Shown piece by piece: positions 1 through 64,000 of a DNA stretch of 64,000 nucleotides. The DNA is from Streptomyces sp. NBC_01267. GTDB lineage: Bacteria > Actinomycetota > Actinomycetes > Streptomycetales > Streptomycetaceae. The stretch is taken from the NCBI RefSeq assembly GCF_036241575.1, contig NZ_CP108455.1, forward strand, positions 6,927,001 to 6,991,000, read 5' to 3'. The notes beneath the pieces were generated by a model that saw only the letters and a list, made by a program, of their open reading frames with translations, did no database searches and had not been told where the DNA came from. Position 1 is the stretch's first letter, and every line of letters begins with the position of its first letter. Position numbers and translations under genes: made by a program.

Positions 1-355
1 AGTCCTGGGCCGTCTTCCGGTCGACGTACTCGAACACCGAACCGTCCGGGTGTACCGCGATCAGGTTGCTTCCGGCCGGCGTCGGTAGCGGCCCCACGAT
101 GATCTTGGCGCCGACATCGTTGAGCGTGGTGACGGCGTCGGCGAGGTCGCGGACCGCGATGGTCGCCGTCACCTTGCGCAGGATCTCCAGCTCCGACTCC
201 GGGCCGCTCATCAGCAGGAAGGAACCGACCGCGGCGACCGATACACCGCCGCGCTCGAAGCGCAGCGCTTTGCTTCCGGTGAGGCGTTCGTAGAAGAACA
301 CCGAGGTGTCGAGGTCGTCGACGCAGATACGCAGCGTGGTGCCCAGAATCTCCAT
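1..355 (-). CDS. VOC/glyoxalase-fold protein, 3' end cut by window edge
   Basis: A minus-strand frame starts at the ATG at 353-355 and stays open to base 1, so about 118 residues are visible and the C-terminus is missing. The N-terminus reads MEILGTTLRICVDDLDTSVFFYERLTG, with the beta-alpha-beta pattern and the paired aromatic FFYERL typical of the vicinal oxygen chelate (glyoxalase/bleomycin-resistance) superfamily. A second module follows (ATIAVRDLADAVTTLNDVGAKII), then HPDGSVFEYVDR, the usual metal- or ligand-binding tail. Substrate cannot be predicted from the sequence. It is convergent with nothing visible and probably a single gene. Confidence 0.75.
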   Translation of the reverse strand, partial: MEILGTTLRICVDDLDTSVFFYERLTGSKALRFERGGVSVAAVGSFLLMSGPESELEILRKVTATIAVRDLADAVTTLNDVGAKIIVGPLPTPAGSNLIAVHPDGSVFEYVDRKTAQD

Positions 356-404
356 GGGGAGAAGCCTAGTTGGGTTGGCGGGCGCGGGCCAGGAGATCGA
401 ATCC

Positions 405-439
405 CCGCAGCCCGCAGCCCGCAGCCCGCAGCCCGCAGC
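405..439. repeat. Heptamer tandem repeat CCGCAGC x5
   Basis: Five perfect head-to-tail copies of a 7-bp unit lie in the gap between the VOC-fold gene and the methyltransferase gene, just past the 3' end of the latter. They lie outside any credible coding frame. Such short GC-rich arrays usually arise by slippage. Confidence 0.85.
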
Positions 440-460
440 CGCCGTCCCGGCCGGTGGTCG

Positions 461-1270
461 TCAGACCCGGCAGAGGATCTCGCCGTGCGGGACCATGAAC
501 CACGCGTCGTCGTGCGTGGCCCACTCCCGCCAGGCGGCGGAGACCGCGGTCAGCTGGTCCCGCGTCGCGTGGCCGCCGGCCACCGCCTTCTCCGCGTAGA
601 CCGAGGCGACCGTGCGGTCCGCCCACAGGCCGCCCCACCAGTCGCGTTCCTCCGGGGTGGCGAAGACCCAGGTCGACGCCGTCGACCTGATGTCCGTGAG
701 TCCCGCCTGCCGTGCCCAGGAGAACAGCCGCCGTCCGGCGTCCGGTTCACCGCCGTTGGCGCGGGCGACCCGGTGGTACAGGTCCAGCCAGTCGTCCATG
801 ACCGGGGGCTCGGGGTACCAGGCGAACGCGCCGTAGTCGCTCTCGCGCACCGCGATGATGCCGCCGGGCTTGGTCACCCGCCGCATCTCGCGCAGCGCCT
901 GGACCGGGTCGCCCACGTGCTGGAGCACCTGATGGGCGTGGACGACACAGAAACTGTCGTCCGGGTAGTCCAGCGCGTGGATGTCCGCCACCGCGAAGTC
1001 CGTGTTGTCCAGGCCGCGTTCGGCGGCCAGGGCGCGCGCCTGCTCGACGATCGCGGGCGCCATGTCCACACCCGTGACCCGGCCTTCGGGGACCAGCCCG
1101 GCCAGATCGGCGGTGATGGTGCCGGGGCCGCAGCCGATGTCCAGGATCTGCATGTGGGGCTTGAGTTCGTTCAGCAGGTAGCCCGCGGAGTTGGCGGCGG
1201 TGCGCCAGGTGTGCGAGCGCAGTACCGACTCGTGGTGTCCGTGCGTATAGACGGCTGTCTCTTTCGGCAT
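461..1270 (-). CDS. Class I SAM-dependent methyltransferase
   Basis: 269 residues. The S-adenosylmethionine-binding motif I is LDIGCGPGTITADLA (about residues 43-57), followed by the acidic end of strand 2 (GVDMAP), motif II around FAVADIHALDYPDDSF and the post-motif segment HQVLQHVGDPVQALREMRRV, which places it in the UbiE/COQ5-like Methyltransf_11/25 group. The C-terminal part is rich in tryptophan (EERDWWGGLWADR) and probably forms the substrate lid. The start is the ATG at 1268-1270. It lies 107 bp downstream of the PAP2/kinase gene on the same strand, which has no matching function. The substrate is unknown. Confidence 0.85.
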   Translation of the reverse strand: MPKETAVYTHGHHESVLRSHTWRTAANSAGYLLNELKPHMQILDIGCGPGTITADLAGLVPEGRVTGVDMAPAIVEQARALAAERGLDNTDFAVADIHALDYPDDSFCVVHAHQVLQHVGDPVQALREMRRVTKPGGIIAVRESDYGAFAWYPEPPVMDDWLDLYHRVARANGGEPDAGRRLFSWARQAGLTDIRSTASTWVFATPEERDWWGGLWADRTVASVYAEKAVAGGHATRDQLTAVSAAWREWATHDDAWFMVPHGEILCRV

Positions 1271-1377
1271 GACGGATCTCCCTCATTCGTCGTCGCGACT
1301 ATGCGTCCGAGGTATGGGGATCACCATAGACGCTCATGTCGGATCGTGAGATTTCCGTCTTGAGATATGGACACGGC

Positions 1378-2883
1378 CTAGAGCGGGAGCGGGCGGTAGA
1401 CCGTGAGCGCCTCGTCGTCCTTGTCGATCCAGAGTTCGGCGGGCGCCTCGGTGATCTCGCCGTCGAACGCGAGCAGCGTCCCCGGAGCGAGCCCCGCGAT
1501 CCGTACCCGCCGCAGCCGTTCCGCCGCGTGCACGGGGGAACGGGACAGCGGTCCGGCGAGCGCGGCGGCCAGCAGCCGCAGTCCGGGCAGCCGCCCGCCG
1601 TGCACCACGCGTACGTCGAGCAGCCCGTCCGCGAGATCGAAACGCCTGCCGGGCGTGGGACCCATCTGCTGGTACATGCCGTTGCCCGCGAAGAGCGTCC
1701 ACAGCGACCTGCGCTCCCCGTGGAACTCGGCCTGGAGCGGCTGCTCGGAACCGAGCACCTTCGCCGCCGCCAGGACACCGGCCGGCCAGCCGCCGATCCT
1801 CGGTGACCAGCGTTCCCGGATCCGCACCAGTTCCGGATAGGCGCCCAGGCTGAACGTGTTGAGGAAGTGCCCGGACCCGCCCGCCCCGCCCTGCGGCCCC
1901 GGGGTGAAGCGCCCCAGGTCGACCTTGACCGCGTCCCCGGAAGCCAGCGCCCGGCAGGTGTCGTGGACCTCCTCGATCCCGACGTCGTACGCGAAGTGGT
2001 TGAGGGTGCCACCGGGGAAGACGGCAAGCGGCACACCGCGCCGGGCCGCGACGACCGCGGCCCGGTTGACCGTCCCGTCCCCGCCGCAGATGCCCAGCGC
2101 CCGGCAGCGGCCCGCGGCCTTCTCCAGTGCGGTGACCAGTTCGCCGGGCTCGCACTCCACGATCTCGGCGAGCGGCAGGGCGGCGCGGACCAGAGCGGCC
2201 TTGGCGGCGGCCGTACCCGATGCCTTGTTGACCACGACGACCAGATCCTGGCCGCCGGGCAGTATCGGGGCCTCCGTGTGCGGGCGGCCCGGTGCGGGAA
2301 GCTGGGCCCGTGTCGGTACGAGCCCGCGCACCGCGAAGGCGGCGCCGACGCCGAGCGCCGCCCCGATCAGGACGTCACTCGGATAGTGGACGCCGGTGTA
2401 GATCCGCGAGGCCGCCACGCTCACCGCGAGCGGTGCGACAGCCGCACCCCAGCCCCTCGACTCCAGTGCGACGCCCGTCGCGAAGGCCGCGGCCGAAGCC
2501 GCGTGCCCGGACGGGAAGGAGGTGGTGACCGGCTGCCGTTTCAGCTGCCTCACCACCGGGACGGCGTCCAGCACCGGTCTCGTCCTGCGGACCGACCGCT
2601 TGCCCGCAGTGTTGGCGACGGCGGAGGCCACGGCCAGTGAGGCCAGCCCGCGCACCGCGGCCCTGCGGGCCCGGGTGGAGCCGCCCAGAGCGGCGATCCC
2701 GGCGGCGGCGCCGAACCAGAGCAGCCCGTGGTTGGCGCTGCTGCTCAGCCGGGGCAGCAGCGGACCGGCGGCGGGCCAGCGCTTGCTCGCCGCGGTCCGG
2801 AACAGGGCCCGGTCCTGGGTGCCGAGCCAGGCGGCGAGCCGCCGGTAGTGCCCCGGACCGCTGTGGGGAACGGCGAATGCCAT
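1378..2883 (-). CDS. PAP2 phosphatase / diacylglycerol kinase-type fusion protein
   Basis: 501 residues with two enzymatic halves. The N-terminal half is a membrane PAP2 (type 2 phosphatidic acid phosphatase) domain with all three signature segments: KRSVRRTRP, PSGHAASAAAFATG and SRIYTGVHYPSDVL. The C-terminal half is a DAGK/LCB5-type lipid kinase with a nucleotide loop (VVVNKASGT) and the GGDGTVNRAA motif, and a late acidic FDGEI. The fusion is common in actinobacteria and is assumed to act on lipid phosphates at the membrane. I chose the ATG at 2881-2883 because GAGAGGG lies 9 bases upstream; a TTG three codons earlier abuts that Shine-Dalgarno sequence. It is divergent from the aminotransferase-like gene across a 234-bp gap. 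Confidence 0.88.
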   Translation of the reverse strand: MAFAVPHSGPGHYRRLAAWLGTQDRALFRTAASKRWPAAGPLLPRLSSSANHGLLWFGAAAGIAALGGSTRARRAAVRGLASLAVASAVANTAGKRSVRRTRPVLDAVPVVRQLKRQPVTTSFPSGHAASAAAFATGVALESRGWGAAVAPLAVSVAASRIYTGVHYPSDVLIGAALGVGAAFAVRGLVPTRAQLPAPGRPHTEAPILPGGQDLVVVVNKASGTAAAKAALVRAALPLAEIVECEPGELVTALEKAAGRCRALGICGGDGTVNRAAVVAARRGVPLAVFPGGTLNHFAYDVGIEEVHDTCRALASGDAVKVDLGRFTPGPQGGAGGSGHFLNTFSLGAYPELVRIRERWSPRIGGWPAGVLAAAKVLGSEQPLQAEFHGERRSLWTLFAGNGMYQQMGPTPGRRFDLADGLLDVRVVHGGRLPGLRLLAAALAGPLSRSPVHAAERLRRVRIAGLAPGTLLAFDGEITEAPAELWIDKDDEALTVYRPLPL

Positions 2884-3117
2884 GGCGATCAACCCTCTCG
2901 TTCGTCGTGCGTCGTGCGTGGCGTGTCGGTCGGTGCCGAGGTGGACCCGGTTCCGTCCGGGTGCCGGTCCACCGCCGGACGGTGGTGACTTCCGGCATCC
3001 GGTGACCGGTCGTCGTACCCCGTCCGACGCGAGTGATGCCTCCGGCCACGGTCGCCCGGTCGGGCAAATCTACGTATAAAGGTCTCGGAGGGGCCGACGA
3101 GCAGCGGAGGTACGGGC

Positions 3118-4335
3118 ATGCAGCGGACGGTTCCGGAGAGCCGCGGCCCTGTCCGCTACGGACCACTCGCTCCGGGCCCCGGCCTGCCGGTGCTTCCCGA
3201 GCTCGCCGCCGTACTCGCCGGGGCCGCCCCGCGCATCGCCCCCGAACCGCCGGGCGGCGGCGCCGCGTTGCGCGAGGCCGCCGCAGGCTACTGGACCCGG
3301 CGCGGACTGGGCTGCGGGCCCGCGGACATCGCCGCCGCCGGAGGAGCCCCGTCGCTGCTCCTCGCCCTGCTCGCCGCGGACCACGGGGACCTGCTGGTGC
3401 CCCGTCCGTGCCCCGCCTGGTGGATACCGCAGGCCCGTCTCCTCGGCCGGTCCGCCTACCCGGTGCCGACCCCGGCGGAGTGCGGCGGGGTCCCCGACCC
3501 GTACGCGCTCCTGGAGACCGTGCGCAGAGTGCGGGACGAGGGCGGTGACCCCCGGCTGCTGCTGCTCTCCGTGGCCGACGACCCGACCGGCACGGTCGCG
3601 CCGCCCGAGGTGGTGCACGAGGCCTGTGAGGCCGCCGTCTCCGCCGGGCTGCACATCATCAGCGACGAGACCTGGAACGACACCCGCCACCGGCCGCGCA
3701 GGACCGTGCTCCTCAGCCCCGCCGAGATGTGCCCGGAGGCGGTGACCGTCCTCGTCGATCCGGCCGGATCGCTCATCCCGACCGCCTGGCCGGTGGCCGT
3801 CGCCCGGTTCCCGGACACGGCCGACGGGGCCACCCGGCGCGCCAGGACCCTCGACGTCATCACGGCGATCGGCACGGTGGTGGCCGGACCGGTCGCAGCC
3901 GCCGCCGCCCACGCGCTGAGCGAGCCGGACGCCGTACGGGAGAGGGCCGGGCAGGCGGCCCAACTGTACGGACGGGTGGCCGGCGCCGCGCACCGGGCGG
4001 TGCTCGCCGCGGGCGCGCTGGCCCGCCCTCCGCAGGCGGGCCGGCACTTCTACGCCGACCTCGGGCCGCTGCGCCCGGGGCTGGAGTCCCGGGGCGTCAC
4101 CGACGCCATGGAACTGGAGGACTACCTGGACCGGCGGATCGGGGCCCCGGCGCCGGGCGGCCATCGTTTCGGGGACGATCCGGCCGCGCTGCGGGTGCGT
4201 TTCACGACGGGCCCGCTCCTCGGGTCAACCCCGGAGGAACGTCTGGAGTCCCTCACCTCGGCGGAGCCACTCGAACTGCCGCATGTGGCCCGTGCGTTGA
4301 GTCATTTCACGTCGGCCCTGGAGCAACTGCGATGA
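3118..4335 (+). CDS. Class I aminotransferase-fold protein with no lysine (probable pseudoenzyme)
   Basis: 405 residues, the usual length of a fold-type I PLP aminotransferase. Family landmarks are recognisable: a PTG segment (ADDPTGTVAPPEV, where NPTG is usual), the pyridine-nitrogen aspartate region SDETWND, and the C-terminal substrate-arginine region RVRFTTGP. The Schiff-base lysine region, normally S-x-SK-x(4)-PG-x-R, reads VDPAGSLIPTAWPVAVARF, so the lysine is absent, and no lysine occurs anywhere in the chain. The reading frame is intact with strong GC3 bias, so it is not a decaying gene. It is inferred to be a non-catalytic or repurposed PLP-fold protein. The start is the ATG at 3118 after GGAGG. 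Thirty-one bases separate it from the MBL gene, so the two are probably co-transcribed. Confidence 0.85.
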   Translation: MQRTVPESRGPVRYGPLAPGPGLPVLPELAAVLAGAAPRIAPEPPGGGAALREAAAGYWTRRGLGCGPADIAAAGGAPSLLLALLAADHGDLLVPRPCPAWWIPQARLLGRSAYPVPTPAECGGVPDPYALLETVRRVRDEGGDPRLLLLSVADDPTGTVAPPEVVHEACEAAVSAGLHIISDETWNDTRHRPRRTVLLSPAEMCPEAVTVLVDPAGSLIPTAWPVAVARFPDTADGATRRARTLDVITAIGTVVAGPVAAAAAHALSEPDAVRERAGQAAQLYGRVAGAAHRAVLAAGALARPPQAGRHFYADLGPLRPGLESRGVTDAMELEDYLDRRIGAPAPGGHRFGDDPAALRVRFTTGPLLGSTPEERLESLTSAEPLELPHVARALSHFTSALEQLR

Positions 4336-4366
4336 ATTCCTCACCGCCACCGGACGGAGCCCCTCG

Positions 4367-5548
4367 ATGACGGAACAGACCGAGAGCTCCCTCGCCGAGC
4401 CGCCGTCGCACCAGCAGCGTCAGCCGGAGCCGGACGTCCGGCGTCCGGACCGGGGCCCGTCCGTCGCAGGCCCGTCCGCTCCTGGCCGGTCCGCTCCGGG
4501 CCGGTCCACCGCAGGCCCGTCCACTCCCGGTCCGTCCGTCGCAGGCCGGTCCACCGCGCAGGCGTCCGCACCGACCCGCACCCGGCCGCCGGGCGTCCTG
4601 CGTCCGCCGGGCGAGATCCGCAGCTGGCCGAAGTCCTTCGCCGACCGCCTCACCGCCCCGCTGCCAGGGGTCCGGGCGATGGCCCGGCTGGCCCGCGAAG
4701 GCGCCGCCCGCCCGAGGCCCGAGGGGCTCCGCGACATCCCGTTACTGCCCTACGCCCCCGCCCCACTGCCCGAGACCGACACCACCACCGTCGCGGTCAC
4801 CTGGGCAGGGCACGCCAGTTGGGTGGTGCGCATCGGCGGACTCACCGTCCTCACCGACCCGGTCTGGTCGCGCAGGATCCTCGGCACGCCGGCCCGGGTC
4901 ACCCCGGTCGGCGTCCGCTGGGCGGACCTCCCGCGGATCGACGCGGTGGTCATCAGCCACAACCACTACGACCATCTGGACGCCCCCACCCTCAAACGCC
5001 TCCCGCGCGACACCCCGCTCTTCGTCCCGGCCGGTCTGGGCCGCTGGTGCAGGCGCCGCCGCTTCACCCGGGTCACCGAACTCGACTGGTGGGAAGCGGC
5101 CGAGACCGGTGGCGTCCGGCTCGACTTCGTGCCCGCCCACCACTGGTCCAAGCGCACCCTCACCGACACCTGCCGTTCGCTCTGGGGCGGCTGGGTGCTC
5201 AGCGACCAGCAGGGGCAGCGCGTGTACTTCGCGGGCGACACCGGATACGGCCGCTGGTTCAAGGAGATCGGCCGCCGCCATCCCGGCATCGACCTGGCAC
5301 TGCTGCCGATCGGGGCGTACGACCCCCGCTGGATGCTCGGCCCCGTGCACACCGACCCCGAGGAGGCGGTCGCGGCCTGCGAGGACCTCGGTGCGCGCCG
5401 GATGGCTCCCATGCACTGGGGAACGTTCCTGCTCTCGGCCGAGCCGGTGCTCGAACCGCTGACCCGGGTCCGGGCCGCCTGGCAGCTCGCGGGGCGCCCG
5501 CGCGACGAACTGTGGGACCTCCCGGTGGGCGGGTCCCGCGTCCTGTGA
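4367..5548 (+). CDS. MBL-fold metal-dependent hydrolase (NAPE-PLD/UlaG-like) with repeat N-terminus
   Basis: 393 residues. A proline/serine-rich, repeat-encoded N-terminus (about residues 28-65) precedes a metallo-beta-lactamase domain resembling N-acyl-phosphatidylethanolamine phospholipase D-type enzymes. Metal ligands are visible in SHNHYDHLD, in HHWSKRTLTDTCRSLWGGW, in FAGDTGYG and in the terminal MHWGTF. The segment IGAYDPRWMLGPVHTDPEEAV is typical of this subgroup. The ATG at 4367 is preceded by GGACGGAG. Codon 126 (4742-4744) is TTA, the only in-frame TTA leucine codon I found in the window, which in Streptomyces needs the bldA tRNA and suggests developmental translation control. The substrate is not predictable. 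Confidence 0.88.
   Translation: MTEQTESSLAEPPSHQQRQPEPDVRRPDRGPSVAGPSAPGRSAPGRSTAGPSTPGPSVAGRSTAQASAPTRTRPPGVLRPPGEIRSWPKSFADRLTAPLPGVRAMARLAREGAARPRPEGLRDIPLLPYAPAPLPETDTTTVAVTWAGHASWVVRIGGLTVLTDPVWSRRILGTPARVTPVGVRWADLPRIDAVVISHNHYDHLDAPTLKRLPRDTPLFVPAGLGRWCRRRRFTRVTELDWWEAAETGGVRLDFVPAHHWSKRTLTDTCRSLWGGWVLSDQQGQRVYFAGDTGYGRWFKEIGRRHPGIDLALLPIGAYDPRWMLGPVHTDPEEAVAACEDLGARRMAPMHWGTFLLSAEPVLEPLTRVRAAWQLAGRPRDELWDLPVGGSRVL
4454..4558 (+). repeat. 15-bp in-frame tandem repeat x7
   Basis: Seven consecutive 15-bp units of the form GGCCsGTCCryyscr encode a pentapeptide repeat (G-P/R-S-x-x) in the N-terminal extension of the MBL-fold protein. Because 15 is a multiple of three, copy number changes keep the frame. 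The repeat is outside the catalytic domain and probably a flexible linker. Confidence 0.9.
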
Positions 5549-5562
5549 GCCGGTGGCCGCCG

Positions 5563-6231
5563 TCACGGCCCGGCCGGGCGCACCAGCCCCGTCTCGTACG
5601 CGAAGACCGCGGCCTGGGTCCGGTCGCGCAGCCCCGACTTGACCAGGATCCGGCTCACATGGGTCTTCACCGTCTGCTCCGCGACCACCAGCCGCCCGGC
5701 GATCTCCGCGTTGGACAGCCCCTGCGCGATGAGTGACAGGACCTCGGTCTCGCGTCCGGTCAGGTCTCCTACGCGTTCCTTGAGCGGGGCGCGGGGGGCG
5801 TCGGCCATCCGGGAGAACTCGGCGATGAGGCGCTTGGTGATGTTGGGGGAGAGCAGGGCGTCACCGGCCGCCACCACCCGTACCGCCCGCGCGAGTTCCT
5901 CGGCCGAGGCGTCCTTCAGCAGGAACCCGGACGCGCCCGCGCGCAGCGCCTCGTACACGTACTCGTCCAGGTCGAACGTCGTCAGGACGAGGACCTTGAC
6001 GGTCGCGCCGGCCGGTCCGGTGACCTGGCGGGTCGCCTCGATGCCGCCGATTCCGGGCATCCGGATGTCCATCAGGACGACGTCCGGGGCGAGTTCGGCC
6101 ACCTTGGCCACCGCGTCGAGGCCGTCCACCGCCTGACCGACGACCTCGATGCCGGGTTCGGCGTCGAGCAGCACCGTGAACCCCTGACGGACCATCATCT
6201 GGTCGTCGGCGATCAGTACGCGGATGGTCAT
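5563..6231 (-). CDS. NarL/LuxR-family response regulator
   Basis: 222 residues. The receiver domain occupies about residues 3-120, with the acidic pair in LIADDQMMVRQG, the phospho-acceptor aspartate in DVVLMDIRMPGIGG and the conserved lysine in GFLLKDAS. A LuxR-type helix-turn-helix is near the C-terminus (LTGRETEVLSLIAQGLSNAEIAGRLVVAEQTVKTHVSRIL). It overlaps the sensor kinase gene by 4 bases (ATGA), so the two form a translationally coupled two-component pair. It is the last gene of a four-gene overlapping minus-strand operon that also encodes a hydrolase and an acyltransferase. Target promoters are unknown. Confidence 0.95.
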   Translation of the reverse strand: MTIRVLIADDQMMVRQGFTVLLDAEPGIEVVGQAVDGLDAVAKVAELAPDVVLMDIRMPGIGGIEATRQVTGPAGATVKVLVLTTFDLDEYVYEALRAGASGFLLKDASAEELARAVRVVAAGDALLSPNITKRLIAEFSRMADAPRAPLKERVGDLTGRETEVLSLIAQGLSNAEIAGRLVVAEQTVKTHVSRILVKSGLRDRTQAAVFAYETGLVRPAGP

Positions 6232-7541
6232 ACGGAATCCTCCAGGGGGAGCACGGCCACGACCTCGTACCCCCCTCCGGGGGTCGGCCCGTTGGCGAAG
6301 TCACCGCCCAGCATGGCAGCGCGCTCGCGCATACCGAGCAGCCCGTGTCCCATCCCCCGCCCGGGTACGGGAGTTCCGCCCGGCGCGGTGTTGGCGACCC
6401 GGACCGTGACCCCGGCCGACCGGTACCCGATCTCCACCCGGGCCGTCGCGTCGGGTGCGTGACGCAGCACGTTGCTGAGCGCCTCCTGCACGATGCGGAA
6501 GACGGTCAGCTCCACACCGGGAGGGAGCGGGCGCCGTCCGCCGGTGGTCTCGGAGACGACCGTGAGCCCGGCCCCGCGTACTTTGCCGATCAGCTCGTCG
6601 AGCCGGCCCAGCGTGGGCTGAGGCGCGTGCCGCAGCCCTTCGGACGAGGCGTCCTCGTAGCGCAACACGCCCAGCACCCGCCGCAGTTCGTTCAGCGCGT
6701 CGACGGCGTTCTCGCGGATGCCCGCGAGGTTCTCCGTCAGCTCGTCGGACGGGTCCTCGACCAGATGGCGGGCCACCTGCGCCTGGATGGAGATCACCGA
6801 CATGTGGTGGGCGACCACGTCGTGCAGTTCACGGGCGATGCGGTTGCGCTCCTCCAGCAGGGTGCGCCGGGCCCGTTCCTCGGCGGTCAGCCCCGCCTGG
6901 GTGACGACTTCGCTGCGGGCCACCCGCAGGCCGCGCAGCGAGGCGCCGACCACCACGGTGGCGAGGAGGACCGGGATCGCGCGCGGAGTGTCGTAGTTGT
7001 GGACCTGGGTGGTGAAGGCGCTGCAGACCAGCCCGGTCAGCAGGGTGATCGCCAACGCCTCGGCCGAGCGCCGCGGATGGACCCGCAGCGCCAGCAGGAA
7101 CAGCGCCCCGCCCTGGAGGGCCATCCCGGTCGGACTCCAGGGGAACAACAGGTCCGGGCTCACCACCGGCTCCCCGACCCGCAGGACCACGGCCGTGAGG
7201 GCCGTCATCGCCCACCAGGCGGTCAGCGGCCGGTACACCCCGGCGACCAGCGCCGCGCCCTGGAGCAGGGCGAGAAGGACGGTGTACGCGGGGATTCCGG
7301 AAACCCCGTCGTGCGGCACCATGTCCTGCACGTGGAACACCGCGACCGGCACCGCCCCGAACAGCAGGAGCATCACGAACACCGGGCGCCAGGCGGCCCA
7401 TCCCGGAGTTCCCGCCGGCGGCAGCGGATCGACGGGCGCGGTCCAGAGGTCCTCGCGCAAGGTGCGCGGCAGCCTCCGCAGGGCCCCCGCCAGATGCTCC
7501 TTGTCCCACGCCTTCCCCGTCACACGCGTCACCCTAGGCAT
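6228..7541 (-). CDS. Membrane sensor histidine kinase (NarL-type, HisKA_3)
   Basis: 437 residues. The N-terminal ~190 residues hold several hydrophobic segments separated by very short loops (for example PVFVMLLLFGAVPVAVFHV and VLLALLQGAALVAGVY), so sensing is probably within the membrane. The dimerisation/phosphoacceptor helix is ERNRIARELHDVVAHHMSVISIQ with the H-box histidine in ELHDVVAHH. The HATPase_c domain follows (EALSNVLRHAP; GHGLLGMRERAAMLGG). It is coupled to the response regulator by a 4-base overlap and to the upstream acyltransferase by 8 bases. The start is the ATG at 7539-7541. The stimulus is not evident; the co-transcribed acyltransferase and hydrolase hint at an envelope or lipid signal, which is inference. 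Confidence 0.93.
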   Translation of the reverse strand: MPRVTRVTGKAWDKEHLAGALRRLPRTLREDLWTAPVDPLPPAGTPGWAAWRPVFVMLLLFGAVPVAVFHVQDMVPHDGVSGIPAYTVLLALLQGAALVAGVYRPLTAWWAMTALTAVVLRVGEPVVSPDLLFPWSPTGMALQGGALFLLALRVHPRRSAEALAITLLTGLVCSAFTTQVHNYDTPRAIPVLLATVVVGASLRGLRVARSEVVTQAGLTAEERARRTLLEERNRIARELHDVVAHHMSVISIQAQVARHLVEDPSDELTENLAGIRENAVDALNELRRVLGVLRYEDASSEGLRHAPQPTLGRLDELIGKVRGAGLTVVSETTGGRRPLPPGVELTVFRIVQEALSNVLRHAPDATARVEIGYRSAGVTVRVANTAPGGTPVPGRGMGHGLLGMRERAAMLGGDFANGPTPGGGYEVVAVLPLEDSV

Positions 7542-8694
7542 GCCGCGCCCCCCTGTTCACTGCCGGTACCCCTTCCCGTACGACCGTGGAGCCACGCCGC
7601 CGCCCCTGCTCGTAGGTACGGAACGCCGTCCAGCACACCAGCAGCGCCACCGCGAACACCGGCAGCCAGGCCAGCCGGGCGTACACCCATCCCGGGCCGT
7701 CGGGGACGGTGTGCAGGCCGGGCAGCGTCCGCCCGGTGAGCATGCCGACCGCGGTGACCGCCATCATCGAGGTCTGGTGCCAGAGGAAGACCGTCATCGC
7801 GGAGAGGTTGACCAGCGCCACCGCGGCCCAGAGGGCGGGGCGGCGCAGCACCCGGCGCAGCGGACCGAGCAGCAGGACCGCCGCCCCGCACTGGGCGAGA
7901 CCGAAGGCGACCGCCGCCAGCGTGGGCGGATCCAGGTTGGATATCGCGGCGCCCGGCACCCCGACCATGGAGGCCGGGTAACCGGCGAACAGAACGAGGA
8001 GAACCGTGCCGGCCGCGCCCCCGATCAGCAGGGCCCACCCGGTCCGGCGCCCCCGCAGCCCGCCGCGTGCCCAGACCGCGCCGAGCGAGTACGGGACCAG
8101 CCAGCCGGCCGCCACATTGATCCAGCCGAGCCAGGACGGCCCGCCGAGACCGAACCGGATCAGGTCGACATGGAGCACGACGGCGACGGGCCACAGCGGG
8201 TGCACCCGGGCGACCAGCGGGGTCGCCGCGGTCAGCGCCGCGAAGACCAGCAGGAACCAGAGCGGTGACAGCACCAGCTTCAGCAGCGCGTACAGGGTGT
8301 CGAGGCCGACCCCGGAGACGAGCATCGCGACCGAGGCCACCGCCCACACCACCAGGACGGCGGCGACCGGCCTGCTCAGCCGGGCCGTTCGGGCGCCCAG
8401 CCACTGCCCGTACGTCGTGCCCCGGGCGCGGGCCGCGGCGTAACTCCGCGTCCCCACCCGCCCGCCCACCAGGAAGAAGACCGCCAGGGTCTGGAACACC
8501 CAGGAGACCGGGGTGAGTCCGGGCATGTGCTGGAGCGGGCTGGCGGCGTGCACGGTACCGCTGTCCACGACCAGGGCGCTCACCAGCCAGTGGCCGAGCA
8601 CCACACCGAGGATGGCGAGGGCGCGCAGCGCGTCGACGGCCCGGTCACGGTCGGGCGGCGTCGCGGCATCGATGCGCCGGACGAGGTCACGCAT
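7534..8694 (-). CDS. Acyltransferase 3 family integral membrane protein
   Basis: 386 residues with about ten hydrophobic segments. The N-terminus carries the family signature RAVDALRALAILGVVLGHWLVS, including the R-x(10)-H pair typical of acyltransferase 3/OafB-like proteins, and AVFFLVGGRVGTRSYAAARARG follows. Members O-acylate surface glycans, antibiotics or lipids using cytoplasmic acyl donors. The start is the ATG at 8692-8694 behind AGGAGGA. Overlaps of 8 bases on both sides (with the hydrolase upstream and the kinase downstream) make co-translation very likely. The acceptor molecule is unknown. Confidence 0.88.
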   Translation of the reverse strand: MRDLVRRIDAATPPDRDRAVDALRALAILGVVLGHWLVSALVVDSGTVHAASPLQHMPGLTPVSWVFQTLAVFFLVGGRVGTRSYAAARARGTTYGQWLGARTARLSRPVAAVLVVWAVASVAMLVSGVGLDTLYALLKLVLSPLWFLLVFAALTAATPLVARVHPLWPVAVVLHVDLIRFGLGGPSWLGWINVAAGWLVPYSLGAVWARGGLRGRRTGWALLIGGAAGTVLLVLFAGYPASMVGVPGAAISNLDPPTLAAVAFGLAQCGAAVLLLGPLRRVLRRPALWAAVALVNLSAMTVFLWHQTSMMAVTAVGMLTGRTLPGLHTVPDGPGWVYARLAWLPVFAVALLVCWTAFRTYEQGRRRGSTVVREGVPAVNRGARHA

Positions 8695-9661
8695 GACGGT
8701 CCTCCTCGGAAGGGGTCTGCCCCGAGACGATCCGGGCGAGGTTCCGCAACGGTTCGGAACCGGGTTTCAGGTAGTCGCTGTGGCTGCCGTGGCCCGCAGC
8801 GAAGACCCGGGCGCCGAACTTCGGCGAGACCGGATCGGCGCCCAGTCCGACCGTGAGGAACGGGAGCCGGAGCTGTACGTGCGGCACGTCGGAGATCCAG
8901 TCACCGCTGCTCCGGCCCGCCCAGACGGTGGCCCGTGTGTGCAGCGCCGCGGCGCTGCTCGCCCCGGCGCCGGGGCTGCCGAACAGGACGATGTCCGACA
9001 CCCCGGCCCCGAGCCCCGACGCGGCCCGGCCGCACACCACCGATCCGTAGGAATGGCACAGGACGGAGATGCGGGCGGTGGGTTCGATCGCGCCCAACTC
9101 CGCCGTGAACGTGCGCAGAGCGGGGGCGGCGGCGTTCGCGCGGCCGGGGGTCAGCACCGCGGGGCTCACCGTGCCCGGTGTCCCGTACCCGAGCCAGGCG
9201 ACGACGGCGGACCCGCGGCCCAGCTCGTGCTGGAGCGCCGCGGCGCCGTTCCGGAGGCGCCCGTACCGGTCCAGGTCGGTGTCCGACCCCGGGACCAGTA
9301 CGGCGATCCGCCCGGCCCGGAACAGGTCGCCGAACACCTCGGCGGTGCGACCCCCGTCGCGGCCGTCGAAGGTGAGGAAGTGACGCGCGGGCTTCGCCAT
9401 GGCGCGCAGCGCGGCGGCCCGCTTCCGGTCACCGTGGGCGGTGGCCGCGTGCTCGGCCGCCACGACGTCCGCACGGGTGGCCGCGTACCGCTCGGCGAGG
9501 GTCGCGGGGGTCACCGCCCGCAGGGGTGAGAGGTGCGCCGGTGCGGGGGCCGGGACAGCCGCTGGGCGGGCCGCCCCCGACACCGGCACGGCCACCGAAG
9601 CGGTGACGAGGGCGGCGAGCAGGGCGCGGCGCAAGCGGCTGCTGCGCGGGCGGGACTCCAT
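8687..9661 (-). CDS. Secreted DUF1023-type alpha/beta hydrolase
   Basis: 324 residues. A basic start and hydrophobic stretch (RRALLAALVTASVAVPVSG) form a signal peptide or anchor. The hydrolase core shows the nucleophile elbow CHSYGSVVCGRAASG (serine in HSYGS) and the following FGSPGAG, typical of the actinobacterial DUF1023 alpha/beta-hydrolase family; candidate Asp and His residues lie further on, with the His in AAGHGSHSDYLKPGS. The start is the ATG at 9659-9661 behind AAGGA. It is the first gene of the operon with the acyltransferase, kinase and response regulator. An extracytoplasmic esterase paired with an acyltransferase would fit turnover of an acyl group, which is inference. Confidence 0.85.
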   Translation of the reverse strand: MESRPRSSRLRRALLAALVTASVAVPVSGAARPAAVPAPAPAHLSPLRAVTPATLAERYAATRADVVAAEHAATAHGDRKRAAALRAMAKPARHFLTFDGRDGGRTAEVFGDLFRAGRIAVLVPGSDTDLDRYGRLRNGAAALQHELGRGSAVVAWLGYGTPGTVSPAVLTPGRANAAAPALRTFTAELGAIEPTARISVLCHSYGSVVCGRAASGLGAGVSDIVLFGSPGAGASSAAALHTRATVWAGRSSGDWISDVPHVQLRLPFLTVGLGADPVSPKFGARVFAAGHGSHSDYLKPGSEPLRNLARIVSGQTPSEEDRHA

Positions 9662-9835
9662 GGAGGACGGTCCTTCCGTACCGGGTGACGGTCGTGCTTT
9701 CCGGTACCGAAGTTAGGGAGCGCCCCCTGTGGCCGGCGTCCCGCGGACGGCCGAACCTTCCTGGTAGCTCTGAAGTACTACGGGGCCTACAGGGAAGGGT
9801 CGATCGGGCTCAAGAGCCGCTGTGCGCGGGCCCGT

Positions 9836-10471
9836 TCAGCGGGCCGCGGGCGATCCGGTACGGGCGGCCCGGATCCTGCGCCACCCCGCGGGCGCCCCGC
9901 TGACCAGCAGCGTCAGCGCGACCGCCACGACCACGCCCTTCCACGGCTCGTCGAACAGCGAGCCGCCGAGTATCCCGATGAGCTGGTACGCGGCGGCCCA
10001 GGCGAGACAGGCCGGTACGTCCGCGAGGGCGAACCTGCGCAGCGGCATCCCGCCGAGCAGGCAGGCCAGCATCACCGGGATCCGTCCGGCCGGCACCAGC
10101 CGGGAGAGGACCAGCACCGACTTGCTGTGCTTGTCGAGCCTCTTCTGGGTGCTCACCAGACGTGCCTGCGGGACCCGCTTGCGCAGCGCCTCCAGCCAGC
10201 GCGAACCGTTCCTGGAGTGCACGCCGCGCCGGCCGAGCCAGTACAGCGTGAGGTCCCCGAGGAACGCGGCGCAGGACGCGACGGCGAACACGAAGAGCAG
10301 GGCGAACGGGTCCGTCTGGTGCAGGGCGACCACGGCCGCCGAACTCACCAGCGCCCCCGTGGGTACCACCGGGACCAGGGACCCCAGCACCACCAGCAGG
10401 AACAGCGACGGGTAGCCGACGGCCTGCTGGGTGGACTCCGCCGGTACCTGGCTCACGAGTTCAGGGATCAC
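9836..10471 (-). CDS. DedA/VTT-family membrane protein
   Basis: 211 residues with about five hydrophobic segments. The SNARE-associated/VTT core is recognisable: GSLVPVVPTGALVSSAAVVA, then FLGDLTLYWLGRRG, and VLVLSRLVPAGRIPVMLACLLGGMPLRRFALAD, containing the conserved R-x(3)-G-R/P region. DedA proteins influence membrane lipid flipping and proton-motive-force homeostasis. The start is GTG (10469-10471) and overlaps the stop of the MBL gene (GTGA), so it is translationally coupled to it. Confidence 0.9.
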   Translation of the reverse strand: MIPELVSQVPAESTQQAVGYPSLFLLVVLGSLVPVVPTGALVSSAAVVALHQTDPFALLFVFAVASCAAFLGDLTLYWLGRRGVHSRNGSRWLEALRKRVPQARLVSTQKRLDKHSKSVLVLSRLVPAGRIPVMLACLLGGMPLRRFALADVPACLAWAAAYQLIGILGGSLFDEPWKGVVVAVALTLLVSGAPAGWRRIRAARTGSPAAR

Positions 10472-11238
10472 CGGGCCACCTCGGGCCGCACCTGTTCGCC
10501 GTGCGCGAGCCGGTACACCGACACCTCGGGCGCCAGCAGCGCCGCCTGCCGGACGAACTCGTCGCCGGGCGTGTGGAATTCGTGCGGGCGGACCCCGTCC
10601 ATCCCGACCGGCCAGTACGTGCCGTAGTGCACCGGGACGGCCGAGCGCGGTCGCAGGGCCGTCAGCGCCTCGGCGGCCCGCCGCGCGTCCAGGTGTTCCT
10701 GCCCGAGGAAGGGGCCCCAGCCGCCGACCGGCAGCAGCGCCACGTCGACCTCGCCGACCGCCTCCGCCATCGTGTCGAAGAGCCCGGTGTCCCCGGCGAA
10801 GTAGGTCCGCGCCTCACCGCTGATCACGAAGCCGAGCGCGGGCGCCCGCTGCGGCCCGAGCGGCATCCGGCGGCCGTCGTGGCGCGCGGGGACCGCCCGG
10901 ACGAGCAGATCCGCGACCCGCACCTCGTCACCCGCGACGACCTCGGTGAGGTCCAGGCGGAGCCGCCGCAGCCCCGGCACGGCGCGGCTCGTGCCCCGGG
11001 GCGCGATCAACCGGGTGCCGGGTGCCAGCCGCGCCAGGGACGGCAGATGCAGATGGTCGGCGTGCAGGTGCGAGATGAGCACGGCCTGGGCGGCCGTGGC
11101 TCCGGCCGGTGGCACGGCGCCGCGACGGCGCCGGAGATGGGCCAGCCGACGGGCGAAGAGCGGGTCGGTGAGCACCCGGACACCGGAGTCCTCGACCGTA
11201 CAGGTGGCATGGCCCCACCAGGTCACATCGACCGGCAC
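10468..11238 (-). CDS. MBL-fold (UlaG-like) metal-dependent hydrolase
   Basis: 256 residues starting at GTG 11236-11238, with AGGAG seven bases upstream. A much longer open frame continues upstream but contains no family sequence. Metal-binding motifs are DVTWWGHATCTVE near the N-terminus, SHLHADHLHLPSL (HxHxDH), FAGDTGLFD and PVHYGTYWPVG, as in UlaG/RomA-like L-ascorbate-6-phosphate lactonase relatives. It sits 5' of and overlaps the DedA-like gene by 4 bases. The protein resembles the MBL protein at 4.4 kb only in fold-level motifs. The substrate is unknown. Confidence 0.9.
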   Translation of the reverse strand: MPVDVTWWGHATCTVEDSGVRVLTDPLFARRLAHLRRRRGAVPPAGATAAQAVLISHLHADHLHLPSLARLAPGTRLIAPRGTSRAVPGLRRLRLDLTEVVAGDEVRVADLLVRAVPARHDGRRMPLGPQRAPALGFVISGEARTYFAGDTGLFDTMAEAVGEVDVALLPVGGWGPFLGQEHLDARRAAEALTALRPRSAVPVHYGTYWPVGMDGVRPHEFHTPGDEFVRQAALLAPEVSVYRLAHGEQVRPEVAR

Positions 11239-11469
11239 CTGCCGTCTCCTCACGCTCGGATCCCCGGGAACTCCCGGACGTCTCGGAACCCCCGGATTCC
11301 TGTACGACCCTATGCGGCCCGGTCCGCAAATGGGGAGTGAGGCCCCGTCCACGGGAGTCCGCGGGTTCCGTGACCAGGGCTCCCCGCGGTGACCTGGTCC
11401 GACTCCGGTCCTGTGAAAAACTGGCCGGCGGGCCCGCACGGGGTCCGACGGACGTGAGGTGGCAGAGGC

Positions 11470-13542
11470 GTGGCCGCAAGGCGATGGCACAGGGTGGGCA
11501 GCGCTCTGTTCCGGGTGATCGTGGTGTGGGCGGTGTCCACCCTCACCATGCTGGTCCTCGCGGGGATCCTGCCGGACTTCAAGCTGGAGTCCGACAACGG
11601 CGACAGCGCCACCACGGTGGCGATCACCGCCGGGTGGGGCGCCGGTGCGTTCGGACTGCTGAGCGCGCTGGTCTGGCCACTGGTCGTACGGGCACTGCTG
11701 CTCGTCCCGGCGCTCGTGCTCGGCCTGCTGGTCTTCTTCCTGAACGGCTCGCTGCTGCTGGTCGCCCTCAGCCTCATCCCGAACGGGCGCGGCGCCTCCA
11801 ACCCGGAGACCGCGGTGGTCGTCGCGGCCGTGATGTCCGCCGTCGCCTCCGCCACCTCCACCTCGCTCGCGGTGCGCGACGACGAGGCGTACCGGCGACG
11901 GCTCTCCCGGCTGGCTTCCCGGCGGCGGCGCAGACAGGGCGAGGGCATGAGCCGCGGCGGGCCGCACGGCACGGTCTTCCTCCAGCTCGACGGCGTCGGC
12001 CACGCGGCGCTGCTGCGCGCGGTCGAGGACGGGCTGATGCCCACGCTCGCCGGATGGATCGGCTCCACCCACCGGCTCGACGCCTGGCGCACCGACTGGT
12101 CGAGCCAGACCGGCGCCAGCCAGCTCGGCATCCTGCACGGCTCCAACCACGACGTCCCGGCCTTCCGCTGGTACGAGAAGGACACCGGCGACGTCATGGT
12201 CTGCAACCGGCCGGCCAGCGCCGCCGAACTGCAGCGGCGGGCGGTGGAGCACTCCGGCGACGCCGGCCTGCTCATGGTGGACGGCGCGAGCCGGGGCAAT
12301 CTCTTCAGCGGTGGCGCCGACGAGCTGGCCCTGGTGCTCTCGGTCGCCGCGCGGCGGGACCGGCACCACCGCTCCCGCGCCGGCTACTTCGCGTACTTCT
12401 CGGACCCGGCCAACGCGGTACGCACCGCGATGTCGTTCTTCGCCGAGGTCGGCCGGGAGATGGGCCAGTCGACACGGGCCCGCGCGCGTCAGGAGCAGCC
12501 ACGGATCAAGCGCGGCGGTCTCTACCCGTTCATCCGGGCCTTCGCGACCGTGGTGGAGCGCGACGTGGTGGTCACCGCGGTGATCGGCGACATGTTCGCC
12601 GGACGCACCGCGGTCTACGCCGATCTCGTCGCGTACGACGAGGTGGCGCACCACAGCGGGCCGCGCAGCCGGGACGCGGCGAAGGTGCTGGCCCGTCTGG
12701 ACCGTTCGCTGGCGATGATCGCGAAGGTCGAGGAGCACGCCCCCAGGCCGTACCGGATCGTGCTCCTCTCCGACCACGGGCAGAGCCCCGGCCAGACCTT
12801 CGAGGGGGCGTACGGCCTCACCCTGAAGGATCTGGTGCGGGCGGGCTGCGGGCTGCCGGTACCGCGCAGGGCGCAGCGCACCGAGAGCGGTTCGGAGGCA
12901 CGGGCCGCGGTGCGCGTGGCGCTGCACCGGCCGGTGCCGGCCGATGGCGAGCCGTCGCCGGAGCCGGGGTCCGACCCGGTCGTGCTGGCTTCCGGCAATC
13001 TGGGGCTGATCTCCTTCCCTGACGCGCCGGGACGGATGACCCGCGAGCAGTTGGACCGCCGCCACCCGGCGCTGCTGCCGACGCTGGCCAACCACCCGGG
13101 GATCGGGTTCCTGCTGATGGGCAGCGCCGAGCACGGTTCGGTGGTGCTCGGGGCGGGCGGCGTCGAGGTGCCGGTCGTGGAGCTGACCGACGGCGAGGGG
13201 CCGCTCGCGCCGTTCGGCCCCGGCGCGGCGGACGCCGTGCGGCGGACCGACGCCTTCCCGCACGTCGCCGACATCATGGTCAATTCGATGTACGACCCGG
13301 GGACCGGCGCCGTGCATGCCTTCGAGGGCCAGATCGGCTCGCACGGCGGCCTGGGCGGCGAGCAGTCGGCTCCCTTCCTGCTGTCGCCGCTCGCCCTCTC
13401 CGCGCCGGTACCCGAGGGCGGCGACCTGGTCGGAGCCGAGCAGGTGCACCGCGTCCTGCGGCGCTGGCTGGCCGAGGACCAGGGCCCGCAGGTTCCGCTG
13501 GGCCCCGCGACGGACGGCGCCCCCTCCGGCGAGTCCGCCTGA
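11470..13542 (+). CDS. Membrane-anchored alkaline-phosphatase-superfamily phosphodiesterase (holin-like N-terminus)
   Basis: 690 residues from GTG 11470. The first ~150 residues hold four hydrophobic segments resembling the phage-holin-like/DUF422 membrane module (IVVWAVSTLTMLVLAGILPD; LLLVPALVLGLLVFFLNGS). The rest is a nucleotide pyrophosphatase/alkaline phosphatase-type domain with complete metal ligands: D in FLQLDGVGH, the nucleophile region SSQTGASQLG, D-x(3)-H in AYDEVAHHSGP, SDHGQS and the C-terminal GSHGGLGG. It probably hydrolyses a phosphodiester or phosphomonoester on the membrane; the topology of the catalytic part is not obvious. A strong hairpin follows the stop. Confidence 0.87.
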   Translation: MAARRWHRVGSALFRVIVVWAVSTLTMLVLAGILPDFKLESDNGDSATTVAITAGWGAGAFGLLSALVWPLVVRALLLVPALVLGLLVFFLNGSLLLVALSLIPNGRGASNPETAVVVAAVMSAVASATSTSLAVRDDEAYRRRLSRLASRRRRRQGEGMSRGGPHGTVFLQLDGVGHAALLRAVEDGLMPTLAGWIGSTHRLDAWRTDWSSQTGASQLGILHGSNHDVPAFRWYEKDTGDVMVCNRPASAAELQRRAVEHSGDAGLLMVDGASRGNLFSGGADELALVLSVAARRDRHHRSRAGYFAYFSDPANAVRTAMSFFAEVGREMGQSTRARARQEQPRIKRGGLYPFIRAFATVVERDVVVTAVIGDMFAGRTAVYADLVAYDEVAHHSGPRSRDAAKVLARLDRSLAMIAKVEEHAPRPYRIVLLSDHGQSPGQTFEGAYGLTLKDLVRAGCGLPVPRRAQRTESGSEARAAVRVALHRPVPADGEPSPEPGSDPVVLASGNLGLISFPDAPGRMTREQLDRRHPALLPTLANHPGIGFLLMGSAEHGSVVLGAGGVEVPVVELTDGEGPLAPFGPGAADAVRRTDAFPHVADIMVNSMYDPGTGAVHAFEGQIGSHGGLGGEQSAPFLLSPLALSAPVPEGGDLVGAEQVHRVLRRWLAEDQGPQVPLGPATDGAPSGESA

Positions 13543-13590
13543 ACGGGGACCGTACCGGCGCCGGAACGTCTGCCGGCGCCGGTACCCCGT
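13543..13590. terminator. Bidirectional hairpin terminator
   Basis: A perfect 13-bp stem (13552-13564 with 13573-13585; arms GTACCGGCGCCGG and its complement) carries an 8-base loop, and outer ACGGG/CCCGT pairing extends it. It lies between convergent genes ending at 13542 and 13606 and can serve both strands. It has no U-tract, as is usual in Streptomyces. Confidence 0.85.
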
Positions 13591-13605
13591 CACCCCTGTC
13601 GGCGG

Positions 13606-15663
13606 TCAGCCGGTGATGATCGCCGGGTCGCTCACCCCGGGCCTGCCGTTCTCGACGTGCCCGGCGAACCGGCGCAGGAAGGCGCTGTCGGTGTCGGACA
13701 CCACCGACAGGTCGTACCAGCGCCGGGTGGAGCGCAGATCCACCGTGTGCACCACGCTGCTCCCCGCGCGCACCGTGAAGGTCTGGCCCTGCCCGCCGTA
13801 CGCGTTGGTGACCGTCACGTGGCAGTCGCCGCTGCCCGCGTTGGTCATCGTCAGCTCCACGGAACCGTCGGACGCGCGGTGGCGGGCGGTCACCTCCGGC
13901 CCGGCGGTGGAGCCGGGGCCGCGGAAGGTGCGCAGGAACCCGTTGGGGCCGAACACCGACAGGTCGTAGGAGCCCTGTGAGTAGGCCGCGTTCCAGGTGT
14001 CGGAGATCTGCTTGCCGGCCTCGGTGGTGTACGACCACGGGCCGTCCCCGCGGTTCGCGGACGTGACCGTGAAGCACGCCCCGGCCGACGCGCCCCCGCT
14101 GAAGGTGAGGGTGAACTTCCCGGTGGACGGTGTCGCCGATCCGTCCACCAGCGGGGCGTACGGCAGCGGCCTGGTGGGACGGGAGCCCGCTTCCTGCTTC
14201 GGCAGAGCCGGGTCGGAGGGCGCCTTCGGTACGTAACTGTCGTGCCGCTTCTGGTCCGGCGGCCGGAAGCCGTCGGTGTCGGGAAGGGCGGCGGGGCCGG
14301 AGTCGTTCAGCCCGAAGTCGAAGGCGGAGGTGAGGTCACCGCAGATGGCCCGCCGCCACGGCGAGATGTTCGGCTCGTGCACGCCGAAGCGCCGCTCCAT
14401 GAACCGGATGATCGAGGTGTGGTCGAAGACCTCGGAACAGACGTAGCCGCCGGTGCTCCACGGCGACACGACGGTCATCGGAACGCGCATGCCGAGCCCG
14501 TACGGTCCGGCGATGTGGCTGATGTCGCCCGGGTACCAGTCGAGCGAGGTGTCCACGGTGGAGGCGCCGCGGTCGGCGGAGGACGGGGGGAACGGCGGGA
14601 CCGCGTGGTCGAAGTAGCCGTCGTTCTCGTCGTAGGTGACGAACAGCGCGGTCCTGCTCCACACCTCGGGGTTGGAGGTGAGTGCGTCCAGCACCTGCGA
14701 GACGTACCAGGCGCCGTAGTTGGCGGGCCAGTTGGGGTGTTCGGAGAAGGCTTCCGGGGCGACGACCCAGGAGACCTGCGGCAGCGTGCCGTCCTTGACG
14801 TCCGCCCGGAGGTGGTCGAAGAAGTCGTCGCCGTTCTTGGCGTTCGTGCCGGTGCGCGCCTTCTCGTAGAGCGGATCGCCGGGCTTGGCGTTGCGGTACG
14901 AGTTGAAGTACAGCAGCGAGTTGTCACCGTAGTTGCCGCGGTAGGCGTCGTCGATCCAGCCCCACCCGCCCGCGGCGTCCAGCCCGTCGCCGGTGTCCTG
15001 GTAGATCTTCCACGAAACGCCGGACTCCTCCAGGCGCTCGGGGTACGTCGTCCAGTCGTATCCCGCCTCGGCGTTGCCGAGCACCGGGCCGCCGCCCTTG
15101 CCGTCGTTGCCGACATGGCCGGACCACATGTAGTAGCGGTTGGGGTCGGTCGCCCCCATGAACGAGCAGTGGTAGGCGTCGCACACCGTGAACGCGTCGG
15201 CGAGCGCGTAATGGAACGGAATGTCCTTGCGGGTCAGATGGGCCATGGTGCCCGCGGTCTTGGCCGGAATCCACTGGTCGTACTTGCCCTGGTTCCAGGC
15301 CCAGTGGGCGGTTGTCCAGTCGTGGTCGAGGCCCGCGATGAACTGCATCCCGAGGTCGTCGGCGTCCGGGTGGTACGGCAGGACGTCCGTGAAGAGGTTC
15401 GACTGGTTCCAGACCGGCTTGCCGCCGACGGGTGTCACCGGGCGCGGGTCGCCGAAGCCGCGGACGCCCTTCATCGAGCCGAAGTAGTGGTCGAACGAAC
15501 GGTTCTCCTGCATCAGGACGACTATGTGCTCGATGTCCTTGATGGTGCCCGAGCGGCGCTTCGCGGGAATGGCGGCGGCACGGTCGATGCTGTTCGAGAG
15601 GGCCGAGAAACCTGCGGTCGCGCCCGCGATCTGGAGGAAGCGGCGCCGATTGAGCTGTGGCAT
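13606..15663 (-). CDS. Tat-exported phosphocholine-type phospholipase C
   Basis: 685 residues. The N-terminus LNRRRFLQIAGATAGFSALS is a twin-arginine signal. The phosphoesterase domain begins with GTIKDIEHIVVLMQENRSFD followed by HYFGSMKGVRGFGDPR, the hallmark of the PlcC/acid-phosphatase AcpA family, and carries TYDENDGYFDHAVPPFPP and the later GLGMRVPMTVVSPWS. Two C-terminal DUF756-like beta domains follow (about residues 505-595 and 600-680). I chose the ATG at 15661-15663 because it begins the Tat signal, although the frame is open further upstream. Members release phosphocholine or other headgroups from phospholipids outside the cell. It is a single gene between hairpins. Confidence 0.93.
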   Translation of the reverse strand: MPQLNRRRFLQIAGATAGFSALSNSIDRAAAIPAKRRSGTIKDIEHIVVLMQENRSFDHYFGSMKGVRGFGDPRPVTPVGGKPVWNQSNLFTDVLPYHPDADDLGMQFIAGLDHDWTTAHWAWNQGKYDQWIPAKTAGTMAHLTRKDIPFHYALADAFTVCDAYHCSFMGATDPNRYYMWSGHVGNDGKGGGPVLGNAEAGYDWTTYPERLEESGVSWKIYQDTGDGLDAAGGWGWIDDAYRGNYGDNSLLYFNSYRNAKPGDPLYEKARTGTNAKNGDDFFDHLRADVKDGTLPQVSWVVAPEAFSEHPNWPANYGAWYVSQVLDALTSNPEVWSRTALFVTYDENDGYFDHAVPPFPPSSADRGASTVDTSLDWYPGDISHIAGPYGLGMRVPMTVVSPWSTGGYVCSEVFDHTSIIRFMERRFGVHEPNISPWRRAICGDLTSAFDFGLNDSGPAALPDTDGFRPPDQKRHDSYVPKAPSDPALPKQEAGSRPTRPLPYAPLVDGSATPSTGKFTLTFSGGASAGACFTVTSANRGDGPWSYTTEAGKQISDTWNAAYSQGSYDLSVFGPNGFLRTFRGPGSTAGPEVTARHRASDGSVELTMTNAGSGDCHVTVTNAYGGQGQTFTVRAGSSVVHTVDLRSTRRWYDLSVVSDTDSAFLRRFAGHVENGRPGVSDPAIITG

Positions 15664-15834
15664 GAGTGAGGAGCCTCTCGCGGTGTGAGGGGAAGGGGCC
15701 AGCTGAGTGTTTCCAGAGGAGGGGGAGAAAAGGAAGAGGCAGCGACCGTCGAGTGGATGTATGAGGCACTCAGTACGGGCAACCTGGCTGATTTCAGCCC
15801 CTGGACACACTGCTTCCCGTCATGTACCGCCGCA

Positions 15835-16299
15835 TCAGGCTGACTTCGGCTCCATGAAGACCACGGGCACCTCGTTGGCGCGCACCACCCGTCCGAGCAC
15901 GGCCGCCAGCCGGTCGCGCTCCGCCGGACCGATGCCGTCGGCCAGCGCCTCCATCCGCGCGGTCGTGTCCGCGTAGAAATCCCCGGCGACGGTACTGCCG
16001 TCCACCGTCAGCGCCACCCGGACCGCCCGTCTGTCCTGCGGGTCCGGCTCGCGGCGCACCAGGCCGCGCCGCTCGGCCCGATCCACCAGCCCGGTCAGGC
16101 TGGACTTCTCCAGCCCCAGCATGGTGCTCAGCTCGCTCATGCCGCGCGGCTGCGCCATCAGTACGCAGACCAACTGGGCCTGCTGCACCGGCAGTCCGTA
16201 CCCCCGGCTCGCCTCCGTGTACACGGCCTGCACCAGGAACGCCGTCCGTACCAGTGCTGCCGCGAACCCGGCTGGCTGCTCACCTTTGGCCATGTCCAT
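15835..16299 (-). CDS. MarR-family transcriptional regulator
   Basis: 154 residues from ATG 16297-16299; a second ATG two codons later is also possible, with GGCGG upstream. The winged helix is visible in MSELSTMLGLEKSSLTGLVD (helix-turn-helix) and the wing GLVRREPDPQDRRAVRVALT, the D-x-R signature of MarR proteins. It is divergent from the aldehyde dehydrogenase gene with 127 bases between the starts, and a GC-rich palindrome lies in that gap, so it probably controls itself and its neighbour. The ligand is unknown. Confidence 0.9.
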   Translation of the reverse strand: MDMAKGEQPAGFAAALVRTAFLVQAVYTEASRGYGLPVQQAQLVCVLMAQPRGMSELSTMLGLEKSSLTGLVDRAERRGLVRREPDPQDRRAVRVALTVDGSTVAGDFYADTTARMEALADGIGPAERDRLAAVLGRVVRANEVPVVFMEPKSA

Positions 16300-16326
16300 G
16301 CCGCCAGCATAGGGGGATGGTTCGTG

Positions 16327-16342
16327 CCGCGAATCATCGCGG
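16327..16342. promoter_or_regulatory. Candidate MarR operator palindrome
   Basis: CCGCG-AATCAT-CGCGG is a perfect 5-bp inverted repeat with a 6-base centre, located between the divergent MarR and dehydrogenase starts. A second inverted repeat, an 11-bp stem at 16339-16349/16358-16368, follows immediately. Either could bind the regulator or form an mRNA leader structure. The assignment rests on position only. Confidence 0.4.
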
Positions 16343-16426
16343 GCGGCCCACGGCGCCGGGCCGCCCGCGTTGCGGGCGCGCACCGGGGGCGGCAGGGTCG
16401 GAAGGGAGTACGAGGAGGCCCCACCC

Positions 16427-17830
16427 ATGCCCATTGCCACGGTGAACCCCGCGACCGGCGAGACGCTCCGCACTTTCGACGCGCTGAGCGCCGAGGAGAC
16501 CGAGCAGCGGATCGCGGTGGCCCACGCGACGTTCCTGCAGTACCGCACCACGGAGTTCTCCGAGCGGGCGCGACTGCTGCACCGTGCCGCCGACCTGCTG
16601 GACAAGGATCAGGACGACATCGCCCGCACCATGACGACCGAGATGGGCAAGCCGGTCGCCGCCGCCCGTGCCGAGGCCGCGAAATGCGCCAAGGCCATGC
16701 GCTGGTACGCGGACAACGCCGCCGCACTGCTGGCCGACGAGCACCCCTCGGCCGCCGATGCCGCGGACTCCGGCGCTTCCCGTGTGTACACCCGTTACCG
16801 GCCGCTGGGCGTGGTGCTGGCCGTCATGCCGTGGAACTTCCCGCTCTGGCAGGTCGTGCGGTTCGCCGCGCCCACGCTGATGGCCGGGAACGCGGGCCTG
16901 CTCAAGCACGCGTCGAATGTCCCGCAGACCGCGCTCTACCTGGAGGATCTCTTCCGGCGGGCCGGATTCCCGCACGGCTGTTTCCAGACCCTGCTGATCG
17001 GCTCCCGGGCGGTCGAGGCGGTCCTGCGCGACCCGCGGGTGGTGGCGGCGACCCTCACCGGCAGCGAACCGGCGGGCCGCTCGGTGGCCGCCGTGGCGGG
17101 TGACGAGGTCAAGAAGACCGTGCTGGAGCTGGGCGGCAGCGATCCGTACATCGTGATGCCCTCGGCCGACATCGAGCGGGCCGCGGCGACCGCGGTGACG
17201 GCGCGGGTGCAGAACAACGGACAGTCCTGCATCGCGGCCAAGCGCTTCCTCGTCCACACCGATGTCTACGACACCTTCATGGAGCACTTCACCACCCGGA
17301 TGGGGGCCCTGAAGGTCGGCGACCCGCTGGACGAGTCCACCGACATCGGCCCGCTCGCCACCGAGCAGGGCCGGACGGACCTGGAGGAGCTGGTGGCCGA
17401 TGCCGTACGCCTGGGCGCGACGGCGCTCTGCGGCGGCGGGCGTCCGACCGGACAGGACCGCGGCTGGTTCTTCGCCCCCACCGTCCTCATGGGCATCACC
17501 ACCGACATGCGCATCCACCACGAGGAGGCCTTCGGGCCGGTGGCGTCCATCTACCGGGTGACGAGCGCGGCCGAGGCGGTGGAGCTCGCCAACGACACGC
17601 CCTTCGGCCTCAGTTCGAACGTATGGACCCGGGACGAGGAAGAAGTGGACCTCTTCGCACGGGACCTGGAGGCCGGCGGGGTCTTCTTCAACGGCATGAC
17701 CGCGTCCCACCCCGCGCTGCCCTTCGGTGGCATCAAGCGCTCCGGCTACGGACGTGAACTGTCCGGCCACGGCATCCGGGAGTTCTGCAACATCACCACG
17801 GTCTGGCACGGAGCGGAACCGGGCGAGTGA
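16427..17830 (+). CDS. NAD(P)-dependent succinate-semialdehyde/aldehyde dehydrogenase
   Basis: 467 residues; the ATG at 16427 sits 8 bases after GAGGAGG. It is a complete aldehyde dehydrogenase with the cofactor segment VMPWNFPLWQVVR, the glutamate general base in KTVLELGGSDPYIV and the nucleophilic cysteine in NNGQSCIAAKRFLVH. The N-terminus (IATVNPATGETLRTF) and the TRYRPLGVVLAVMPWNFP block are characteristic of the succinate-semialdehyde dehydrogenase (GabD/Sad) group. It would feed succinate to the TCA cycle from GABA or related diamines. Divergent MarR regulation is likely. A small conserved-looking gene follows 40 bases downstream. Confidence 0.9.
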   Translation: MPIATVNPATGETLRTFDALSAEETEQRIAVAHATFLQYRTTEFSERARLLHRAADLLDKDQDDIARTMTTEMGKPVAAARAEAAKCAKAMRWYADNAAALLADEHPSAADAADSGASRVYTRYRPLGVVLAVMPWNFPLWQVVRFAAPTLMAGNAGLLKHASNVPQTALYLEDLFRRAGFPHGCFQTLLIGSRAVEAVLRDPRVVAATLTGSEPAGRSVAAVAGDEVKKTVLELGGSDPYIVMPSADIERAAATAVTARVQNNGQSCIAAKRFLVHTDVYDTFMEHFTTRMGALKVGDPLDESTDIGPLATEQGRTDLEELVADAVRLGATALCGGGRPTGQDRGWFFAPTVLMGITTDMRIHHEEAFGPVASIYRVTSAAEAVELANDTPFGLSSNVWTRDEEEVDLFARDLEAGGVFFNGMTASHPALPFGGIKRSGYGRELSGHGIREFCNITTVWHGAEPGE

Positions 17831-17870
17831 ACTCCCGTACCCAGCGGACACCGCAAGGAAAGTGAGCACC

Positions 17871-18287
17871 ATGGCCGACACGCGAAGCCCCGGCACGAAG
17901 AGCCCCGGCACGGAACACTCCAGCGCGGAACACTCCAGCACCCTGGTCACGGTGGAGCTCACCGGGAGCACGAGAGAGGACGCGGCGGCCGTCTTCGGCG
18001 CCCTGCGCAAGGGGTTCGCCTGCGACCGCCCCGTCGAGGACAGGCCGCAGACGGAGATCCCGGGCCGTCCCACGGTGTGGACGGCGTCCTTCGAAGTGGC
18101 GGACGGCGCCCCGGGAAGACTGGGAACCGCCACCCTGAAGGAGTCCGTCGAGGCCACGGTGCAGGGCAGTTACCACGCCGTGGACCAGCTGCGCACCGCC
18201 CTGGACGGGACGTTCGCCGTGCGGGACCTGGGCGAGGCCTTCGGGGATCAGGAGAAGGAGCTGGAACTCCGGCTGACGAACCGGTAG
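17871..18287 (+). CDS. Hypothetical protein, 138 residues
   Basis: I do not recognise the family. The frame starts at ATG 17871 with AAGGAA upstream. A serine/threonine-rich head with a short duplicated peptide (RSPGTKSPGT, then EHSSAEHSS) precedes a compact alpha/beta region (LVTVELTGSTREDAAAVFGALRKGF ... TWNAS-like VWTASFEVAD) that ends in a glutamate-rich helix (FGDQEKELELRL). It has no signal peptide or membrane segment. It lies between the dehydrogenase and TrpF on the same strand and could be co-transcribed with either. Confidence 0.7.
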   Translation: MADTRSPGTKSPGTEHSSAEHSSTLVTVELTGSTREDAAAVFGALRKGFACDRPVEDRPQTEIPGRPTVWTASFEVADGAPGRLGTATLKESVEATVQGSYHAVDQLRTALDGTFAVRDLGEAFGDQEKELELRLTNR

Positions 18288-18353
18288 CCGCGCGCACATG
18301 GTGCAGGATCAGGGAGAACGGGGTGCGGGATCAGGGAGATGGGAAGAGGCTCG

Positions 18354-19022
18354 ATGTACGTCAAGATCTGCGGTCTGCGCACCGCTGAGACCCTCGATGC
18401 CGCGGTCGGCGCGGGCGCGGATGCCGTGGGCTTCGTCTTCGCCCCCGGCAGCCCGCGGCTGATCGACGCCGAGGCGGCCCGTGCGCTGTCCGAGCGGGTA
18501 CCCGACACGGTCGAGACCGTCGGTGTGTTCCGGCGACAGCCGGTCGAGGAGGTCCTGGCGACGGCTTCGACCGTGGGTCTCACCACGGTCCAGCTCCACG
18601 GGGACGAGGGAGACGCGGACTTCGAGCGGCTGCGCGCCGCCGGGTTCCGGACGATCCGTGCGATGACCAGTGCGGCGTACCTCGCGCGCCCGTCGCTGGA
18701 CCCCGCGGACCGGCTGCTCATCGACGCGCCACTGCCGGGCGGCGGTACCCGCTTCGACACCGGGTCCCTGCGGACGCGGCCTCCGCAGGGATTCTGGCTC
18801 CTGGCCGGCGGTCTGGACCCCTCGAACGTGGCCGCGGCCGTACGGTCGGCGAACCCCGGCGGCGTCGATGTCTCCAGCGGGGTCGAGTCGTCGAGGGGTG
18901 TCAAGAGTGCCGGCCTGATCCGCCGGTTCGTCGGGGCCGCACGCGGAGCCGACAGCCCGAAGACCTTTCCGGCACAGGTCGTCCTCGTGCGTGACGACGC
19001 CCCGGCCCGACGCGGCTCTTGA
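18354..19022 (+). CDS. trpF: Phosphoribosylanthranilate isomerase
   Basis: 222 residues. It isomerises N-(5'-phosphoribosyl)anthranilate to CdRP in tryptophan synthesis. The TIM-barrel landmarks are all present: YVKICGLRT with the catalytic cysteine, VGFVFAPGSPRLI, VGVFRRQPVEEV, QLHGDEGD, the catalytic aspartate in LLIDAPLPGGGTRFD, LAGGLDPSNV and VDVSSGVESSRGVK (phosphate cradle). The ATG at 18354 has AAGAGG just upstream. No other trp gene is nearby. Streptomyces normally lacks TrpF and uses the dual-function isomerase PriA, so this is an extra copy, probably acquired. The C-terminal ~20 residues continue past the usual end. Confidence 0.93.
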   Translation: MYVKICGLRTAETLDAAVGAGADAVGFVFAPGSPRLIDAEAARALSERVPDTVETVGVFRRQPVEEVLATASTVGLTTVQLHGDEGDADFERLRAAGFRTIRAMTSAAYLARPSLDPADRLLIDAPLPGGGTRFDTGSLRTRPPQGFWLLAGGLDPSNVAAAVRSANPGGVDVSSGVESSRGVKSAGLIRRFVGAARGADSPKTFPAQVVLVRDDAPARRGS

Positions 19023-19140
19023 GCACAGGGAACCAAGAACTGGAATGACGGTGGGCAGGGTCGGCGGCACAAAAGGAGCGGATTCGCTCCGGATGCCGAT
19101 CCATGTGCCGGAGCGGAGAATTGCAGGAACGGAGGTGGAC

Positions 19141-19365
19141 ATGGAATACGTCATGCAGGCCGATCTGGAAGACGGTTCTTCACCCACGGACGAGCACCCC
19201 ACGGTGCGGTTCTGGCACATGGTGCACGTCAGTGAGGAGACCGCTCTGTGCGGGCGCGAGCTGGACCCGGCGGCCCCCAAGCAGTCGCCGGACACCTGGG
19301 GGACCCCGGAGAGCCAGCCTTTCTGCCACACCTGTGGCGCGCTGTATCTGCGACAGGTTCCTTGA
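19141..19365 (+). CDS. Small HxxH/CxxC putative zinc-binding protein
   Basis: 74 residues; the ATG at 19141 follows GGAGG by five bases. The sequence contains FWHMVHVSEETALCGRELD and a CHTCG pair near the end, so His, His, Cys and a CxxC could coordinate one zinc. I recall similar short proteins as conserved hypotheticals in Streptomyces, with no assigned function. It is convergent with the XRE regulator (gap 41 bases) and possibly the last gene of the run that starts with the dehydrogenase. Confidence 0.75.
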   Translation: MEYVMQADLEDGSSPTDEHPTVRFWHMVHVSEETALCGRELDPAAPKQSPDTWGTPESQPFCHTCGALYLRQVP

Positions 19366-19406
19366 GGGCCTCTCGTCCGGATCGGGCGGGATTTTCCACA
19401 CGCGGC

Positions 19407-20213
19407 TCAGGAGGGCAGCGACTGGAGATAGGTGACCGTAGCCGGGTCGGCCGGCAGGAACGTCTCGATCGCCAGTTCGGCCACCGTCACATCCATCGGG
19501 GTGTTGAAGGTGGAGATGGACGAGATGAAGGAAAGCACCTGTCCGTCGTGCTCGATCTCCAGCGGCAGCGCGAAGCGGGATGCGGGACCCGGGCTCCCCG
19601 GCCCTTCCCGGGCGTCCGCGCCGGGGTACGGATACCCGGCGACCTCCTCGTACAGCTCACGCAGCGGACCGGAGCGCGCCAGCGCGATCTGACGCTCCAT
19701 CTGGTTCAGCAGATGCCCCCGCCACTCCCGGAGATTGCGGATGCGCGGGGCGAGCCCCGCCGGATGCAGGGACAGCCGCATCGAGTTGAGGGGCGGCACG
19801 AGCAGGTGCTCCGGCAGTCCTTCGAGGAGCATCTCGATCCCGCGGTTGGCGGCGACGACGTTGTACATGCCGTCGACGACCACCGCCGGGTACGGCTCGT
19901 ACCCCTGGAGCAGCTGCTGGATGCCCTCGTGCAGCGCACCCATCGAGGGATCGTCGAGTGTCGTCTCCGCGTACCTGGGCGCGTAGCCCGCCGCCAGCAG
20001 AAGGGCGTTGCGCTCCCGCACGGGGATGTCCAGGTGCTCGGCGAGACGCAGGATCATCTCCTCGCTGGGGCGCGAACGGCCCGTCTCGATGAAGCTGATG
20101 TGGCGGGCCGACGAGTCGGCCCGCAGGGCCAGTTCCAGCTGGCTGACCCGGCGCTGCTGACGCCATTCGCGCAGCAGTGGCCCCATCCCGGTGTCGATTG
20201 CGACAGTTGTCAT
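19407..20213 (-). CDS. XRE-family regulator with MmyB-like ligand domain
   Basis: 268 residues from ATG 20211-20213. The N-terminal helix-turn-helix (about residues 10-70) reads LREWRQQRRVSQLELALRADSSARHISFIETGRSRPSEEMI. It is followed by the MmyB-like ligand-binding PAS-type domain (PAVVVDGMYNVVAANRGIEMLL ... LRLSLHPAGLAPRIRNL). Proteins of this type in actinobacteria often regulate an adjacent, divergently transcribed oxidoreductase or exporter. Here the divergent neighbour, 50 bases away, is a pterin dehydratase. Confidence 0.92.
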   Translation of the reverse strand: MTTVAIDTGMGPLLREWRQQRRVSQLELALRADSSARHISFIETGRSRPSEEMILRLAEHLDIPVRERNALLLAAGYAPRYAETTLDDPSMGALHEGIQQLLQGYEPYPAVVVDGMYNVVAANRGIEMLLEGLPEHLLVPPLNSMRLSLHPAGLAPRIRNLREWRGHLLNQMERQIALARSGPLRELYEEVAGYPYPGADAREGPGSPGPASRFALPLEIEHDGQVLSFISSISTFNTPMDVTVAELAIETFLPADPATVTYLQSLPS

Positions 20214-20263
20214 ACGCAGACCGTAACGTCGCGAGGACCGTTTCCCGGAAGGAGTCCTGGAAC

Positions 20264-20569
20264 ATGCCCACAGAACCGCTGTCACCGAAGGAGACCGAGG
20301 ACCGGCTGGGGGAGCTGCCCGGCTGGTCCCTGGAAGGGGACAGGATCGCCCGCACCTACCGGCTGGCGAACCACTTCGCGGCCACCGCGATGGTCGTCCA
20401 CATCGCCCAGATCCAGGAGGAACTGGGGCACCACTCGGACCTGACCCTCGGGTACAACATCGTCGCGCTGCGCGTGCACACGCACGACGCGGGCGGCGCG
20501 GTGACCGGGAAGGACTTCGCCCTGGCCCGGCGGGTGGAGGAGATCGCCCCCGGCCACGGCGCGAGCTGA
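20264..20569 (+). CDS. 4a-hydroxytetrahydrobiopterin (pterin-4a-carbinolamine) dehydratase
   Basis: 101 residues, the normal size of the family; the ATG at 20264 is preceded by AAGGAG. The signature E-x(3)-HH-x-D/P-x(5)-Y/W ... H ... D is visible as EELGHHSDLTLGYNIVALRVH followed by THDAGGAVTGKDFALA. The enzyme regenerates quinonoid dihydropterin after aromatic amino acid hydroxylases or acts in molybdopterin/folate-linked pathways; no hydroxylase is nearby. It shares a 50-bp divergent promoter region with the XRE regulator. Confidence 0.92.
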   Translation: MPTEPLSPKETEDRLGELPGWSLEGDRIARTYRLANHFAATAMVVHIAQIQEELGHHSDLTLGYNIVALRVHTHDAGGAVTGKDFALARRVEEIAPGHGAS

Positions 20570-20710
20570 CACCCGGGCGGACAGCGGAGCCGGGAGCGCT
20601 GCGAACAGAGCCGGAGTGAACCCGTGCCGCGACCGGTGTCCCGGAGCCGAGCTCTGCCGTAACGGCAACGCCACGCACGGAATCGGCCCGGGGCGGGGCA
20701 GGGTGGCCCC

Positions 20711-21574
20711 ATGAGCCATCATCACGACACCACGCACCTGGACTGGGACGTCATGGCGCCGCTCCTCGAACGGGGCGCCGAACTGTACCGCCCCGTGTAC
20801 GAGCGGGCGGCGGCCTGGGTCGCCGGGCAGGTCCCGGTGGCCGCCGTCCGCCGGGTCCTGGACATCGGCAGCGGCCCCGGGGTCGTCTCCTGTCTGCTCG
20901 CCGAGGTGTTCCCGTACGCCGAAGTGGTCGCGGTCGACGCCACCCCGGGGCTGCTGGACCGGGCCCGTGCGCGGGCCGAGCACGCGGGTCTCGGCGACCG
21001 TGTCCGTACCCGCCATGCCGAACTTCCGGACGGTGTATCCGAGTTGGGCGATGCCGACCTGGTCTGGGCGGGCAACTCGCTGCACCATGTCGGCGACCAG
21101 CGGGCCGCGCTCGACGGATTCGTGCGGTTGCTGCGGCCGGGCGGCACGGTGGTCCTGTGGGAGGGCGGTCTGGCCCCCCGCCATCTGCCGCGTGACATCG
21201 GTTTCGGCAAGCCGGACCTGGAGGCGCGCATCGAGGCCGCCGCGGCGGAGTGGTTCGCCGAGATGCGGGCTGCGTTGCCCGGAGCGAAGCGTGAAGTCGA
21301 GTACTGGCGTGCGCTGTTGGCCGATGCCGGGCTGTCGCCGAGCGGCACCCGGTCGTTCCTCCTCGACATCCCGGCGCCGCTGCCCGGCGTCGTACGCGAA
21401 CAGGTTCTCGCGCACTTCACCCGGCAGCGCGAAGTGCTGGCGGACAAGCTGTCCGCGGAGGATCAGGCGACGCTCGACCGGCTGCTGGACCCCGCGGATC
21501 CGCAGGGGCTGCGGCTGCGCGGCGACTCCTGCCTGCTGACGGCGCGGACGGCGCACACCGCGCGCCGCGGCTGA
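20711..21574 (+). CDS. Class I SAM-dependent methyltransferase
   Basis: 287 residues from ATG 20711. Motif I is RVLDIGSGPGVVSCLLAEVF, the acidic strand-2 end is VVAVDATPGLL, and DADLVWAGNSLHHVGDQRAALDGFVRLLRPGG contains motifs II-III of the Methyltransf_25 group. The N-terminus (SHHHDTTHLDWDVMAPLLERGAE) is histidine-rich. It is convergent with the aldo/keto reductase across a very strong terminator. The substrate is unknown; the sequence is not closely similar to the methyltransferase at 0.5-1.3 kb beyond shared motifs. Confidence 0.85.
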   Translation: MSHHHDTTHLDWDVMAPLLERGAELYRPVYERAAAWVAGQVPVAAVRRVLDIGSGPGVVSCLLAEVFPYAEVVAVDATPGLLDRARARAEHAGLGDRVRTRHAELPDGVSELGDADLVWAGNSLHHVGDQRAALDGFVRLLRPGGTVVLWEGGLAPRHLPRDIGFGKPDLEARIEAAAAEWFAEMRAALPGAKREVEYWRALLADAGLSPSGTRSFLLDIPAPLPGVVREQVLAHFTRQREVLADKLSAEDQATLDRLLDPADPQGLRLRGDSCLLTARTAHTARRG

Positions 21575-21640
21575 CCGGGCCGGCCGGCCGGGACGCTCTC
21601 CTCGTCACACGTCTGCGAAACACGTCCGCGAAACACGTCC

Positions 21641-21693
21641 GCGGACACGGTGGCGCCGCCCGGCCCGGAGCCGGGCGGCGCCACCGTGTCCGC
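21641..21693. terminator. 24-bp perfect hairpin, bidirectional terminator
   Basis: Arms 21641-21664 and 21670-21693 are perfectly complementary over 24 bp around a 5-base loop. The hairpin lies between the convergent methyltransferase and aldo/keto reductase stops. It is the longest perfect stem noticed in the window. A short triplicated element (CACGTCyGCG-like) sits just upstream. Confidence 0.92.
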
Positions 21694-21704
21694 CCCGCGG
21701 CCGA

Positions 21705-22541
21705 TCAGGCGCCGATGTTCATGGCAGCCGGGTCGGGGCCGATGCGCTTGCCTTCGTCCAGCGCGGCGATGCCCGCCAGGTCGTCGGCGTCCAGCTCGAA
21801 GTCGAAGACGTCGATGTTCTCCTTGATCCGCGACGGGGTCACGGACTTGGGGATCACCACGTTGCCCGTCTGGAGGTGCCAGCGCAGCACTACCTGGGCG
21901 GCGCTGCGGCCGTGCTTCTGGGCGATCGCGACGATCGTCGGGACCTCCAGCAGGCCCTTGCCCTGGCCGAGCGGGGACCAGGCCTCGGTGTGGATGCCGT
22001 GCTCCGCGTGGACGGCGCGCGACTCGGCCTGCTGGAGCTGCGGGTGCAGCTCGATCTGGTTGACGGCCGGGACCACGGAGGTCTCGCCCATCAGCCGCTT
22101 CAGGTGGTCGGGAAGGAAGTTGGAGACCCCGATGGTCTTGGCGCGGCCGTCCGCGAGGATCTTCTCGAAGGCCTTGTACGTGTCCACGTAGGCGTCCTTG
22201 GACGGGACCGGCCAGTGGACCAGGTACAGGTCGACGTAGTCGAGGCCGAGCTTGGCCAGCGAGGTGTCGAAGGCGCGCAGGGTGGAGTCGTAGCCCTGTT
22301 CGGAGTTCCACAGCTTCGTGGTGACGAAGAGTTCGTCACGCGCGATCCCCGATGCGGCGAGTGCCCTGCCCGTGCCCTCCTCGTTGCCGTAGATCGCGGC
22401 GGTGTCGATGCTGCGGTACCCGGCCTCCAGCGCGGTGCCGACGGCCTTCGTGGCCTCGTCGTCGGCGACCTGCCAGACACCGAAACCGAGCTGCGGCATG
22501 CGGGCACCGTTGTTGAGCGTGATGAAGGGGACCTTGCTCAC
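21705..22541 (-). CDS. Aldo/keto reductase (2,5-diketo-D-gluconate reductase type)
   Basis: 278 residues from GTG 22539-22541, with AAGGAG ten bases upstream. The AKR signatures are present: GYRSIDTAAIYGNEEGTGRAL with the catalytic Asp/Tyr, the lysine in VTTKLWNS, YVDLYLVHWPVPS and the C-terminal cofactor motif VIPKSVTPSRIKENIDVFDFEL. Its closest well-known relatives are NADPH-dependent 2,5-diketo-D-gluconic acid reductases, but substrate ranges are broad. Its promoter region is shared with the divergent GH105 gene. Confidence 0.93.
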   Translation of the reverse strand: MSKVPFITLNNGARMPQLGFGVWQVADDEATKAVGTALEAGYRSIDTAAIYGNEEGTGRALAASGIARDELFVTTKLWNSEQGYDSTLRAFDTSLAKLGLDYVDLYLVHWPVPSKDAYVDTYKAFEKILADGRAKTIGVSNFLPDHLKRLMGETSVVPAVNQIELHPQLQQAESRAVHAEHGIHTEAWSPLGQGKGLLEVPTIVAIAQKHGRSAAQVVLRWHLQTGNVVIPKSVTPSRIKENIDVFDFELDADDLAGIAALDEGKRIGPDPAAMNIGA

Positions 22542-22861
22542 GAGCGGTCGACTCCTTTTGTTACTTCGTCGGTTGATAACTCCATGGTCAACGATCACGC
22601 GCTGCGACCCATTCCCGCCCCCGCCGGCCCCACGGTGGCTGGAAAGTAGTCCGATCTCTTCGGTGCGGCCCGTTTCTCTTCAGTGCAGCCCATTGACCGC
22701 AACACGTCAACACGCAACCCTGGACCGCACCACTGAACAGAGAACACATCCCTGAACAGTTGTTGCATCATCGGTCGCCAGTCATCCGTCAGAGTCGTCG
22801 CACTCCTGCTTGACAGCTCCGATGTCTCCCCTCCCATCTTGATCGACCCACAGAGGTGGTC
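22542..22861. promoter_or_regulatory. Divergent promoter region, aldo/keto reductase - GH105
   Basis: This 320-base gap holds no convincing gene. It contains an inverted repeat GTTGA-N11-TCAAC (22572-22592) close to the reductase start, a direct repeat CTGAACAG at 22733 and 22752 (period 19), and a consensus -35 TTGACA at 22810-22815, with a weaker -10 about 19 bases on, ahead of the GH105 gene. AGAGG precedes its ATG. These are position-based candidates only. Confidence 0.4.
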
Positions 22862-24046
22862 ATGAAGAGATCAAGGGCTCCACGACTACTCGCCGTGCTC
22901 GCCGCCGCGCTCCTCGCCGTCACGGGTCTCACCGTTCCCGCCGCGGCCTCCGGGAAACCGGCCCGCGGCTCCGCGCCCACCGACTGGTCGGTGGCCGTGA
23001 CCGAATCCACGATGGCCCGCTACACGCCGACCACGATCGGCAGCTGGTCCTACCCCGTCGGGCTGTATCTCTACGGTCAGTACCTCACCTACCAGCGCAC
23101 GCACGACACCCGGTACCTGACGTACATCAAGAACTACGTCGACCGCTTCGTCGACGGCGACGGAGTCATCGGCCAGAGCTTCAACAGCCTCGACAGCATG
23201 GAGGCCGGCCGTCTCCTGGTCGTCCTGCACCACGAGACCGGCGACCCGCGCTACGCCACAGCGGCCAAGCAGATCCGCGACCGGCTGAACACCTACCCGC
23301 GCACGGCCGACGGCGGGTTCTGGCACGCCGACACCGCCAGCCGGGCCCACCAGCTGTGGGGCGACGGCGTCTACATGATCACGCCGTTCCTCGTCGAGTA
23401 CGGCCACGAATTCGGCGACGAGGCCTACACGAACGCCGAGGCGACCAGACAACTCACCGTGTACGGAAGCCACTTGCAGGTGGCCAACGGGCTGCTCCGG
23501 CACGCCTACGACGAATCCCGGACCGCGGAATGGTCCGACCCGTCGACCGGACTGGCGCCGGAACACTGGTGCCGCGCCGTCGGCTGGTACACGATGGCCG
23601 CCGTCGACGTCCTCGACGGCACGCCCCGCGACCAGCCCCACCGCGGGCAGTTGCTCACCGTTCTGCGCAAGCTCGCGGCCGGGATCGAGCACTACCAGGA
23701 CCCGGCCACGGGGCGTTGGTTCCAGGTGATGGACAAGGGGGCCGACGCCGGGAACTGGACGGAGACGTCCTGTTCCAGCATGTTCACCTACGCCCTGTCC
23801 CGCGCGGCCCAGCAGGGTTACGTCGACAAGCACTACGCGAAGGTCGCGCAGCGCGGCTACCGGGGTGTCCTCGACGAGCTGTCCGTCGGCCCGGACGGGC
23901 TGACGGACCTCGCCGACATCTCGATCGGCACCAACGTCGGTGACTATGCGTACTACACCGGCCGCACCAGGGCGACCAATGACTTCCACGGCCTCGGCGC
24001 TTTCCTGATCATGAACGAACAGCTCGCCCGGCCCGCTCCACGCTGA
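22862..24046 (+). CDS. Secreted GH105-type unsaturated rhamnogalacturonyl/glucuronyl hydrolase
   Basis: 394 residues. The signal peptide is MKRSRAPRLLAVLAAALLAV and continues to about residue 30. The (alpha/alpha)6 hydrolase of GH88/GH105 is recognised by HQLWGDGVYMITPFL (acidic catalytic Asp), WCRAVGWYTMAAVDVL and NWTETSCSSMFTYALSRA. These enzymes hydrate the 4,5-unsaturated uronic acid left by polysaccharide lyases on pectin-like or related glycans. The ATG at 22862 is spaced correctly after AGAGG, and a GTG two codons upstream is less likely. It heads a run of three secreted carbohydrate-active proteins. Confidence 0.9.
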   Translation: MKRSRAPRLLAVLAAALLAVTGLTVPAAASGKPARGSAPTDWSVAVTESTMARYTPTTIGSWSYPVGLYLYGQYLTYQRTHDTRYLTYIKNYVDRFVDGDGVIGQSFNSLDSMEAGRLLVVLHHETGDPRYATAAKQIRDRLNTYPRTADGGFWHADTASRAHQLWGDGVYMITPFLVEYGHEFGDEAYTNAEATRQLTVYGSHLQVANGLLRHAYDESRTAEWSDPSTGLAPEHWCRAVGWYTMAAVDVLDGTPRDQPHRGQLLTVLRKLAAGIEHYQDPATGRWFQVMDKGADAGNWTETSCSSMFTYALSRAAQQGYVDKHYAKVAQRGYRGVLDELSVGPDGLTDLADISIGTNVGDYAYYTGRTRATNDFHGLGAFLIMNEQLARPAPR

Positions 24047-24097
24047 CCGGGCAGCCAACACCACTGCGCACGACGGGTGTTGACTCTGTCGGAACTC

Positions 24098-24127
24098 TTG
24101 ACAAGCCAGGTTCGGGAACGCTGATAT
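24098..24127 (+). promoter_or_regulatory. Sigma-HrdB-like promoter of the GH18 gene
   Basis: TTGACA (24098-24103), an 18-base spacer and TGATAT (24122-24127) give a good housekeeping-type promoter. The predicted start of transcription falls at or in the palindrome at 24135-24157. Confidence 0.65.
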
Positions 24128-24134
24128 GCGGTGT

Positions 24135-24157
24135 CGGTTAGGAAGGTTTCCTAACCG
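24135..24157. promoter_or_regulatory. 10-bp palindromic operator at GH18 promoter
   Basis: CGGTTAGGAA-GGT-TTCCTAACCG is a perfect inverted repeat with a 3-base centre directly downstream of the -10 box. Its position over the transcription start suggests a repressor site. I recall similar TTAGGAAA/TTTCCTAA palindromes ahead of Streptomyces secreted glycan-degrading genes, but I cannot name the regulator with certainty. Confidence 0.7.
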
Positions 24158-24181
24158 TCCTCGGAAAGGACGGCCCCCCAC

Positions 24182-25174
24182 ATGCGCAGAGTAACCGCGA
24201 TCCCCGCAGCGGCCCTCGGCCTGGCGTCACTCGTCGCCCTCGCCCCTTCGGCCGGTGCCACCGGGAACGCCGCTCCCGCAGCGGCTCCCGGTGCCATGGC
24301 GGCAGCCCCGTACGAATACCTCGGCTGGGGCAACCCGCAGAAGCCGGCCGATGTCATGGCGGCCACCGGCGTGAAGTGGTTCACCCTCGCCTTCGTCCTC
24401 TCCGACGGGGGCTGCAACCCCAAGTGGGACGGTGACCGGGCGTTGAAGGGCGGCTCCGACGAGTCCGCCATCAAGGCCATCCGGGCCAAGGGTGGCGATG
24501 TCGTCGTCTCGGTCGGCGGCTGGAGCGGGAACAAACTGGGCGAGAAGTGTTCCAGCGCCTCGGCGCTGGCCGGGGCGTACCAGAAGGTGATCGACGCGTA
24601 CGGCCTCAAGGCGCTCGACATCGACATCGAGGACACCGAGTTCAGCAACGGCACGGTCCGCCAGCGCGTCGTCGACGCGCTGAAGATCGTCAAGTCGAAG
24701 AACGCGGGCATCGTGACGTACGTGACGATGGGCACCACCCCGAGCGGTCCCGACTCCACGGGCAAGGACCTCATCAAGAAGGGCGCGGCGGCCGGACTCG
24801 CCAATGACGGCTGGGTGATCATGCCGTTCGACTTCGGCAGTCACAGCGGTTCGATGGGGCAGGCCACGGTCAGCGCCATGGACGGCCTCAAGTCCGCTGT
24901 GAAGAGCGCCTACGGATACGACGACGCCACCGCCTACCAGCACATCGGCGTCTCGTCGATGAACGGCACGACGGACGAGTCCGACGAGACCGTCACCACC
25001 GGGGACTTCAACACGATCCTGGGCTACGCGCAGCAGCACCACATCGCACGGTTCGCCTTCTGGGCCGTCAACCGGGACCGGCAGTGCGGTTCCGGGAGCG
25101 ACGGCGACGCGTGCAGCGGGATCTCGCAGTCGCCGTACGCGTTCACCAAGATCGCCGTCAAGTACACCGGCTGA
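24182..25174 (+). CDS. Secreted GH18 chitinase-like protein
   Basis: 330 residues. A signal peptide spans about residues 1-27 (hydrophobic core AALGLASLVALAP). The single catalytic domain follows without a binding module. The GH18 motif appears as LKALDIDIEDTEF: the last aspartates and the catalytic glutamate of DxxDxDxE are present, while the first position is lysine. Other landmarks are VVVSVGGWSGNK (SxGG), IMPFDFGSHSG and the C-terminal FAFWAVNRDRQC tryptophan region. It probably cleaves chitin or a related beta-1,4-linked aminosugar polymer. A palindromic operator lies over its promoter. The next gene begins 13 bases after the stop. Confidence 0.88.
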   Translation: MRRVTAIPAAALGLASLVALAPSAGATGNAAPAAAPGAMAAAPYEYLGWGNPQKPADVMAATGVKWFTLAFVLSDGGCNPKWDGDRALKGGSDESAIKAIRAKGGDVVVSVGGWSGNKLGEKCSSASALAGAYQKVIDAYGLKALDIDIEDTEFSNGTVRQRVVDALKIVKSKNAGIVTYVTMGTTPSGPDSTGKDLIKKGAAAGLANDGWVIMPFDFGSHSGSMGQATVSAMDGLKSAVKSAYGYDDATAYQHIGVSSMNGTTDESDETVTTGDFNTILGYAQQHHIARFAFWAVNRDRQCGSGSDGDACSGISQSPYAFTKIAVKYTG

Positions 25175-25187
25175 GGCGGCGGACGAG

Positions 25188-27263
25188 ATGAGACGTACTC
25201 CGAGAAGCGCACGGCACTTCGGTGCCACCCTGCTGGCTGCCGCGGGTCTGGTCATGGGTGTCGTGGCACTGCCGCCCACCGCGTCCGCCAGTCCTGCCGC
25301 TGCCGCGCCGACCCGGTACGAGGCCGAGTCCGCGGCCCTCTCCAAGGCCGCGGTCGAGTCCAACCACAAGAACTATTCGGGCACCGGCTTCGTCAACGGC
25401 AACAATGTCGCGGGCAGTTATGTGGAGTTCACCGTCGACGCGGCGGCTGCCGGGAACGCCACGGTCGCGGTCCGGTACTCGAACGGTACGACGGTGGACC
25501 GGCCCGGCGACATCGTGGTGAACGGCGCCGTGGTCGCCGCGGCGCACACCTTCGGCTCGACCACCGACTGGGACACCTGGGCCACCGCCTCGGTGACCGT
25601 GCCCGTCACCGCGGGCAGCAACAAGATCCGGCTCACCTCCACCACCGCCAACGGACTCCCCAACCTCGACTACATCGACGTCACCTCCGCGGGCGGTGAC
25701 ACCCAGGCGCCCGGCGCACCGGCGACGCTCACCTGCTCGGCGGTGACCGACACCTCGCTCACCCTGAACTGGGCGGCGTCGACCGACAACACCGGTGTCT
25801 CGATGTACGACATCTACGAGCACGGCAACAAGATCAGTGAGGTGGCGGGCAACCTCACCACCCGGACGCTCACCGGGCTGACCGCCGGCACGACGTACAA
25901 CCTCACGGTGTTCGCGCGGGACGCGGCGGGCAATGTCTCGTCGGCCAGTCCGGTCGCGAACTGCACCACCGCCCCCAGCTCGGACACCACCCCGCCGTCG
26001 AAGCCCGGCACTCTCTCGTACAGCGGTCTCACGGCCGACGGCGTCACCCTGAAATGGGGTGCTTCCACGGACGACAAGGGCGTCACCGCCTACGAGATCC
26101 GCAGCGGCTCCAACGTCTACGCCATGGTGAAGGGCGACCCGCCGGCCACCACGGCCACGGTGAGCGGGCTCGCGTGCAGCAGCCCGTACACCCTGGACGT
26201 CGTCGCCAAGGACGCGGGCGGCAACGCGTCGGCGGCGAGCAACGCGGTCACCTTCACCACTCCGGCCTGCGCCACCGACGGCGGGGTACCGTCCGCGATC
26301 TCCACGCTCTCCAGCAACTGGACGATCCCGTGGGGCACTTACTGGATGCCCGACGGCAAGACCGCGCTGATCACCGAGCGGGACAGCTTCAAGGTCTTCA
26401 GGACGACCCCCACCGGCACGCAGACCCAGGTCGGCACCGTGCCCAACGTGGTCACGACCAACGGAGAGGGCGGTCTGCTCGGCGTCGCCGTCGATCCGAA
26501 GTGGTCGGCCAACCACTACGTCTACTTCATGCACACCGCCTCCGAGGGCAACCGGATCGTGCGGATGACGTACGACGGCAGCTCGCTCACCGACTACAAG
26601 ATCCTGCTCCAGGGAATCAAGAAGAACAGGTACCACAACGGCGGACGGCTGGCCTTCGGCCCCGACGGATATCTGTACGCCTCGACCGGTGAGGCACAGA
26701 CACCCGACCTGGCCCAGGACAAGACCTCCCTCAACGGCAAGATCCTCCGGCTGACGACGGACGGCAAGGCGGCGCCGGGCAACCCGTTCGGCAACTACGT
26801 CTACAGCTACGGACACCGCAACCCGCAGGGGCTGGCCTTCGACCGCAAGGGGCGGCTGTGGGAAGCCGAGTTCGGCAACAGCTCCAAGGACGAACTCAAC
26901 CTGATCAAGCCGGGCGCCGACTACGGCTGGCCGACCTGTGAAGGCACCTGCAGTGTCTCCGGAATGACCAACCCCAAGGCGACCTGGGGCGTCTCCGAGG
27001 CCTCACCCAGCGGTATCGCGATCGTCAGGAACGTCATCTACATGGCGGCTCTCAAGGGGGAGCGGCTGTGGCGGATCCCCATCACCGGGGACACCGAGAA
27101 CGTGGGCACCCCGACGGCGTACTACGTCGGGTCCTACGGGCGGCTCCGCACGGTCACCAAGGTGCCGGGCTCGGACGAACTGTGGCTGTCCACCACCAAC
27201 TGTGACAACAACGGAGGCGCGGCGGCAGGCTCGGACAAGATCTTCAAGGTCTCGATCAGCTAG
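25188..27263 (+). CDS. Secreted sugar dehydrogenase with CBM6/35-like and two FN3 domains
   Basis: 691 residues. The signal peptide (to about residue 38) is followed by a carbohydrate-binding beta-sandwich with the ligand-site start RYEAESAALSKAAV and end LPNLDYIDV (about 41-168), two fibronectin type III repeats (about 172-268 and 270-360, each with AKDAGGN-like or ARDAAGN turns), and a six-bladed propeller of the soluble quinoprotein glucose/sorbosone dehydrogenase family (about 365-691: GEGGLLGVAVDPKWSANHYVYF, HNGGRLAFGPDGYLYASTGE, SYGHRNPQGLAFDRKG, GADYGWPTCEG). It presumably oxidises free or polymer-bound sugar outside the cell. It starts 13 bases after the GH18 gene, so the two are probably co-transcribed. 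Confidence 0.9.
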   Translation: MRRTPRSARHFGATLLAAAGLVMGVVALPPTASASPAAAAPTRYEAESAALSKAAVESNHKNYSGTGFVNGNNVAGSYVEFTVDAAAAGNATVAVRYSNGTTVDRPGDIVVNGAVVAAAHTFGSTTDWDTWATASVTVPVTAGSNKIRLTSTTANGLPNLDYIDVTSAGGDTQAPGAPATLTCSAVTDTSLTLNWAASTDNTGVSMYDIYEHGNKISEVAGNLTTRTLTGLTAGTTYNLTVFARDAAGNVSSASPVANCTTAPSSDTTPPSKPGTLSYSGLTADGVTLKWGASTDDKGVTAYEIRSGSNVYAMVKGDPPATTATVSGLACSSPYTLDVVAKDAGGNASAASNAVTFTTPACATDGGVPSAISTLSSNWTIPWGTYWMPDGKTALITERDSFKVFRTTPTGTQTQVGTVPNVVTTNGEGGLLGVAVDPKWSANHYVYFMHTASEGNRIVRMTYDGSSLTDYKILLQGIKKNRYHNGGRLAFGPDGYLYASTGEAQTPDLAQDKTSLNGKILRLTTDGKAAPGNPFGNYVYSYGHRNPQGLAFDRKGRLWEAEFGNSSKDELNLIKPGADYGWPTCEGTCSVSGMTNPKATWGVSEASPSGIAIVRNVIYMAALKGERLWRIPITGDTENVGTPTAYYVGSYGRLRTVTKVPGSDELWLSTTNCDNNGGAAAGSDKIFKVSIS

Positions 27264-27290
27264 ACCGACCTGGTTGCCGCGCGCGCCGGA

Positions 27291-27327
27291 GGCCGTGGCC
27301 GGGGGCTCGAATCCCCCGGCCACGGCC
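27291..27327. terminator. 15-bp hairpin terminator with T-loop-like loop
   Basis: Arms 27291-27305 and 27313-27327 are fully complementary, closing a 7-base loop CTCGAAT. The hairpin lies between the convergent dehydrogenase and acyl-CoA ligase stops. The GGGGG-loop-CCCCC core resembles a tRNA T-arm, and a second such arm (GCCGG-TTCGAAT-CCGGC) lies at 27396-27412. Confidence 0.8.
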
Positions 27328-27422
27328 ACGGCTACGGCCCCGATTGCGGCCGGGTCGTACCGGCGGCCCGGTCCCGATCCGGTCCCGATCCGGAGCCGGT
27401 TCGAATCCGGCACGGAGCGGAC

Positions 27423-29243
27423 TCAGCGGTAGAGCGCTTCGACCTCTTCGCCGTACGCCGTCTCGATCGCCTTGCGCTTCAGCTTCAGTGACGGGGTGAG
27501 CAGGCCCTGTTCCTCGGAGAACTGATGGGCGAGGATCCGGAATGTACGGATCGACTCGGCCTGCGAGACCAGGGTGTTCGCGGCCACCACCGCCCGCCGG
27601 ACCTCCGTCTCCAGATCCGGGTCGCGTACCAGCGCGGCCGGGGCCATCGACGCTTTGCCGTGCAGGGCGAGCCAGTGCTCCACGGCTTCCTGGTCGAGCG
27701 TGACGAGCGCCGCGATGTACGGCCGGTCGTTGCCGACGACCAGACACTGCGCGACCAGCGGGTGGGCCCGTACCCGCTCCTCCAGCCCCGCGGGCGAGAC
27801 GCTCTTGCCGCCGGACGTCACCAGGATCTCCTTCTTGCGCCCGGTGATGGTGAGATAGCCGTCCTCGTCGAGCGACCCCAGATCGCCGGTGGCCAGCCAG
27901 CCCTCGTCGAGTACGGCATCGGTGGCCTGGGGGGAGTTCAGATACCCGGAGAACAGATTGGCCCCGCGCACCCACACCTCGCCGTCGTCGGCGATGTGCA
28001 CGCCGGTGCCCGGGATCGGCTGGCCGACCGTGCCGTAGCGGGTGCGCTCGGGAGGGTTGGCGGTGGCAGCGGCCGTCGTCTCGGTGAGTCCGTACCCCTC
28101 GTAGATCGAGACGCCCGCGCCGTCGTAGAAGAGCCCCAGCCGGCGGTCCATCCCGGAGCCGCCGGACATCGCGTGCCGCACCCGGCCGCCCATCGCCTCG
28201 CGGACCTTCGCGTACACGACCTTCTCGAAGAACTGGTGCTGCATCCGCAGCCCGGCGGACGGCCCCGGGCCCAGACCGAACGCCTTGTGCTCCAGGGCCT
28301 CGGCGTAGCGCACCGCCACTTCCACGGCCTTGTCGAAAGGGCCCGTCCTCCCCTCGGTCTCGGCCTTGCGCCGTGCGGCGTGGAAGACCTTCTCGAAGAT
28401 GTACGGCACAGCCAGGATGAACGTCGGCCGGAAGGCCACCAGATCGGGCAGCAGGGCGCGCGCCGAGAGCTCGGGCTGGTGGCCCATCTTCACCCGGCCG
28501 CGAACCGCCGCGACCTCGACCATCCGCCCGAAGACGTGCGCGAGAGGCAGGAAGAGCAGGGTCGAGGAGGTGTCGCCGCGCCTGGAGTGGAACACCGGCT
28601 CCCAGCGGGTGACCATCGTGTCGGCCTCGAACATCAGACTGGCGTGGGTGATCACACACCCCTTGGGGCGGCCCGTGGTCCCGGAGGTGTAGATGACGGT
28701 GGCGACGGACTCGGGGGTCACGGCCCGACGGTGGCGGTGCACCACCTCGTCGTCGATGTGCGCGCCCGCCGCGAACAGCTCGTCGAGGACTCCCGCGTCC
28801 AGCTGCCACAGCCGGTGCAGGCTGGGCAGCCGGTCAATCACGGAGCCGATGGTCATCGCGTGGTCCTCGTTCTCGACCATGCAGGCGGTGACCTCGGAGT
28901 CGTACAGCATCCAGAAGACCTGCTCGGCGGAGGACGTGGGGTAGACCGGCACGGGCTGTGCCCCGACGGTCCACAGCGCGAAGTCGAAGAGGGTCCATTC
29001 GTAGCGGGTGCGGCACATGATCGCCACGCGGTCGCCGAACCGCACCCCGTCGGCGAGCAGCCCCTTGGCGAGGGCGAGGACCTGGTCCCGGAACTCGCCG
29101 GACGACATGTCGTACCAGTGCCCGTCCTGCTTCCGGCCGAGGGCGGGCCGGTGGGGGTCGTCCTCGGCGTGCTCGAACACGACGTCCGCCAGTCCGCCGA
29201 CCTGGGGCGCCGTCACCATGGGTGGGACAGTGAACTCGCGCAA
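27423..29243 (-). CDS. Long-chain acyl-CoA ligase (AMP-forming)
   Basis: 606 residues from TTG 29241-29243, chosen because AGGAG lies 9 bases upstream. Adenylation motifs are TVIYTSGTTGRPKGCVITH (P-loop), IYEGYGLTETTAAATANPP, GWLATGDLGSLDEDGYL and TGRKKEILVTSGGKSVSPAGLE (A10-like region with the catalytic lysine context). The overall shape matches bacterial FadD15-type long-chain fatty acid-CoA ligases, which activate fatty acids for degradation or lipid synthesis. It is convergent with the secreted dehydrogenase and appears monocistronic. Confidence 0.93.
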   Translation of the reverse strand: MREFTVPPMVTAPQVGGLADVVFEHAEDDPHRPALGRKQDGHWYDMSSGEFRDQVLALAKGLLADGVRFGDRVAIMCRTRYEWTLFDFALWTVGAQPVPVYPTSSAEQVFWMLYDSEVTACMVENEDHAMTIGSVIDRLPSLHRLWQLDAGVLDELFAAGAHIDDEVVHRHRRAVTPESVATVIYTSGTTGRPKGCVITHASLMFEADTMVTRWEPVFHSRRGDTSSTLLFLPLAHVFGRMVEVAAVRGRVKMGHQPELSARALLPDLVAFRPTFILAVPYIFEKVFHAARRKAETEGRTGPFDKAVEVAVRYAEALEHKAFGLGPGPSAGLRMQHQFFEKVVYAKVREAMGGRVRHAMSGGSGMDRRLGLFYDGAGVSIYEGYGLTETTAAATANPPERTRYGTVGQPIPGTGVHIADDGEVWVRGANLFSGYLNSPQATDAVLDEGWLATGDLGSLDEDGYLTITGRKKEILVTSGGKSVSPAGLEERVRAHPLVAQCLVVGNDRPYIAALVTLDQEAVEHWLALHGKASMAPAALVRDPDLETEVRRAVVAANTLVSQAESIRTFRILAHQFSEEQGLLTPSLKLKRKAIETAYGEEVEALYR

Positions 29244-29570
29244 AATGACCTGCTCCTATGTGACGCTCCGCACAGCGCCGTGACGGTACCCCAACGCGAG
29301 GTCCGGCGACACAGAGCCCAGGGGCCCGCAGTTGTAGGGAAATGACAGGGCTCAGCGGTAGCGCGGCAGGTGAAATGTACCCACATGGGGAAGCGTCGGG
29401 CACCCCCCTGACTGAACGGTAAGTTCCGGGTGGTGGAATCTCCACTGAATCTGTACCCAGCAGTCACGGTGGACCCGCAACCCTTGTGACCTGGGGGTCA
29501 TGTGACGTCGACGCCCGGTGATGCCGGTGTGATGCCGGTGCGGGTGGGCGCCGCAGAAGTCGCCCGCCGC
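29244..29570. other. Intergenic region upstream of the acyl-CoA ligase gene
   Basis: A 327-base gap between the acyl-CoA ligase start and the LysR gene stop with no gene I can support. It includes a small inverted repeat GTGGA-ATC-TCCAC (29433-29445) that could be an operator for the ligase gene, and imperfect short repeats of GTGATGCCGGT near 29517-29540. Confidence 0.4.
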
Positions 29571-30437
29571 TCAGACCCGATGGTGCAGCCGGTCCGCGCC
29601 GGCCAGGATCGCCGACGCCAGTGCGTCGGCGGCCTCCTGGGCCCGTCCGCCCGCCGGGCCGTGCAGCAGCACGAAGTCCACGTCCCCGAGATCGGGCAGC
29701 CCGGCCCGCGCCGGCAGCTGGGTGAGACCCGGCGGAATCAGGCCGCGGGTGTGCGCCATCACGCCGAGACCCGCGCGGGCCGCCGCGATCAGCCCGCTCA
29801 GGCTGGTGCTCGTGCAGGCGATGCGCCAGGGCCGGCCGTGTTCCTCCAGTACCTCCAGGGCGCGGGCCCGGGTGATGGCCGGCGGCGGGAAGAGGATCAG
29901 CGGGAGCGGGCGCTCCGGGTCGATCCGCAGCCGGGGCGCGCCGATCCAGTTGAGAGCGGAGCTCCAGACCAGTTCGCCGTGCCGGTGACCGCTGCGGCGC
30001 TTGGCGAGCACCAGGTCGTGCGCGCCCGCCGCGAGCTGCTCGTGCAGGATGCCGGAGAGCCCGACGGTCAGTTCCAGATCCACTTCCGGGTGCGCGGCTC
30101 GGAACGACTCCAGGATCTCCGGCAGCCGGGTCAGAACGAAGTCCTCCGACGCGCCGAACCGCAGCCGCCCGCGCGGCCGGCTCCCGGTGAAGAAGGCCGC
30201 CGCCCGCTCGTGGGCCTGGAGGATCGTACGGGCGAATCCGAGCATCGCCTCGCCGTCCTCGGTCAGTTCGACGCTGTGCGTGTCCCGGGTGAAGAGCGTG
30301 CGGCCCGTCGCGTCCTCCAGGCGGCGCACGTGCTGGCTGACCGTCGACTGGCGTACGCCGAGCCGGTGCGCGGCCTGGGTGAAACTCAGGGTCTGCGACA
30401 CGGTGAGAAAGGTACGGAGCTGCGCCGGGTCGTACAT
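29571..30437 (-). CDS. LysR-family transcriptional regulator
   Basis: 288 residues from ATG 30435-30437. The winged helix-turn-helix is at the N-terminus (LRTFLTVSQTLSFTQAAHRLGVRQSTVSQHVRRLEDATG), followed by the periplasmic-binding-like effector domain (GRLRFGASEDFVLTRLPEILESFRAAHP). It is divergent from the BASS-family transporter gene, so it probably controls that gene and itself. The 116-base gap contains the inverted repeats ATC-N9-GAT (30449-30463) and CATCG-N6-CGATG (30502-30517), either of which could be its operator. Confidence 0.92.
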   Translation of the reverse strand: MYDPAQLRTFLTVSQTLSFTQAAHRLGVRQSTVSQHVRRLEDATGRTLFTRDTHSVELTEDGEAMLGFARTILQAHERAAAFFTGSRPRGRLRFGASEDFVLTRLPEILESFRAAHPEVDLELTVGLSGILHEQLAAGAHDLVLAKRRSGHRHGELVWSSALNWIGAPRLRIDPERPLPLILFPPPAITRARALEVLEEHGRPWRIACTSTSLSGLIAAARAGLGVMAHTRGLIPPGLTQLPARAGLPDLGDVDFVLLHGPAGGRAQEAADALASAILAGADRLHHRV

Positions 30438-30553
30438 GGGCCCGAGGTTATCGCGTGCCGTGATGTCAGTCAGAGTGGTATGCAGGATTCCCGATCATGG
30501 GCATCGCATGGACGATGGGGGCACGCACCGGTCACAGAGAGCAAGTGGAGCAC

Positions 30554-31609
30554 ATGAGCCGCCGCACGCTGCAGCTTCCGTCCTGGCTGCCGATCGATCC
30601 GTACATCCTGGCGCTGATCGGCACGGTCGCCCTGGCGGCGCTGGTGCCGGCCCGCGGCACGGCAGCCGACGTGGCGGGGGGAGCGTCCACCGGTGCGGTG
30701 GCCCTGCTCTTCTTCCTCTACGGCGCCAGGCTCTCCACCAGCGAGACCGTCGAAGGGCTGAAACACTGGCGGCTCCATCTCACCGTGCTGGCCTGCACGT
30801 TCGTCGCCTTCCCGCTGCTGGGTCTGGCGGCCAGGGGACTCGTCCCGTTCGTCCTGACACCCCAGCTGTACAACGGTCTGCTCTTCCTCTGCCTGGTGCC
30901 CTCGACGATCCAGTCGTCGATCGCCTTCACGTCGATCGCCCGCGGCAATGTTCCGGCGGCGATCTGCGCGGGCTCGTTCTCCTCACTGGCGGGGATCATT
31001 GTCACCCCGGTCCTCGCGGCCCTGGTGCTCGGCAACAGCGGGGGCGGCTTCTCCGCCGACTCCCTGCTGAAGATCGTGCTCCAGCTGCTGGTGCCCTTCC
31101 TGGCCGGACAGCTGCTGCGGCGCTGGGTGAGCGGCTTCCTGGTACGGAACAAGAAGGTCCTCGGTTACGTCGACCGCGGCTCGATCCTGCTGGTCGTCTA
31201 CACCGCCTTCAGCGAGGGCATGGTGCGCGGTGTCTGGCACCAGATCAGCGTCGCCCGGCTGCTGGCGCTGCTCGCGGCCGAGGCGGTGCTGCTGGCCGCG
31301 ATGCTCGCACTGAGCTGGTACGGGGCCAAGCGGCTCGGATTCGGGCGCGGCGACCGGATCGCGATCCAGTTCGCCGGGTCGAAGAAGAGCCTGGCGGCCG
31401 GACTGCCCATGGCGAGCGTGCTGTTCGGGGCGCAGGCCTCACTGGCGGTGCTGCCGCTGATGCTCTTCCACCAGATGCAGCTGATGGTGTGCGCGGTGAT
31501 CGCCAAACGGCGCTCGCGCGATCCGCTCACCGACGCGGACGGGGACGGAGTCGCGGACGACGGCGGGTCGGGCGGGACCTCGCCCGCCGCGGAGCCCGCC
31601 CTGCGGTGA
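30554..31609 (+). CDS. Bile acid:sodium symporter (BASS) family transporter
   Basis: 351 residues from ATG 30554 (GTGGAG upstream). About ten membrane segments are visible, with the family core VALLFFLYGARLSTSETVEGL, CLVPSTIQSSIAFTSIARGN and AGSKKSLAAGLPMASVLFG, including the crossover residues typical of the PF13593/SBF-like group. The hydrophilic C-terminal tail is acidic (DPLTDADGDGVADD). Members import organic anions with sodium; candidates include pantoate, keto acids and steroids. The divergent LysR gene makes substrate-induced expression likely. Confidence 0.88.
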   Translation: MSRRTLQLPSWLPIDPYILALIGTVALAALVPARGTAADVAGGASTGAVALLFFLYGARLSTSETVEGLKHWRLHLTVLACTFVAFPLLGLAARGLVPFVLTPQLYNGLLFLCLVPSTIQSSIAFTSIARGNVPAAICAGSFSSLAGIIVTPVLAALVLGNSGGGFSADSLLKIVLQLLVPFLAGQLLRRWVSGFLVRNKKVLGYVDRGSILLVVYTAFSEGMVRGVWHQISVARLLALLAAEAVLLAAMLALSWYGAKRLGFGRGDRIAIQFAGSKKSLAAGLPMASVLFGAQASLAVLPLMLFHQMQLMVCAVIAKRRSRDPLTDADGDGVADDGGSGGTSPAAEPALR

Positions 31610-31664
31610 CCCCGGCAGACTTCGCCGGTCGCCGGTGGCCGGTGGCCGTGCCGGTCAGGTGAGG

Positions 31665-32279
31665 TCAGGTGCGGCGCGGGGAGGCCAGCAGGTAGGGCGA
31701 GCCGGCCCGCCGGTCCGCGTGCGCCGAGGTCTGCCAGCCCGCCAGTTCCAGCACCTCGGCGTAGGCCGCCGGGTCGGGCCCGTCCACCCGGACCGCCTCC
31801 GGCTGCGCCGACTCGGTGACCAGGTACCCCCGGCAGCCCCCGGCCTCCAGCGCCAGCGCGGACGCCTGTGTCAGATGCGTGCGTTCCCAGTCGCACGGCC
31901 GCTGCGCCGATCCGTCCGGATCGGTGACCCGCCGCATGTCGAGCAGCCCGTCCCAGGCGCTGCGCACCTCCCGCTGCCGCGCGGAGTCGGCCGGGTCGCT
32001 CCCGGTTCCGGTGCGGGCGCTGAACACCCCGGGCGCCGGATCCGGGGGCGTCGTCGGCGCCGGTGGTGGCACCAGCCGCAGGGGATCCGCGGCCAGTTGC
32101 TCCCGCACCCGCTGCCCGGCCGGTGTCAGATAGTGCCGGTGCGGGGGCCGCGGATGGCGCAGGGCCAGGCCCTGGGCGACCAGCGCGGCCAGCACCGTCG
32201 AGGGACCGTGGAGCAGGCCGGATTCCGCGTCTGCGGTGCGGATCGCCCGGCGCTGGGCTGCGGACGGCTGACGGGTCAT
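31665..32279 (-). CDS. Hypothetical protein, 204 residues
   Basis: No family recognised. The N-terminal half looks like a degenerate winged helix (RRAIRTADAESGLLHGPSTVLAALVAQGLALRHPRPPHRHYLTPAGQRVREQL), as in PadR-like or MarR-like domains. A proline-rich linker and a C-terminal alpha/beta part (CRGYLVTESAQPEAVRVDGPDPAAYAEVLELAGW) follow. The frame is well preserved, so it is probably a real gene. It starts at ATG 32277-32279 and is convergent with the BASS transporter. Confidence 0.7.
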   Translation of the reverse strand: MTRQPSAAQRRAIRTADAESGLLHGPSTVLAALVAQGLALRHPRPPHRHYLTPAGQRVREQLAADPLRLVPPPAPTTPPDPAPGVFSARTGTGSDPADSARQREVRSAWDGLLDMRRVTDPDGSAQRPCDWERTHLTQASALALEAGGCRGYLVTESAQPEAVRVDGPDPAAYAEVLELAGWQTSAHADRRAGSPYLLASPRRT

Positions 32280-32369
32280 GAGCCCGACCGTACTGCGCCG
32301 GCGCGGTGCGGGGACAGCCGTCGTCGTACGGCGAAACCCGCGGCACGGACCACGGCGGAGCCCGGCGCG

Positions 32370-33209
32370 TCAGATGCCGGACGGCAGCGCGACCCGCTCG
32401 GCGCCCGCGTACACGTTCATGGAGGAACCGCGGAGGAACCCGACCAGGGTGAGGCCGGTCTCAGCGGCCAGGTCGACGGCGAGCGAGGACGGTGCGGAGA
32501 CCGCCGCGAGCACCGGGATGCCCGCCATCACCGCCTTCTGGGCCAGTTCGAAGGAGGCCCGGCCCGAGACCAGCAGGACGACCTGCGAGAGCGGGAGCCG
32601 GTCGTCCTGCAGCGCCCGGCCCACCAGCTTGTCCACCGCGTTGTGGCGGCCCACGTCCTCACGGACGTCGAGCAGTTCGCCCTCCGGCGTGAACAGCGCC
32701 GCCGCGTGCAGCCCCCCGGTCCGGTCGAACACCTGCTGGGCCGCCCGCAGCCGGTCGGGCAGGACGGCCAGCAGTTCCGGTGTGACGCGGACCGGGGGAG
32801 TGTCGGCGATCGGGAAGCGCGCGGTGGTCCGGACGGCGTCCAGGCTCGCCTTGCCGCAGAGCCCGCACGAGGACGTGGTGTAGACGTTGCGCTCCAGCGT
32901 GATGTCGGGCAGCTCGACGTCCGGGGCCAGCCGCACATCCACCACGTTGTACGTGTTCGAGCCGTCCGCCGTCGCCCCCGCGCAGTACACGATCGACTGC
33001 AGTTCGTCGGCCGAGCCCAGCACGCCCTCGCTGACCAGGAAGCCCGCCGCGAGCGCGAAGTCGTCGCCCGGGGTGCGCATGGTGATGGCGAGCGGCTTGC
33101 CGTTCAGCCGGATCTCCAGGGGCTCCTCGGCCACCAGGGTGTCGGGACGGGTCGTCACCGCTCCGTCCCTGATGCGGATGACCCGGCGGCGTTCGGTGAC
33201 CCGTCCCAT
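32370..33209 (-). CDS. fdhD: Formate dehydrogenase accessory sulfurtransferase FdhD
   Basis: 279 residues. FdhD transfers sulfur from a cysteine desulfurase to the molybdenum cofactor of formate dehydrogenase. The catalytic CxxC loop is [18 protein letters not shown], preceded by [20 protein letters not shown] and followed by [15 protein letters not shown] and [18 protein letters not shown], all hallmark segments. I chose the ATG at 33207-33209; the Shine-Dalgarno sequence is weak. No formate dehydrogenase subunit is present in the window. Transcription diverges from the FabH-like gene. Confidence 0.95.
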
Positions 33210-33458
33210 AGAAATCGGTCCCACTTCTCGATCAGTACTGCTGGACGTGCCCTCGACGGTCCCATTCTCCCGGACGTGGAGCGTGACGTTGCGGCCCGCC
33301 CCGTCGTGACGACTCGGTGCGTCGTAGGCACAGAACGTGGCCTCATGTGAAGCCTCCAACAGGAACGCCCGAATCTTGGTGCTTTACGTGCCGTCGTACC
33401 CATCAGTCGCTGACGAGACTGGAGGGCTCCTGACGTCAGCAGTAGAGGGGCCCCGGGC

Positions 33459-34397
33459 ATGACCGGTACACGCATCGCCGCACTCGGCCATTACCAGCCT
33501 GCCAAGGTGCTCACCAACGACGATGTCGCCGCTCTCGTCGAGACCAGTGACGAATGGATCCGGACCCGGGTGGGCATCAAGACCCGCCACATCGCGGGTC
33601 CCGAGGAACCGGTCGACGAACTCGCCGCCCAGGCCGGAGCGAAGGCCCTGGCGTCGGCAGGCATCGCCCCCGCCGACATCGACCTCGTCCTCGTTGCCAC
33701 CTCCACGGCCATCGACCGCTCGCCGAACATGGCGGCGCGGGTCGCCGCGAAGCTCGGGATGGGCTCGCCCGCCACGATGGACGTCAACGTCGTCTGCTCG
33801 GGCTTCACGCACGCCCTCGCCATCGCCGACCACGCCGTGCGCGCCGGATCCGCCGCACGCGCCCTGGTGATCGGCGCCGACAAGATGGCCGAGATCGCCG
33901 ACTGGACCGACCGCTCCACCTGCGTCCTGGTGGGCGACGGGGCCGGCGCGGCCGTCGTCGAAGCGTGCGACGAGGACGGAATCGGTCCCGTGCTCTGGGG
34001 CTCGGTCCCGGAGATGGGCAACGCGGTGCGCATCGAGGGAACGCCCCCGCGCTTCGCCCAGGAGGGCCAGTCCGTCTACCGCTGGGCCACCACCCAGCTG
34101 CCGCCGATCGCGCGTCAGGTCTGCGAGAAGGCGGGCATCACCCCCGAGGACCTGGCCGCCGTCGTCCTGCACCAGGCGAATCTCCGGATCATCGAGCCCG
34201 TCGCCGCGAAGATCGGCGCCGTGAACGCGGTGATCGCCCGCGATGTGGTGGACTCCGGCAACACCTCCGCCGCCAGCATCCCGATGGCGCTCTCCAAGCT
34301 GGTGGAACGCCGGGAGATCCCCTCCGGCGCCCCGGTCCTGCTCTTCGGCTTCGGCGGCAACCTCTCGTACGCGGGACAGGTGGTCCGCTGTCCGTGA
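33459..34397 (+). CDS. Beta-ketoacyl-ACP synthase III (FabH-like)
   Basis: 312 residues from ATG 33459. The catalytic triad is visible: cysteine in DVNVVCSGFTHAL, histidine in VVLHQANLRIIE, asparagine in DSGNTSAASIPMAL. The ETSDEWIRTRVGIKTRHIAG segment is typical of FabH starters. It condenses an acyl-CoA starter with malonyl-ACP. No fab operon genes flank it, so it is an additional FabH paralogue. An 8-bp palindrome TGACGTCA at 33431-33438 sits 20 bases before the start. Confidence 0.92.
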   Translation: MTGTRIAALGHYQPAKVLTNDDVAALVETSDEWIRTRVGIKTRHIAGPEEPVDELAAQAGAKALASAGIAPADIDLVLVATSTAIDRSPNMAARVAAKLGMGSPATMDVNVVCSGFTHALAIADHAVRAGSAARALVIGADKMAEIADWTDRSTCVLVGDGAGAAVVEACDEDGIGPVLWGSVPEMGNAVRIEGTPPRFAQEGQSVYRWATTQLPPIARQVCEKAGITPEDLAAVVLHQANLRIIEPVAAKIGAVNAVIARDVVDSGNTSAASIPMALSKLVERREIPSGAPVLLFGFGGNLSYAGQVVRCP

Positions 34398-34523
34398 CGG
34401 CCCGGCCGACCGTCCCGTCGGCTGCGCTGCCGAACGCCCGGCGTCCTCGGCTGCTCCTGGCGAATACCGGATGAGGTGTACGTCACTCAGGTGGCGCGGT
34501 CCGGCCACGGCTCGTTGTGCTCG

Positions 34524-34549
34524 GTAGACTGTAGACGATAGGCAATTGC
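34524..34549. promoter_or_regulatory. Candidate GntR operator/promoter
   Basis: GTAGAC-T-GTAGAC is followed by the palindrome GCAATTGC (34542-34549), about 50-75 bases before the GntR start. FCD regulators usually bind short AT-rich partial palindromes, and this is the only such element in the leader. Confidence 0.4.
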
Positions 34550-34599
34550 TCCGTGCCGATGCGCCGCTGCCCTCTCCGGAGGCCAGAAGGGGGACCGAG

Positions 34600-35277
34600 A
34601 TGCTGTCCACAGGACTGCCGAAGGGGACCGTACCCAAGCTGGAGCGGCCGGGGCCGCTGCGTGAGCGGGTGTACGAGACGCTGCTCGAACTGATCACGAC
34701 CCGGGCCCTGACACCGGGGCAGCATCTGGTCGAGAGTGAACTCGCGGGCCATCTCGGTGTCTCCCGGCAGCCGGTGCGAGAGGCCCTGCAGCGGCTCGAC
34801 ACCGAGGGGTGGGTCGATCTGCGGCCCGCGCAGGGCGCGTTCGTCCACGAACCCACCGAGCAGGAGGCGGACCAGCTGCTCTCGGTGCGTACCCTCCTGG
34901 AGACGGAGGCCGCCCGGCTGGCCGCCGCCCACTCCGGGGCTGCGGGGATCGCCGCGCTGGAGCAGCTGTGTGCCAAGGGTGAGCAGGCCGTCGCGGACGA
35001 CGACGTGGAGCTGGCGGTGGCGACCAATGACGCGTTCCATGCCAAAGTCATCGAACTGTCGGGCAATGTGGTCCTGGCCGAACTGGCCGGGCAGGTGGAC
35101 CGCCGGGTCCGCTGGTACCACCGGCCCGTCGCCCGGCAGCGCGGCAAGCAGTCCTGGATCGAGCACCGGGAACTGATCGCGGCGATCTCCGCGCGGGACG
35201 AGGACGCCGCGACGGCGGTCATGCGGGCGCACACGGAGCACACCCGTACGACCTACCACCAGCGCGAGCGGAACTGA
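34600..35277 (+). CDS. GntR-family (FCD) transcriptional regulator
   Basis: 225 residues; the ATG at 34600 has AAGGGGG seven bases upstream. The winged helix-turn-helix is LRERVYETLLELITTRALTPGQHLVESELAGHLGVSRQPVREALQRLDTEGWVDL. The all-helical FCD effector domain follows, with the metal-site residues D in ATNDAFHAKVIEL and two histidines near the C-terminus (EHRELIAAI, HTEHTRTTY). A tandem GTAGAC sits upstream at 34524-34529 and 34531-34536, a candidate autoregulatory operator. Its targets are uncertain; FabH upstream and the NmrA-like gene downstream are both possible. Confidence 0.92.
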   Translation: MLSTGLPKGTVPKLERPGPLRERVYETLLELITTRALTPGQHLVESELAGHLGVSRQPVREALQRLDTEGWVDLRPAQGAFVHEPTEQEADQLLSVRTLLETEAARLAAAHSGAAGIAALEQLCAKGEQAVADDDVELAVATNDAFHAKVIELSGNVVLAELAGQVDRRVRWYHRPVARQRGKQSWIEHRELIAAISARDEDAATAVMRAHTEHTRTTYHQRERN

Positions 35278-35334
35278 CGGACCGGGTCCGCCGGGTGCCC
35301 CGGGCTCATCCGGCGAAGTCCGGCCGGGCAGGTG

Positions 35335-36129
35335 CTAGCGGAAGGCGTCCGCGTGCGCCACGGCCCACTGCCGGAAGGTGCGCGGTTCGCTCCCCGTGAG
35401 GTCCCGCACCGTCGGCAGCACCGGTGACTCGTCGAGCGTGCCGTCGGCGTAGAAGCTGAAGAACGCGTCGACGTACTCCTGCGGCATCTGCGCCGACATC
35501 TCCGCCCTGGCCTCGTCGTCGGAGAAGCCGTCGAACCGCAGCTCGCGGCCGAGGACTTCACCGAGGACGCGGATCCGGTCCCCGGGGAGCAGCGACTCCG
35601 GTCCGGAGAGCGCGTAGGCCTGTCCCTCGTGGTCGCCGGAGGTCAGCGCGAGGGCGGCCACCGCGGCGATGTCGTACGGGTCGATGTTCGCGACCCGCAC
35701 CTTGCCGAACGCGTCCCGCACCGTGTCGCCGTCGCGCAACTGCGGGCGCCAGCGCAGGGTGTTGGACATGAAGCCGACGGGGCGCAGGAAGGTCCAGGGC
35801 AGGCCCGACTCCCGTACCTCGACCTCCGACTCGATCATGTAGCGGGCGACGGCGTTGGACAGATCGCCGCCCGGAACCGAACTGCTGGAGAGCAGCACCA
35901 CCCGCTCCACACCCGCTTCGCGGATCCGCCCCAGGGTCTCCGGCATGTTGTCGTAGCCGGGCAGCAGGAACACCGCGCGCACCCCGTCGAGCTGGGACGC
36001 CACACTGAGCGGGTCGTTGAGATCGCCCGCGGTGGAGCGGCTGAACTCCCGTACCTTCTCGCCCGAAGCGGTGAGCCGGCGGACCAGCTCGGAGCCGACA
36101 TTGCCGGTGGCTCCGGTGACCAGAATCAT
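35335..36129 (-). CDS. NmrA-like NAD(P)-binding oxidoreductase/regulator
   Basis: 264 residues from ATG 36127-36129 with GAGGGG seven bases upstream. The dinucleotide-binding motif ILVTGATGNVGSELVRRL opens the protein, and VFLLPGYDNMPETL, VVLLSSSSVPGGDLSN, LPWTFLRPVGFMSN and VANIDPYDIAAVAA follow as in the NmrA/atypical SDR group (quinone reductase-like QOR2). It may act as a reductase or redox sensor. It is divergent from the ROK gene, whose operator region lies between them. Confidence 0.9.
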   Translation of the reverse strand: MILVTGATGNVGSELVRRLTASGEKVREFSRSTAGDLNDPLSVASQLDGVRAVFLLPGYDNMPETLGRIREAGVERVVLLSSSSVPGGDLSNAVARYMIESEVEVRESGLPWTFLRPVGFMSNTLRWRPQLRDGDTVRDAFGKVRVANIDPYDIAAVAALALTSGDHEGQAYALSGPESLLPGDRIRVLGEVLGRELRFDGFSDDEARAEMSAQMPQEYVDAFFSFYADGTLDESPVLPTVRDLTGSEPRTFRQWAVAHADAFR

Positions 36130-36224
36130 GAGGTTTCCCCTCGGTCGTCGTACAGGACCGCCATCGTCCTTCACGCGCGGCCCTCCCCACCACTTCGACC
36201 GGTCGGGGCACTCGCTGCGTGAGC

Positions 36225-36248
36225 CTTTGTCCTCGATGGGGAGAAAGT
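36225..36248. promoter_or_regulatory. Inverted-repeat operator CTTTGTCCT-N6-GGAGAAAGT (copy 1)
   Basis: Two 9-base half-sites separated by 6 bases form an imperfect palindrome (CTTTGTCC against GGAGAAAG, 7 of 8 paired). The same two half-sites with the same spacing occur at 43956-43979. Downstream, TTCCCACTCG..AAAG occurs twice (36272 and 36300 region) before the ROK start. It is a candidate binding site for the ROK protein. Confidence 0.65.
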
Positions 36249-36350
36249 GGGAGGCGATTCCTGCGCAACTTCTTCCCACTCGGGGAAAGCGCTGCTACGT
36301 TCCCACTCGAAAGCCCGTAGGACACACGGCCGATGAGGCGGGAGGGGCAA

Positions 36351-37541
36351 GTGAGGCGCATGACTGCACGACCCGCCAACACGCATCAGGCACGACTGCT
36401 GCGGCTGTTGCGAGACGGGGGCCCCAACTCCCGTGCCCAGCTGGGTGACCAGGTGGACCTCTCGCGCTCCAAGCTCGCCGTGGAGGTCGACCGGCTCCTG
36501 GAGACGGGCCTGGTCGTCGCGGACGGGCTCGCCGCCTCGCGCGGTGGCCGCCGCTCGCACAACATCCGGCTGGCACCGGCGCTGCGTTTCCTCGGCGTCG
36601 ACATCGGCGCGACCTCGGTCGATGTGGCCGTCACCAACGCGGAACTGGAGGTGCTCGGCCATCTCAACCAGCCCATGGACGTCCGGGAAGGCCCGGTCGC
36701 CGTCTTCGAGCAGGTCCTCGCGATGGCCGCCAAACTGCGGGCGTCGGGGCTGGCCGAGGGGTTCGACGGCGCCGGTATCGGGGTCCCCGGACCGGTTCGC
36801 TTCCCCGAGGGCGTACCGGTCGCCCCGCCCATCATGCCCGGCTGGGACGGCTTCCCCGTACGCGAGGCCCTCAGTCAGGAACTGGGCTGCCCGGTCATGG
36901 TCGACAACGATGTGAACCTGATGGCGATGGGGGAGCAGCACGCGGGCGTGGCACGCTCGGTGGGCGACTTCCTCTGCGTCAAGATCGGCACGGGTATCGG
37001 CTGCGGGATCGTCGTCGGCGGCGAGGTCCACCGCGGTGTGACGGGCAGTGCGGGCGACATCGGGCACATCCAGGTCGAGCCCGACGGGCGCCCCTGCGCC
37101 TGTGGCAACAGGGGCTGTCTGGAAGCCCACTTCAGCGGCTCCGCGCTCGCGCGGGACGCCGAGGACGCGGCGCGCGCCGGACTGTCCAGCGAACTCGCGA
37201 GGCGGCTCGACGCCTCCGGACGGCTGACCGCGGCGGATGTCGCGGCTGCCGCGTCAGCGGGGGACGCCACCTCGCTCGACCTCATCCGGGAGGGCGGCAA
37301 CCGGGTCGGCCAGGTCATCGCGGGCCTCGTCAGCTTCTTCAACCCGGGTCTGGTGGTGATCGGCGGCGGGGTGACCGGCCTCGGCCACACCCTGCTCGCC
37401 AGCGTACGGACCCAGGTCTACCGCCGGTCGCTGCCGCTGGCCACCGGCAATCTGCCCATTGTGCTCGGGGAGTTGGGCCCGGCTGCCGGAGTGATCGGCG
37501 CGGCCCGCCTGATCAGCGACCATCTGTTCTCACCGGCCTGA
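36351..37541 (+). CDS. ROK-family transcriptional regulator
   Basis: 396 residues. I chose GTG 36351 because GGAGGGG is correctly spaced; ATGs at 36333 and 36360 are in frame. The N-terminal winged helix is NTHQARLLRLLRDGGPNSRAQLGDQVDLSRSKLAVEVDRLLETGL. The ROK sugar-kinase-like domain follows: GVDIGATSVDVAVTN, VGDFLCVKIGTGIGCGIVV, GDIGHIQVEPDGRPCACGNRGCLEA (zinc-binding CxCGxxGCLE) and NPGLVVIGGGVTG. The kinase-type helix-turn-helix fusion indicates a sugar-responsive repressor or activator, presumably for the ABC importer that follows on the same strand and for its own promoter. Confidence 0.94.
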   Translation: MRRMTARPANTHQARLLRLLRDGGPNSRAQLGDQVDLSRSKLAVEVDRLLETGLVVADGLAASRGGRRSHNIRLAPALRFLGVDIGATSVDVAVTNAELEVLGHLNQPMDVREGPVAVFEQVLAMAAKLRASGLAEGFDGAGIGVPGPVRFPEGVPVAPPIMPGWDGFPVREALSQELGCPVMVDNDVNLMAMGEQHAGVARSVGDFLCVKIGTGIGCGIVVGGEVHRGVTGSAGDIGHIQVEPDGRPCACGNRGCLEAHFSGSALARDAEDAARAGLSSELARRLDASGRLTAADVAAAASAGDATSLDLIREGGNRVGQVIAGLVSFFNPGLVVIGGGVTGLGHTLLASVRTQVYRRSLPLATGNLPIVLGELGPAAGVIGAARLISDHLFSPA

Positions 37542-37597
37542 CCGCCGGGACGCACCACCGGCACGATCGGCACCACCGGCACCACCGGCACGATTGC

Positions 37598-37629
37598 GCA
37601 GCCCCGCAGCCCCGCAGCCCCGCAGCCCC
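37598..37629. repeat. Octamer tandem repeat GCAGCCCC x4
   Basis: Four perfect 8-bp units lie in the 224-base gap between the ROK and ABC-ATPase genes. Just before them an imperfect 9/12-base GGCACCACC-type repeat runs from 37547 to 37597. Neither lies in a credible reading frame. Confidence 0.8.
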
Positions 37630-37765
37630 GCACCGCCCGCACCACAGGAACACCCGCTCACCTGCACGTCCGCTCGACCTGAACATCCCGCACCGCCGCA
37701 CCGCGCTCAGCTCTGCCCTGCCCTGAAACACCCGCTCACCGGCCGAACCGCCGAGGGGATCCGTC

Positions 37766-39289
37766 ATGGCACCAGAACCACCGCTGCTCACGATGTCCGG
37801 CATCACCAAGTCGTTTCCCGGCGTCCGCGCCCTCGATGGCGTCGATCTCGAAGTCCTGGCCGGTGAAGTCCACTGCCTGCTCGGCCAGAACGGCGCGGGC
37901 AAGTCCACCCTCATCAAGGTGCTCGCCGGGGTCCACCAGCCCGACGGCGGGCAGATCACCTGGCGGGGCGAGCCGGTCGGGCTCCGATCGCCGATCGCCG
38001 CGATGCGCCTGGGTATCGCCACCATCTACCAGGAACTCGACCTCGTGGAAGGGCTGTCCGTCGCGGAGAACATCTTCCTCGGTCACGAGCCGACCACCGC
38101 GGGCTTCGTCGTACGGGGCGGCCGGGAGCGGGCCGGGGCCGCCACCCTCCTGAAGCGGCTCGGCCACACCGAGATCGACGCGGGCCGCCGCGTCGGCTCC
38201 CTCTCCGCCGCCCAGCAGCAGATCGTCTCCATGGCGCGCGCGCTCTCCCACGACGTACGGCTGATCGTGATGGACGAGCCGTCCGCCGCCCTCGACCCGG
38301 ACGAGGTCGACAACCTGTTCCGTACCGTCGCCACCCTGACCGCCGACGGGGTCGCCGTCGTGTACATCTCCCACCGGCTGGAGGAGATCCGGCGCATCGG
38401 TGACCGGGTGACCGTTCTGAAGGACGGCCGGGCCGTAGCGGGCGGGCTGCCCGCCGAGGAGACCGCGACCCGCGACATCGTTGCCATGATGACCGGCCGC
38501 ACGGTCGAGTACGTCTTTCCCGAGCGGCGCCGGGACAGGGGGAGTCCCGCCGGCCCGCCGGTGCTGCGCGTCGAAGGACTCACCAGGGCCGGGGAGTTCG
38601 CGCCCTTCGACCTGGAGATCGGGCCCGGCGAGATCGTCGGCCTGGCCGGGCTCGTCGGATCGGGGCGCTCCGAGGTCCTGGAGACGGTCTTCGGCGCGCG
38701 CAGGCCGGACGCGGGCCGGGTCCTCGTCGACGGGAAACCGCTGCGGCCCGGCAGCGTCCGCGCCGCCGTCCGCGCCGGTATCGGACTGGCCCCCGAGGAG
38801 CGCAAGGCACAGGCGCTGCTGATGCTGGAATCCGTCACCCGCAATGTGTCGGTCTCCTCGATGTCCCGCTTCTCCCGCGCGGGCTGGCTGGACCGCGGCG
38901 CCGAGCGCCGGGCGGCACAGGCCGCGACCCGTGAGCTGCACCTGCGTCCCGACAACCCCGACGCCCGCGTCCGTACCCTCTCCGGAGGCAACCAGCAGAA
39001 GGCCGTACTGGCCCGCTGGCTGTTGCGCGGCTGCCGGGTCCTGCTGCTGGACGAGCCCACCAGGGGCGTCGACGTCGGCGCCCGCGCCGAGCTCTACGCC
39101 GTGATCCGCAGGCTGGCCGACGAAGGGCTGGCCGTCCTCCTCGTATCGAGCGAAGTCCCCGAAGTGCTGGGCCTCGCCGACCGGGTGCTGGTGCTCCGCG
39201 AAGGGCGCGTCGTCCATGCGGCGGACGCCGGGGAGCTGGACGAGCACCGCGTACTCGACCTCGTGCTGGAAGGGAGCCCCACGCCATGA
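37766..39289 (+). CDS. Sugar ABC transporter ATP-binding protein (RbsA/MglA type)
   Basis: 507 residues; the ATG at 37766 follows GAGGGGAT. It is a tandem ATPase as in ribose/galactose importers. The first half has Walker A GQNGAGKSTLIKVL, signature LSAAQQQIVSMARAL and Walker B LIVMDEPSAALD. The second half has the degenerate Walker A-like GLVGSGRSEVLETV, signature LSGGNQQKAVLARWL and Walker B VLLLDEPTRGVDVGA. It energises uptake with the permease encoded 4 bases in overlap downstream. Transport of a pentose, hexose or cyclitol is expected from the family (CUT2). Confidence 0.95.
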   Translation: MAPEPPLLTMSGITKSFPGVRALDGVDLEVLAGEVHCLLGQNGAGKSTLIKVLAGVHQPDGGQITWRGEPVGLRSPIAAMRLGIATIYQELDLVEGLSVAENIFLGHEPTTAGFVVRGGRERAGAATLLKRLGHTEIDAGRRVGSLSAAQQQIVSMARALSHDVRLIVMDEPSAALDPDEVDNLFRTVATLTADGVAVVYISHRLEEIRRIGDRVTVLKDGRAVAGGLPAEETATRDIVAMMTGRTVEYVFPERRRDRGSPAGPPVLRVEGLTRAGEFAPFDLEIGPGEIVGLAGLVGSGRSEVLETVFGARRPDAGRVLVDGKPLRPGSVRAAVRAGIGLAPEERKAQALLMLESVTRNVSVSSMSRFSRAGWLDRGAERRAAQAATRELHLRPDNPDARVRTLSGGNQQKAVLARWLLRGCRVLLLDEPTRGVDVGARAELYAVIRRLADEGLAVLLVSSEVPEVLGLADRVLVLREGRVVHAADAGELDEHRVLDLVLEGSPTP

Positions 39290-40320
39290 CACAGCCCGCC
39301 TCACCCGCGCAGCAGGACAGCCCCGGCGCCACCGCGACGGCACGGCCCGGGAGTCGTGGACCCAGGGCGCCCCTGGGGCTGCGGCTCGACGTCCGCAATC
39401 TCTCCCTCCTCGGCGTCCTCGCCGTTCTCGTCGCGGTCGGCGGCTTCACCAGACCCGACGAGTTCCTGGCCACCAGCAACCTCCAACTGGTCCTCACCCA
39501 GGCCTCGGTCATCGGGGTCGTCACCGTCGGCATGACCTTCGTGATCACCAGCGGCGGCATCGATCTGTCGGTGGGCGCGGTCGTCGCGCTCGCGTCGGTC
39601 TGGGCCACGACCCTGGCCACCCAGGAGTACGGCTTCGTGGGCATCCTCTGCACCGCGATGCTGGTGGGGCTGGGCTGCGGACTCGTCAACGGCGTACTCA
39701 TCGCCTACGGCGGGATGGTGCCGTTCATCGCCACCCTGGCGATGCTGGCTTCGGCCCGCGGACTCGCCCTGCAGATCACCGACGGCAAGACGCAGATCGT
39801 GACGGTCGGGCAGGTCCTCGATCTCGGGGTCCCCGACTCGTACGTCCTCGGGATCCCGCCGCTGGTGCTGTTCTTCGCCGGGGTCACCGTCGTCGGCTGG
39901 CTGGTGCTGAACCGTACGACCTTCGGGCGGCGGACCGTCGCGGTCGGCGGCAACGCGGAAGCGGCCCGGCTGGCCGGGATCGACGTACGCCGCCAGCGGC
40001 TCTACCTCTATCTGCTCTCCGGCCTGTGCTGCGGCATCGCCGCCTTCATGCTGATCGTCCTGTCCGGCTCGGGGCAGAACACCAACGGCAATCTCTACGA
40101 ACTCGACGCCATCGCCGCCGCGATCATCGGCGGCACCCTGCTGAGCGGTGGCCGCGGCACCGTCGTCGGCTCGGTCCTCGGCGTCCTCGTCTTCACGACG
40201 ATCACCAATATCTTCGCGCTCAACAACCTGCAGAGTGACGTCCAGCAGATCGCCAAGGGCGCGATCATCGTGGCCGCCGTACTGGTCCAGCGCCGTACCG
40301 CGCGCGACGGCGAGGCCTGA
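39286..40320 (+). CDS. Sugar ABC transporter permease (RbsC type)
   Basis: 344 residues with about nine or ten membrane segments. It overlaps the ATPase gene by ATGA. Family landmarks include VTVGMTFVITSGGIDLSVGAVVALASV, TLAMLASARGLALQITDGK, GGNAEAARLAGIDVRRQRLYLYLLSG (EAA-like cytoplasmic loop region) and GTLLSGGRGTVVGSVLGVLVF. It is the membrane channel of the CUT2 importer with the proteins encoded on either side. Confidence 0.94.
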   Translation: MTQPASPAQQDSPGATATARPGSRGPRAPLGLRLDVRNLSLLGVLAVLVAVGGFTRPDEFLATSNLQLVLTQASVIGVVTVGMTFVITSGGIDLSVGAVVALASVWATTLATQEYGFVGILCTAMLVGLGCGLVNGVLIAYGGMVPFIATLAMLASARGLALQITDGKTQIVTVGQVLDLGVPDSYVLGIPPLVLFFAGVTVVGWLVLNRTTFGRRTVAVGGNAEAARLAGIDVRRQRLYLYLLSGLCCGIAAFMLIVLSGSGQNTNGNLYELDAIAAAIIGGTLLSGGRGTVVGSVLGVLVFTTITNIFALNNLQSDVQQIAKGAIIVAAVLVQRRTARDGEA

Positions 40321-40351
40321 CACCCGCACCCGTGCCGCCGTTCCACTCCTT

Positions 40352-40368
40352 TGCACGTCCACTCGAAC
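40352..40368. promoter_or_regulatory. Motif TGCACGTCCrCTCGA upstream of binding-protein gene
   Basis: A 15-base element here matches 14 of 15 bases of a second copy at 37663-37677, upstream of the ATPase gene. A looser ACGTTCCCACTCGAAAG version lies at 36296-36312, before the ROK gene. It is a candidate shared regulatory site of the sugar-uptake locus. Confidence 0.4.
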
Positions 40369-40385
40369 GAAGGGGTTCGACCGTC

Positions 40386-41438
40386 ATGCGACAAGACCCG
40401 GGAACCAGCCGCAGAGGAATGCTGTTCGGCGCCGCAGCCGTGTCGGCGACAGCCGTCCTCAGCGCCTGCACCAGCAACGAGCCGAAGGCGAAGGGCAAGG
40501 ACACGGAGGTGAGCAGCCGCCCGGCCGCCGACGCGAAGCCGGGCAAGGCCGTCACCATCGGCTTCGCGGGCCCGCAGGCCGACCACGGCTGGCTCAACGC
40601 CATCAACGAGAACGCCACGTCACAGGCGAAGAAGTACTCCGACGTGACCCTGGAGGCCACCGAGGGCGCCAACGACACCGCGGCCCAGATCGGCCAGGTG
40701 CAGACCCTGATCAACAAGAAGGTCGATGTCCTGGTGATCCTGCCGGCCGACGGCAAGGCGCTCACCCAGGTCGGACTCCAGGCGATGAAGGCGGGCATCC
40801 CCGTCATCAACCTGGACCGGATCTTCGCCTCACCGCAGGCCTACCGCTGCTGGGTCGGCGGCGACAGCTACGGCATGGGTCTCAACGCGGGCCGCTACAT
40901 CGGCGAGCAGCTGAAGGACAAGCCCGGCGCCAAGGTCATCGAACTGGCCGGGATCGACGGCCTGGAGCTGACCAAGCAGCGCACCCAGGGCTTCGACGAC
41001 GCCCTGAAGAACTACCCGAACATCAAGAAGGTGGCCCGGCAGTCCGCCGACTTCACCGTGGAGTCCGGCCAGGCGAAGACGGCACAACTGCTCCAGGCGC
41101 AGAAGCACTTCGACGCGATGTGGAACCACGACGACGACCAGGGGGTGGGCGCCCTGCGCGCCATCGCGCAGGCGGGCCGCAAGGACTTCCTGATGGTCGG
41201 CGGTGCGGGCTCCCGGTCGGCGATGGACGCGATCAAGGCCGACAACTCGGTACTGAAGGCCACCGTCCTCTACCCGCCGAGCATGGCCGCCTCGGCCATC
41301 GACCTGGCGCGTGCGCTCGGCCAGGCCAAGGGCATCGGCGGGCTCTCCGAGCTGGAGATCCCGGCCTCGATCACGCTCTACTCGGCGGTCGTCACCAAGG
41401 ACAACGTCGACCAGTACCTCCCGACGGGCTTCAGCTGA
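40386..41438 (+). CDS. Sugar-binding lipoprotein of CUT2 ABC importer
   Basis: 350 residues from ATG 40386 with AAGGGG upstream. The signal carries twin arginines (TSRRGMLFGAAAVSATAVL) and a lipobox LSAC, so it is a Tat-type lipoprotein. The mature part is a type 1 periplasmic binding protein (Peripla_BP_4): VTIGFAGPQADHGWLNAINENA, VDVLVILPADGKALTQVGLQAMKAGIPVINLDRIF, FDAMWNHDDDQGVGALRAI. It delivers the sugar to the permease. The single binding protein gene is placed third, 65 bases after the permease, possibly to raise its own expression from a second promoter. Confidence 0.94.
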   Translation: MRQDPGTSRRGMLFGAAAVSATAVLSACTSNEPKAKGKDTEVSSRPAADAKPGKAVTIGFAGPQADHGWLNAINENATSQAKKYSDVTLEATEGANDTAAQIGQVQTLINKKVDVLVILPADGKALTQVGLQAMKAGIPVINLDRIFASPQAYRCWVGGDSYGMGLNAGRYIGEQLKDKPGAKVIELAGIDGLELTKQRTQGFDDALKNYPNIKKVARQSADFTVESGQAKTAQLLQAQKHFDAMWNHDDDQGVGALRAIAQAGRKDFLMVGGAGSRSAMDAIKADNSVLKATVLYPPSMAASAIDLARALGQAKGIGGLSELEIPASITLYSAVVTKDNVDQYLPTGFS

Positions 41439-41501
41439 CCGGACCGGCCGGGCGGCCCGCCGGGTGACCGATGTGTATGAGACCGATGAGGAGGATTCCG
41501 T

Positions 41502-42842
41502 ATGGCTGCTGTCTCACGGGGGACGATCCCCGGACCCCCGGCCGGAGAAGGGGGCCGGAGCGGTGTGCCGACGCTCGGCGTCGGCATGGTCGGATACGCG
41601 TTCATGGGCGCCGCCCACTCCCAGGGGTGGCGCACCGCGGGCCGGGTCTTCGACCTGCCGATGCGACCGGTCATGGCGGCGGTCTGCGGCCGGGACGCGA
41701 CCGCGGTACGGGCGGCGGCGGACCGGCACGGCTGGGCGGCGGCCGAGACCGACTGGCGGGACCTCGTCGCCCGCGACGACGTGCAGCTCGTCGACATCTG
41801 CACCCCCGGCGACAGCCACGCGGAGATCGCGACGGCGGCGCTGGCCGCGGGCAAGCACGTGCTGTGCGAGAAGCCGCTCGCCAATACGGTCGCCGAGGCG
41901 CAGGCCATGGTCCGGGCGGCCGAAATGGCGCGCCTGAACGGCCAGTTGGCGATGGTCGGCTTCAACTACCGGCGCGCTCCCGCCGTCGCGTACGGACGTC
42001 GGCTCGTCGCGGACGGACGGCTGGGCAGGCTGCGGCACGTACGCGTCAGCTACCTCCAGGACTGGCTCGTCGACCCGGAGTTCCCGCTGACCTGGCGGCT
42101 GAAGCGCGAGAGCGCCGGGTCGGGGGCGCTCGGTGATCTGGGCGCACACATCGTGGACCTGGCGCAGTACCTGGCGGGGGAGCGGCTGGCGGGCGTGTCG
42201 GCGCTGACCGAGACCTTCGTACGGGAGCGGCCCCTCCTCGACGGGGCCTCCAGCGGACTCTCCGGGGCCGGGGCCGGGGCCGGGGCCGGGAACGGGAAGG
42301 GGGCCGGGGCCGGGAACGGCACCGAGGCTGTCGGACGCGGTCCGGTCACCGTCGATGACGCGGCCGTGTTCACCGGACGGTTCGCCTCGGGTGCGCTCGT
42401 CACCTTCGAGGCGACCCGGATGGCGGCCGGACACAAGAACGCGCTGCGCATCGAACTCAACGGTGAGCGCGGCTCTCTCACCTTCGAACTGGAACGGCTC
42501 AACGAACTGCTCTTCCACGACCACACGGAACCGGCTGTCTCGGCAGGTTTCCGGCGGATCCTCGTCACCGAGCCGGACCATCCCTACATGGCCGCCTGGT
42601 GGCCGCCCGGCCACGCGATCGGCTACGAACACACCTTCGTCCACCAGGCCCGCGACCTGGTCGAGGCGATAGCCGCCGGGACCGACCCGTCGCCGTCCTT
42701 CGCCGACGGACTCCAGGTCCAGCGGGTGCTGGCGGCGGTGGAGGAGAGCGCGGCCAAGCGGGCCGTCTACACCCCCGTGAGCCCCGCGCCCGATCAGCCC
42801 GTGCCCGATCAGCTCGTGCCCGATCAGTCCGTACCGGAATAG
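41502..42842 (+). CDS. Gfo/Idh/MocA-family oxidoreductase
   Basis: 446 residues. The Rossmann start is [17 protein letters not shown], the catalytic lysine motif is [15 protein letters not shown], and [14 protein letters not shown] and [19 protein letters not shown] are typical. These NAD(P)-dependent enzymes oxidise sugar, cyclitol or glycoside hydroxyls, often at C3. A glycine/alanine-rich insertion from repeated GGGGCC units (42264-42320) separates strands of the C-terminal domain, and the C-terminus carries a PDQ-x-VP repeat. It lies 10 bases from the TIM-barrel gene and 63 from the binding protein gene, so it belongs to the uptake operon. Confidence 0.92.
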
Positions 42843-42852
42843 GAGGTCAGGT

Positions 42853-43857
42853 ATGCCGCGTCCCTTCACGCTCTTCACCGGCCAGTGGGCCGATCTGCCC
42901 CTGGCGGAGGTCTGCCGCCTCGCCCGCGACTTCGGCTACGACGGTCTCGAACTCGCCTGCTGGGGAGACCACTTCGAGGTCGACAAGGCGCTGCACGACC
43001 CCGGCTATCTCGACTCGCGGCGCCAACTGCTGGACAGCTACGGGCTCACGTGCTGGGCGGTCTCCAACCACCTGGTGGGCCAGGCCGTCTGCGACAGCAT
43101 CATCGACGAGCGCCATCAGGCGATCCTGCCCGCCCGGATCTGGGGCGACGGGGACGGCGAGGGGGTACGCCGACGGGCGGCGCAGGAGATGAAGGACACC
43201 GCACGGGCCGCGGCGGCCTTCGGGGTGCGGACCGTCATCGGGTTCACCGGTTCGTCCATCTGGCACCTGCTGGCGATGTTCCCGCCCGTGCCGCCGCACA
43301 TGATCGACCGCGGCTACCAGGACTTCGCCGAGCGCTGGAACCCGATTCTGGACGTCTTCGACGCCGAGGGGGTGCGCTTCGCCCACGAGGTGCACCCGAG
43401 CGAGATCGCGTACGACTACTGGACCACCCAGCTGGCGCTGGACGCCGTCGGCCACCGGCCCGCCTTCGGGCTGAACTTCGACCCCAGCCACTTCGTCTGG
43501 CAGGACCTCGACCCGGTCGGCTTCCTCCACGACTTCCGTGACCGGATCTACCACGTGGACTGCAAGGAGGCCCGTACCCGGCTGGACGGGCGCAACGGCA
43601 GGCTCGGCTCGCACCTGCCGTGGGGCGACCCGAGACGCGGCTGGGACTTCGTCTCGGCGGGGCACGGTGACGTCCCCTGGGAGGACGTCTTCCGGATGCT
43701 CAACTCCATCGGCTACCGGGGGCCGGTCTCGGTCGAGTGGGAGGACGCGGGGATGGACCGGCTGGCCGGTGCCCCGGAGGCGCTCACCCGGCTGAAGGCC
43801 TTCAACTTCGACCCGCCCACGGCGTCCTTCGACGCCGCCTTCGGGGGCGGCGCGTAA
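42853..43857 (+). CDS. Xylose-isomerase-like TIM barrel (sugar phosphate isomerase/epimerase)
   Basis: 334 residues; the ATG at 42853 follows AGGAGG. The AP2Ec barrel shows the metal ligands in order: glutamate in [15 protein letters not shown], aspartate/histidine in [25 protein letters not shown] and glutamate in [13 protein letters not shown]. Its partner is the oxidoreductase just upstream, and the pair is a common catabolic module (inositol, C-glycoside or 3-keto-sugar pathways). The last 100 bases of the gap to the next gene contain the second copy of the putative operator. Confidence 0.92.
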
Positions 43858-43955
43858 GGGCTGTCCCGCAAGCCCGACCCGGCCGGAGGTGCGGCAACCC
43901 GTAGCCCGGCGGCGGAAGAGCCGTCGCCGGGTCGGTGCCCGCTGCCCCGGAGCAT

Positions 43956-43979
43956 CTTTGTCCTGCTGCTGGAGAAAGT
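43956..43979. promoter_or_regulatory. Inverted-repeat operator CTTTGTCCT-N6-GGAGAAAGT (copy 2)
   Basis: Both 9-base half-sites are identical to those at 36225-36248 and have the same 6-base spacing, with a different centre (GCTGCT). It lies about 155 bases before the multidomain ThuA-containing gene. The pair suggests joint control with the ROK gene. Confidence 0.65.
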
Positions 43980-44133
43980 TGACTTCGTTGCCGCGCAAGG
44001 GGTATCCGCCCCGGACGAACGCGGCTACCGTCCTTGAGGTGTACAGGACATGAATGAGGGCTCCGGAGTGACGGCGCACACCGGCAGCCACGGCCACCCA
44101 CCCGTAGAACCGGTTCGTACCCGGAGGACACAC

Positions 44134-47100
44134 GTGCACAGAAAACGGCTCAGAGCCCGGAAAGTACTCGCACTCCTCACCGGCGCACTGCTCACCGCGG
44201 CAACGCTCACCCTCACCGCCCCGAACGGCGCCTCGGCTGCCGACCCCGACACCCGCGTCGCACCGGCGGCCGAGGACTTCCAGCAGGTCACCCTGGCCAA
44301 GGGCGGGGAAGAGACCGGCGAACCCATGTCCCTCGCCGTGCTCCCCGACCGGAGCGTGCTGCACACCGCACGCAGCGGCGAACTACGGATCACCGACGCC
44401 GCGGGCAACACCCGGATCTCCGGCACCCTCCCCGTCTACAACCACGACGAGGAAGGACTCCAGGGCGTCGGCATCGACCCCGGATTCACCGAGAACCGCT
44501 TCATCTACCTCTACTACGCGCCCCCGCTGGACACCCCGGCCGGCGACGCGCCCGACAACGGCACCGCGGCCGACTTCGCGAAGTTCGACGGCGTGAACCG
44601 GCTCTCCCGTTTCGTACTGAAGACGGACGGCACCCTCGACAGCGCCAGCGAGAAGAAGATCCTCGACGTCCCGACCAGCCGCGGCATCTGCTGCCACGTC
44701 GGCGGTGACATCGACTTCGACGCCCAGGGAAACCTGTACCTCTCGACCGGTGACGACTCGAACCCCTTCGCCTCCGACGGCTTCACCCCCATCGACGAGC
44801 GGCCCGACCGCAACCCGGCGTACGACGCACGGCGCTCCGCGGGCAACACCAACGACCTGCGGGGCAAGATCCTCCGGATCAAGGTCGAGGACGACGCGTC
44901 GTACTCGATCCCGGACGGGAACCTCTTCCCCGTGGGCACGGACAAGACCCGCCCGGAGATCTACGCCATGGGCTTCCGCAACCCCTTCCGGTTCAGCGTC
45001 GACAAGGCCACCGGCATCGTGTACGTCGGTGACTACGGGCCCGACGCGGGCGCCGCCGACCCGAAGCGCGGTCCGGCCGGACAGGTCGAGTTCGCCCGGG
45101 TCACCAAGGCGGGGAACTTCGGCTGGCCGTTCTGCACCGGCAAGAACGACCCCTATGTCGACTACGACTTCGCGACCGGCACCTCGGGTGCCACCTTCGA
45201 CTGCGCGGCCCCGAAGAACACCTCGCCGCACAACACCGGACTGACCGACCTGCCGCCCGCGCAGGAGGCCTGGATCCCGTACGACGGCGGGTCCGTGCCC
45301 GAGTTCGGCGACGGCTCCGAGTCCCCGATGGGCGGGCCCGTCTACCACTACGACGCGAACCTCGACTCGCCGGTCAAATTCCCGCAGGCCTACGACGGCG
45401 ACTTCTTCGCCGGTGAGTTCGGCCGCCGCTGGATCAAGCGCATCACTTCGTCCGACGACGGCACCGTCCAGTCCATCAACCCCATTCCGTGGACCGGCAC
45501 CCAGGTGATGGACATGGCCTTCGGGCCGGACGGCGCGCTGTACGTCCTCGACTACGGAACCTCCTGGTTCGGCGGGGACGAGAACACCGGGCTCTACCGC
45601 ATCGAGAACGCCACCGGCGGCCACTCGCCCGTCGCCGAGGCATCGGCGAGCAAGACCTCCGGCACGGCGCCGCTGCGCACCACCTTCTCCTCGGCGGGCA
45701 CCACCGACGCCGACGGCGACGCCCTCACCTACAGCTGGGACTTCGGCGACGGCGGCACCTCCACCGAGGCCGATCCCACCCACACGTACAAACAGAACGG
45801 CACCTACACCGCCACCGTCACCGCCGAGGACCCCACCGGGCGCACCGGTTCGGCGAGCGCCCACGTCACGGTCGGCAACACCGCGCCGAAGGTGACGCTG
45901 GACCTGCCCGGTGACGGGCAGCTGTTCACCTTCGGCGACGAGGTCCCGTTCAAGGTGACCGTCACCGACCCGGAGGACGGCGCGATCGACTGCGCCAAGG
46001 TCGAGGTGCGGTTCATCCTGGGCCACGACAGCCACGGCCACCCCATCACCACCGCCAACGGCTGCTCCGGCACCATCAAGACCGCGATCGACGGCGGGCA
46101 CGACCCCAACGCCAATGTGTTCGGGGTCATCGACGCCTCGTACACCGACGGCGGGGGCGGCGGCCAGGCCGCGCTCACCGGCCACGACCAGGCCCAGCTC
46201 CAGCCCAGGCACCGGCAGGCGGAGCACTTCACCGGCTCCTCCGGCATCACGATCCAGGAGAAGGCCGGTGCCGAGGGCGGCAAGACGGTCGGTGACATCC
46301 AGAACGGCGACTGGATCTCCTTCAAGCCGTACATCCTGGACGGCTCCACCAAGCTCACCGCGAGAATCGCCTCCGGCGGCTCGGGCGGCTTCCTCGAAGT
46401 ACGGACCGGCTCGGCCACGGGGCAACTGCTCGGCTCCGCACCGGTCCCGGTGACCGGCAGCTGGGACACCTTCCAGGACATCGACGTACCGCTGCGCGGC
46501 GTACCGAAGAAGGCCACCGAACTCTTCCTGGTCTTCAAGGGCGGCGACGGGGCGCTCTACGACGTCGACGACTTCGAGATCTCCAGCACCCCGGTGGACC
46601 GGACGGCCAAACGGGTCCTGGTCTTCTCCAAGACCGCCGGGTTCCGCCACGACGCCATCCCCGACGGCATCGCGGCGCTCAAGGAACTCGGCAAGGGCAG
46701 CAACATCACCGTCGACGCGACCGAGGAGGCCGGCCAGTTCACCACCAGCAACCTCGCCCGCTACGACGCGGTGGTCTTCCTCTCCACCACCGGTGACGTC
46801 CTCGACGCCGACCAGCAGAAGGCGTTCGAGAACTACATCACCACCGGCGGCGGCTACCTGGGCGTGCACGCCGCGGCCGACACCGAGTACGACTGGCCGT
46901 TCTACGGCGGGCTCGTGGGCGCCTACTTCGACTCGCACCCGCAGATCCAGCCGGTGACGGTACGCGTCGAGGACCGCACCAACCCGGCGACCGCGCACCT
47001 CGGTGACAGCTGGGAGCGCACCGACGAGCTGTACAACTACCGCACCAACCCGCGCAAGCAGACCCACGTCCTGGCCACCCTGGACGAGACCACCTACACC

Positions 47101-47838
47101 GGCGGCACCATGAAGGGCGATCACCCGATCGCCTGGTGCCAGACCTACCAGGGCGGGCGGTCCTTCTACACCGGGCTCGGCCACACCAAGGAGTCCTACG
47201 CCGACCCGGCCTTCCGCCAGCACCTCCTCGGCGGACTGCGCTACGCCGCAGGGCAGGTCAAGGCGGACTGCAAGCCGGAATCCGGCTACCGCACGATCTT
47301 CAACGGCAAGACCCTGGACGGCTGGAAGCAGGCGGGGCCGGGGAAGTTCGACGTCGTCGACGGTGAACTGCGCTCCGACGGTGGCATGGGGCTCCTCACC
47401 TACCAGGCGAAGGAACTCGGCTCCTACTCGCTGAAACTCGACTGGAAGATGACCGGCGACGACAACTCGGGTGTCTTCGTGGGCTTCCCCGAGTCCGACG
47501 ACCCCTGGTCGGCCGTCGACAACGGCTACGAGGTGCAGATCGACGCCACCGACGCCCCCGACCGCACCACCGGAGCCGTCTACACGTTCAAGTCGGCGGA
47601 CCTGAAGGCCCGTGACCGGGTGCTCAGGCCGCCCGGCCAGTGGAACACCTACGAGATCCGGGTGGCGGGGGAGCGGCTCACCGTCTTCCTCAACGGGGTG
47701 AAGATCAACGACTTCACCAACACCGACCCGGCGCGCAGCCTGAAGGACGGCTACATCGGCATCCAGAACCACAGCTCCGACGACCACGTGTCCTTCCGGG
47801 ACATCCAGCTCAAGGAGCTGCCGCCGCCGGTGGCGTGA
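44134..47838 (+). CDS. Secreted multidomain sugar dehydrogenase - PKD - CBM6-like - ThuA - DUF1080 protein
   Basis: 1234 residues from GTG 44134, six bases after GGAGG; a longer frame to 44050 would bury the signal peptide (LLTGALLTAATLTLTAPNGASA). Domains by residue: quinoprotein glucose/sorbosone-dehydrogenase propeller 35-490 (YNHDEEGLQGVGIDPGF, GFRNPFRFSVD); PKD 495-585 (YSWDFGDGGTSTEADPTHTY); a beta domain to about 680; CBM6-like 690-825 (GDWISFKPYILDG, YDVDDFEI); ThuA amidotransferase-like 830-1045 (KRVLVFSKTAGFRHDAIPDG, GGGYLGVHAAAD, RSFYTGLGHTKESY); DUF1080 1050-1234 (FNGKTLDGWKQAG, NSGVFVGFPE, NGYEVQID). ThuA and DUF1080 families are linked to 3-keto-glycoside breakdown. It sits between the sugar-uptake operon and the Ebo operon. 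Confidence 0.93.
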   Translation: MHRKRLRARKVLALLTGALLTAATLTLTAPNGASAADPDTRVAPAAEDFQQVTLAKGGEETGEPMSLAVLPDRSVLHTARSGELRITDAAGNTRISGTLPVYNHDEEGLQGVGIDPGFTENRFIYLYYAPPLDTPAGDAPDNGTAADFAKFDGVNRLSRFVLKTDGTLDSASEKKILDVPTSRGICCHVGGDIDFDAQGNLYLSTGDDSNPFASDGFTPIDERPDRNPAYDARRSAGNTNDLRGKILRIKVEDDASYSIPDGNLFPVGTDKTRPEIYAMGFRNPFRFSVDKATGIVYVGDYGPDAGAADPKRGPAGQVEFARVTKAGNFGWPFCTGKNDPYVDYDFATGTSGATFDCAAPKNTSPHNTGLTDLPPAQEAWIPYDGGSVPEFGDGSESPMGGPVYHYDANLDSPVKFPQAYDGDFFAGEFGRRWIKRITSSDDGTVQSINPIPWTGTQVMDMAFGPDGALYVLDYGTSWFGGDENTGLYRIENATGGHSPVAEASASKTSGTAPLRTTFSSAGTTDADGDALTYSWDFGDGGTSTEADPTHTYKQNGTYTATVTAEDPTGRTGSASAHVTVGNTAPKVTLDLPGDGQLFTFGDEVPFKVTVTDPEDGAIDCAKVEVRFILGHDSHGHPITTANGCSGTIKTAIDGGHDPNANVFGVIDASYTDGGGGGQAALTGHDQAQLQPRHRQAEHFTGSSGITIQEKAGAEGGKTVGDIQNGDWISFKPYILDGSTKLTARIASGGSGGFLEVRTGSATGQLLGSAPVPVTGSWDTFQDIDVPLRGVPKKATELFLVFKGGDGALYDVDDFEISSTPVDRTAKRVLVFSKTAGFRHDAIPDGIAALKELGKGSNITVDATEEAGQFTTSNLARYDAVVFLSTTGDVLDADQQKAFENYITTGGGYLGVHAAADTEYDWPFYGGLVGAYFDSHPQIQPVTVRVEDRTNPATAHLGDSWERTDELYNYRTNPRKQTHVLATLDETTYTGGTMKGDHPIAWCQTYQGGRSFYTGLGHTKESYADPAFRQHLLGGLRYAAGQVKADCKPESGYRTIFNGKTLDGWKQAGPGKFDVVDGELRSDGGMGLLTYQAKELGSYSLKLDWKMTGDDNSGVFVGFPESDDPWSAVDNGYEVQIDATDAPDRTTGAVYTFKSADLKARDRVLRPPGQWNTYEIRVAGERLTVFLNGVKINDFTNTDPARSLKDGYIGIQNHSSDDHVSFRDIQLKELPPPVA

Positions 47839-47855
47839 CGCCGCGGCCAACAGCC

Positions 47856-47894
47856 GGCGGCGGGCGGGGAGACGCCGAATCCCCGCCCGCCGCC
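47856..47894. terminator. 14-bp GC hairpin terminator
   Basis: Arms 47856-47869 and 47881-47894 pair perfectly around an 11-base loop, just after the multidomain gene and 31 bases before the next start. It probably separates that gene from the Ebo operon, partially or fully. Confidence 0.8.
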
Positions 47895-47925
47895 CTCCAC
47901 CAGCACCCAGCCAGGGAGGCAGTCC

Positions 47926-49194
47926 GTGACAGCACGGCCCGCACGCACCGGAGTCTGGTTCATCGGAGCACGTGGCTCAGTGGCCACCACCGCGGTAGCG
48001 GGGTGTGCGGCGGTCACCGCAGGGCTCCACCCGGCGACCGGGATGGTCACCGAGACACCGCCGTTCGTCCCGGCGGGGCTTCCGCCGCTCGCCTCCCTGG
48101 TCTTCGGCGGGCACGACACGGCTAGCTGCCCGCTGCCGAAGCGGGCCGAGGCGCTGGCCGAGGGAGGGGTACTGCCGCACGGGCTGCCGTCGGCCGTGCG
48201 CAGTGAACTGGCCGCCGCGGACCGGGAGATCAGGCCCGGCGGCCCGCTCCCCGGTGACACCCGCACCGACGAGGAACTCGTCACCGCCTTCGCCGCCGAC
48301 CTCACGGCCTTCGTGCGGAGCCAGGACCTGGCCCGCGCGGTGGTCGTCAACGTGTCCTCCACCGAACCGGCCCCCGGTCCGGACGATCCCCGCCTGCCCG
48401 CCAGCTCCCTCTACGCGGCGGCTGCCCTCCGGGCCGGTTGCCCGTACGTCAACTTCACCCCGTCCACCGGCCTGCGCACCCCGGCCCTGGCGGTCGCCGC
48501 CGGAGCGAGCGGACTGCCGTACGCGGGGCGCGACGGGAAGACCGGCCAGACCCTGCTCCGCTCGGTCCTGGCACCGATGTTCGCCCAGCGCGCGCTGTCC
48601 GTACGCGCCTGGTCGGGCAGCAATCTCCTCGGCGGCGGCGACGGCGCGGCCCTCGCCGATCCGGCTGCCGCCGCCGCGAAGAACGCGGGCAAGGAACGGG
48701 TCCTCACGGACACCCTGGGCGCGGCCCCCGAGGGGGAGGTGCACATCGACGACGTGCCCGTGCTCGGCGACTGGAAGACGGCCTGGGACCACATCGCCTT
48801 CGACGGTTTCCTCGGCACCCGCATGGTCCTCCAGACGATCTGGCAGGGCTGCGACTCGGCACTCGCGGCGCCGCTGGTGCTGGACCTGGCCCGGCTGGTG
48901 GCCCGCGCCCACGAGGCGGGCCTCTCCGGGCCGCTGCCCGCACTCGGCTTCTACTTCAAGGATCCCGACGGGGGTCCGGCCGCCCTCTCCGAGCAGTACG
49001 GGCGACTCCTTGCCTTTGCCGAGCGGCTCGGGGAGGGCCCGCTCGCGGAGCAACCGCTCGGTGAGGACTCGCTCGGTGAGGATCCCCTCGTGGAGCAAGC
49101 GCTCGTGGAGCAACCGCTCGGGGGCGACCGACTGCCTGCTGACCGGGTGTCTGCCGGTCACCTGTCTGCCGATGGTGCGCGGGAAGGCCGGTGA
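47926..49194 (+). CDS. Myo-inositol-phosphate synthase-family protein (Ebo-cluster sugar phosphate cyclase slot)
   Basis: 422 residues from GTG 47926 with GGGAGG upstream. Family landmarks: dinucleotide site GVWFIGARGSVATTAVAG, NVSSTEPAP, YVNFTPSTGLRTPAL, the lysine motif GRDGKTGQTLLRSVLAP, and VLGDWKTAWDHIAFDGFLG with the aligned GDxK lysine. These enzymes cyclise glucose 6-phosphate to inositol phosphate through an NAD redox cycle. The last ~55 residues are low-complexity acidic repeats (GEDSLGEDPLVEQALVEQ) encoded by degenerate 15-18-base repeats at 49030-49160. It overlaps the UbiA gene by GTGA. Known Ebo clusters have a dehydroquinate-synthase-like cyclase (EboD) instead. Confidence 0.9.
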   Translation: MTARPARTGVWFIGARGSVATTAVAGCAAVTAGLHPATGMVTETPPFVPAGLPPLASLVFGGHDTASCPLPKRAEALAEGGVLPHGLPSAVRSELAAADREIRPGGPLPGDTRTDEELVTAFAADLTAFVRSQDLARAVVVNVSSTEPAPGPDDPRLPASSLYAAAALRAGCPYVNFTPSTGLRTPALAVAAGASGLPYAGRDGKTGQTLLRSVLAPMFAQRALSVRAWSGSNLLGGGDGAALADPAAAAAKNAGKERVLTDTLGAAPEGEVHIDDVPVLGDWKTAWDHIAFDGFLGTRMVLQTIWQGCDSALAAPLVLDLARLVARAHEAGLSGPLPALGFYFKDPDGGPAALSEQYGRLLAFAERLGEGPLAEQPLGEDSLGEDPLVEQALVEQPLGGDRLPADRVSAGHLSADGAREGR

Positions 49195-50120
49195 AGCCGG
49201 GCGCCTGGGCCGAACTGCTGCGGATCTCGGCCCTGTTCACGGTCCCCGGCGACGCCCTGGCCGGAGCCGCGGCGGCAGGGCTGCGTCCCGGCCGTGGCAC
49301 GGCGTACGCCGTCGGGGCCTCGCTCTGCCTGTACGAGGCGGGGATGGCACTCAACGACTGGGCGGACCGTGCGGAGGACGCCATCGACCGTCCGCACCGC
49401 CCGATCCCCTCGGGTCGCGTCACGCCGCGGGCGGCGCTGGCGACGGCGGGCGCCCTGACCGCGGCGGGCCTGGCCCTGTCCGCCCGTGCGGGCCGCCCCG
49501 CGCTGGCTGTGGCCACGGCGCTCGCGGGAACGGTCTGGGCCTACGACCTGAAGCTGAAGCACACACCGGCGGGTCCCGCGGCCATGGCGGCGGCCCGAGC
49601 GCTGGACCTGATGCTGGGCGCGACGGCGACGGGTCGGGCGGGTCCGGCGCGCCCGGGGGAGGGCCACGGCACCCGCCGGGCGCGTCACGCCTGGGGGGCG
49701 GCTGCGCTGCTCGCCACGCACACCTACGCCGTGACCTCGGTGTCCCGGCACGAGACACACGGCGGCTCGACGGCCGTGCCGATCGCCGCGCTGGCAGCCA
49801 CGGCGGCGCTGGGCTGCGCTGCGGTACGGAGCGGAGGCACCTCGGCTCCGACCGCCACCGCCACCGCCTCGGCCGTCACCGCCGCAGCCTCGGCCGTCAC
49901 CGCCGCCGGATATCTCGGCACCGCCGCCAAGCCCTACCTCCACGCCGCCCTCAACCCCTCCCCGGCGCTCACCCAGCAGGCGGTGGGCGGCGGCATCCGG
50001 GCCATGATCCCGCTCCAGTCAGCCCTCGCCGCCAGGGCAGGCGCCCCCGGCACCGCTGCGGCCCTGCTCGCCCTCGCCCCGCTCGCCCGCACCCTCGCAC
50101 GGAAGGTGAGCCCCACATGA
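49191..50120 (+). CDS. eboC: EboC-like UbiA-family prenyltransferase
   Basis: 309 residues, start GTG 49191 overlapping the previous stop. UbiA integral membrane prenyltransferases transfer a polyprenyl chain to an aromatic, sugar or other acceptor. The first aspartate motif is intact (ALNDWADRAEDAIDRPHRP, followed by IPSGRVTP). The second half has YDLKLKHTPAGPAAMAAARALDLMLGA, the characteristic segment of the EboC branch. An alanine-rich loop (ATATASAVTAAASAVTAAG) and about eight or nine hydrophobic helices follow. It is flanked by Ebo genes in a fully overlapping operon. Confidence 0.9.
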   Translation: MKPGAWAELLRISALFTVPGDALAGAAAAGLRPGRGTAYAVGASLCLYEAGMALNDWADRAEDAIDRPHRPIPSGRVTPRAALATAGALTAAGLALSARAGRPALAVATALAGTVWAYDLKLKHTPAGPAAMAAARALDLMLGATATGRAGPARPGEGHGTRRARHAWGAAALLATHTYAVTSVSRHETHGGSTAVPIAALAATAALGCAAVRSGGTSAPTATATASAVTAAASAVTAAGYLGTAAKPYLHAALNPSPALTQQAVGGGIRAMIPLQSALAARAGAPGTAAALLALAPLARTLARKVSPT

Positions 50121-51097
50121 GCCTCCGCCTCGGATACGGCACCAACGGCCTCACCGACCTGCGGATCGACGACGCACTGGGCCTCCTCGCCGATCTCGGC
50201 TACGACGGCGTCGGGCTGACTCTCGACCACATGCACCTCGACCCCGTCGCCCCCGGTCTCGGTGTCCGCACCCGGCAGTTGGCGCGCACCCTCGATCGGC
50301 TCGGTCTGGGCGTCACCGTCGAGACCGGCGCCCGCTACGTACTCGATCCGCGACGCAAACACGGTCCGTCCCTCCTCGAACCGGACCCGGACGACCGTGC
50401 CGTCCGGGTCCGGATGCTGGTACGGGCCGTGCAGGTCGCCGCCGACCTGGGCGCCCACGCCGTGCACTGCTTCAGCGGGACCCTGCCGCCCGGGACCGGC
50501 CGGGACGCGGCATGGCAGCGCCTCGCTCAGGCGCTCACCCCCGTCCTGGACGCCGCGCGCTCCGCCGGCGTACCGCTCGCCGTCGAACCCGAACCAGGCC
50601 ATCTCCTCTCCTGTCTCGCCGACTTCCATCACCTCCGCCGCATCCTCGGCGACCCGGAACCCCTCGGGCTCACCCTCGACATCGGACACTGTCAGTGTCT
50701 GGAACCGGCTCCGCCCGCCGACTGCGTCCGCGAAGCCGGCCCCTGGCTGCGGCACATCCAGATCGAGGACATGCGCCGAGGCGTCCACGAACACCTTCCG
50801 TTCGGCGAGGGCGAGATCGACTTCCCGCCCGTGCTCGAAGCGATCGCCGACTCCGGCTACCAGGGCCTGACCGTCGTCGAACTGCCCCGCCACTCCCACG
50901 CGGGCCCCGAACTGGCCCGTACCTCCCTGGACTTCCTCCGTGCGGCCCGGCCACAGGCACCGGCCCGGACGCAGGCAAAGCCACAGACGCAGGCAAAGCC
51001 ACAGACACAGGCAAAGCCACAGACACAGGCCCGGACACAGGGCCAGCCACAAACGCAGGCGCGCCCGCGGGGCCGGAAGGAGATCCCCACATGCTGA
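50117..51097 (+). CDS. Xylose-isomerase-like TIM barrel of the Ebo operon
   Basis: 326 residues; its ATG overlaps the UbiA stop (ATGA). The AP2Ec-type barrel has metal/substrate acids in PLAVEPEPGHLLSCL, LTLDIGHCQCLE, HIQIEDMRRGVHEHLPFGEGEIDFPPVL and VVELPRHSHAGPEL. The C-terminal ~50 residues (QAKPQT repeats) are encoded by an 18-bp tandem array and lie beyond the barrel. It overlaps eboA by 7 bases. Activity is unknown; isomerisation or epimerisation of a sugar or cyclitol phosphate would fit the neighbours. Confidence 0.9.
   Translation: MSLRLGYGTNGLTDLRIDDALGLLADLGYDGVGLTLDHMHLDPVAPGLGVRTRQLARTLDRLGLGVTVETGARYVLDPRRKHGPSLLEPDPDDRAVRVRMLVRAVQVAADLGAHAVHCFSGTLPPGTGRDAAWQRLAQALTPVLDAARSAGVPLAVEPEPGHLLSCLADFHHLRRILGDPEPLGLTLDIGHCQCLEPAPPADCVREAGPWLRHIQIEDMRRGVHEHLPFGEGEIDFPPVLEAIADSGYQGLTVVELPRHSHAGPELARTSLDFLRAARPQAPARTQAKPQTQAKPQTQAKPQTQARTQGQPQTQARPRGRKEIPTC
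50971..51024 (+). repeat. 18-bp in-frame tandem repeat x3
   Basis: GCAGGCAAAGCCACAGAC-type units repeat three times, with degenerate units to about 51057. They encode QAKPQT hexapeptides at the C-terminus of the TIM-barrel protein. Confidence 0.9.
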
Positions 51098-51702
51098 CGA
51101 CGCCCCTGATGACCCCTCTGATGACCCGCCAGGATCTGCTCGCACAGCTCTCCCCGGCATCCGGTGCCTGGCTGGGCGGGGCCGTTGCCGATGCCGAACA
51201 GCGCACGGCGGAATGGGAGGTGGGATTCGCCGCAGCAGGGCGCGCGTGCGGACCTGAGCACGCCGACGCCGTACGCGTCCTCCTCCTCACCGCGGCCCGC
51301 ACCGACCCCGCCACCCTCACCCGCCTCTACCAGCAGGGCTCGGCAGCCGAACGCCGCGCCGTACTCCTCGCCCTGCCGTACCTCGGCCTCGCACCCGGCG
51401 ACGGAACCCCACTGATCCAGGACGCGCTGCGCGCCAACGACACCCGGCTGGTCGCCGCGGCCGTCGGTCCGTACGCCACCGCCCACCTGGACCCGCACGC
51501 CTGGCGGCACGCCGTACTCAAGTGCCTCTTCACCGGGGTCCCCGTGAGCGCCGTGCACGGCCTGGACAGCCGCGCCCGTGGTGACGCCGAACTGGCCCGC
51601 ATGCTCGCCGACTACGCCGCCGAGCGCGCCGCAGCGGGCCGCGACATCCCCGTGGATCTCCACCGCGCACTGGCCCTGACCGCAGAGGAGCAGCAGATCT
51701 GA
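51091..51702 (+). CDS. eboA: EboA domain protein
   Basis: 203 residues, ATG 51091 seven bases after GAAGGAG and inside the end of the TIM-barrel gene. The sequence is all-helical, with the recognisable EboA segments EWEVGFAAAGRACGPEHADAVRVLLLTAA, ERRAVLLALPYLGL, LIQDALRANDTRLVAAAVGPYATAHLD and WRHAVLKCLFTGVPVSAVHGLDSRA. EboA has no known enzymatic activity; HEAT-like helical repeats suggest a scaffold. It is the diagnostic gene for the Ebo locus. It overlaps eboB by one base (TGATG). Confidence 0.88.
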   Translation: MLTTPLMTPLMTRQDLLAQLSPASGAWLGGAVADAEQRTAEWEVGFAAAGRACGPEHADAVRVLLLTAARTDPATLTRLYQQGSAAERRAVLLALPYLGLAPGDGTPLIQDALRANDTRLVAAAVGPYATAHLDPHAWRHAVLKCLFTGVPVSAVHGLDSRARGDAELARMLADYAAERAAAGRDIPVDLHRALALTAEEQQI

Positions 51703-52571
51703 TGCGTATCTTCGACCCCCACATCCATATGACCTCCCGCACCACCGACGACTACCAGGCCATGCACGAAGCAGGCGTACGCGCCCTGGTGGAACCCGCC
51801 TTCTGGCTGGGCCAGCCCCGCACGGCGCCGGAGAGCTTCTACGACTACTTCGACGCGCTCATCGGCTGGGAGCCCTTCCGCGCCGCGCAGTACGGCATCG
51901 CCCACCACTGCACGATCGCCCTCAACCCCAAAGAGGCCAACGACCCCCGCTGCACCCCGGTCCTCGACGAACTGCCCCGCTATCTCCGCAAGGACCAGGT
52001 CGTCGCCGTCGGTGAGATCGGCTACGACTCCATGACACCCGCCGAGGACACCGCGCTCGCCGCCCAGCTCCAACTGGCCGCCGACCACGGGCTCCCCGCC
52101 CTGGTCCACACCCCGCACCGCGACAAACTCGCGGGCCTGCACCGCACCATCGACGTCGTCCATGAATCGGACCTTCCCCCGGACCGTGTCCTGCTGGATC
52201 ACCTCAATGAGACGACCGTAGAGGACGCCACTGACAGCGGCTGCTGGCTCGGCTTCTCGATCTACCCCGACACCAAGATGGACGAGGACCGGATGGTCAG
52301 CGTCCTGCAGACCTACGGAACCGGGAAGATCCTGGTCAACTCGGCGGCGGACTGGGGAAAGAGCGACCCGCTCACCACCCGCCGGGTTGCCGTGGCCATG
52401 CTGAAGGCGGGCTTCACCGAGGACGACGTCGACGAGGTCCTGTGGCGGAACCCGGTCGCGTTCTACGGCCTCAGCGGCCGTCTCCAGCTCGATGTCCCCG
52501 ACGCCGCGGGCGCACCGGCCACGCACGAGGGCAACTCCGTCCTCCGCGGCGCCCCGAGGACCGGGGACTGA
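51702..52571 (+). CDS. eboB: EboB, TatD-family metal-dependent hydrolase
   Basis: 289 residues from ATG 51702. The TatD barrel ligands are visible: HxH in FDPHIHMTSRTTDDY, glutamate in VAVGEIGYDSMT, histidine in LVHTPHRDK, histidine in VLLDHLNE and aspartate in VNSAADWGKSDP. TatD proteins are nucleases or amidohydrolase-like hydrolases; the Ebo branch has been linked to metabolite movement rather than DNA. It follows eboA with 1-base overlap and precedes eboE by 3 bases. Confidence 0.92.
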   Translation: MRIFDPHIHMTSRTTDDYQAMHEAGVRALVEPAFWLGQPRTAPESFYDYFDALIGWEPFRAAQYGIAHHCTIALNPKEANDPRCTPVLDELPRYLRKDQVVAVGEIGYDSMTPAEDTALAAQLQLAADHGLPALVHTPHRDKLAGLHRTIDVVHESDLPPDRVLLDHLNETTVEDATDSGCWLGFSIYPDTKMDEDRMVSVLQTYGTGKILVNSAADWGKSDPLTTRRVAVAMLKAGFTEDDVDEVLWRNPVAFYGLSGRLQLDVPDAAGAPATHEGNSVLRGAPRTGD

Positions 52572-52574
52572 GCC

Positions 52575-53795
52575 ATGCGCTTCCGGCACCCCGACGGCTC
52601 GACCGTCCACCTCTCGTACTGCACCAACGTCCACCCCGCCGAGACCCTCGCCGGGGTCCGGGACCAGCTCCGTGACCACTGCGAGCCCGTACGCAGACGC
52701 CTCGGCCGGGACAGGCTGGGCATCGGACTGTGGCTCGCCAGGGACGCCGCCCGCGCCCTGACCACCGACCCGTCGGCGCTGCGCGGCCTGCGCGCCGAAC
52801 TGGACCGGCGCGGCCTCGAAGTAGTGACGCTCAACGGCTTCCCGTACGAGGGATTCGGCGCGGACGAGGTCAAGTACCGGGTGTACCGACCGGACTGGAC
52901 CGACCCCGAACGCCTCGCCCACACCACGGACCTGGCCCGGCTGCTCGCCGCGCTGCTCCCCGACGACGTGCGCCAGGGGTCGGTGTCCACCCTGCCGCTC
53001 GCCTGGCGGACCGCCTACGACGAGACCGCGGCCCGGCAGGCCCACACCGCGCTGACCACGCTCGCCGGGCGCCTCGACGCACTGGAGGAACTGACCGGCA
53101 AGTCGGTCCTGATCGCCCTGGAGCCCGAACCCGGCTGCGCCGTGGAGACCACGTCCGACGCGATTGGCCCGCTCGCCGCGGTGGCCTCGGAATCGGGCTC
53201 GCACCGTATCGGCATCTGCGTCGACACCTGCCATCTCGCCACCTCCTTCGAAGACCCGAGAACCGCGCTCGACGCCCTCGCGCAGGCGCGGATCCCCATC
53301 CCCAAGGCCCAGCTCTCCGCAGCCCTGCACGCCGAACACCCGCATCTCCCCGAGGTGCGCGCCGCCCTCGCGGCCTTCGCCGAACCGCGCTTCCTGCACC
53401 AGACCCGGGCCCTCAGCACGGCCCACGGCAGGAGCGGGGCGGGAGACAGCTGGTCCGCCGCGCGGCTGCACGGCACCGACGACCTGGGTGAGGCGCTGGC
53501 CGGAGGGGCGCTGCCGGACACCACCCCGTGGCGCGCCCACTTCCACGTGCCGCTGCACGCCCCACCGGCGCCCCCACTCACCTCCACCCTCCCCGTTCTC
53601 CAGGACGCCCTGACCCGGCTCGTCGGCGGACCGGTGCCCCGTACCCACCACCTGGAGGTGGAGACGTACACCTGGCAGGCGCTGCCGCCCGAGCTGCGCC
53701 CCCGCAACCGCGCCCAGCTCGCGGACGGCATCGCGGCCGAACTCACCCTCGCCCGAGACCTCCTGACGGACCTCGGACTCAAGGAGCTGCCGTGA
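52575..53795 (+). CDS. eboE: EboE, xylose-isomerase-like metabolite traffic protein
   Basis: 406 residues from ATG 52575. The opening HLSYCTNVHPAETLAGVRDQL is characteristic of EboE. The TIM barrel core includes VVTLNGFPYEGFGADEVKY, VLIALEPEPGCAVETTSDAI and IGICVDTCHLATSFEDPRTAL, which supply the usual acids and histidine. The C-terminal section contains the HFHVPLHAPPAPPL and HHLEVETYTWQALP motifs. EboE proteins are named metabolite traffic proteins from cyanobacterial work. It overlaps eboF by GTGA. Confidence 0.92.
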   Translation: MRFRHPDGSTVHLSYCTNVHPAETLAGVRDQLRDHCEPVRRRLGRDRLGIGLWLARDAARALTTDPSALRGLRAELDRRGLEVVTLNGFPYEGFGADEVKYRVYRPDWTDPERLAHTTDLARLLAALLPDDVRQGSVSTLPLAWRTAYDETAARQAHTALTTLAGRLDALEELTGKSVLIALEPEPGCAVETTSDAIGPLAAVASESGSHRIGICVDTCHLATSFEDPRTALDALAQARIPIPKAQLSAALHAEHPHLPEVRAALAAFAEPRFLHQTRALSTAHGRSGAGDSWSAARLHGTDDLGEALAGGALPDTTPWRAHFHVPLHAPPAPPLTSTLPVLQDALTRLVGGPVPRTHHLEVETYTWQALPPELRPRNRAQLADGIAAELTLARDLLTDLGLKELP

Positions 53796-55171
53796 CCGGA
53801 CCGAACCCCCTGCTCGTGCTGGACGTCGTGGGCCTCACCCCCCGGCTGCTCGACCACATGCCGCGCCTGAAGTCCCTCGCCGCTGCCGGTTCGCAGGCGC
53901 CGCTGTCCACCGTCCTGCCGGCCGTCACCTGCGCCGCCCAGTCCACCTTCCTCACCGGCACCACCCCCGCCGAACACGGCATCGTCGCCAACGGCTGGTA
54001 CTTCCGCGAACTCGGCGAAGTCCTCCTGTGGCGCCAGCACAACGGGCTCGTCGAAGGGGACCGGATCTGGGACGCGGCGCGCCGCGCCCACCCCGGCTAC
54101 ACCGTCGCCAACATCTGCTGGTGGTACGCGATGGGCGCCGACACCGACTTCACCGTCACCCCCCGCCCCGTCTACTACGCGGACGGCCGCAAGGAACCCG
54201 ACTGCTACACCCGGCCCCCGTCCCTCCACGACGAACTGACCGAGAAACTCGGCACGTTCCCCCTGTTCCACTTCTGGGGACCGGGCGCGGACATCGTCTC
54301 GTCCCGCTGGATCGTCGACGCGACCCGCCACCTCCTCGCCACCCGCCACCCCGACCTCGCCCTCAGCTACCTCCCCCACCTCGACTACGACCTCCAGCGC
54401 TACGGACCCGACGACCCCCGCGCGCACCGGGCGGCGGCGGACCTCGACCGGGTCCTCGCCCCGCTCGTCGACGACGCGCGCGCCGAGGGCCGGACCGTCG
54501 TCGCGCTCTCCGAGTACGGCATCACCCGCGTCAGCCGCCCCGTCGACATCAACCGGGCGCTGCGCCGCGCCGGACTCGTCGAGGTCCACACCCAGGACGG
54601 CATGGAGTACCTCGACCCGATGACGTCCCGGGCCTTCGCCGTCGCCGACCACCAGGTCGCGCACGTCTACGTACGCCGCCCGGAGGACCTCGAAGCCACC
54701 CGCGAAGTCCTCCAGGACCTCGAAGGAATCGGCCAGCTCCTCGACGACGAGGGCAAGAAGAGCCACGGCCTGGACCATCCGCGTTCCGGGGAACTGGTGG
54801 CCGTGGCCGAGCCCGACGCCTGGTTCACGTACTACTACTGGCTCGACGACGCGCGCGCCCCCGACTTCGCACAGCTCGTGGAGATCCACCGCAAGCCGGG
54901 GTACGACCCGGTCGAGCTGTTCATGGACCCGCTCGACCCCTACGTCAGGCTCAAGGCGGCCAAGGCACTGGCGCGCAAGAAGCTCGGCATGCGCTACCGC
55001 ATGGCCGTCGTACCGCTCGATCCCTCACCGGTCCGCGGCAGTCACGGCCGCCTCCCCGCGAGCGACGACGAGGGTCCGCTCATCCTCTGCTCCACCCCCG
55101 ACGCGGTCCGCGGCCGGGTCGCGGCGACCGAGGTGAAGTCGCTTCTCCTGCGGCTCGCCGGACTGCACTGA
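53792..55171 (+). CDS. eboF: EboF-like alkaline-phosphatase-superfamily protein with altered metal ligands
   Basis: 459 residues from GTG 53792 overlapping eboE. It is a nucleotide-pyrophosphatase/phosphodiesterase fold: first ligand aspartate in LLVLDVVGLTPRLLD, threonine nucleophile in LPAVTCAAQSTFLTGTTP, AEHGIVANGWYFRE, and the C-terminal GSHGRLPASDDEGP histidine. Two canonical ligand clusters are changed: the usual D-x(3)-H reads HLDYDLQRYGP (His to Gln by alignment to the family pattern), and the usual SDHG reads LSEYGI (Asp to Glu, His to Tyr). I believe this is shared by the Ebo branch, but I cannot verify it here. It is the last gene of the overlapping run. Confidence 0.88.
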   Translation: MTGPNPLLVLDVVGLTPRLLDHMPRLKSLAAAGSQAPLSTVLPAVTCAAQSTFLTGTTPAEHGIVANGWYFRELGEVLLWRQHNGLVEGDRIWDAARRAHPGYTVANICWWYAMGADTDFTVTPRPVYYADGRKEPDCYTRPPSLHDELTEKLGTFPLFHFWGPGADIVSSRWIVDATRHLLATRHPDLALSYLPHLDYDLQRYGPDDPRAHRAAADLDRVLAPLVDDARAEGRTVVALSEYGITRVSRPVDINRALRRAGLVEVHTQDGMEYLDPMTSRAFAVADHQVAHVYVRRPEDLEATREVLQDLEGIGQLLDDEGKKSHGLDHPRSGELVAVAEPDAWFTYYYWLDDARAPDFAQLVEIHRKPGYDPVELFMDPLDPYVRLKAAKALARKKLGMRYRMAVVPLDPSPVRGSHGRLPASDDEGPLILCSTPDAVRGRVAATEVKSLLLRLAGLH

Positions 55172-55237
55172 CCACCGGACCGCCCGTCCAACCACCCGCA
55201 CAGGCCAACACCCCGACAGGCATGAGGAGTTCCGCAC

Positions 55238-56332
55238 ATGAGCCGTCATTCCGCAGCCACCGACCCCGACCTCGTCCACAGGCTCAGCCGGCGCAACATG
55301 CTCGGTGTCACCGCGGGGGCCGGCGCTGCCGCCCTCCTCGGACTCTCCGCGACCCCGGCCGCAGCCGGTGCCAAGGGGCACCAGCAGGGGCAGCTCCACG
55401 GCGACCACCCCGGACACGGCGACACGCACGGCAGAACCGGACCGGTCCTGACCCCCGGGCGCCTCGGCATCCAGCTCTACTCGCTGCGCGACAAGATCGC
55501 GGAGATCGGCTTCGCCAAGGTCTTCGACGAGCTGGAGCGCTTCGGCTACGACGAGATCGAGTACGCCGGGTACACCCAGGGCACCGGGGCGATCACCCCG
55601 TCCCAGTTGCACCGGATCGCCCGCGACCACGGTCTGAACGGCATCGGCAGTCACGTCAACTACTACGACGACAACAACCCCGGCGCCTACAGCTTCGCGC
55701 AGAACCTCGACAAGGTCCTCGACGACGCCCAGACGCTCGGCCTCAAGCACATCGGGACCGCGTCGGGCCCGTTCCGCTACGGATCCACCGTCGACGCCTG
55801 GAAGCGGGCCGCGGCGGACTTCAACACCTACGGCGCCGCGGCGAGGAAGCGCGGCATGAAGTTCTACCAGCACAACCACGGCGACGAGTTCTCGTTCGCC
55901 ACCGATCAGCCCGACGTCCGCCTCTACGACGTGCTCCTCGCCGAGACCGACCCGCATCTGGTCTACCTGGAGATGGACATCTACTGGGCGTTCACCGGCC
56001 AGTTCCGGTTCAGCAGGACCGCCGAGGGGAAGCCCGCCCCCTTCGAGCCGCTCGACTACGTACTGAAGCAGCCCGACCGCTACCCGCTCTTCCACGTCAA
56101 GGACGGTGTCCACGACGAAGCCGCCCGCGACGGCTACGACATGACCGATGTCGGGGACGGGGACATCGACTACAAGACCTTCATCTCGGCGGTGAACCGC
56201 ACGCACGGCGGTCGCCGCAGCCACCACTGGCAGGTGGAGCACGATCAGCCGGTGGACTCCTTCGCCTTCGCCCGCAAGTCGGCGGCGCATCTGCACGGGC
56301 TCCGCGAGGAGGCTCACCGGGGCCGGAACTGA
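55238..56332 (+). CDS. Tat-exported xylose-isomerase-like TIM barrel
   Basis: 364 residues. The twin-arginine signal HRLSRRNMLGVTAGAGAAAL is preceded by a 15-residue head. A histidine-rich linker (HQQGQLHGDHPGHGDTHG) leads into an AP2Ec-type barrel: LGIQLYSLRDKIAEIG, FYQHNHGDEFS, YLEMDIYWAFTGQ, FHVKDGVHDE, HWQVEHDQPVDSFAFA. It is exported to the cell surface, unlike the other three barrels in this block, which have no signal. It lies 66 bases after eboF and ahead of a strong terminator, so it may be the last gene of the transcript. A role on extracellular sugars or keto-sugars fits the multidomain secreted protein upstream. Confidence 0.9.
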   Translation: MSRHSAATDPDLVHRLSRRNMLGVTAGAGAAALLGLSATPAAAGAKGHQQGQLHGDHPGHGDTHGRTGPVLTPGRLGIQLYSLRDKIAEIGFAKVFDELERFGYDEIEYAGYTQGTGAITPSQLHRIARDHGLNGIGSHVNYYDDNNPGAYSFAQNLDKVLDDAQTLGLKHIGTASGPFRYGSTVDAWKRAAADFNTYGAAARKRGMKFYQHNHGDEFSFATDQPDVRLYDVLLAETDPHLVYLEMDIYWAFTGQFRFSRTAEGKPAPFEPLDYVLKQPDRYPLFHVKDGVHDEAARDGYDMTDVGDGDIDYKTFISAVNRTHGGRRSHHWQVEHDQPVDSFAFARKSAAHLHGLREEAHRGRN

Positions 56333-56346
56333 GGGTCCCCGTGGTG

Positions 56347-56383
56347 GCCCTCCGCCCGGCTCGGACGGAGCCGGGCGGAGGGC
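56347..56383. terminator. 16-bp perfect hairpin terminator
   Basis: Arms 56347-56362 and 56368-56383 pair perfectly around a 5-base loop, 14 bases after the TIM-barrel stop. It ends the Ebo-side transcript and touches the 3' end of the remnant on the other strand. Confidence 0.92.
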
Positions 56384-56610
56384 CGCGTTCAGCGTCCGGA
56401 CGAGCTCGGTGGCCGAGTCGGCGGCGCGGGTCGTCCACACCTGACTGCCGAGCAGGATCGCGGACCTCTCGGCTTTGACGAGCAGATCGGCGAGCTTCTC
56501 GACGGCCGCGGGATCACCGGCCGAGCGGGCCGACGCCCGCTAGCGGCCCGACTCGGGCACCCGGGCCTGCTCGGCGGACACCTTCGCGTCGAGCACATCG
56601 GGGTCAGGCA
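56381..56610 (-). pseudogene. Remnant of a thiamine-diphosphate enzyme (acetolactate-synthase-like central domain)
   Basis: Reading down from ATG 56608-56610 gives DVLDAKVSAEQARVPESGR, an in-frame TAG at 56540-56542, then RASARSAGDPAAVEKLADLL, VKAERSAILLGSQVWTTRA and ADSATELVRTLN before the sequence degenerates into the hairpin. This matches the interdomain and central-domain start of TPP-dependent acetolactate synthase/oxalyl-CoA decarboxylase-like enzymes (IPxDVLDAKV ... AERPxILLGSQVW). The stop replaces the tyrosine expected in GRYRA. Both the N-terminal pyrimidine-binding part and the C-terminal part are missing, so about 75 codons survive. Confidence 0.75.
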
Positions 56611-57002
56611 TGGCGAAGATCCATTCCCTTCGTAGGGGTGGTGGAGCTCGGCCCGATAGATTGCATACAGTCGACGAATACTGAATGGCTCTCCGTCCAG
56701 TGGGCGGCGCCCAGAGGGCGTGCTCCCCTTCTTCGCGTTTCCTTCGCGCCGGGGGAGGGGGGCATACGCCGCCTTCGCCGGTGGTGACCTGCTCCCGCCG
56801 CGATGACGGGCGGCGCAGCGGGGAGTGGGCGGGGAGGGGGGGCGTGCCGGGGAACTTCCCGCAGTGCCGGCTCGCGCACTGGCCGGCGTGCGCTGCTGGG
56901 CCGGTCGCTGACCACGGCAAATGCAGGTGAAGGGCACCTCAAACCCCTGGTATTGTTGTTCTTGTCGCCGCGGGGAACAAAGTCGCGGCCGACAGACACC
57001 TT
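56611..57002. other. Intergenic region before tRNA-Leu
   Basis: This 392-base stretch holds no gene I can support. Near 56664-56686 it has a TTGCATACAG-type AT-rich partial palindrome, with GAATAC, that looks like a GntR operator left from the decayed gene's promoter. From 56740 on it is GC-rich with no clear coding bias. Confidence 0.5.
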
Positions 57003-57090
57003 GTCCGGGTGGCGGAATGGCAGACGCGCTAGCTTGAGGTGCTAGTGCCCTTTATCGGGCGTGGGGGTTCAAGTCCCCCCTCGGACACCA
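57003..57090 (+). tRNA. tRNA-Leu (anticodon GAG)
   Basis: An 88-nt cloverleaf including an encoded CCA. The acceptor stem is GTCCGGG with CTCGGAC (one G-U pair), the D-arm is GGCGGAATGGCAGACGC, the anticodon stem is CTAGC/GCTAG with loop TTGAGGT (anticodon GAG at 57036-57038), the long class II variable arm is TGCCCTTTATCGGGCG and the T-arm is GGGGG-TTCAAGT-CCCCC. The discriminator is A. Its 3' end is the apparent attachment site of the downstream segment. Confidence 0.97.
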
Positions 57091-57091
57091 G
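57078..57091 (+). repeat. Attachment-site-like direct repeat, tRNA copy
   Basis: CCCTCGGACACCAG, the last 13 bases of tRNA-Leu plus one, is repeated exactly at 61457-61470. Placement at the 3' end of a tRNA is the usual arrangement for integrative elements. Confidence 0.6.
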
Positions 57092-57132
57092 AACCAGAGG
57101 TAGTTCTCGCAACTGCCCAGGTTGGCTTCATG

Positions 57133-57174
57133 GAACTCCCAGCACGGATTCGTCCGGGCTGGGAGTTCTTTTTT
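57133..57174 (+). terminator. Rho-independent terminator of tRNA-Leu
   Basis: GAACTCCCAGC (57133-57143) pairs with GCTGGGAGTTC (57158-57168), and six T residues follow. The stem of 11 bp and the U-tract make this the clearest intrinsic terminator in the window. Confidence 0.95.
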
Positions 57175-57288
57175 GCGTTCGAGGTCTTGTTCGGTGCTGG
57201 TGCGCTGAAGGCCTTGGGGATGGCGAGGGTGCCCGCGTTGACCGGTGATGAACCGCTCCAGGCGCTTGCGAAGGTAGGCGAAGGGCGC

Positions 57289-58554
57289 TCAGCCGCGGTA
57301 GCGGGCGCGGCCCACGGCGGCGGTGAGGGTCAGGGGCACGGTCAGGGCGGCGGCGGTCAGGAAGAGCCCGTGGTAGGCGTGGTGTTCGGCGGGGGCGGCG
57401 GCGAGGGTGCTGGCCAAGGCGCTGCCGACGTAGAGGGCGAGGCCGAACATGGCGACGCCGGTGGCGCGGGCCGTCGGGGACAGCCCGGTGGCCCAGGACT
57501 GGATCGTGGAGTGCATGAATGACCAGCCGCCGCCGAGCAGCAATGCGGTCACCACCAGCGCCGGCACCGACCGGCTCGTCGCGGCGAGACCGAATGCCAG
57601 GGCCATCTGGACCCCGCCGGTCACGATGAGCCACGTCGGCGTCCACCGTCCGACCAGCCGCTTGACCATCTGCGCCGCTGACATGGAGCCCACGCCGTAG
57701 AGCGCGGACACCGCGCCCGCCAGCGTGGCCGAGGCCCCCTGGGCCTCCAGCGCGGGGGCCAGATAGGTCAAGAAGCCCAGCAGGACCGCCCCTTCGAGCA
57801 TCGCGATGGCCATGACGAACCACTGCCAGCGTGAGCGCAGCACCACCCGGATCGGGGCGAGCATCGAACCGGCCGGCTCGCGTACGGGTTCCGGCAGCCG
57901 ACGCAGGGCCATGGCCAGGTACGCGGCGAACAGGCCGGGGAGTGCGAACACCAGCCGCCAGCTGACGTAGTGCGCCAGGGCCCCGGCGACGACCGTGGCC
58001 ACTGCCGTCCCCAGCGCGAACGCGGTCATGAGCTCGCTGAGCGGGCGCTGCCGGACCGCGGCGGGCACGGTGTCGCCGACGTAGGTGATGGACGCGGCGA
58101 TGGACGCGGCGAAGAGGGCGCCGGCGGCAGCGCGCGCCACGATCAGCGTCGGGGCGTTCGGGGCGATCACCGAGCACAGCGCGGCGACGGCGGCCCCGGC
58201 CAGCGAGAACCGCATGACCGCCACCCGGCCCATCCGATCGCTGGCCAGGCCCCAGACCGGCTGCATCAGGCCGTAGAAGAGGAAGTACCCGCTGGCCGCG
58301 AGCATCACGGTCGGCAGCGAGACGCCGAGTTGGGAACCGATCAGCAGCAGCATGGGCGTGATGCAGAAGCGGTCGAAGTTGCTGGCGAACCCGGCGGCAC
58401 GCAGCAGCCGGAGCGAGGCGGCGGGCAACGCGGAGGCCGGGCGGGCGGTGAAGTCCGTGGCAGTCGTGTCGGTGCCGTCGGTCGCGGTGCCGTCGGTCGC
58501 GGTGCCGGAGATGTGGGCGGAGTCCGAGGTGTCGGCGGAGTCAGAGATGTCCAC
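57289..58554 (-). CDS. MFS transporter (drug/metabolite exporter)
   Basis: 421 residues from GTG 58552-58554, six bases after AAAGGAG. A threonine/aspartate-rich N-terminus (SDSADTSDSAHISGTATDGT) precedes about twelve membrane helices. The MFS loop 2-3 signature appears as GLASDRMGRVAVMRFSLAG, and motif C-like glycine/proline positions are seen in GTAVATVVAGALAHYVSWRLVFALPG. The family is drug:H+ antiporter 1-like. It is divergent from the XRE regulator (221-base gap) and inside the putative tRNA-bounded segment, consistent with an acquired resistance or export module. Confidence 0.92.
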   Translation of the reverse strand: MDISDSADTSDSAHISGTATDGTATDGTDTTATDFTARPASALPAASLRLLRAAGFASNFDRFCITPMLLLIGSQLGVSLPTVMLAASGYFLFYGLMQPVWGLASDRMGRVAVMRFSLAGAAVAALCSVIAPNAPTLIVARAAAGALFAASIAASITYVGDTVPAAVRQRPLSELMTAFALGTAVATVVAGALAHYVSWRLVFALPGLFAAYLAMALRRLPEPVREPAGSMLAPIRVVLRSRWQWFVMAIAMLEGAVLLGFLTYLAPALEAQGASATLAGAVSALYGVGSMSAAQMVKRLVGRWTPTWLIVTGGVQMALAFGLAATSRSVPALVVTALLLGGGWSFMHSTIQSWATGLSPTARATGVAMFGLALYVGSALASTLAAAPAEHHAYHGLFLTAAALTVPLTLTAAVGRARYRG

Positions 58555-58774
58555 GAGGTGCTCCTTTGCTGATCTGCCGACGCTCTCTGGTCGGCAGATC
58601 CAGCTCACCATCGCGGTCGCTCCCGGCCGGCCCGCATCCGATTACCCTTGCTCATACCCTGGCGCGCGGGTGCCGCGGTCCCAAGGGGGCGCGGGCTCCC
58701 GCGCTCGGCCGGGAGCTCTACTGGATCCGCCGGAGGGCACGACGGGTGGGCGCGTACGGGGAGGAGTGTCCGAT

Positions 58775-59647
58775 ATGCACGGCGTCGGACCGGAAGAGCA
58801 CGGACAGGCGGGTACGTCCACGGGGCGTGCGCAGGCGAGTGGCCCACGCAGGGAGCTCGGCGCCTTTCTGCGCTCCAGGCGTGAGCGGCTGACCCCCGGT
58901 GAGGTGGGGCTGCCCGGTTCACCACGGCGCCGCACCCCGGGGCTACGACGCAGTGAGGTCGCCGAGCTGGCCGGGATCAGCAGCTCCTGGTACGCGTGGC
59001 TGGAGCAGGGCCGGGTCCGTACGTCGGAGCAGGTGCTGCGGTCAGTGGCACGCGCCCTGCGGCTGGACGCGGCTGAGACCGCGCATGTCAGGTCGTTCGT
59101 GGAACAGACCGCGCCGGGCGGGTCAGCGCCGGGCTGGGTGTCGCGGAACCTGCTGTCACTGGTGGAGGCTCTGGCCCCGCACCCGGCCGTGGTGCTCGAC
59201 CCGCACTGGGACCTACTGGCCTGGAACACCGGCTATGCGGCGCTGCTCACCGACCCGGCGCGGCTGACTCCCAAGCAGCGCAACCTGCTGTGGTTGGTCT
59301 TCCGCTGGCAGCCTGCGCGCACGCTGCTCACCGAGTGGGAGCCGGAGGCCAGGAGTCTGCTCGGCCAGTTCCGTGCGAAGGCGGCCCGCCACCCCGAGGA
59401 CGGCCGGTATGCCGAGATCACCGAAGAGCTGCTGACCGACCCCGACGCGGCTCGGTGGTACGACCGCCGGGAGACCTCGGCCTTTCATCCCGCTGTGCGG
59501 CATTTCCGCCACCCTGTGGTGGGTGATCTGAGGCTGCGCTACGTCAAACTCGCCGCCGTGGACGAGCCTGGCCATCACTTCCTGGCCTACCTGCCCGACG
59601 ACCGGGCGACAGAGGCGGCGGTGGGTACGCTCGCCGGGGAGAAGTGA
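58775..59647 (+). CDS. XRE-family regulator with MmyB-like ligand domain
   Basis: 290 residues from ATG 58775 with GGGGAGGA nine bases upstream. The helix-turn-helix region is LRSRRERLTPGEVGLPG, RRTPGLRRSEVAELAGISSS and WYAWLEQGRVRTSEQVLRSVA. The MmyB-like domain follows (AVVLDPHWDLLAWNTGYAALLTDPARL, HPAVRHFRHPVVGDLRLRY). It probably controls the divergent MFS gene and possibly the downstream dehydrogenase remnant. It shares architecture with the regulator at 19.4 kb but is not a close copy. Confidence 0.92.
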   Translation: MHGVGPEEHGQAGTSTGRAQASGPRRELGAFLRSRRERLTPGEVGLPGSPRRRTPGLRRSEVAELAGISSSWYAWLEQGRVRTSEQVLRSVARALRLDAAETAHVRSFVEQTAPGGSAPGWVSRNLLSLVEALAPHPAVVLDPHWDLLAWNTGYAALLTDPARLTPKQRNLLWLVFRWQPARTLLTEWEPEARSLLGQFRAKAARHPEDGRYAEITEELLTDPDAARWYDRRETSAFHPAVRHFRHPVVGDLRLRYVKLAAVDEPGHHFLAYLPDDRATEAAVGTLAGEK

Positions 59648-59703
59648 GCCGACCGGCAGCAGGCGACAGCCCGGTACCGCGGACCGCAGGTGACGGTCCC
59701 GGG

Positions 59704-59750
59704 CCCGGGGGAGGAGAGGCCCGCCCCACGGTCGGCTCCCCTCTCCCGGG
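59704..59750. terminator. Imperfect hairpin between convergent genes
   Basis: CCCGGGGGAGGAG-type and CTCTCCCGGG-type arms (59704-59719 and 59736-59750) can form an interrupted stem between the XRE regulator stop and the dehydrogenase stop. Mismatches make this a weaker call than the other hairpins. Confidence 0.4.
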
Positions 59751-59757
59751 CTGTCCG

Positions 59758-60846
59758 TCAGCTCGTCAGTACGGCCTTCATCACTGAGCCGTCGGCGACC
59801 GCGTCCAGCGCGGCGGCGTGCTGTTCCAGCGAGAAGGGGGTCACCAGGCTCGCGAGGTCGAACCGCGCGCTGAGCGCCGGGAGCAGGCGGACGTACTCGA
59901 CGAGGTGGGCGCCCGTGAAGGCCCACGACCCGATGACGTCCAGCTGCCGGTAGACGATCTGGTGCGGGTTGACGAGGGTGTCACCGGCGTCGGTGTACTG
60001 GCCGATGACCAGGTAGGTGCCTCCTCGTCGGACCAGGGTGAGGCCCTGTCCGACGGCGGCCGGCACCCCGGCGCACTCGATCACCAGGTCGGCCCCGGCC
60101 CCGCCGGTGGCAGCCGTCACCTCCCGCAGCACCTGGCCGGGATCGGTGGCGTCGGCGATGTTCAGATGCACATCGCCGATGCCGGCCGCGGCGGCCTGGG
60201 CCAGCCGGCCGGCCGGGCCGCCGACGACGATGACCCTGGCCGCGCCGGCCAACTGGGCGAAGGCCGCTGCCGCCAGGCCGACCGGGCCGCTGCCTTGCAC
60301 CACCACGACCTCACCGATCCGCACCGGCCTGCGCTCGTACAGTGCGTGGGCCACGGTGGGCCCCGCGCAGGCGAGCGACATGGCGGCGAGCGGGTCGGTA
60401 CCGTCGTCGACCTTGACCACGGTGGTGCCGGGCTGCAGCACGATGTGGTCGGCCCAGGAGCCGGACAGCTCCGGGCCGTCAGTGAGGGAGCGGTTGACGC
60501 CGTAGGTGCGCCGGTTCTCGCACAGGGTCGGTTCGCGGTGCAGCCGGCAAGCCCGGCAGACGCCGCAGGCGATGGAGGAGGCCCACATCACCGTGTCACC
60601 GGCGGCCAGCGGCGCGCCAGTGGCGTCCTGGTGGTGGCCGGGGCTCAACTCCTTCACCACACCCAGACCTTCGTGACCCAGGACCAGCGGGACGGGGATG
60701 TCGAGGTGCCCTTGCTGGAGGTGCAGGTCCGTGCCGCAGATCCCGCCGTAGCCGCAGGCGACGACCATGCCGCCGTCGGGGGCCTGCGGCAGGTCGAACT
60801 CGCGCAGCCGAAGCGGCTTTCCGAACTCCTCCAGGACGACGGCGCG
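59758..60846 (-). pseudogene. Zinc-dependent alcohol dehydrogenase without its own start, fused to SDR remnant
   Basis: The frame carries a near-complete medium-chain zinc alcohol dehydrogenase (about 363 residues): RAVVLEEFGKPLRLREFDLP, catalytic GICGTDLHLQQGHLDIPVPLVLGHEG, structural zinc cysteines in SSIACGVCRACRLHREPTLC, cofactor VVQGSGPVGLAAAAFAQLAGA and GTYLVIGQYTDAGDT. The expected start methionine has become glycine and no ATG, GTG or TTG is near; the frame simply continues upstream into sequence encoding GPFHLSRALAP from an SDR. The catalytic part looks intact, so it may be expressed as a fusion if an upstream start exists, but the more economical reading is a deletion scar. Confidence 0.7.
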
Positions 60847-60881
60847 TCCGGTGCCGGGCGCGAGGGCACGGCTGAGGTGGA

Positions 60882-61007
60882 AGGGGCCGAGAGGTTGGTG
60901 GCCATGACCGTGTCCCAGTCCTCGGTGGTCACGGAAAGGAACGGCCGGTCGCGGTTGCCCCCGGCGTTGTTGACGAGCACACGGGGTGCGCCGTGCTCGG
61001 CGGTGAT
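60882..61007 (-). pseudogene. Fragment of an SDR (FabG-like) oxidoreductase
   Basis: Translation in a frame different from the dehydrogenase gives ITAEHGAPRVLVNNAGGNRD followed by RPFLSVTTEDWDTVMATNLSAP, the NNAG and NL(T/S)GxF region of short-chain dehydrogenases. The continuation GPFHLSRALAP is found in the adjacent frame at about 60849-60882, so a frameshift separates them. The N-terminal glycine motif and the catalytic YxxxK part are absent. This is the remnant to which the alcohol dehydrogenase is joined. Confidence 0.75.
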
Positions 61008-61380
61008 CCGTGAACCGCGCCGGTCTCCGCCGCCCAGCGCAATACGCACCCCTCCGTCCGCCTCGTCCCGCTGGTGGGTGCCCCCGCGGTGCGCACCCAC
61101 CTGGCCCACCCCTCACATGGCGCGCACCCCCAGGCGGCGCGCTTCGCCGACCGGGCCTGGCGGGCGGCCGGCGAACTGCTGGCCAACGACGCGGCCGTGC
61201 GGCTGCCCCGGCACGCGGAGCCGACCGGTGAAACGCACCCGGGTGACGGCGACGAGGCCGTCACCGGCCAGGCCTGACCGCTTGACGGCCGCCCCGCTCC
61301 CGGCCGGGTGCGACCACCGCTGATCACTGGTTGGTGTGTGGGCGAACGAAGGTGGGGCGGTGGCCGCAGGGCGCAGCGTA
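61008..61380. other. Non-coding or decayed stretch of the putative island
   Basis: I see no complete gene here. A plus-strand frame at 61077-61277 reads RFADRAWRAAGELLANDAAV and could be the tail of a lost protein, but I do not recognise it. Confidence 0.4.
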
Positions 61381-61407
61381 GAACCCGCCCACTGGCTGGG
61401 CGGGTTC
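61381..61407. terminator. 11-bp hairpin near the downstream att-like repeat
   Basis: GAACCCGCCCA (61381-61391) and TGGGCGGGTTC (61397-61407) pair perfectly around a 5-base loop. It lies 50 bases before the repeated tRNA end. Confidence 0.7.
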
Positions 61408-61456
61408 GTGGGATGAGGCGCTCGCTCTCGGGAGCACACGGGTTGTCCGCGTGAAT

Positions 61457-61470
61457 CCCTCGGACACCAG
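61457..61470 (+). repeat. Attachment-site-like direct repeat, distal copy
   Basis: Exact 14-bp copy of CCCTCGGACACCAG from the tRNA-Leu 3' end (57078-57091). Like the tRNA copy, it is followed by a hairpin, and both hairpin loops contain TTCGTCCGGG (57149-57158; 61486-61495). Confidence 0.6.
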
Positions 61471-61508
61471 CAGCTGGGACCCCCGTTCGTCCGGGGTCCC
61501 AGCTGCTG
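61468..61508. terminator. 16-bp hairpin after the distal repeat
   Basis: CAGCAGCTGGGACCCC (61468-61483) pairs perfectly with 61493-61508 around a 9-base loop. It overlaps the last bases of the att-like repeat, mirroring the tRNA-terminator arrangement. Confidence 0.8.
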
Positions 61509-61618
61509 TTCCGGGCCGGGTCGCGAGTGCGCGCCGCAGGTGGGGATTGTGCCCGGCACCGCTGCGGAGATACCGTTCAGCACCTGATCCGGTAGCGGGA
61601 TGTCGAGGGGCGGTGACC

Positions 61619-61789
61619 GTGCACGGAGTGTCCCGGCCGCCCGTCGTCCGCACCCTGAAGGTCCGCCGCCGCGCTGCCGGTACGTACTCCCGGCGCCACA
61701 TCGATCTGCAGCGTGTCTCCGCCGCGCTGTGTCCGGCGTACGAGACCGCCGCCTCGCGGCACGCAGCTTCGCTGCACAGCGCTTCCTAG
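61619..61789 (+). CDS. Short leader peptide of the RRHIDL type
   Basis: 56 residues from GTG 61619, eight bases after GAGGGG; a GTG three codons later is an alternative. The core YSRRHIDLQRVSAALCPAYE matches the pattern R-R-H-(I/V)-D-L-x-R-(V/M)-x-(S/T)-x-x-C of short Streptomyces peptides that NCBI-style annotation calls putative leader peptides, usually ahead of sulfur-assimilation, cysteine or flavin-monooxygenase operons. The N-terminal 30 residues are basic (VVRTLKVRRRAAG) and longer than usual. Hairpins follow, then the LLM monooxygenase genes, so it is inferred to sense cysteine or another amino acid through ribosome stalling. Confidence 0.7.
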   Translation: MHGVSRPPVVRTLKVRRRAAGTYSRRHIDLQRVSAALCPAYETAASRHAASLHSAS

Positions 61790-61798
61790 CGCCCCACT

Positions 61799-61852
61799 GC
61801 CGGACCCCGGACCCCGGCCCGTGCTCCCGCACGGGTGCGGAGCCGGTCCGGC
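61799..61852 (+). promoter_or_regulatory. Candidate attenuator structure after the leader peptide
   Basis: An outer stem GCCGGACC/GGTCCGGC (61799-61806 with 61845-61852) encloses an inner stem CCCGTGC-TCCC-GCACGGG (61818-61835). The structure begins 10 bases after the leader stop, a position where ribosome stalling could affect folding. No U-tract follows, so the mechanism could be transcriptional or translational. Confidence 0.5.
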
Positions 61853-61934
61853 GTTGCCCGTCCCGCCCCGCCATGCACCGCACCGGCCGCACTCGACGCA
61901 GTGTGGCCATGACCTCGGCGGGGTGGGTCCTCAT

Positions 61935-62018
61935 CCGTACAGGACCTTCCGTACAGGACTTTCCGCGCAGGACTTCCCGTACGGCCCCTTCCGTACAGCA
62001 CCTTCCGAGCAGGAAGCG
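61935..62018 (+). repeat. 14-bp tandem repeat x6 directly upstream of the first LLM gene
   Basis: Six head-to-tail 14-bp units (consensus CCGTACAGGACCTT; units 1, 2 and 5 nearly identical, 3, 4 and 6 diverged) fill the leader up to 8 bases before ATG 62027. The last unit contains the AGGAAG that serves as the ribosome-binding site, and other units carry AGGA as well. Confidence 0.9.
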
Positions 62019-62026
62019 GTACTGCC

Positions 62027-63232
62027 ATGTCCCGATCACCCGCACCCCTCCACCTCGCCGTGGCCCTCGACGGAGCGGGCTGGCACCCCGCCGCCTGGCG
62101 GGAACCCGACGCCCGCCCCGGCGAACTGTTCACGGCGCGCTACTGGACCGACCTGGTCACCGAGGCCGAGCGGGGGCTGCTCGACTTCGTGACCATCGAG
62201 GACGCGCTGAGCCTCCAGTCCTCCCGTAACACCGGACCCGACGGGCGTACCGACCAGGTCCGGGGCAGGTTGGACGCCGTCCTGATCGCGGCCCGGGTGG
62301 CGCCGCTGACCCGGCACATCGGACTGGTCCCGACCGCCGTGGTCACCCACACCGAGCCGTTCCACCTCTCGAAGGCGGTGGCCACCCTCGACCATGTGAG
62401 CACCGGCCGGGCCGGAGTCAGGGTGAAGGTGTCCGTTCGCAGCGACGAATCCGCGCACTTCGGACGCCGTGCACTGCCCCCGCTGCCCGAGGCGGGCTGG
62501 GAATCACCGGGTGGCCAGGTGCTGATCAAGGAGCTGTTCGACGAGGCGGGCGACTACGTAGAGGTGCTGCGCCGGCTCTGGGACAGCTGGGAGGACGACG
62601 CGGAGATCCGCGATCTGCGCACCGGCCGTTTCATCGACCGCGACAAGCTCCACTACATCGACTTCGAGGGCGACCGGTTCCGGGTGAAGGGACCGTCGAT
62701 CACCCCCCGGCCGCCACAGGGCCAGCCGGTCGTCGCCGCGCTCGCGCACCGGGCCGAGCCGTACCGACTCGTCGCGGCCTCGGCCGACATCGGATTCGTC
62801 ACCCCGCACGACACGGCGGACGCCCGCACGATCACCGACAGGATCCGTGCCGCGCAGACCGCCGCGGGCCGAGCTGACGAGACGGTGCACGTCTTCGGTG
62901 ACCTGGTCGTCTTCCTCGACGCGACTCCGGAGGCAGCCGCCGACCGCAAGGCTCGCCTGGACGGGCGGGCCGGCGCCGAGTACACCAGCGATGCCCGCAT
63001 CTTCACCGGCACGCCCGCCGGGCTGGCCGACCTGCTCCAGGACCTCCAGCAGGCCGGGCTCACCGGGTTCCGGCTGCGGCCCGGCACGCTGCCCCACGAC
63101 CTGGCGCAGATCACCCGCCACCTGGTGCCGGAACTGCAACGTCGGGGCGCCTTCCGCACCACGTACGGGGCCAGGACCCTGCGCGGCCTCCTCGGCCTGC
63201 CGCGCCCTGCGAACCGTTACGCCACCGCCTGA
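62027..63232 (+). CDS. LLM-class flavin-dependent monooxygenase
   Basis: 401 residues from ATG 62027 with AGGAAG in the upstream repeat. It belongs to the bacterial-luciferase-like family: LHLAVALDGAGWHPAAWREP near the start, LDFVTIEDALSLQSS, TRHIGLVPTAVVTHTEPFHLSKAVATLDHVSTGRAG (FMN/phosphate site) and VVAALAHRAEPYRLVAASADIGFVTP. Members such as NtaA, DmoA and SsuD-like proteins open C-N or C-S bonds using reduced FMN from a partner reductase. With the following gene it forms an LLM pair; no flavin reductase or ABC transporter is visible before the window ends. Confidence 0.93.
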   Translation: MSRSPAPLHLAVALDGAGWHPAAWREPDARPGELFTARYWTDLVTEAERGLLDFVTIEDALSLQSSRNTGPDGRTDQVRGRLDAVLIAARVAPLTRHIGLVPTAVVTHTEPFHLSKAVATLDHVSTGRAGVRVKVSVRSDESAHFGRRALPPLPEAGWESPGGQVLIKELFDEAGDYVEVLRRLWDSWEDDAEIRDLRTGRFIDRDKLHYIDFEGDRFRVKGPSITPRPPQGQPVVAALAHRAEPYRLVAASADIGFVTPHDTADARTITDRIRAAQTAAGRADETVHVFGDLVVFLDATPEAAADRKARLDGRAGAEYTSDARIFTGTPAGLADLLQDLQQAGLTGFRLRPGTLPHDLAQITRHLVPELQRRGAFRTTYGARTLRGLLGLPRPANRYATA

Positions 63233-63276
63233 TGCCCGCCGCGCGGAGACGCCCGAGAGCCCGCGCCGTACGCGTC

Positions 63277-63340
63277 GAACACCGCGTATGCCCTGAGCAC
63301 TGCGTATGCCCTGAACACCGCGCATGCCCTGAACACCGCG
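63277..63340 (+). repeat. 18-bp tandem repeat x3.5 upstream of the second LLM gene
   Basis: GAACACCGCGTATGCCCT and two slightly diverged copies plus a 10-base partial copy lie in the 130-base gap between the LLM genes, ending 22 bases before ATG 63363. The unit differs in length and sequence from the 14-bp repeat upstream. Confidence 0.9.
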
Positions 63341-63362
63341 AAGAGACGAAGGACGCCCTCGG

Positions 63363-64000
63363 ATGACCAAGCCCGTCAAACAGATTCATCTCGCCGCCCA
63401 CTTCCCCGGCGTGAACAACAACACCGTGTGGAGCGACCCGGCCGCCGGAAGTCAGATCGACTTCAGCTCCTTCGCACATCTCGCCCGGACCGCGGAACGC
63501 GCCAAGTTCGACTTCCTCTTCCTGGCCGAAGGGCTGCGACTGCGCGAGCAGAACGGCCGGATATACGACCTCGACGTCGTCGGCAGGCCGGACACCTTCA
63601 CCGTCCTGAGCGCCCTCGCCGCGGTCACCGGGAAACTCGGTCTGGCCGGCACGATCAACTCCACCTTCAACGAACCGTACGAAGTGGCCCGGCAGTTCAC
63701 CTCCCTGGACCATCTGTCGGACGGTCGCGCGGCATGGAACGTCGTCACTTCCTGGGACGAGTTCACTGGGCAGAACTTCCGCCGCGGCGGATACCTCGCC
63801 CAGGAGGACCGCTACGAGCGGGCCCGCCAGTTCCTCACCGCGACCTGGGAACTCTTCGACTCCTGGCGAGGCGACGAGATCGTCGCCGACAAGGACTCCG
63901 GAGTCTTCCTGAGCGATCCGGCGCCCGGCGGATTCGACCACCACGTCAGTGAGTTCGACATCAGGGGCCACTTCGACGTCCCCCGCAGCCCCCAGGGCAG
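63363..64000 (+). CDS. NtaA/SnaA/DszA-like LLM flavin monooxygenase, 3' end cut by window edge
   Basis: 212 residues are visible from ATG 63363 (GAAGGA about 11 bases upstream); the C-terminal half lies outside. The start KQIHLAAHFPGVNNNTVWSD, ERAKFDFLFLAEGLRLRE, LAGTINSTFNEPYEVARQFT, SLDHLSDGRAAWNVVTSWDE and YERARQFLTATWELFDSW are diagnostic of the NtaA/SnaA/DszA monooxygenase branch, which uses FMNH2 to attack nitrilotriacetate, pristinamycin intermediates, sulfones or similar. It is preceded by the 18-bp repeat and co-directional with the first LLM gene. Confidence 0.94.
   Translation, partial: MTKPVKQIHLAAHFPGVNNNTVWSDPAAGSQIDFSSFAHLARTAERAKFDFLFLAEGLRLREQNGRIYDLDVVGRPDTFTVLSALAAVTGKLGLAGTINSTFNEPYEVARQFTSLDHLSDGRAAWNVVTSWDEFTGQNFRRGGYLAQEDRYERARQFLTATWELFDSWRGDEIVADKDSGVFLSDPAPGGFDHHVSEFDIRGHFDVPRSPQG

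Follow-up and report, generated by a model that had tools for sequence, protein, structure and literature searches.

What does an ebo operon make when its first gene encodes a protein of the myo-inositol-phosphate-synthase (MIPS, Ino1) family, and not EboD? The question is raised by the window analyzed here, a stretch of 64,000 nucleotides from Streptomyces sp. NBC_01267, in which seven genes at 47926-55171 form a same-strand (+) operon. Its junctions are, in order, -4, -4, -7, -1, +3 and -4 bases; the seven reading frames, their place and strand, and these overlaps (4, 4, 7, 1, a gap of 3, and 4) all agree with an earlier note on this DNA. Start codons are those of the same note, and a simple codon-bias caller favors 47980 over 47926 for the cyclase. 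The features are as follows, the first and last being neighbors.

44050..47838, + strand: large protein with GSDH, PKD, CBM6, ThuA and 3-keto-disaccharide-hydrolase domains (Pfam); neighbor, not core
47926..49194, + strand: Ino1-like cyclase (myo-inositol-phosphate-synthase family), ebo-linked clade (PF07994, PF01658)
49191..50120, + strand: UbiA-superfamily prenyltransferase, EboC-related, SCO3242 family (NF045897)
50117..51097, + strand: xylose-isomerase-like TIM barrel with a repetitive C-terminal tail (PF01261)
51091..51702, + strand: EboA-domain protein, predicted to be all-helical (NF035938)
51702..52571, + strand: EboB, TatD-like metal-dependent hydrolase (PF01026)
52575..53795, + strand: EboE, TIM-barrel protein (NF035939)
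53792..55171, + strand: EboF-like type I phosphodiesterase/phosphatase (PF01663)
55238..56332, + strand: TIM barrel with, by eye, a twin-arginine-like N-terminus (PF01261); neighbor, not core

The arrangement of Ino1 with ebo genes extends beyond this window, recurring across actinobacteria and partly in haloarchaea. In the open-access PMC literature we found no paper linking Ino1 with ebo.

Ebo membership and the prenyltransferase

Curated models assign an EboA domain (NF035938 EboA_domain, 162 bits, cut-off 50) and EboE (NF035939, 416 bits, cut-off 250), the two proteins on which the earlier note had made its ebo reading depend, and the operon is ebo-related. By the stricter NF035937 EboA_family model, EboA scores 63, below the cut-off of 320. 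EboB (PF01026 TatD, 48.7 bits, cut-off 27) aligns over 266-297 residues with the EboB proteins from six canonical ebo plasmids at 38-57% identity, and the EboF-like protein (PF01663 phosphodiesterase, 229 bits, cut-off 23) is 43-57% identical to EboF of six canonical loci. Of 113 actinobacterial rows, 93% or more keep its residues D198, Q202, E241, Y242 and H329, as do 7 of 7 others. ScyE is linked with ebo in cyanobacteria, and a ScyE-type propeller gene likewise lies nearby in 7 of 103 loci of the window type. Further likenesses to the canonical eboABCDEF operon (Yurchenko 2016, PMC5133447; Klicki 2018, PMC6282210) are the compact layout and the presence of an EboA domain, EboB, a UbiA protein, EboE and EboF. 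The window-type operon, an actinobacterial form, differs in having Ino1 and a TIM barrel for EboD, and a UbiA protein below the EboC cut-off.

This last protein had been labeled EboC. It is indeed a UbiA protein related to EboC, but its score against the EboC model NF035940 (119.7 bits) is below the cut-off of 250, which counts against the pathway reading favored below; it matches instead the model NF045897 "SCO3242 family prenyltransferase" (389 bits, cut-off 260). NCBIfam names this family after SCO3242 of S. coelicolor, and SCO3237-3243 are probably the same seven genes as the window operon. The parts of PMC3610822 available to us give SCO3242 as a putative transferase and SCO3243 as a myo-inositol phosphate synthase but, unlike our reading, assign them to the CDA antibiotic cluster, with no ebo link found there. 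Of 110 actinobacterial rows, 93% or more keep the UbiA residues Y48, N55, D56, D59, D63 and R136, which are also present in 7 of 7 others and in three haloarchaeal rows. By motif matching, not alignment, Y48 and R136 look like Y56 and R145 of an EboC homologue that, according to the accessible text of PMC9235831, farnesylated 8-hydroxyquinoline-2-carboxylate in vitro, a finding that speaks for the pathway favored below. A preference for aromatic acceptors (quinoline derivatives) is reported for this homologue, which counts against a prenylated cyclitol as the product here.

Ino1 and a TIM barrel in the place of EboD

That the cyclase is Ino1-like and not EboD, as had been proposed, is borne out by matches above the cut-offs to PF07994 (107.6 bits, cut-off 25) and PF01658 (101.7 bits, cut-off 27). 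Its nearest solved structure is the Archaeoglobus fulgidus MIPS 1u1i (3.6e-56), with which it shares sequence family and active-site residues; what sets it apart from that enzyme is its association with a TIM barrel and the ebo genes. Residues K252, K256, K284, K345, D203, N233, D239 and D310 are kept in more than 95% of 171 sequences, and the eight checked MIPS active-site positions, which cover the catalytic lysines and acidic residues, line up with those of 1u1i when the numbering is shifted by a constant 22. Because housekeeping and YcaO-type Ino1 carry the same letters at these eight positions, the positions cannot tell one product from another. In a tree built from alternate survey Ino1 proteins of suitable length and selected further sequences, the actinobacterial ebo-linked Ino1 proteins form one clade (support 100/98).

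Ebo-type Ino1 was found in 84 of 394 Actinomycetes genomes, with EboE in 84/84 of these; conversely, 84 of the 90 EboE genomes have ebo-type Ino1. Both counts rest on at most four scored candidates per genome, with weaker matches under-counted, and omit eight genomes with only below-cut-off EboE as well as second fragments of split Ino1 matches. The cyclase is not a housekeeping Ino1 lacking co-conservation with ebo, the outcome that the earlier note had named as fatal to its proposal. The survey of actinobacterial cyclase types suggested there covered 120 regions (116 of 129 over-cut-off EboE places plus 4 partial matches), classed as truncated where the contig has less than 6 kb upstream of EboE. 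Ino1 lies beside ebo genes in 103 of the 120, too often for chance adjacency; it is the only cyclase seen beside actinobacterial ebo genes in these regions, and it opens the operon in the common gene orders.

By contrast, a same-strand EboD within 9 kb was found in 0/120 of these regions and in 0/80 of the closest loci (the best 80 of 510 confirmed). An EboD query over 296 genomes, the window's included, scored 135 bits at best, against 345-427 bits with five other EboDs, the two ranges coming from different programs and the genome search, like that for the TIM barrel, scoring at most six candidates per genome and under-counting weaker matches. The window's genome has one DHQ synthase above cut-off. 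A Saccharomonospora ebo locus may be a counter-example to the zero count in actinobacteria, since the Ubi-297 paper describes ebo genes in this actinobacterium and names EboD among eboA-E. Outside actinobacteria, 16 plasmid records have EboE; six annotated ones of the seven fetched all have EboD, annotated as 3-dehydroquinate synthase, and the seventh, from Gemmatirosa, has Ino1.

The TIM barrel (PF01261, 150 bits, cut-off 31) had been taken for a separate extra insertion. Instead it travels with Ino1: all 87 genomes with the operon-type TIM barrel also have ebo-type Ino1 (87/87, leaving aside the second part of a TIM match that is split in genome G040), and some Ino1-TIM pairs sit in clusters without ebo genes. 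Together with the missing EboD, this indicates that the pair stands where EboD stands elsewhere, and that the swap is of a two-gene module. Residues E157, D188 and E255 are present in 109 of 109 rows and Q215 in 106, and the AlphaFold model resembles ketose 3-epimerases. The ring made by MIPS retains its phosphate, whereas sugar phosphate cyclases like EboD release theirs (stated for the latter in PMC5133447). The proposed functional replacement of EboD therefore cannot mean an identical product, and the products need not even be analogous. TIM-EboA fusions occur at 13 of 185 loci having both on one strand. The portion of PMC5133447 available to us reports such actinobacterial fusions, with the same two domains as in the window operon, without operon or cyclase, and the word "inositol" has 0 occurrences in its main text.

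A candidate pathway and its rivals

We favor, tentatively and at somewhat less than even weight, the reading that the operon is an ebo variant without EboD in which Ino1 and the TIM barrel serve instead to make a prenylated inositol-derived cyclitol. Ino1, judging by its intact active-site residues, would cyclize glucose 6-phosphate to inositol phosphate. The TIM barrel, a putative metal-dependent, ketose-epimerase-like enzyme, would act on the ketone form of the cyclitol, as its strict co-occurrence with Ino1 suggests. EboF, EboB or both may cleave off or shift a phosphate or ester, UbiA would add a prenyl chain to give a membrane-resident prenylated cyclitol, and EboA, from its model, is probably a helical scaffold. 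On the outer side of the membrane the product would then serve either secreted enzymes or a metabolite that is exported, much as canonical ebo does for the scytonemin monomer.

The reading draws on the co-occurrence of Ino1 with EboE and with the TIM barrel, on the missing EboD and on the intact active sites. The prenylation step is strengthened by members of a polyprenyl synthetase cluster that lie close to 12 of 103 operons, eight of them at 300 bp or less and seven of those eight on the same strand; that no member lies within 6 kb of the other 91 counts against the reading. So do the 10 of 120 regions that have nothing of ebo but EboE or a partial EboE-like match, which indicate other roles for EboE, the strong Ino1 genes G083:C10 and G276:C11 without adjacent ebo genes, and four regions with upstream sequence that have other ebo genes but no Ino1 (L114, L165, L181, L183). 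Speaking for it, an inositol monophosphatase adjoins two of these Ino1-less operons (L181 by Pfam, L183 by tblastn), and L114, which also lacks the TIM barrel, adjoins a Gfo/Idh/MocA dehydrogenase, another TIM barrel and a sugar importer. On three haloarchaeal plasmids, Ino1 and UbiA are found with two TIM barrels and with EboB- and EboF-like genes; their lack of EboA and of a full EboE, and a different residue at the Q202 position in 2 of 3 EboF-like proteins, again count against.

It is unlikely, if worth weighing, that the MIPS-family cyclase makes another cyclitol in a specialized-metabolite pathway whose product is unrelated to inositol. The matches include PDB 6k96, deposited as a five-membered-cyclitol-phosphate synthase (E 2.9e-11), a branch of 6.65 separates the ebo-linked clade from housekeeping Ino1, and single operons adjoin type II PKS (L003) or NRPS (L004) genes. 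However, the A. fulgidus MIPS is a much closer relative and matches at all eight positions, letters that are not product-specific.

We give the same low weight to the view that ebo is a transport or processing module to which, in actinobacteria, Ino1 and the TIM barrel were joined as sugar-metabolism genes, feeding a neighboring keto-sugar pathway and not UbiA. Sugar-gene neighbors are frequent: by our own simple gene caller, trained on the window operon, with one Pfam-scanned representative per cluster, the GSDH-type cluster of 44050..47838 lies within 6 kb at 60 of 103 survey loci, the cluster of the TIM barrel at 55238..56332 has a member at 42, a further TIM group at 31, ABC ATPases at 20 and ROK regulators at 16. 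The upstream genes in the window encode a TIM barrel akin to 2-hydroxy-3-keto-glucal hydratase (6.3e-36), a Gfo/Idh/MocA oxidoreductase (41565-42842) and a sugar-binding protein, and at L231 and L232 strong Ino1 genes lie beside GSDH/ThuA-type genes without ebo genes. Yet these neighbors vary in place and presence, whereas Ino1 keeps its first position in the common orders, and the haloarchaea retain Ino1 and TIM barrels with UbiA, EboB and EboF despite lacking EboA and a full EboE.

A second Ino1 that merely boosts inositol for ordinary lipids or mycothiol would fit the intact MIPS residues but is improbable, since the genome already has a housekeeping Ino1 (C1:3967803, missed by our genome scan for Ino1), the window protein scores 31.9 bits against a cut-off of 638 in TIGR03450, the mycothiol INO1 equivalog model, and 0 of 35 weaker Ino1 matches lie near EboE. 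Chance adjacency of an unrelated cyclase is refuted by the 82 of 88 strong Ino1 places (E under 1e-70) within 9 kb of EboE and by the 103 of 120 regions with Ino1 beside ebo genes; the single actinobacterial clade also counts against it.

Implications for the ebo system

Going beyond the favored prenylated-cyclitol reading, we speculate, with less confidence than in either of the two leading rivals, that an ebo core (UbiA, EboB, EboF) takes exchangeable ring modules (EboD or Ino1 with the TIM barrel) across bacteria and haloarchaea. Its product, a prenylated cyclitol or a chorismate-independent quinol made from one, would act in the membrane as a cofactor that secreted sugar dehydrogenases, copper oxidases and ScyE-type proteins use, and the "export" phenotype of Nostoc would be one of its consequences.

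The ebo cluster, though poorly understood, is present in several phyla of bacteria as well as in the plastids of some algae. A first enzyme from a well-understood family offers a concrete first substrate, in an easily manipulated genus, and the two-gene swap tells ring-dependent from ring-independent steps of the pathway. The haloarchaeal loci, if confirmed, widen the system across domains. The findings also suggest that, in S. coelicolor, some of what is listed under the CDA antibiotic cluster may form a module of its own.

The operon and its cyclase

The window, part of a genome of 8.07 Mb, carries the operon that the earlier note had described, with all seven genes on one strand and the short overlaps confirmed:

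47926-55171, + strand: ebo-like operon of seven genes (Ino1-like cyclase, UbiA, TIM barrel, EboA, EboB, EboE, EboF-like), junctions -4, -4, -7, -1, +3, -4

Curated models match EboA (at domain level), EboE, the Ino1 family, TatD, type I phosphodiesterase and an AP_endonuc_2 TIM barrel. By cut-off, the UbiA protein falls into the SCO3242 family and not into EboC. EboE of Streptomyces sp. A 4/2 is a 100% match to the window protein. Repetitive C-terminal tails outside the Pfam matches are seen in the Ino1-like protein (49000-49194) and the TIM protein (50960-51097).

By sequence, the closest solved structure to the cyclase is the myo-inositol-phosphate synthase (MIPS) of A. fulgidus (3.6e-56). 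Eight positions (K252, K256, K284, K345, D203, N233, D239, D310), kept in >95% of 171 aligned sequences, map with a constant offset of 22 onto catalytic residues of the A. fulgidus enzyme. Housekeeping and YcaO-type Ino1 share the same letters, so these positions predict chemistry of the MIPS kind but cannot tell one product from another.

Conservation of the cyclase with EboE and the TIM barrel

EboE exceeds the cut-off in 54 of 150 family genomes, 90 of 394 class genomes (94 places) and 13 of 296 phylum genomes. Strong matches to the window Ino1 (E under 1e-70) occur in 84 of the class genomes, at 88 places, 82 of them within 9 kb of EboE; among the weaker matches listed in these 394 genomes, 0 of 35 lie that close. 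Of the six strong places away from EboE, one (L230, in G232) carries ebo genes where its contig stops, three (in genomes G125, G220 and G348) resemble contig breaks, and two (contigs G083:C10 and G276:C11) adjoin GSDH/ThuA-type genes, with no ebo genes detected. Six class genomes have EboE without ebo-type Ino1. The cyclase is not a housekeeping Ino1 without co-conservation, the case that the earlier note had named as refuting its reading: all 84 genomes with strong Ino1 carry EboE, and the window's genome has another Ino1 at C1:3967803-3968132. In a 77-row tree with midpoint rooting only, a branch with 100/98 support separates the 59 actinobacterial ebo-type rows, which include four strong matches away from EboE, from all others; haloarchaeal rows adjoin them (94/92), and a branch of length 6.65 leads to the five housekeeping rows.

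The survey of cyclases that the note had proposed found Ino1 in 103 of 120 fetched EboE regions and EboD in none. Three others are cut by contig ends, 10 hold a lone EboE or partial EboE-like gene, and four have other ebo genes without Ino1. Ino1 is present in 64 of the best 80 of 510 genome loci; in the remaining 16, the contig extends less than 6 kb upstream of EboE. An Azospirillum EboD query scored at best 135 bits among the matches listed in 296 genomes, against 345-427 bits with the other five canonical EboDs.

Some loci are atypical. Four (L102, L131, L134, L145) have EboE over the cut-off, the other ebo genes being absent; its neighbours in L131 are a sugar ABC importer, TPP-dependent E1 subunits, a zinc dehydrogenase, a glyoxalase and an M24 peptidase, and those in the other three have similar sizes. 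On a Streptomyces plasmid (L213), a lone eboE lies by type II PKS genes; another plasmid (L003) has a similar PKS gene row and the full operon. Second ebo copies without Ino1 occur in two Streptomyces genomes (L181, L183), adjoined by inositol monophosphatase and P450 genes (identified by Pfam in L181 and by tblastn in L183), in L181 also by an amine-oxidase-like gene. A tetracycline-resistance label on a 2Fe-2S protein gene (L214:16469-16792, plasmid table) is probably a spurious prediction.

The TIM barrel (50117..51097) was searched in the same 394 class genomes at E of at most 1e-35. It is present in all 84 genomes with ebo-type Ino1 and in 5 of 7 with an intermediate Ino1, and 84 of 93 TIM places have an Ino1 place no farther than 9 kb away. 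In four of six fetched regions (L221-L224, tblastn), TIM and intermediate Ino1 share the same 20 kb. Hymenobacter and Roseomonas plasmids cluster Ino1, Gfo/Idh/MocA, YcaO and TIM genes, with no ebo gene detected in these clusters. The earlier note had taken the barrel for an extra insert; its co-occurrence with an ebo-type or intermediate Ino1 in 87 of 87 TIM genomes, and in ebo-free clusters, speaks instead for Ino1 and TIM as a pair of their own.

A YcaO gene was found only in L219 and L220, whose ebo-free clusters (L219:7779-16480, L220:7629-16738) hold Ino1, Gfo/Idh/MocA, YcaO, the same TIM family and a PIG-L deacetylase; Ino1 and TIM were seen in L221-L224. A moderate AlphaFold model of the barrel (mean pLDDT 77.9) resembles ketose 3-epimerases; all 109 rows keep E157, D188 and E255, and 106 have Q215. 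In 13 of 185 loci, TIM and EboA form a single ORF, in agreement with the actinobacterial fusions described in PMC5133447.

Canonical loci, neighbours and relatives outside actinobacteria

Seven of 16 non-actinobacterial EboE-bearing plasmid records were fetched, of which six (Azospirillum, Mycetohabitans, Deinococcus, Aureibacter, Ketogulonicigenium, Salipiger) carry a canonical ebo set. All six have an EboD annotated as 3-dehydroquinate synthase, whereas the window operon has Ino1. Identities to the window proteins are 38-57% for EboB, 43-57% for EboF, 29-39% for EboE and, in five loci, 32-39% over 114-149 residues for EboA, which has no match in the Deinococcus locus in this pairwise comparison. 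EboF residues Q202, E241 and Y242, to our knowledge unusual among phosphodiesterases, are common to actinobacterial and canonical rows of the alignment.

Called genes within 6 kb of the 103 Ino1-bearing operons were clustered and counted per locus, so that related loci count repeatedly. GSDH/ThuA-type proteins lie near 60 operons and a ScyE-type NHL protein near 7, making 67 in all; TIM barrels, some of them (several) starting with a twin-arginine-like N-terminus, near 42, and another TIM near 31; ABC ATPases near 20, ROK regulators near 16, polyprenyl synthetases near 12 and Gfo/Idh/MocA near 8. Because the GSDH group occurs in both orientations and on either side, its association is not one inherited layout only. 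The window's genome has four GSDH matches, and in two Streptomyces plasmids ScyD/ScyE-family and multicopper oxidase genes adjoin the operon. The genes upstream of the window operon encode a sugar-binding protein, a Gfo/Idh/MocA oxidoreductase and a TIM barrel; the barrel matches S. coelicolor SCO6571 (2zds; 2e-210) and 2-hydroxy-3-keto-glucal hydratase (6.3e-36).

Four of five haloarchaeal plasmid matches were fetched. Those of Natronococcus, Halocatena and Halobaculum hold Ino1 (44-46% identity to the window), UbiA, two TIM paralogues, EboB (40-43%) and an EboF-like gene (37-39%; L at position 202 in two of three); EboA or a full EboE was not detectable in these loci. The Natronococcus locus also has a GSDH-type dehydrogenase with a plastocyanin-like end. 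On the Halomarina BND7 plasmid, Ino1 has glycosyltransferase neighbours in place of ebo-like genes. Gemmatirosa has Ino1, TIM, UbiA, EboF, EboB, EboE (opposite strand) and a weak EboG match (59 bits).

A proposed pathway

The evidence settles the parts of the ebo operon; the chemistry stays a proposal. Searches of the open-access literature yielded no paper that links ebo to Ino1 or to archaea; the cyclitol-prenyl idea for ebo is that of PMC5133447 itself. In the simplest pathway, Ino1 would act first, followed by TIM, the hydrolases and UbiA, giving a putative prenylated inositol-derived compound. Conserved UbiA motifs and a prenyl-diphosphate synthase near some operons favour real prenylation. 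The neighbouring genes and the Nostoc mutants of PMC6282210 suggest a putative role outside the membrane, in transport or redox reactions.
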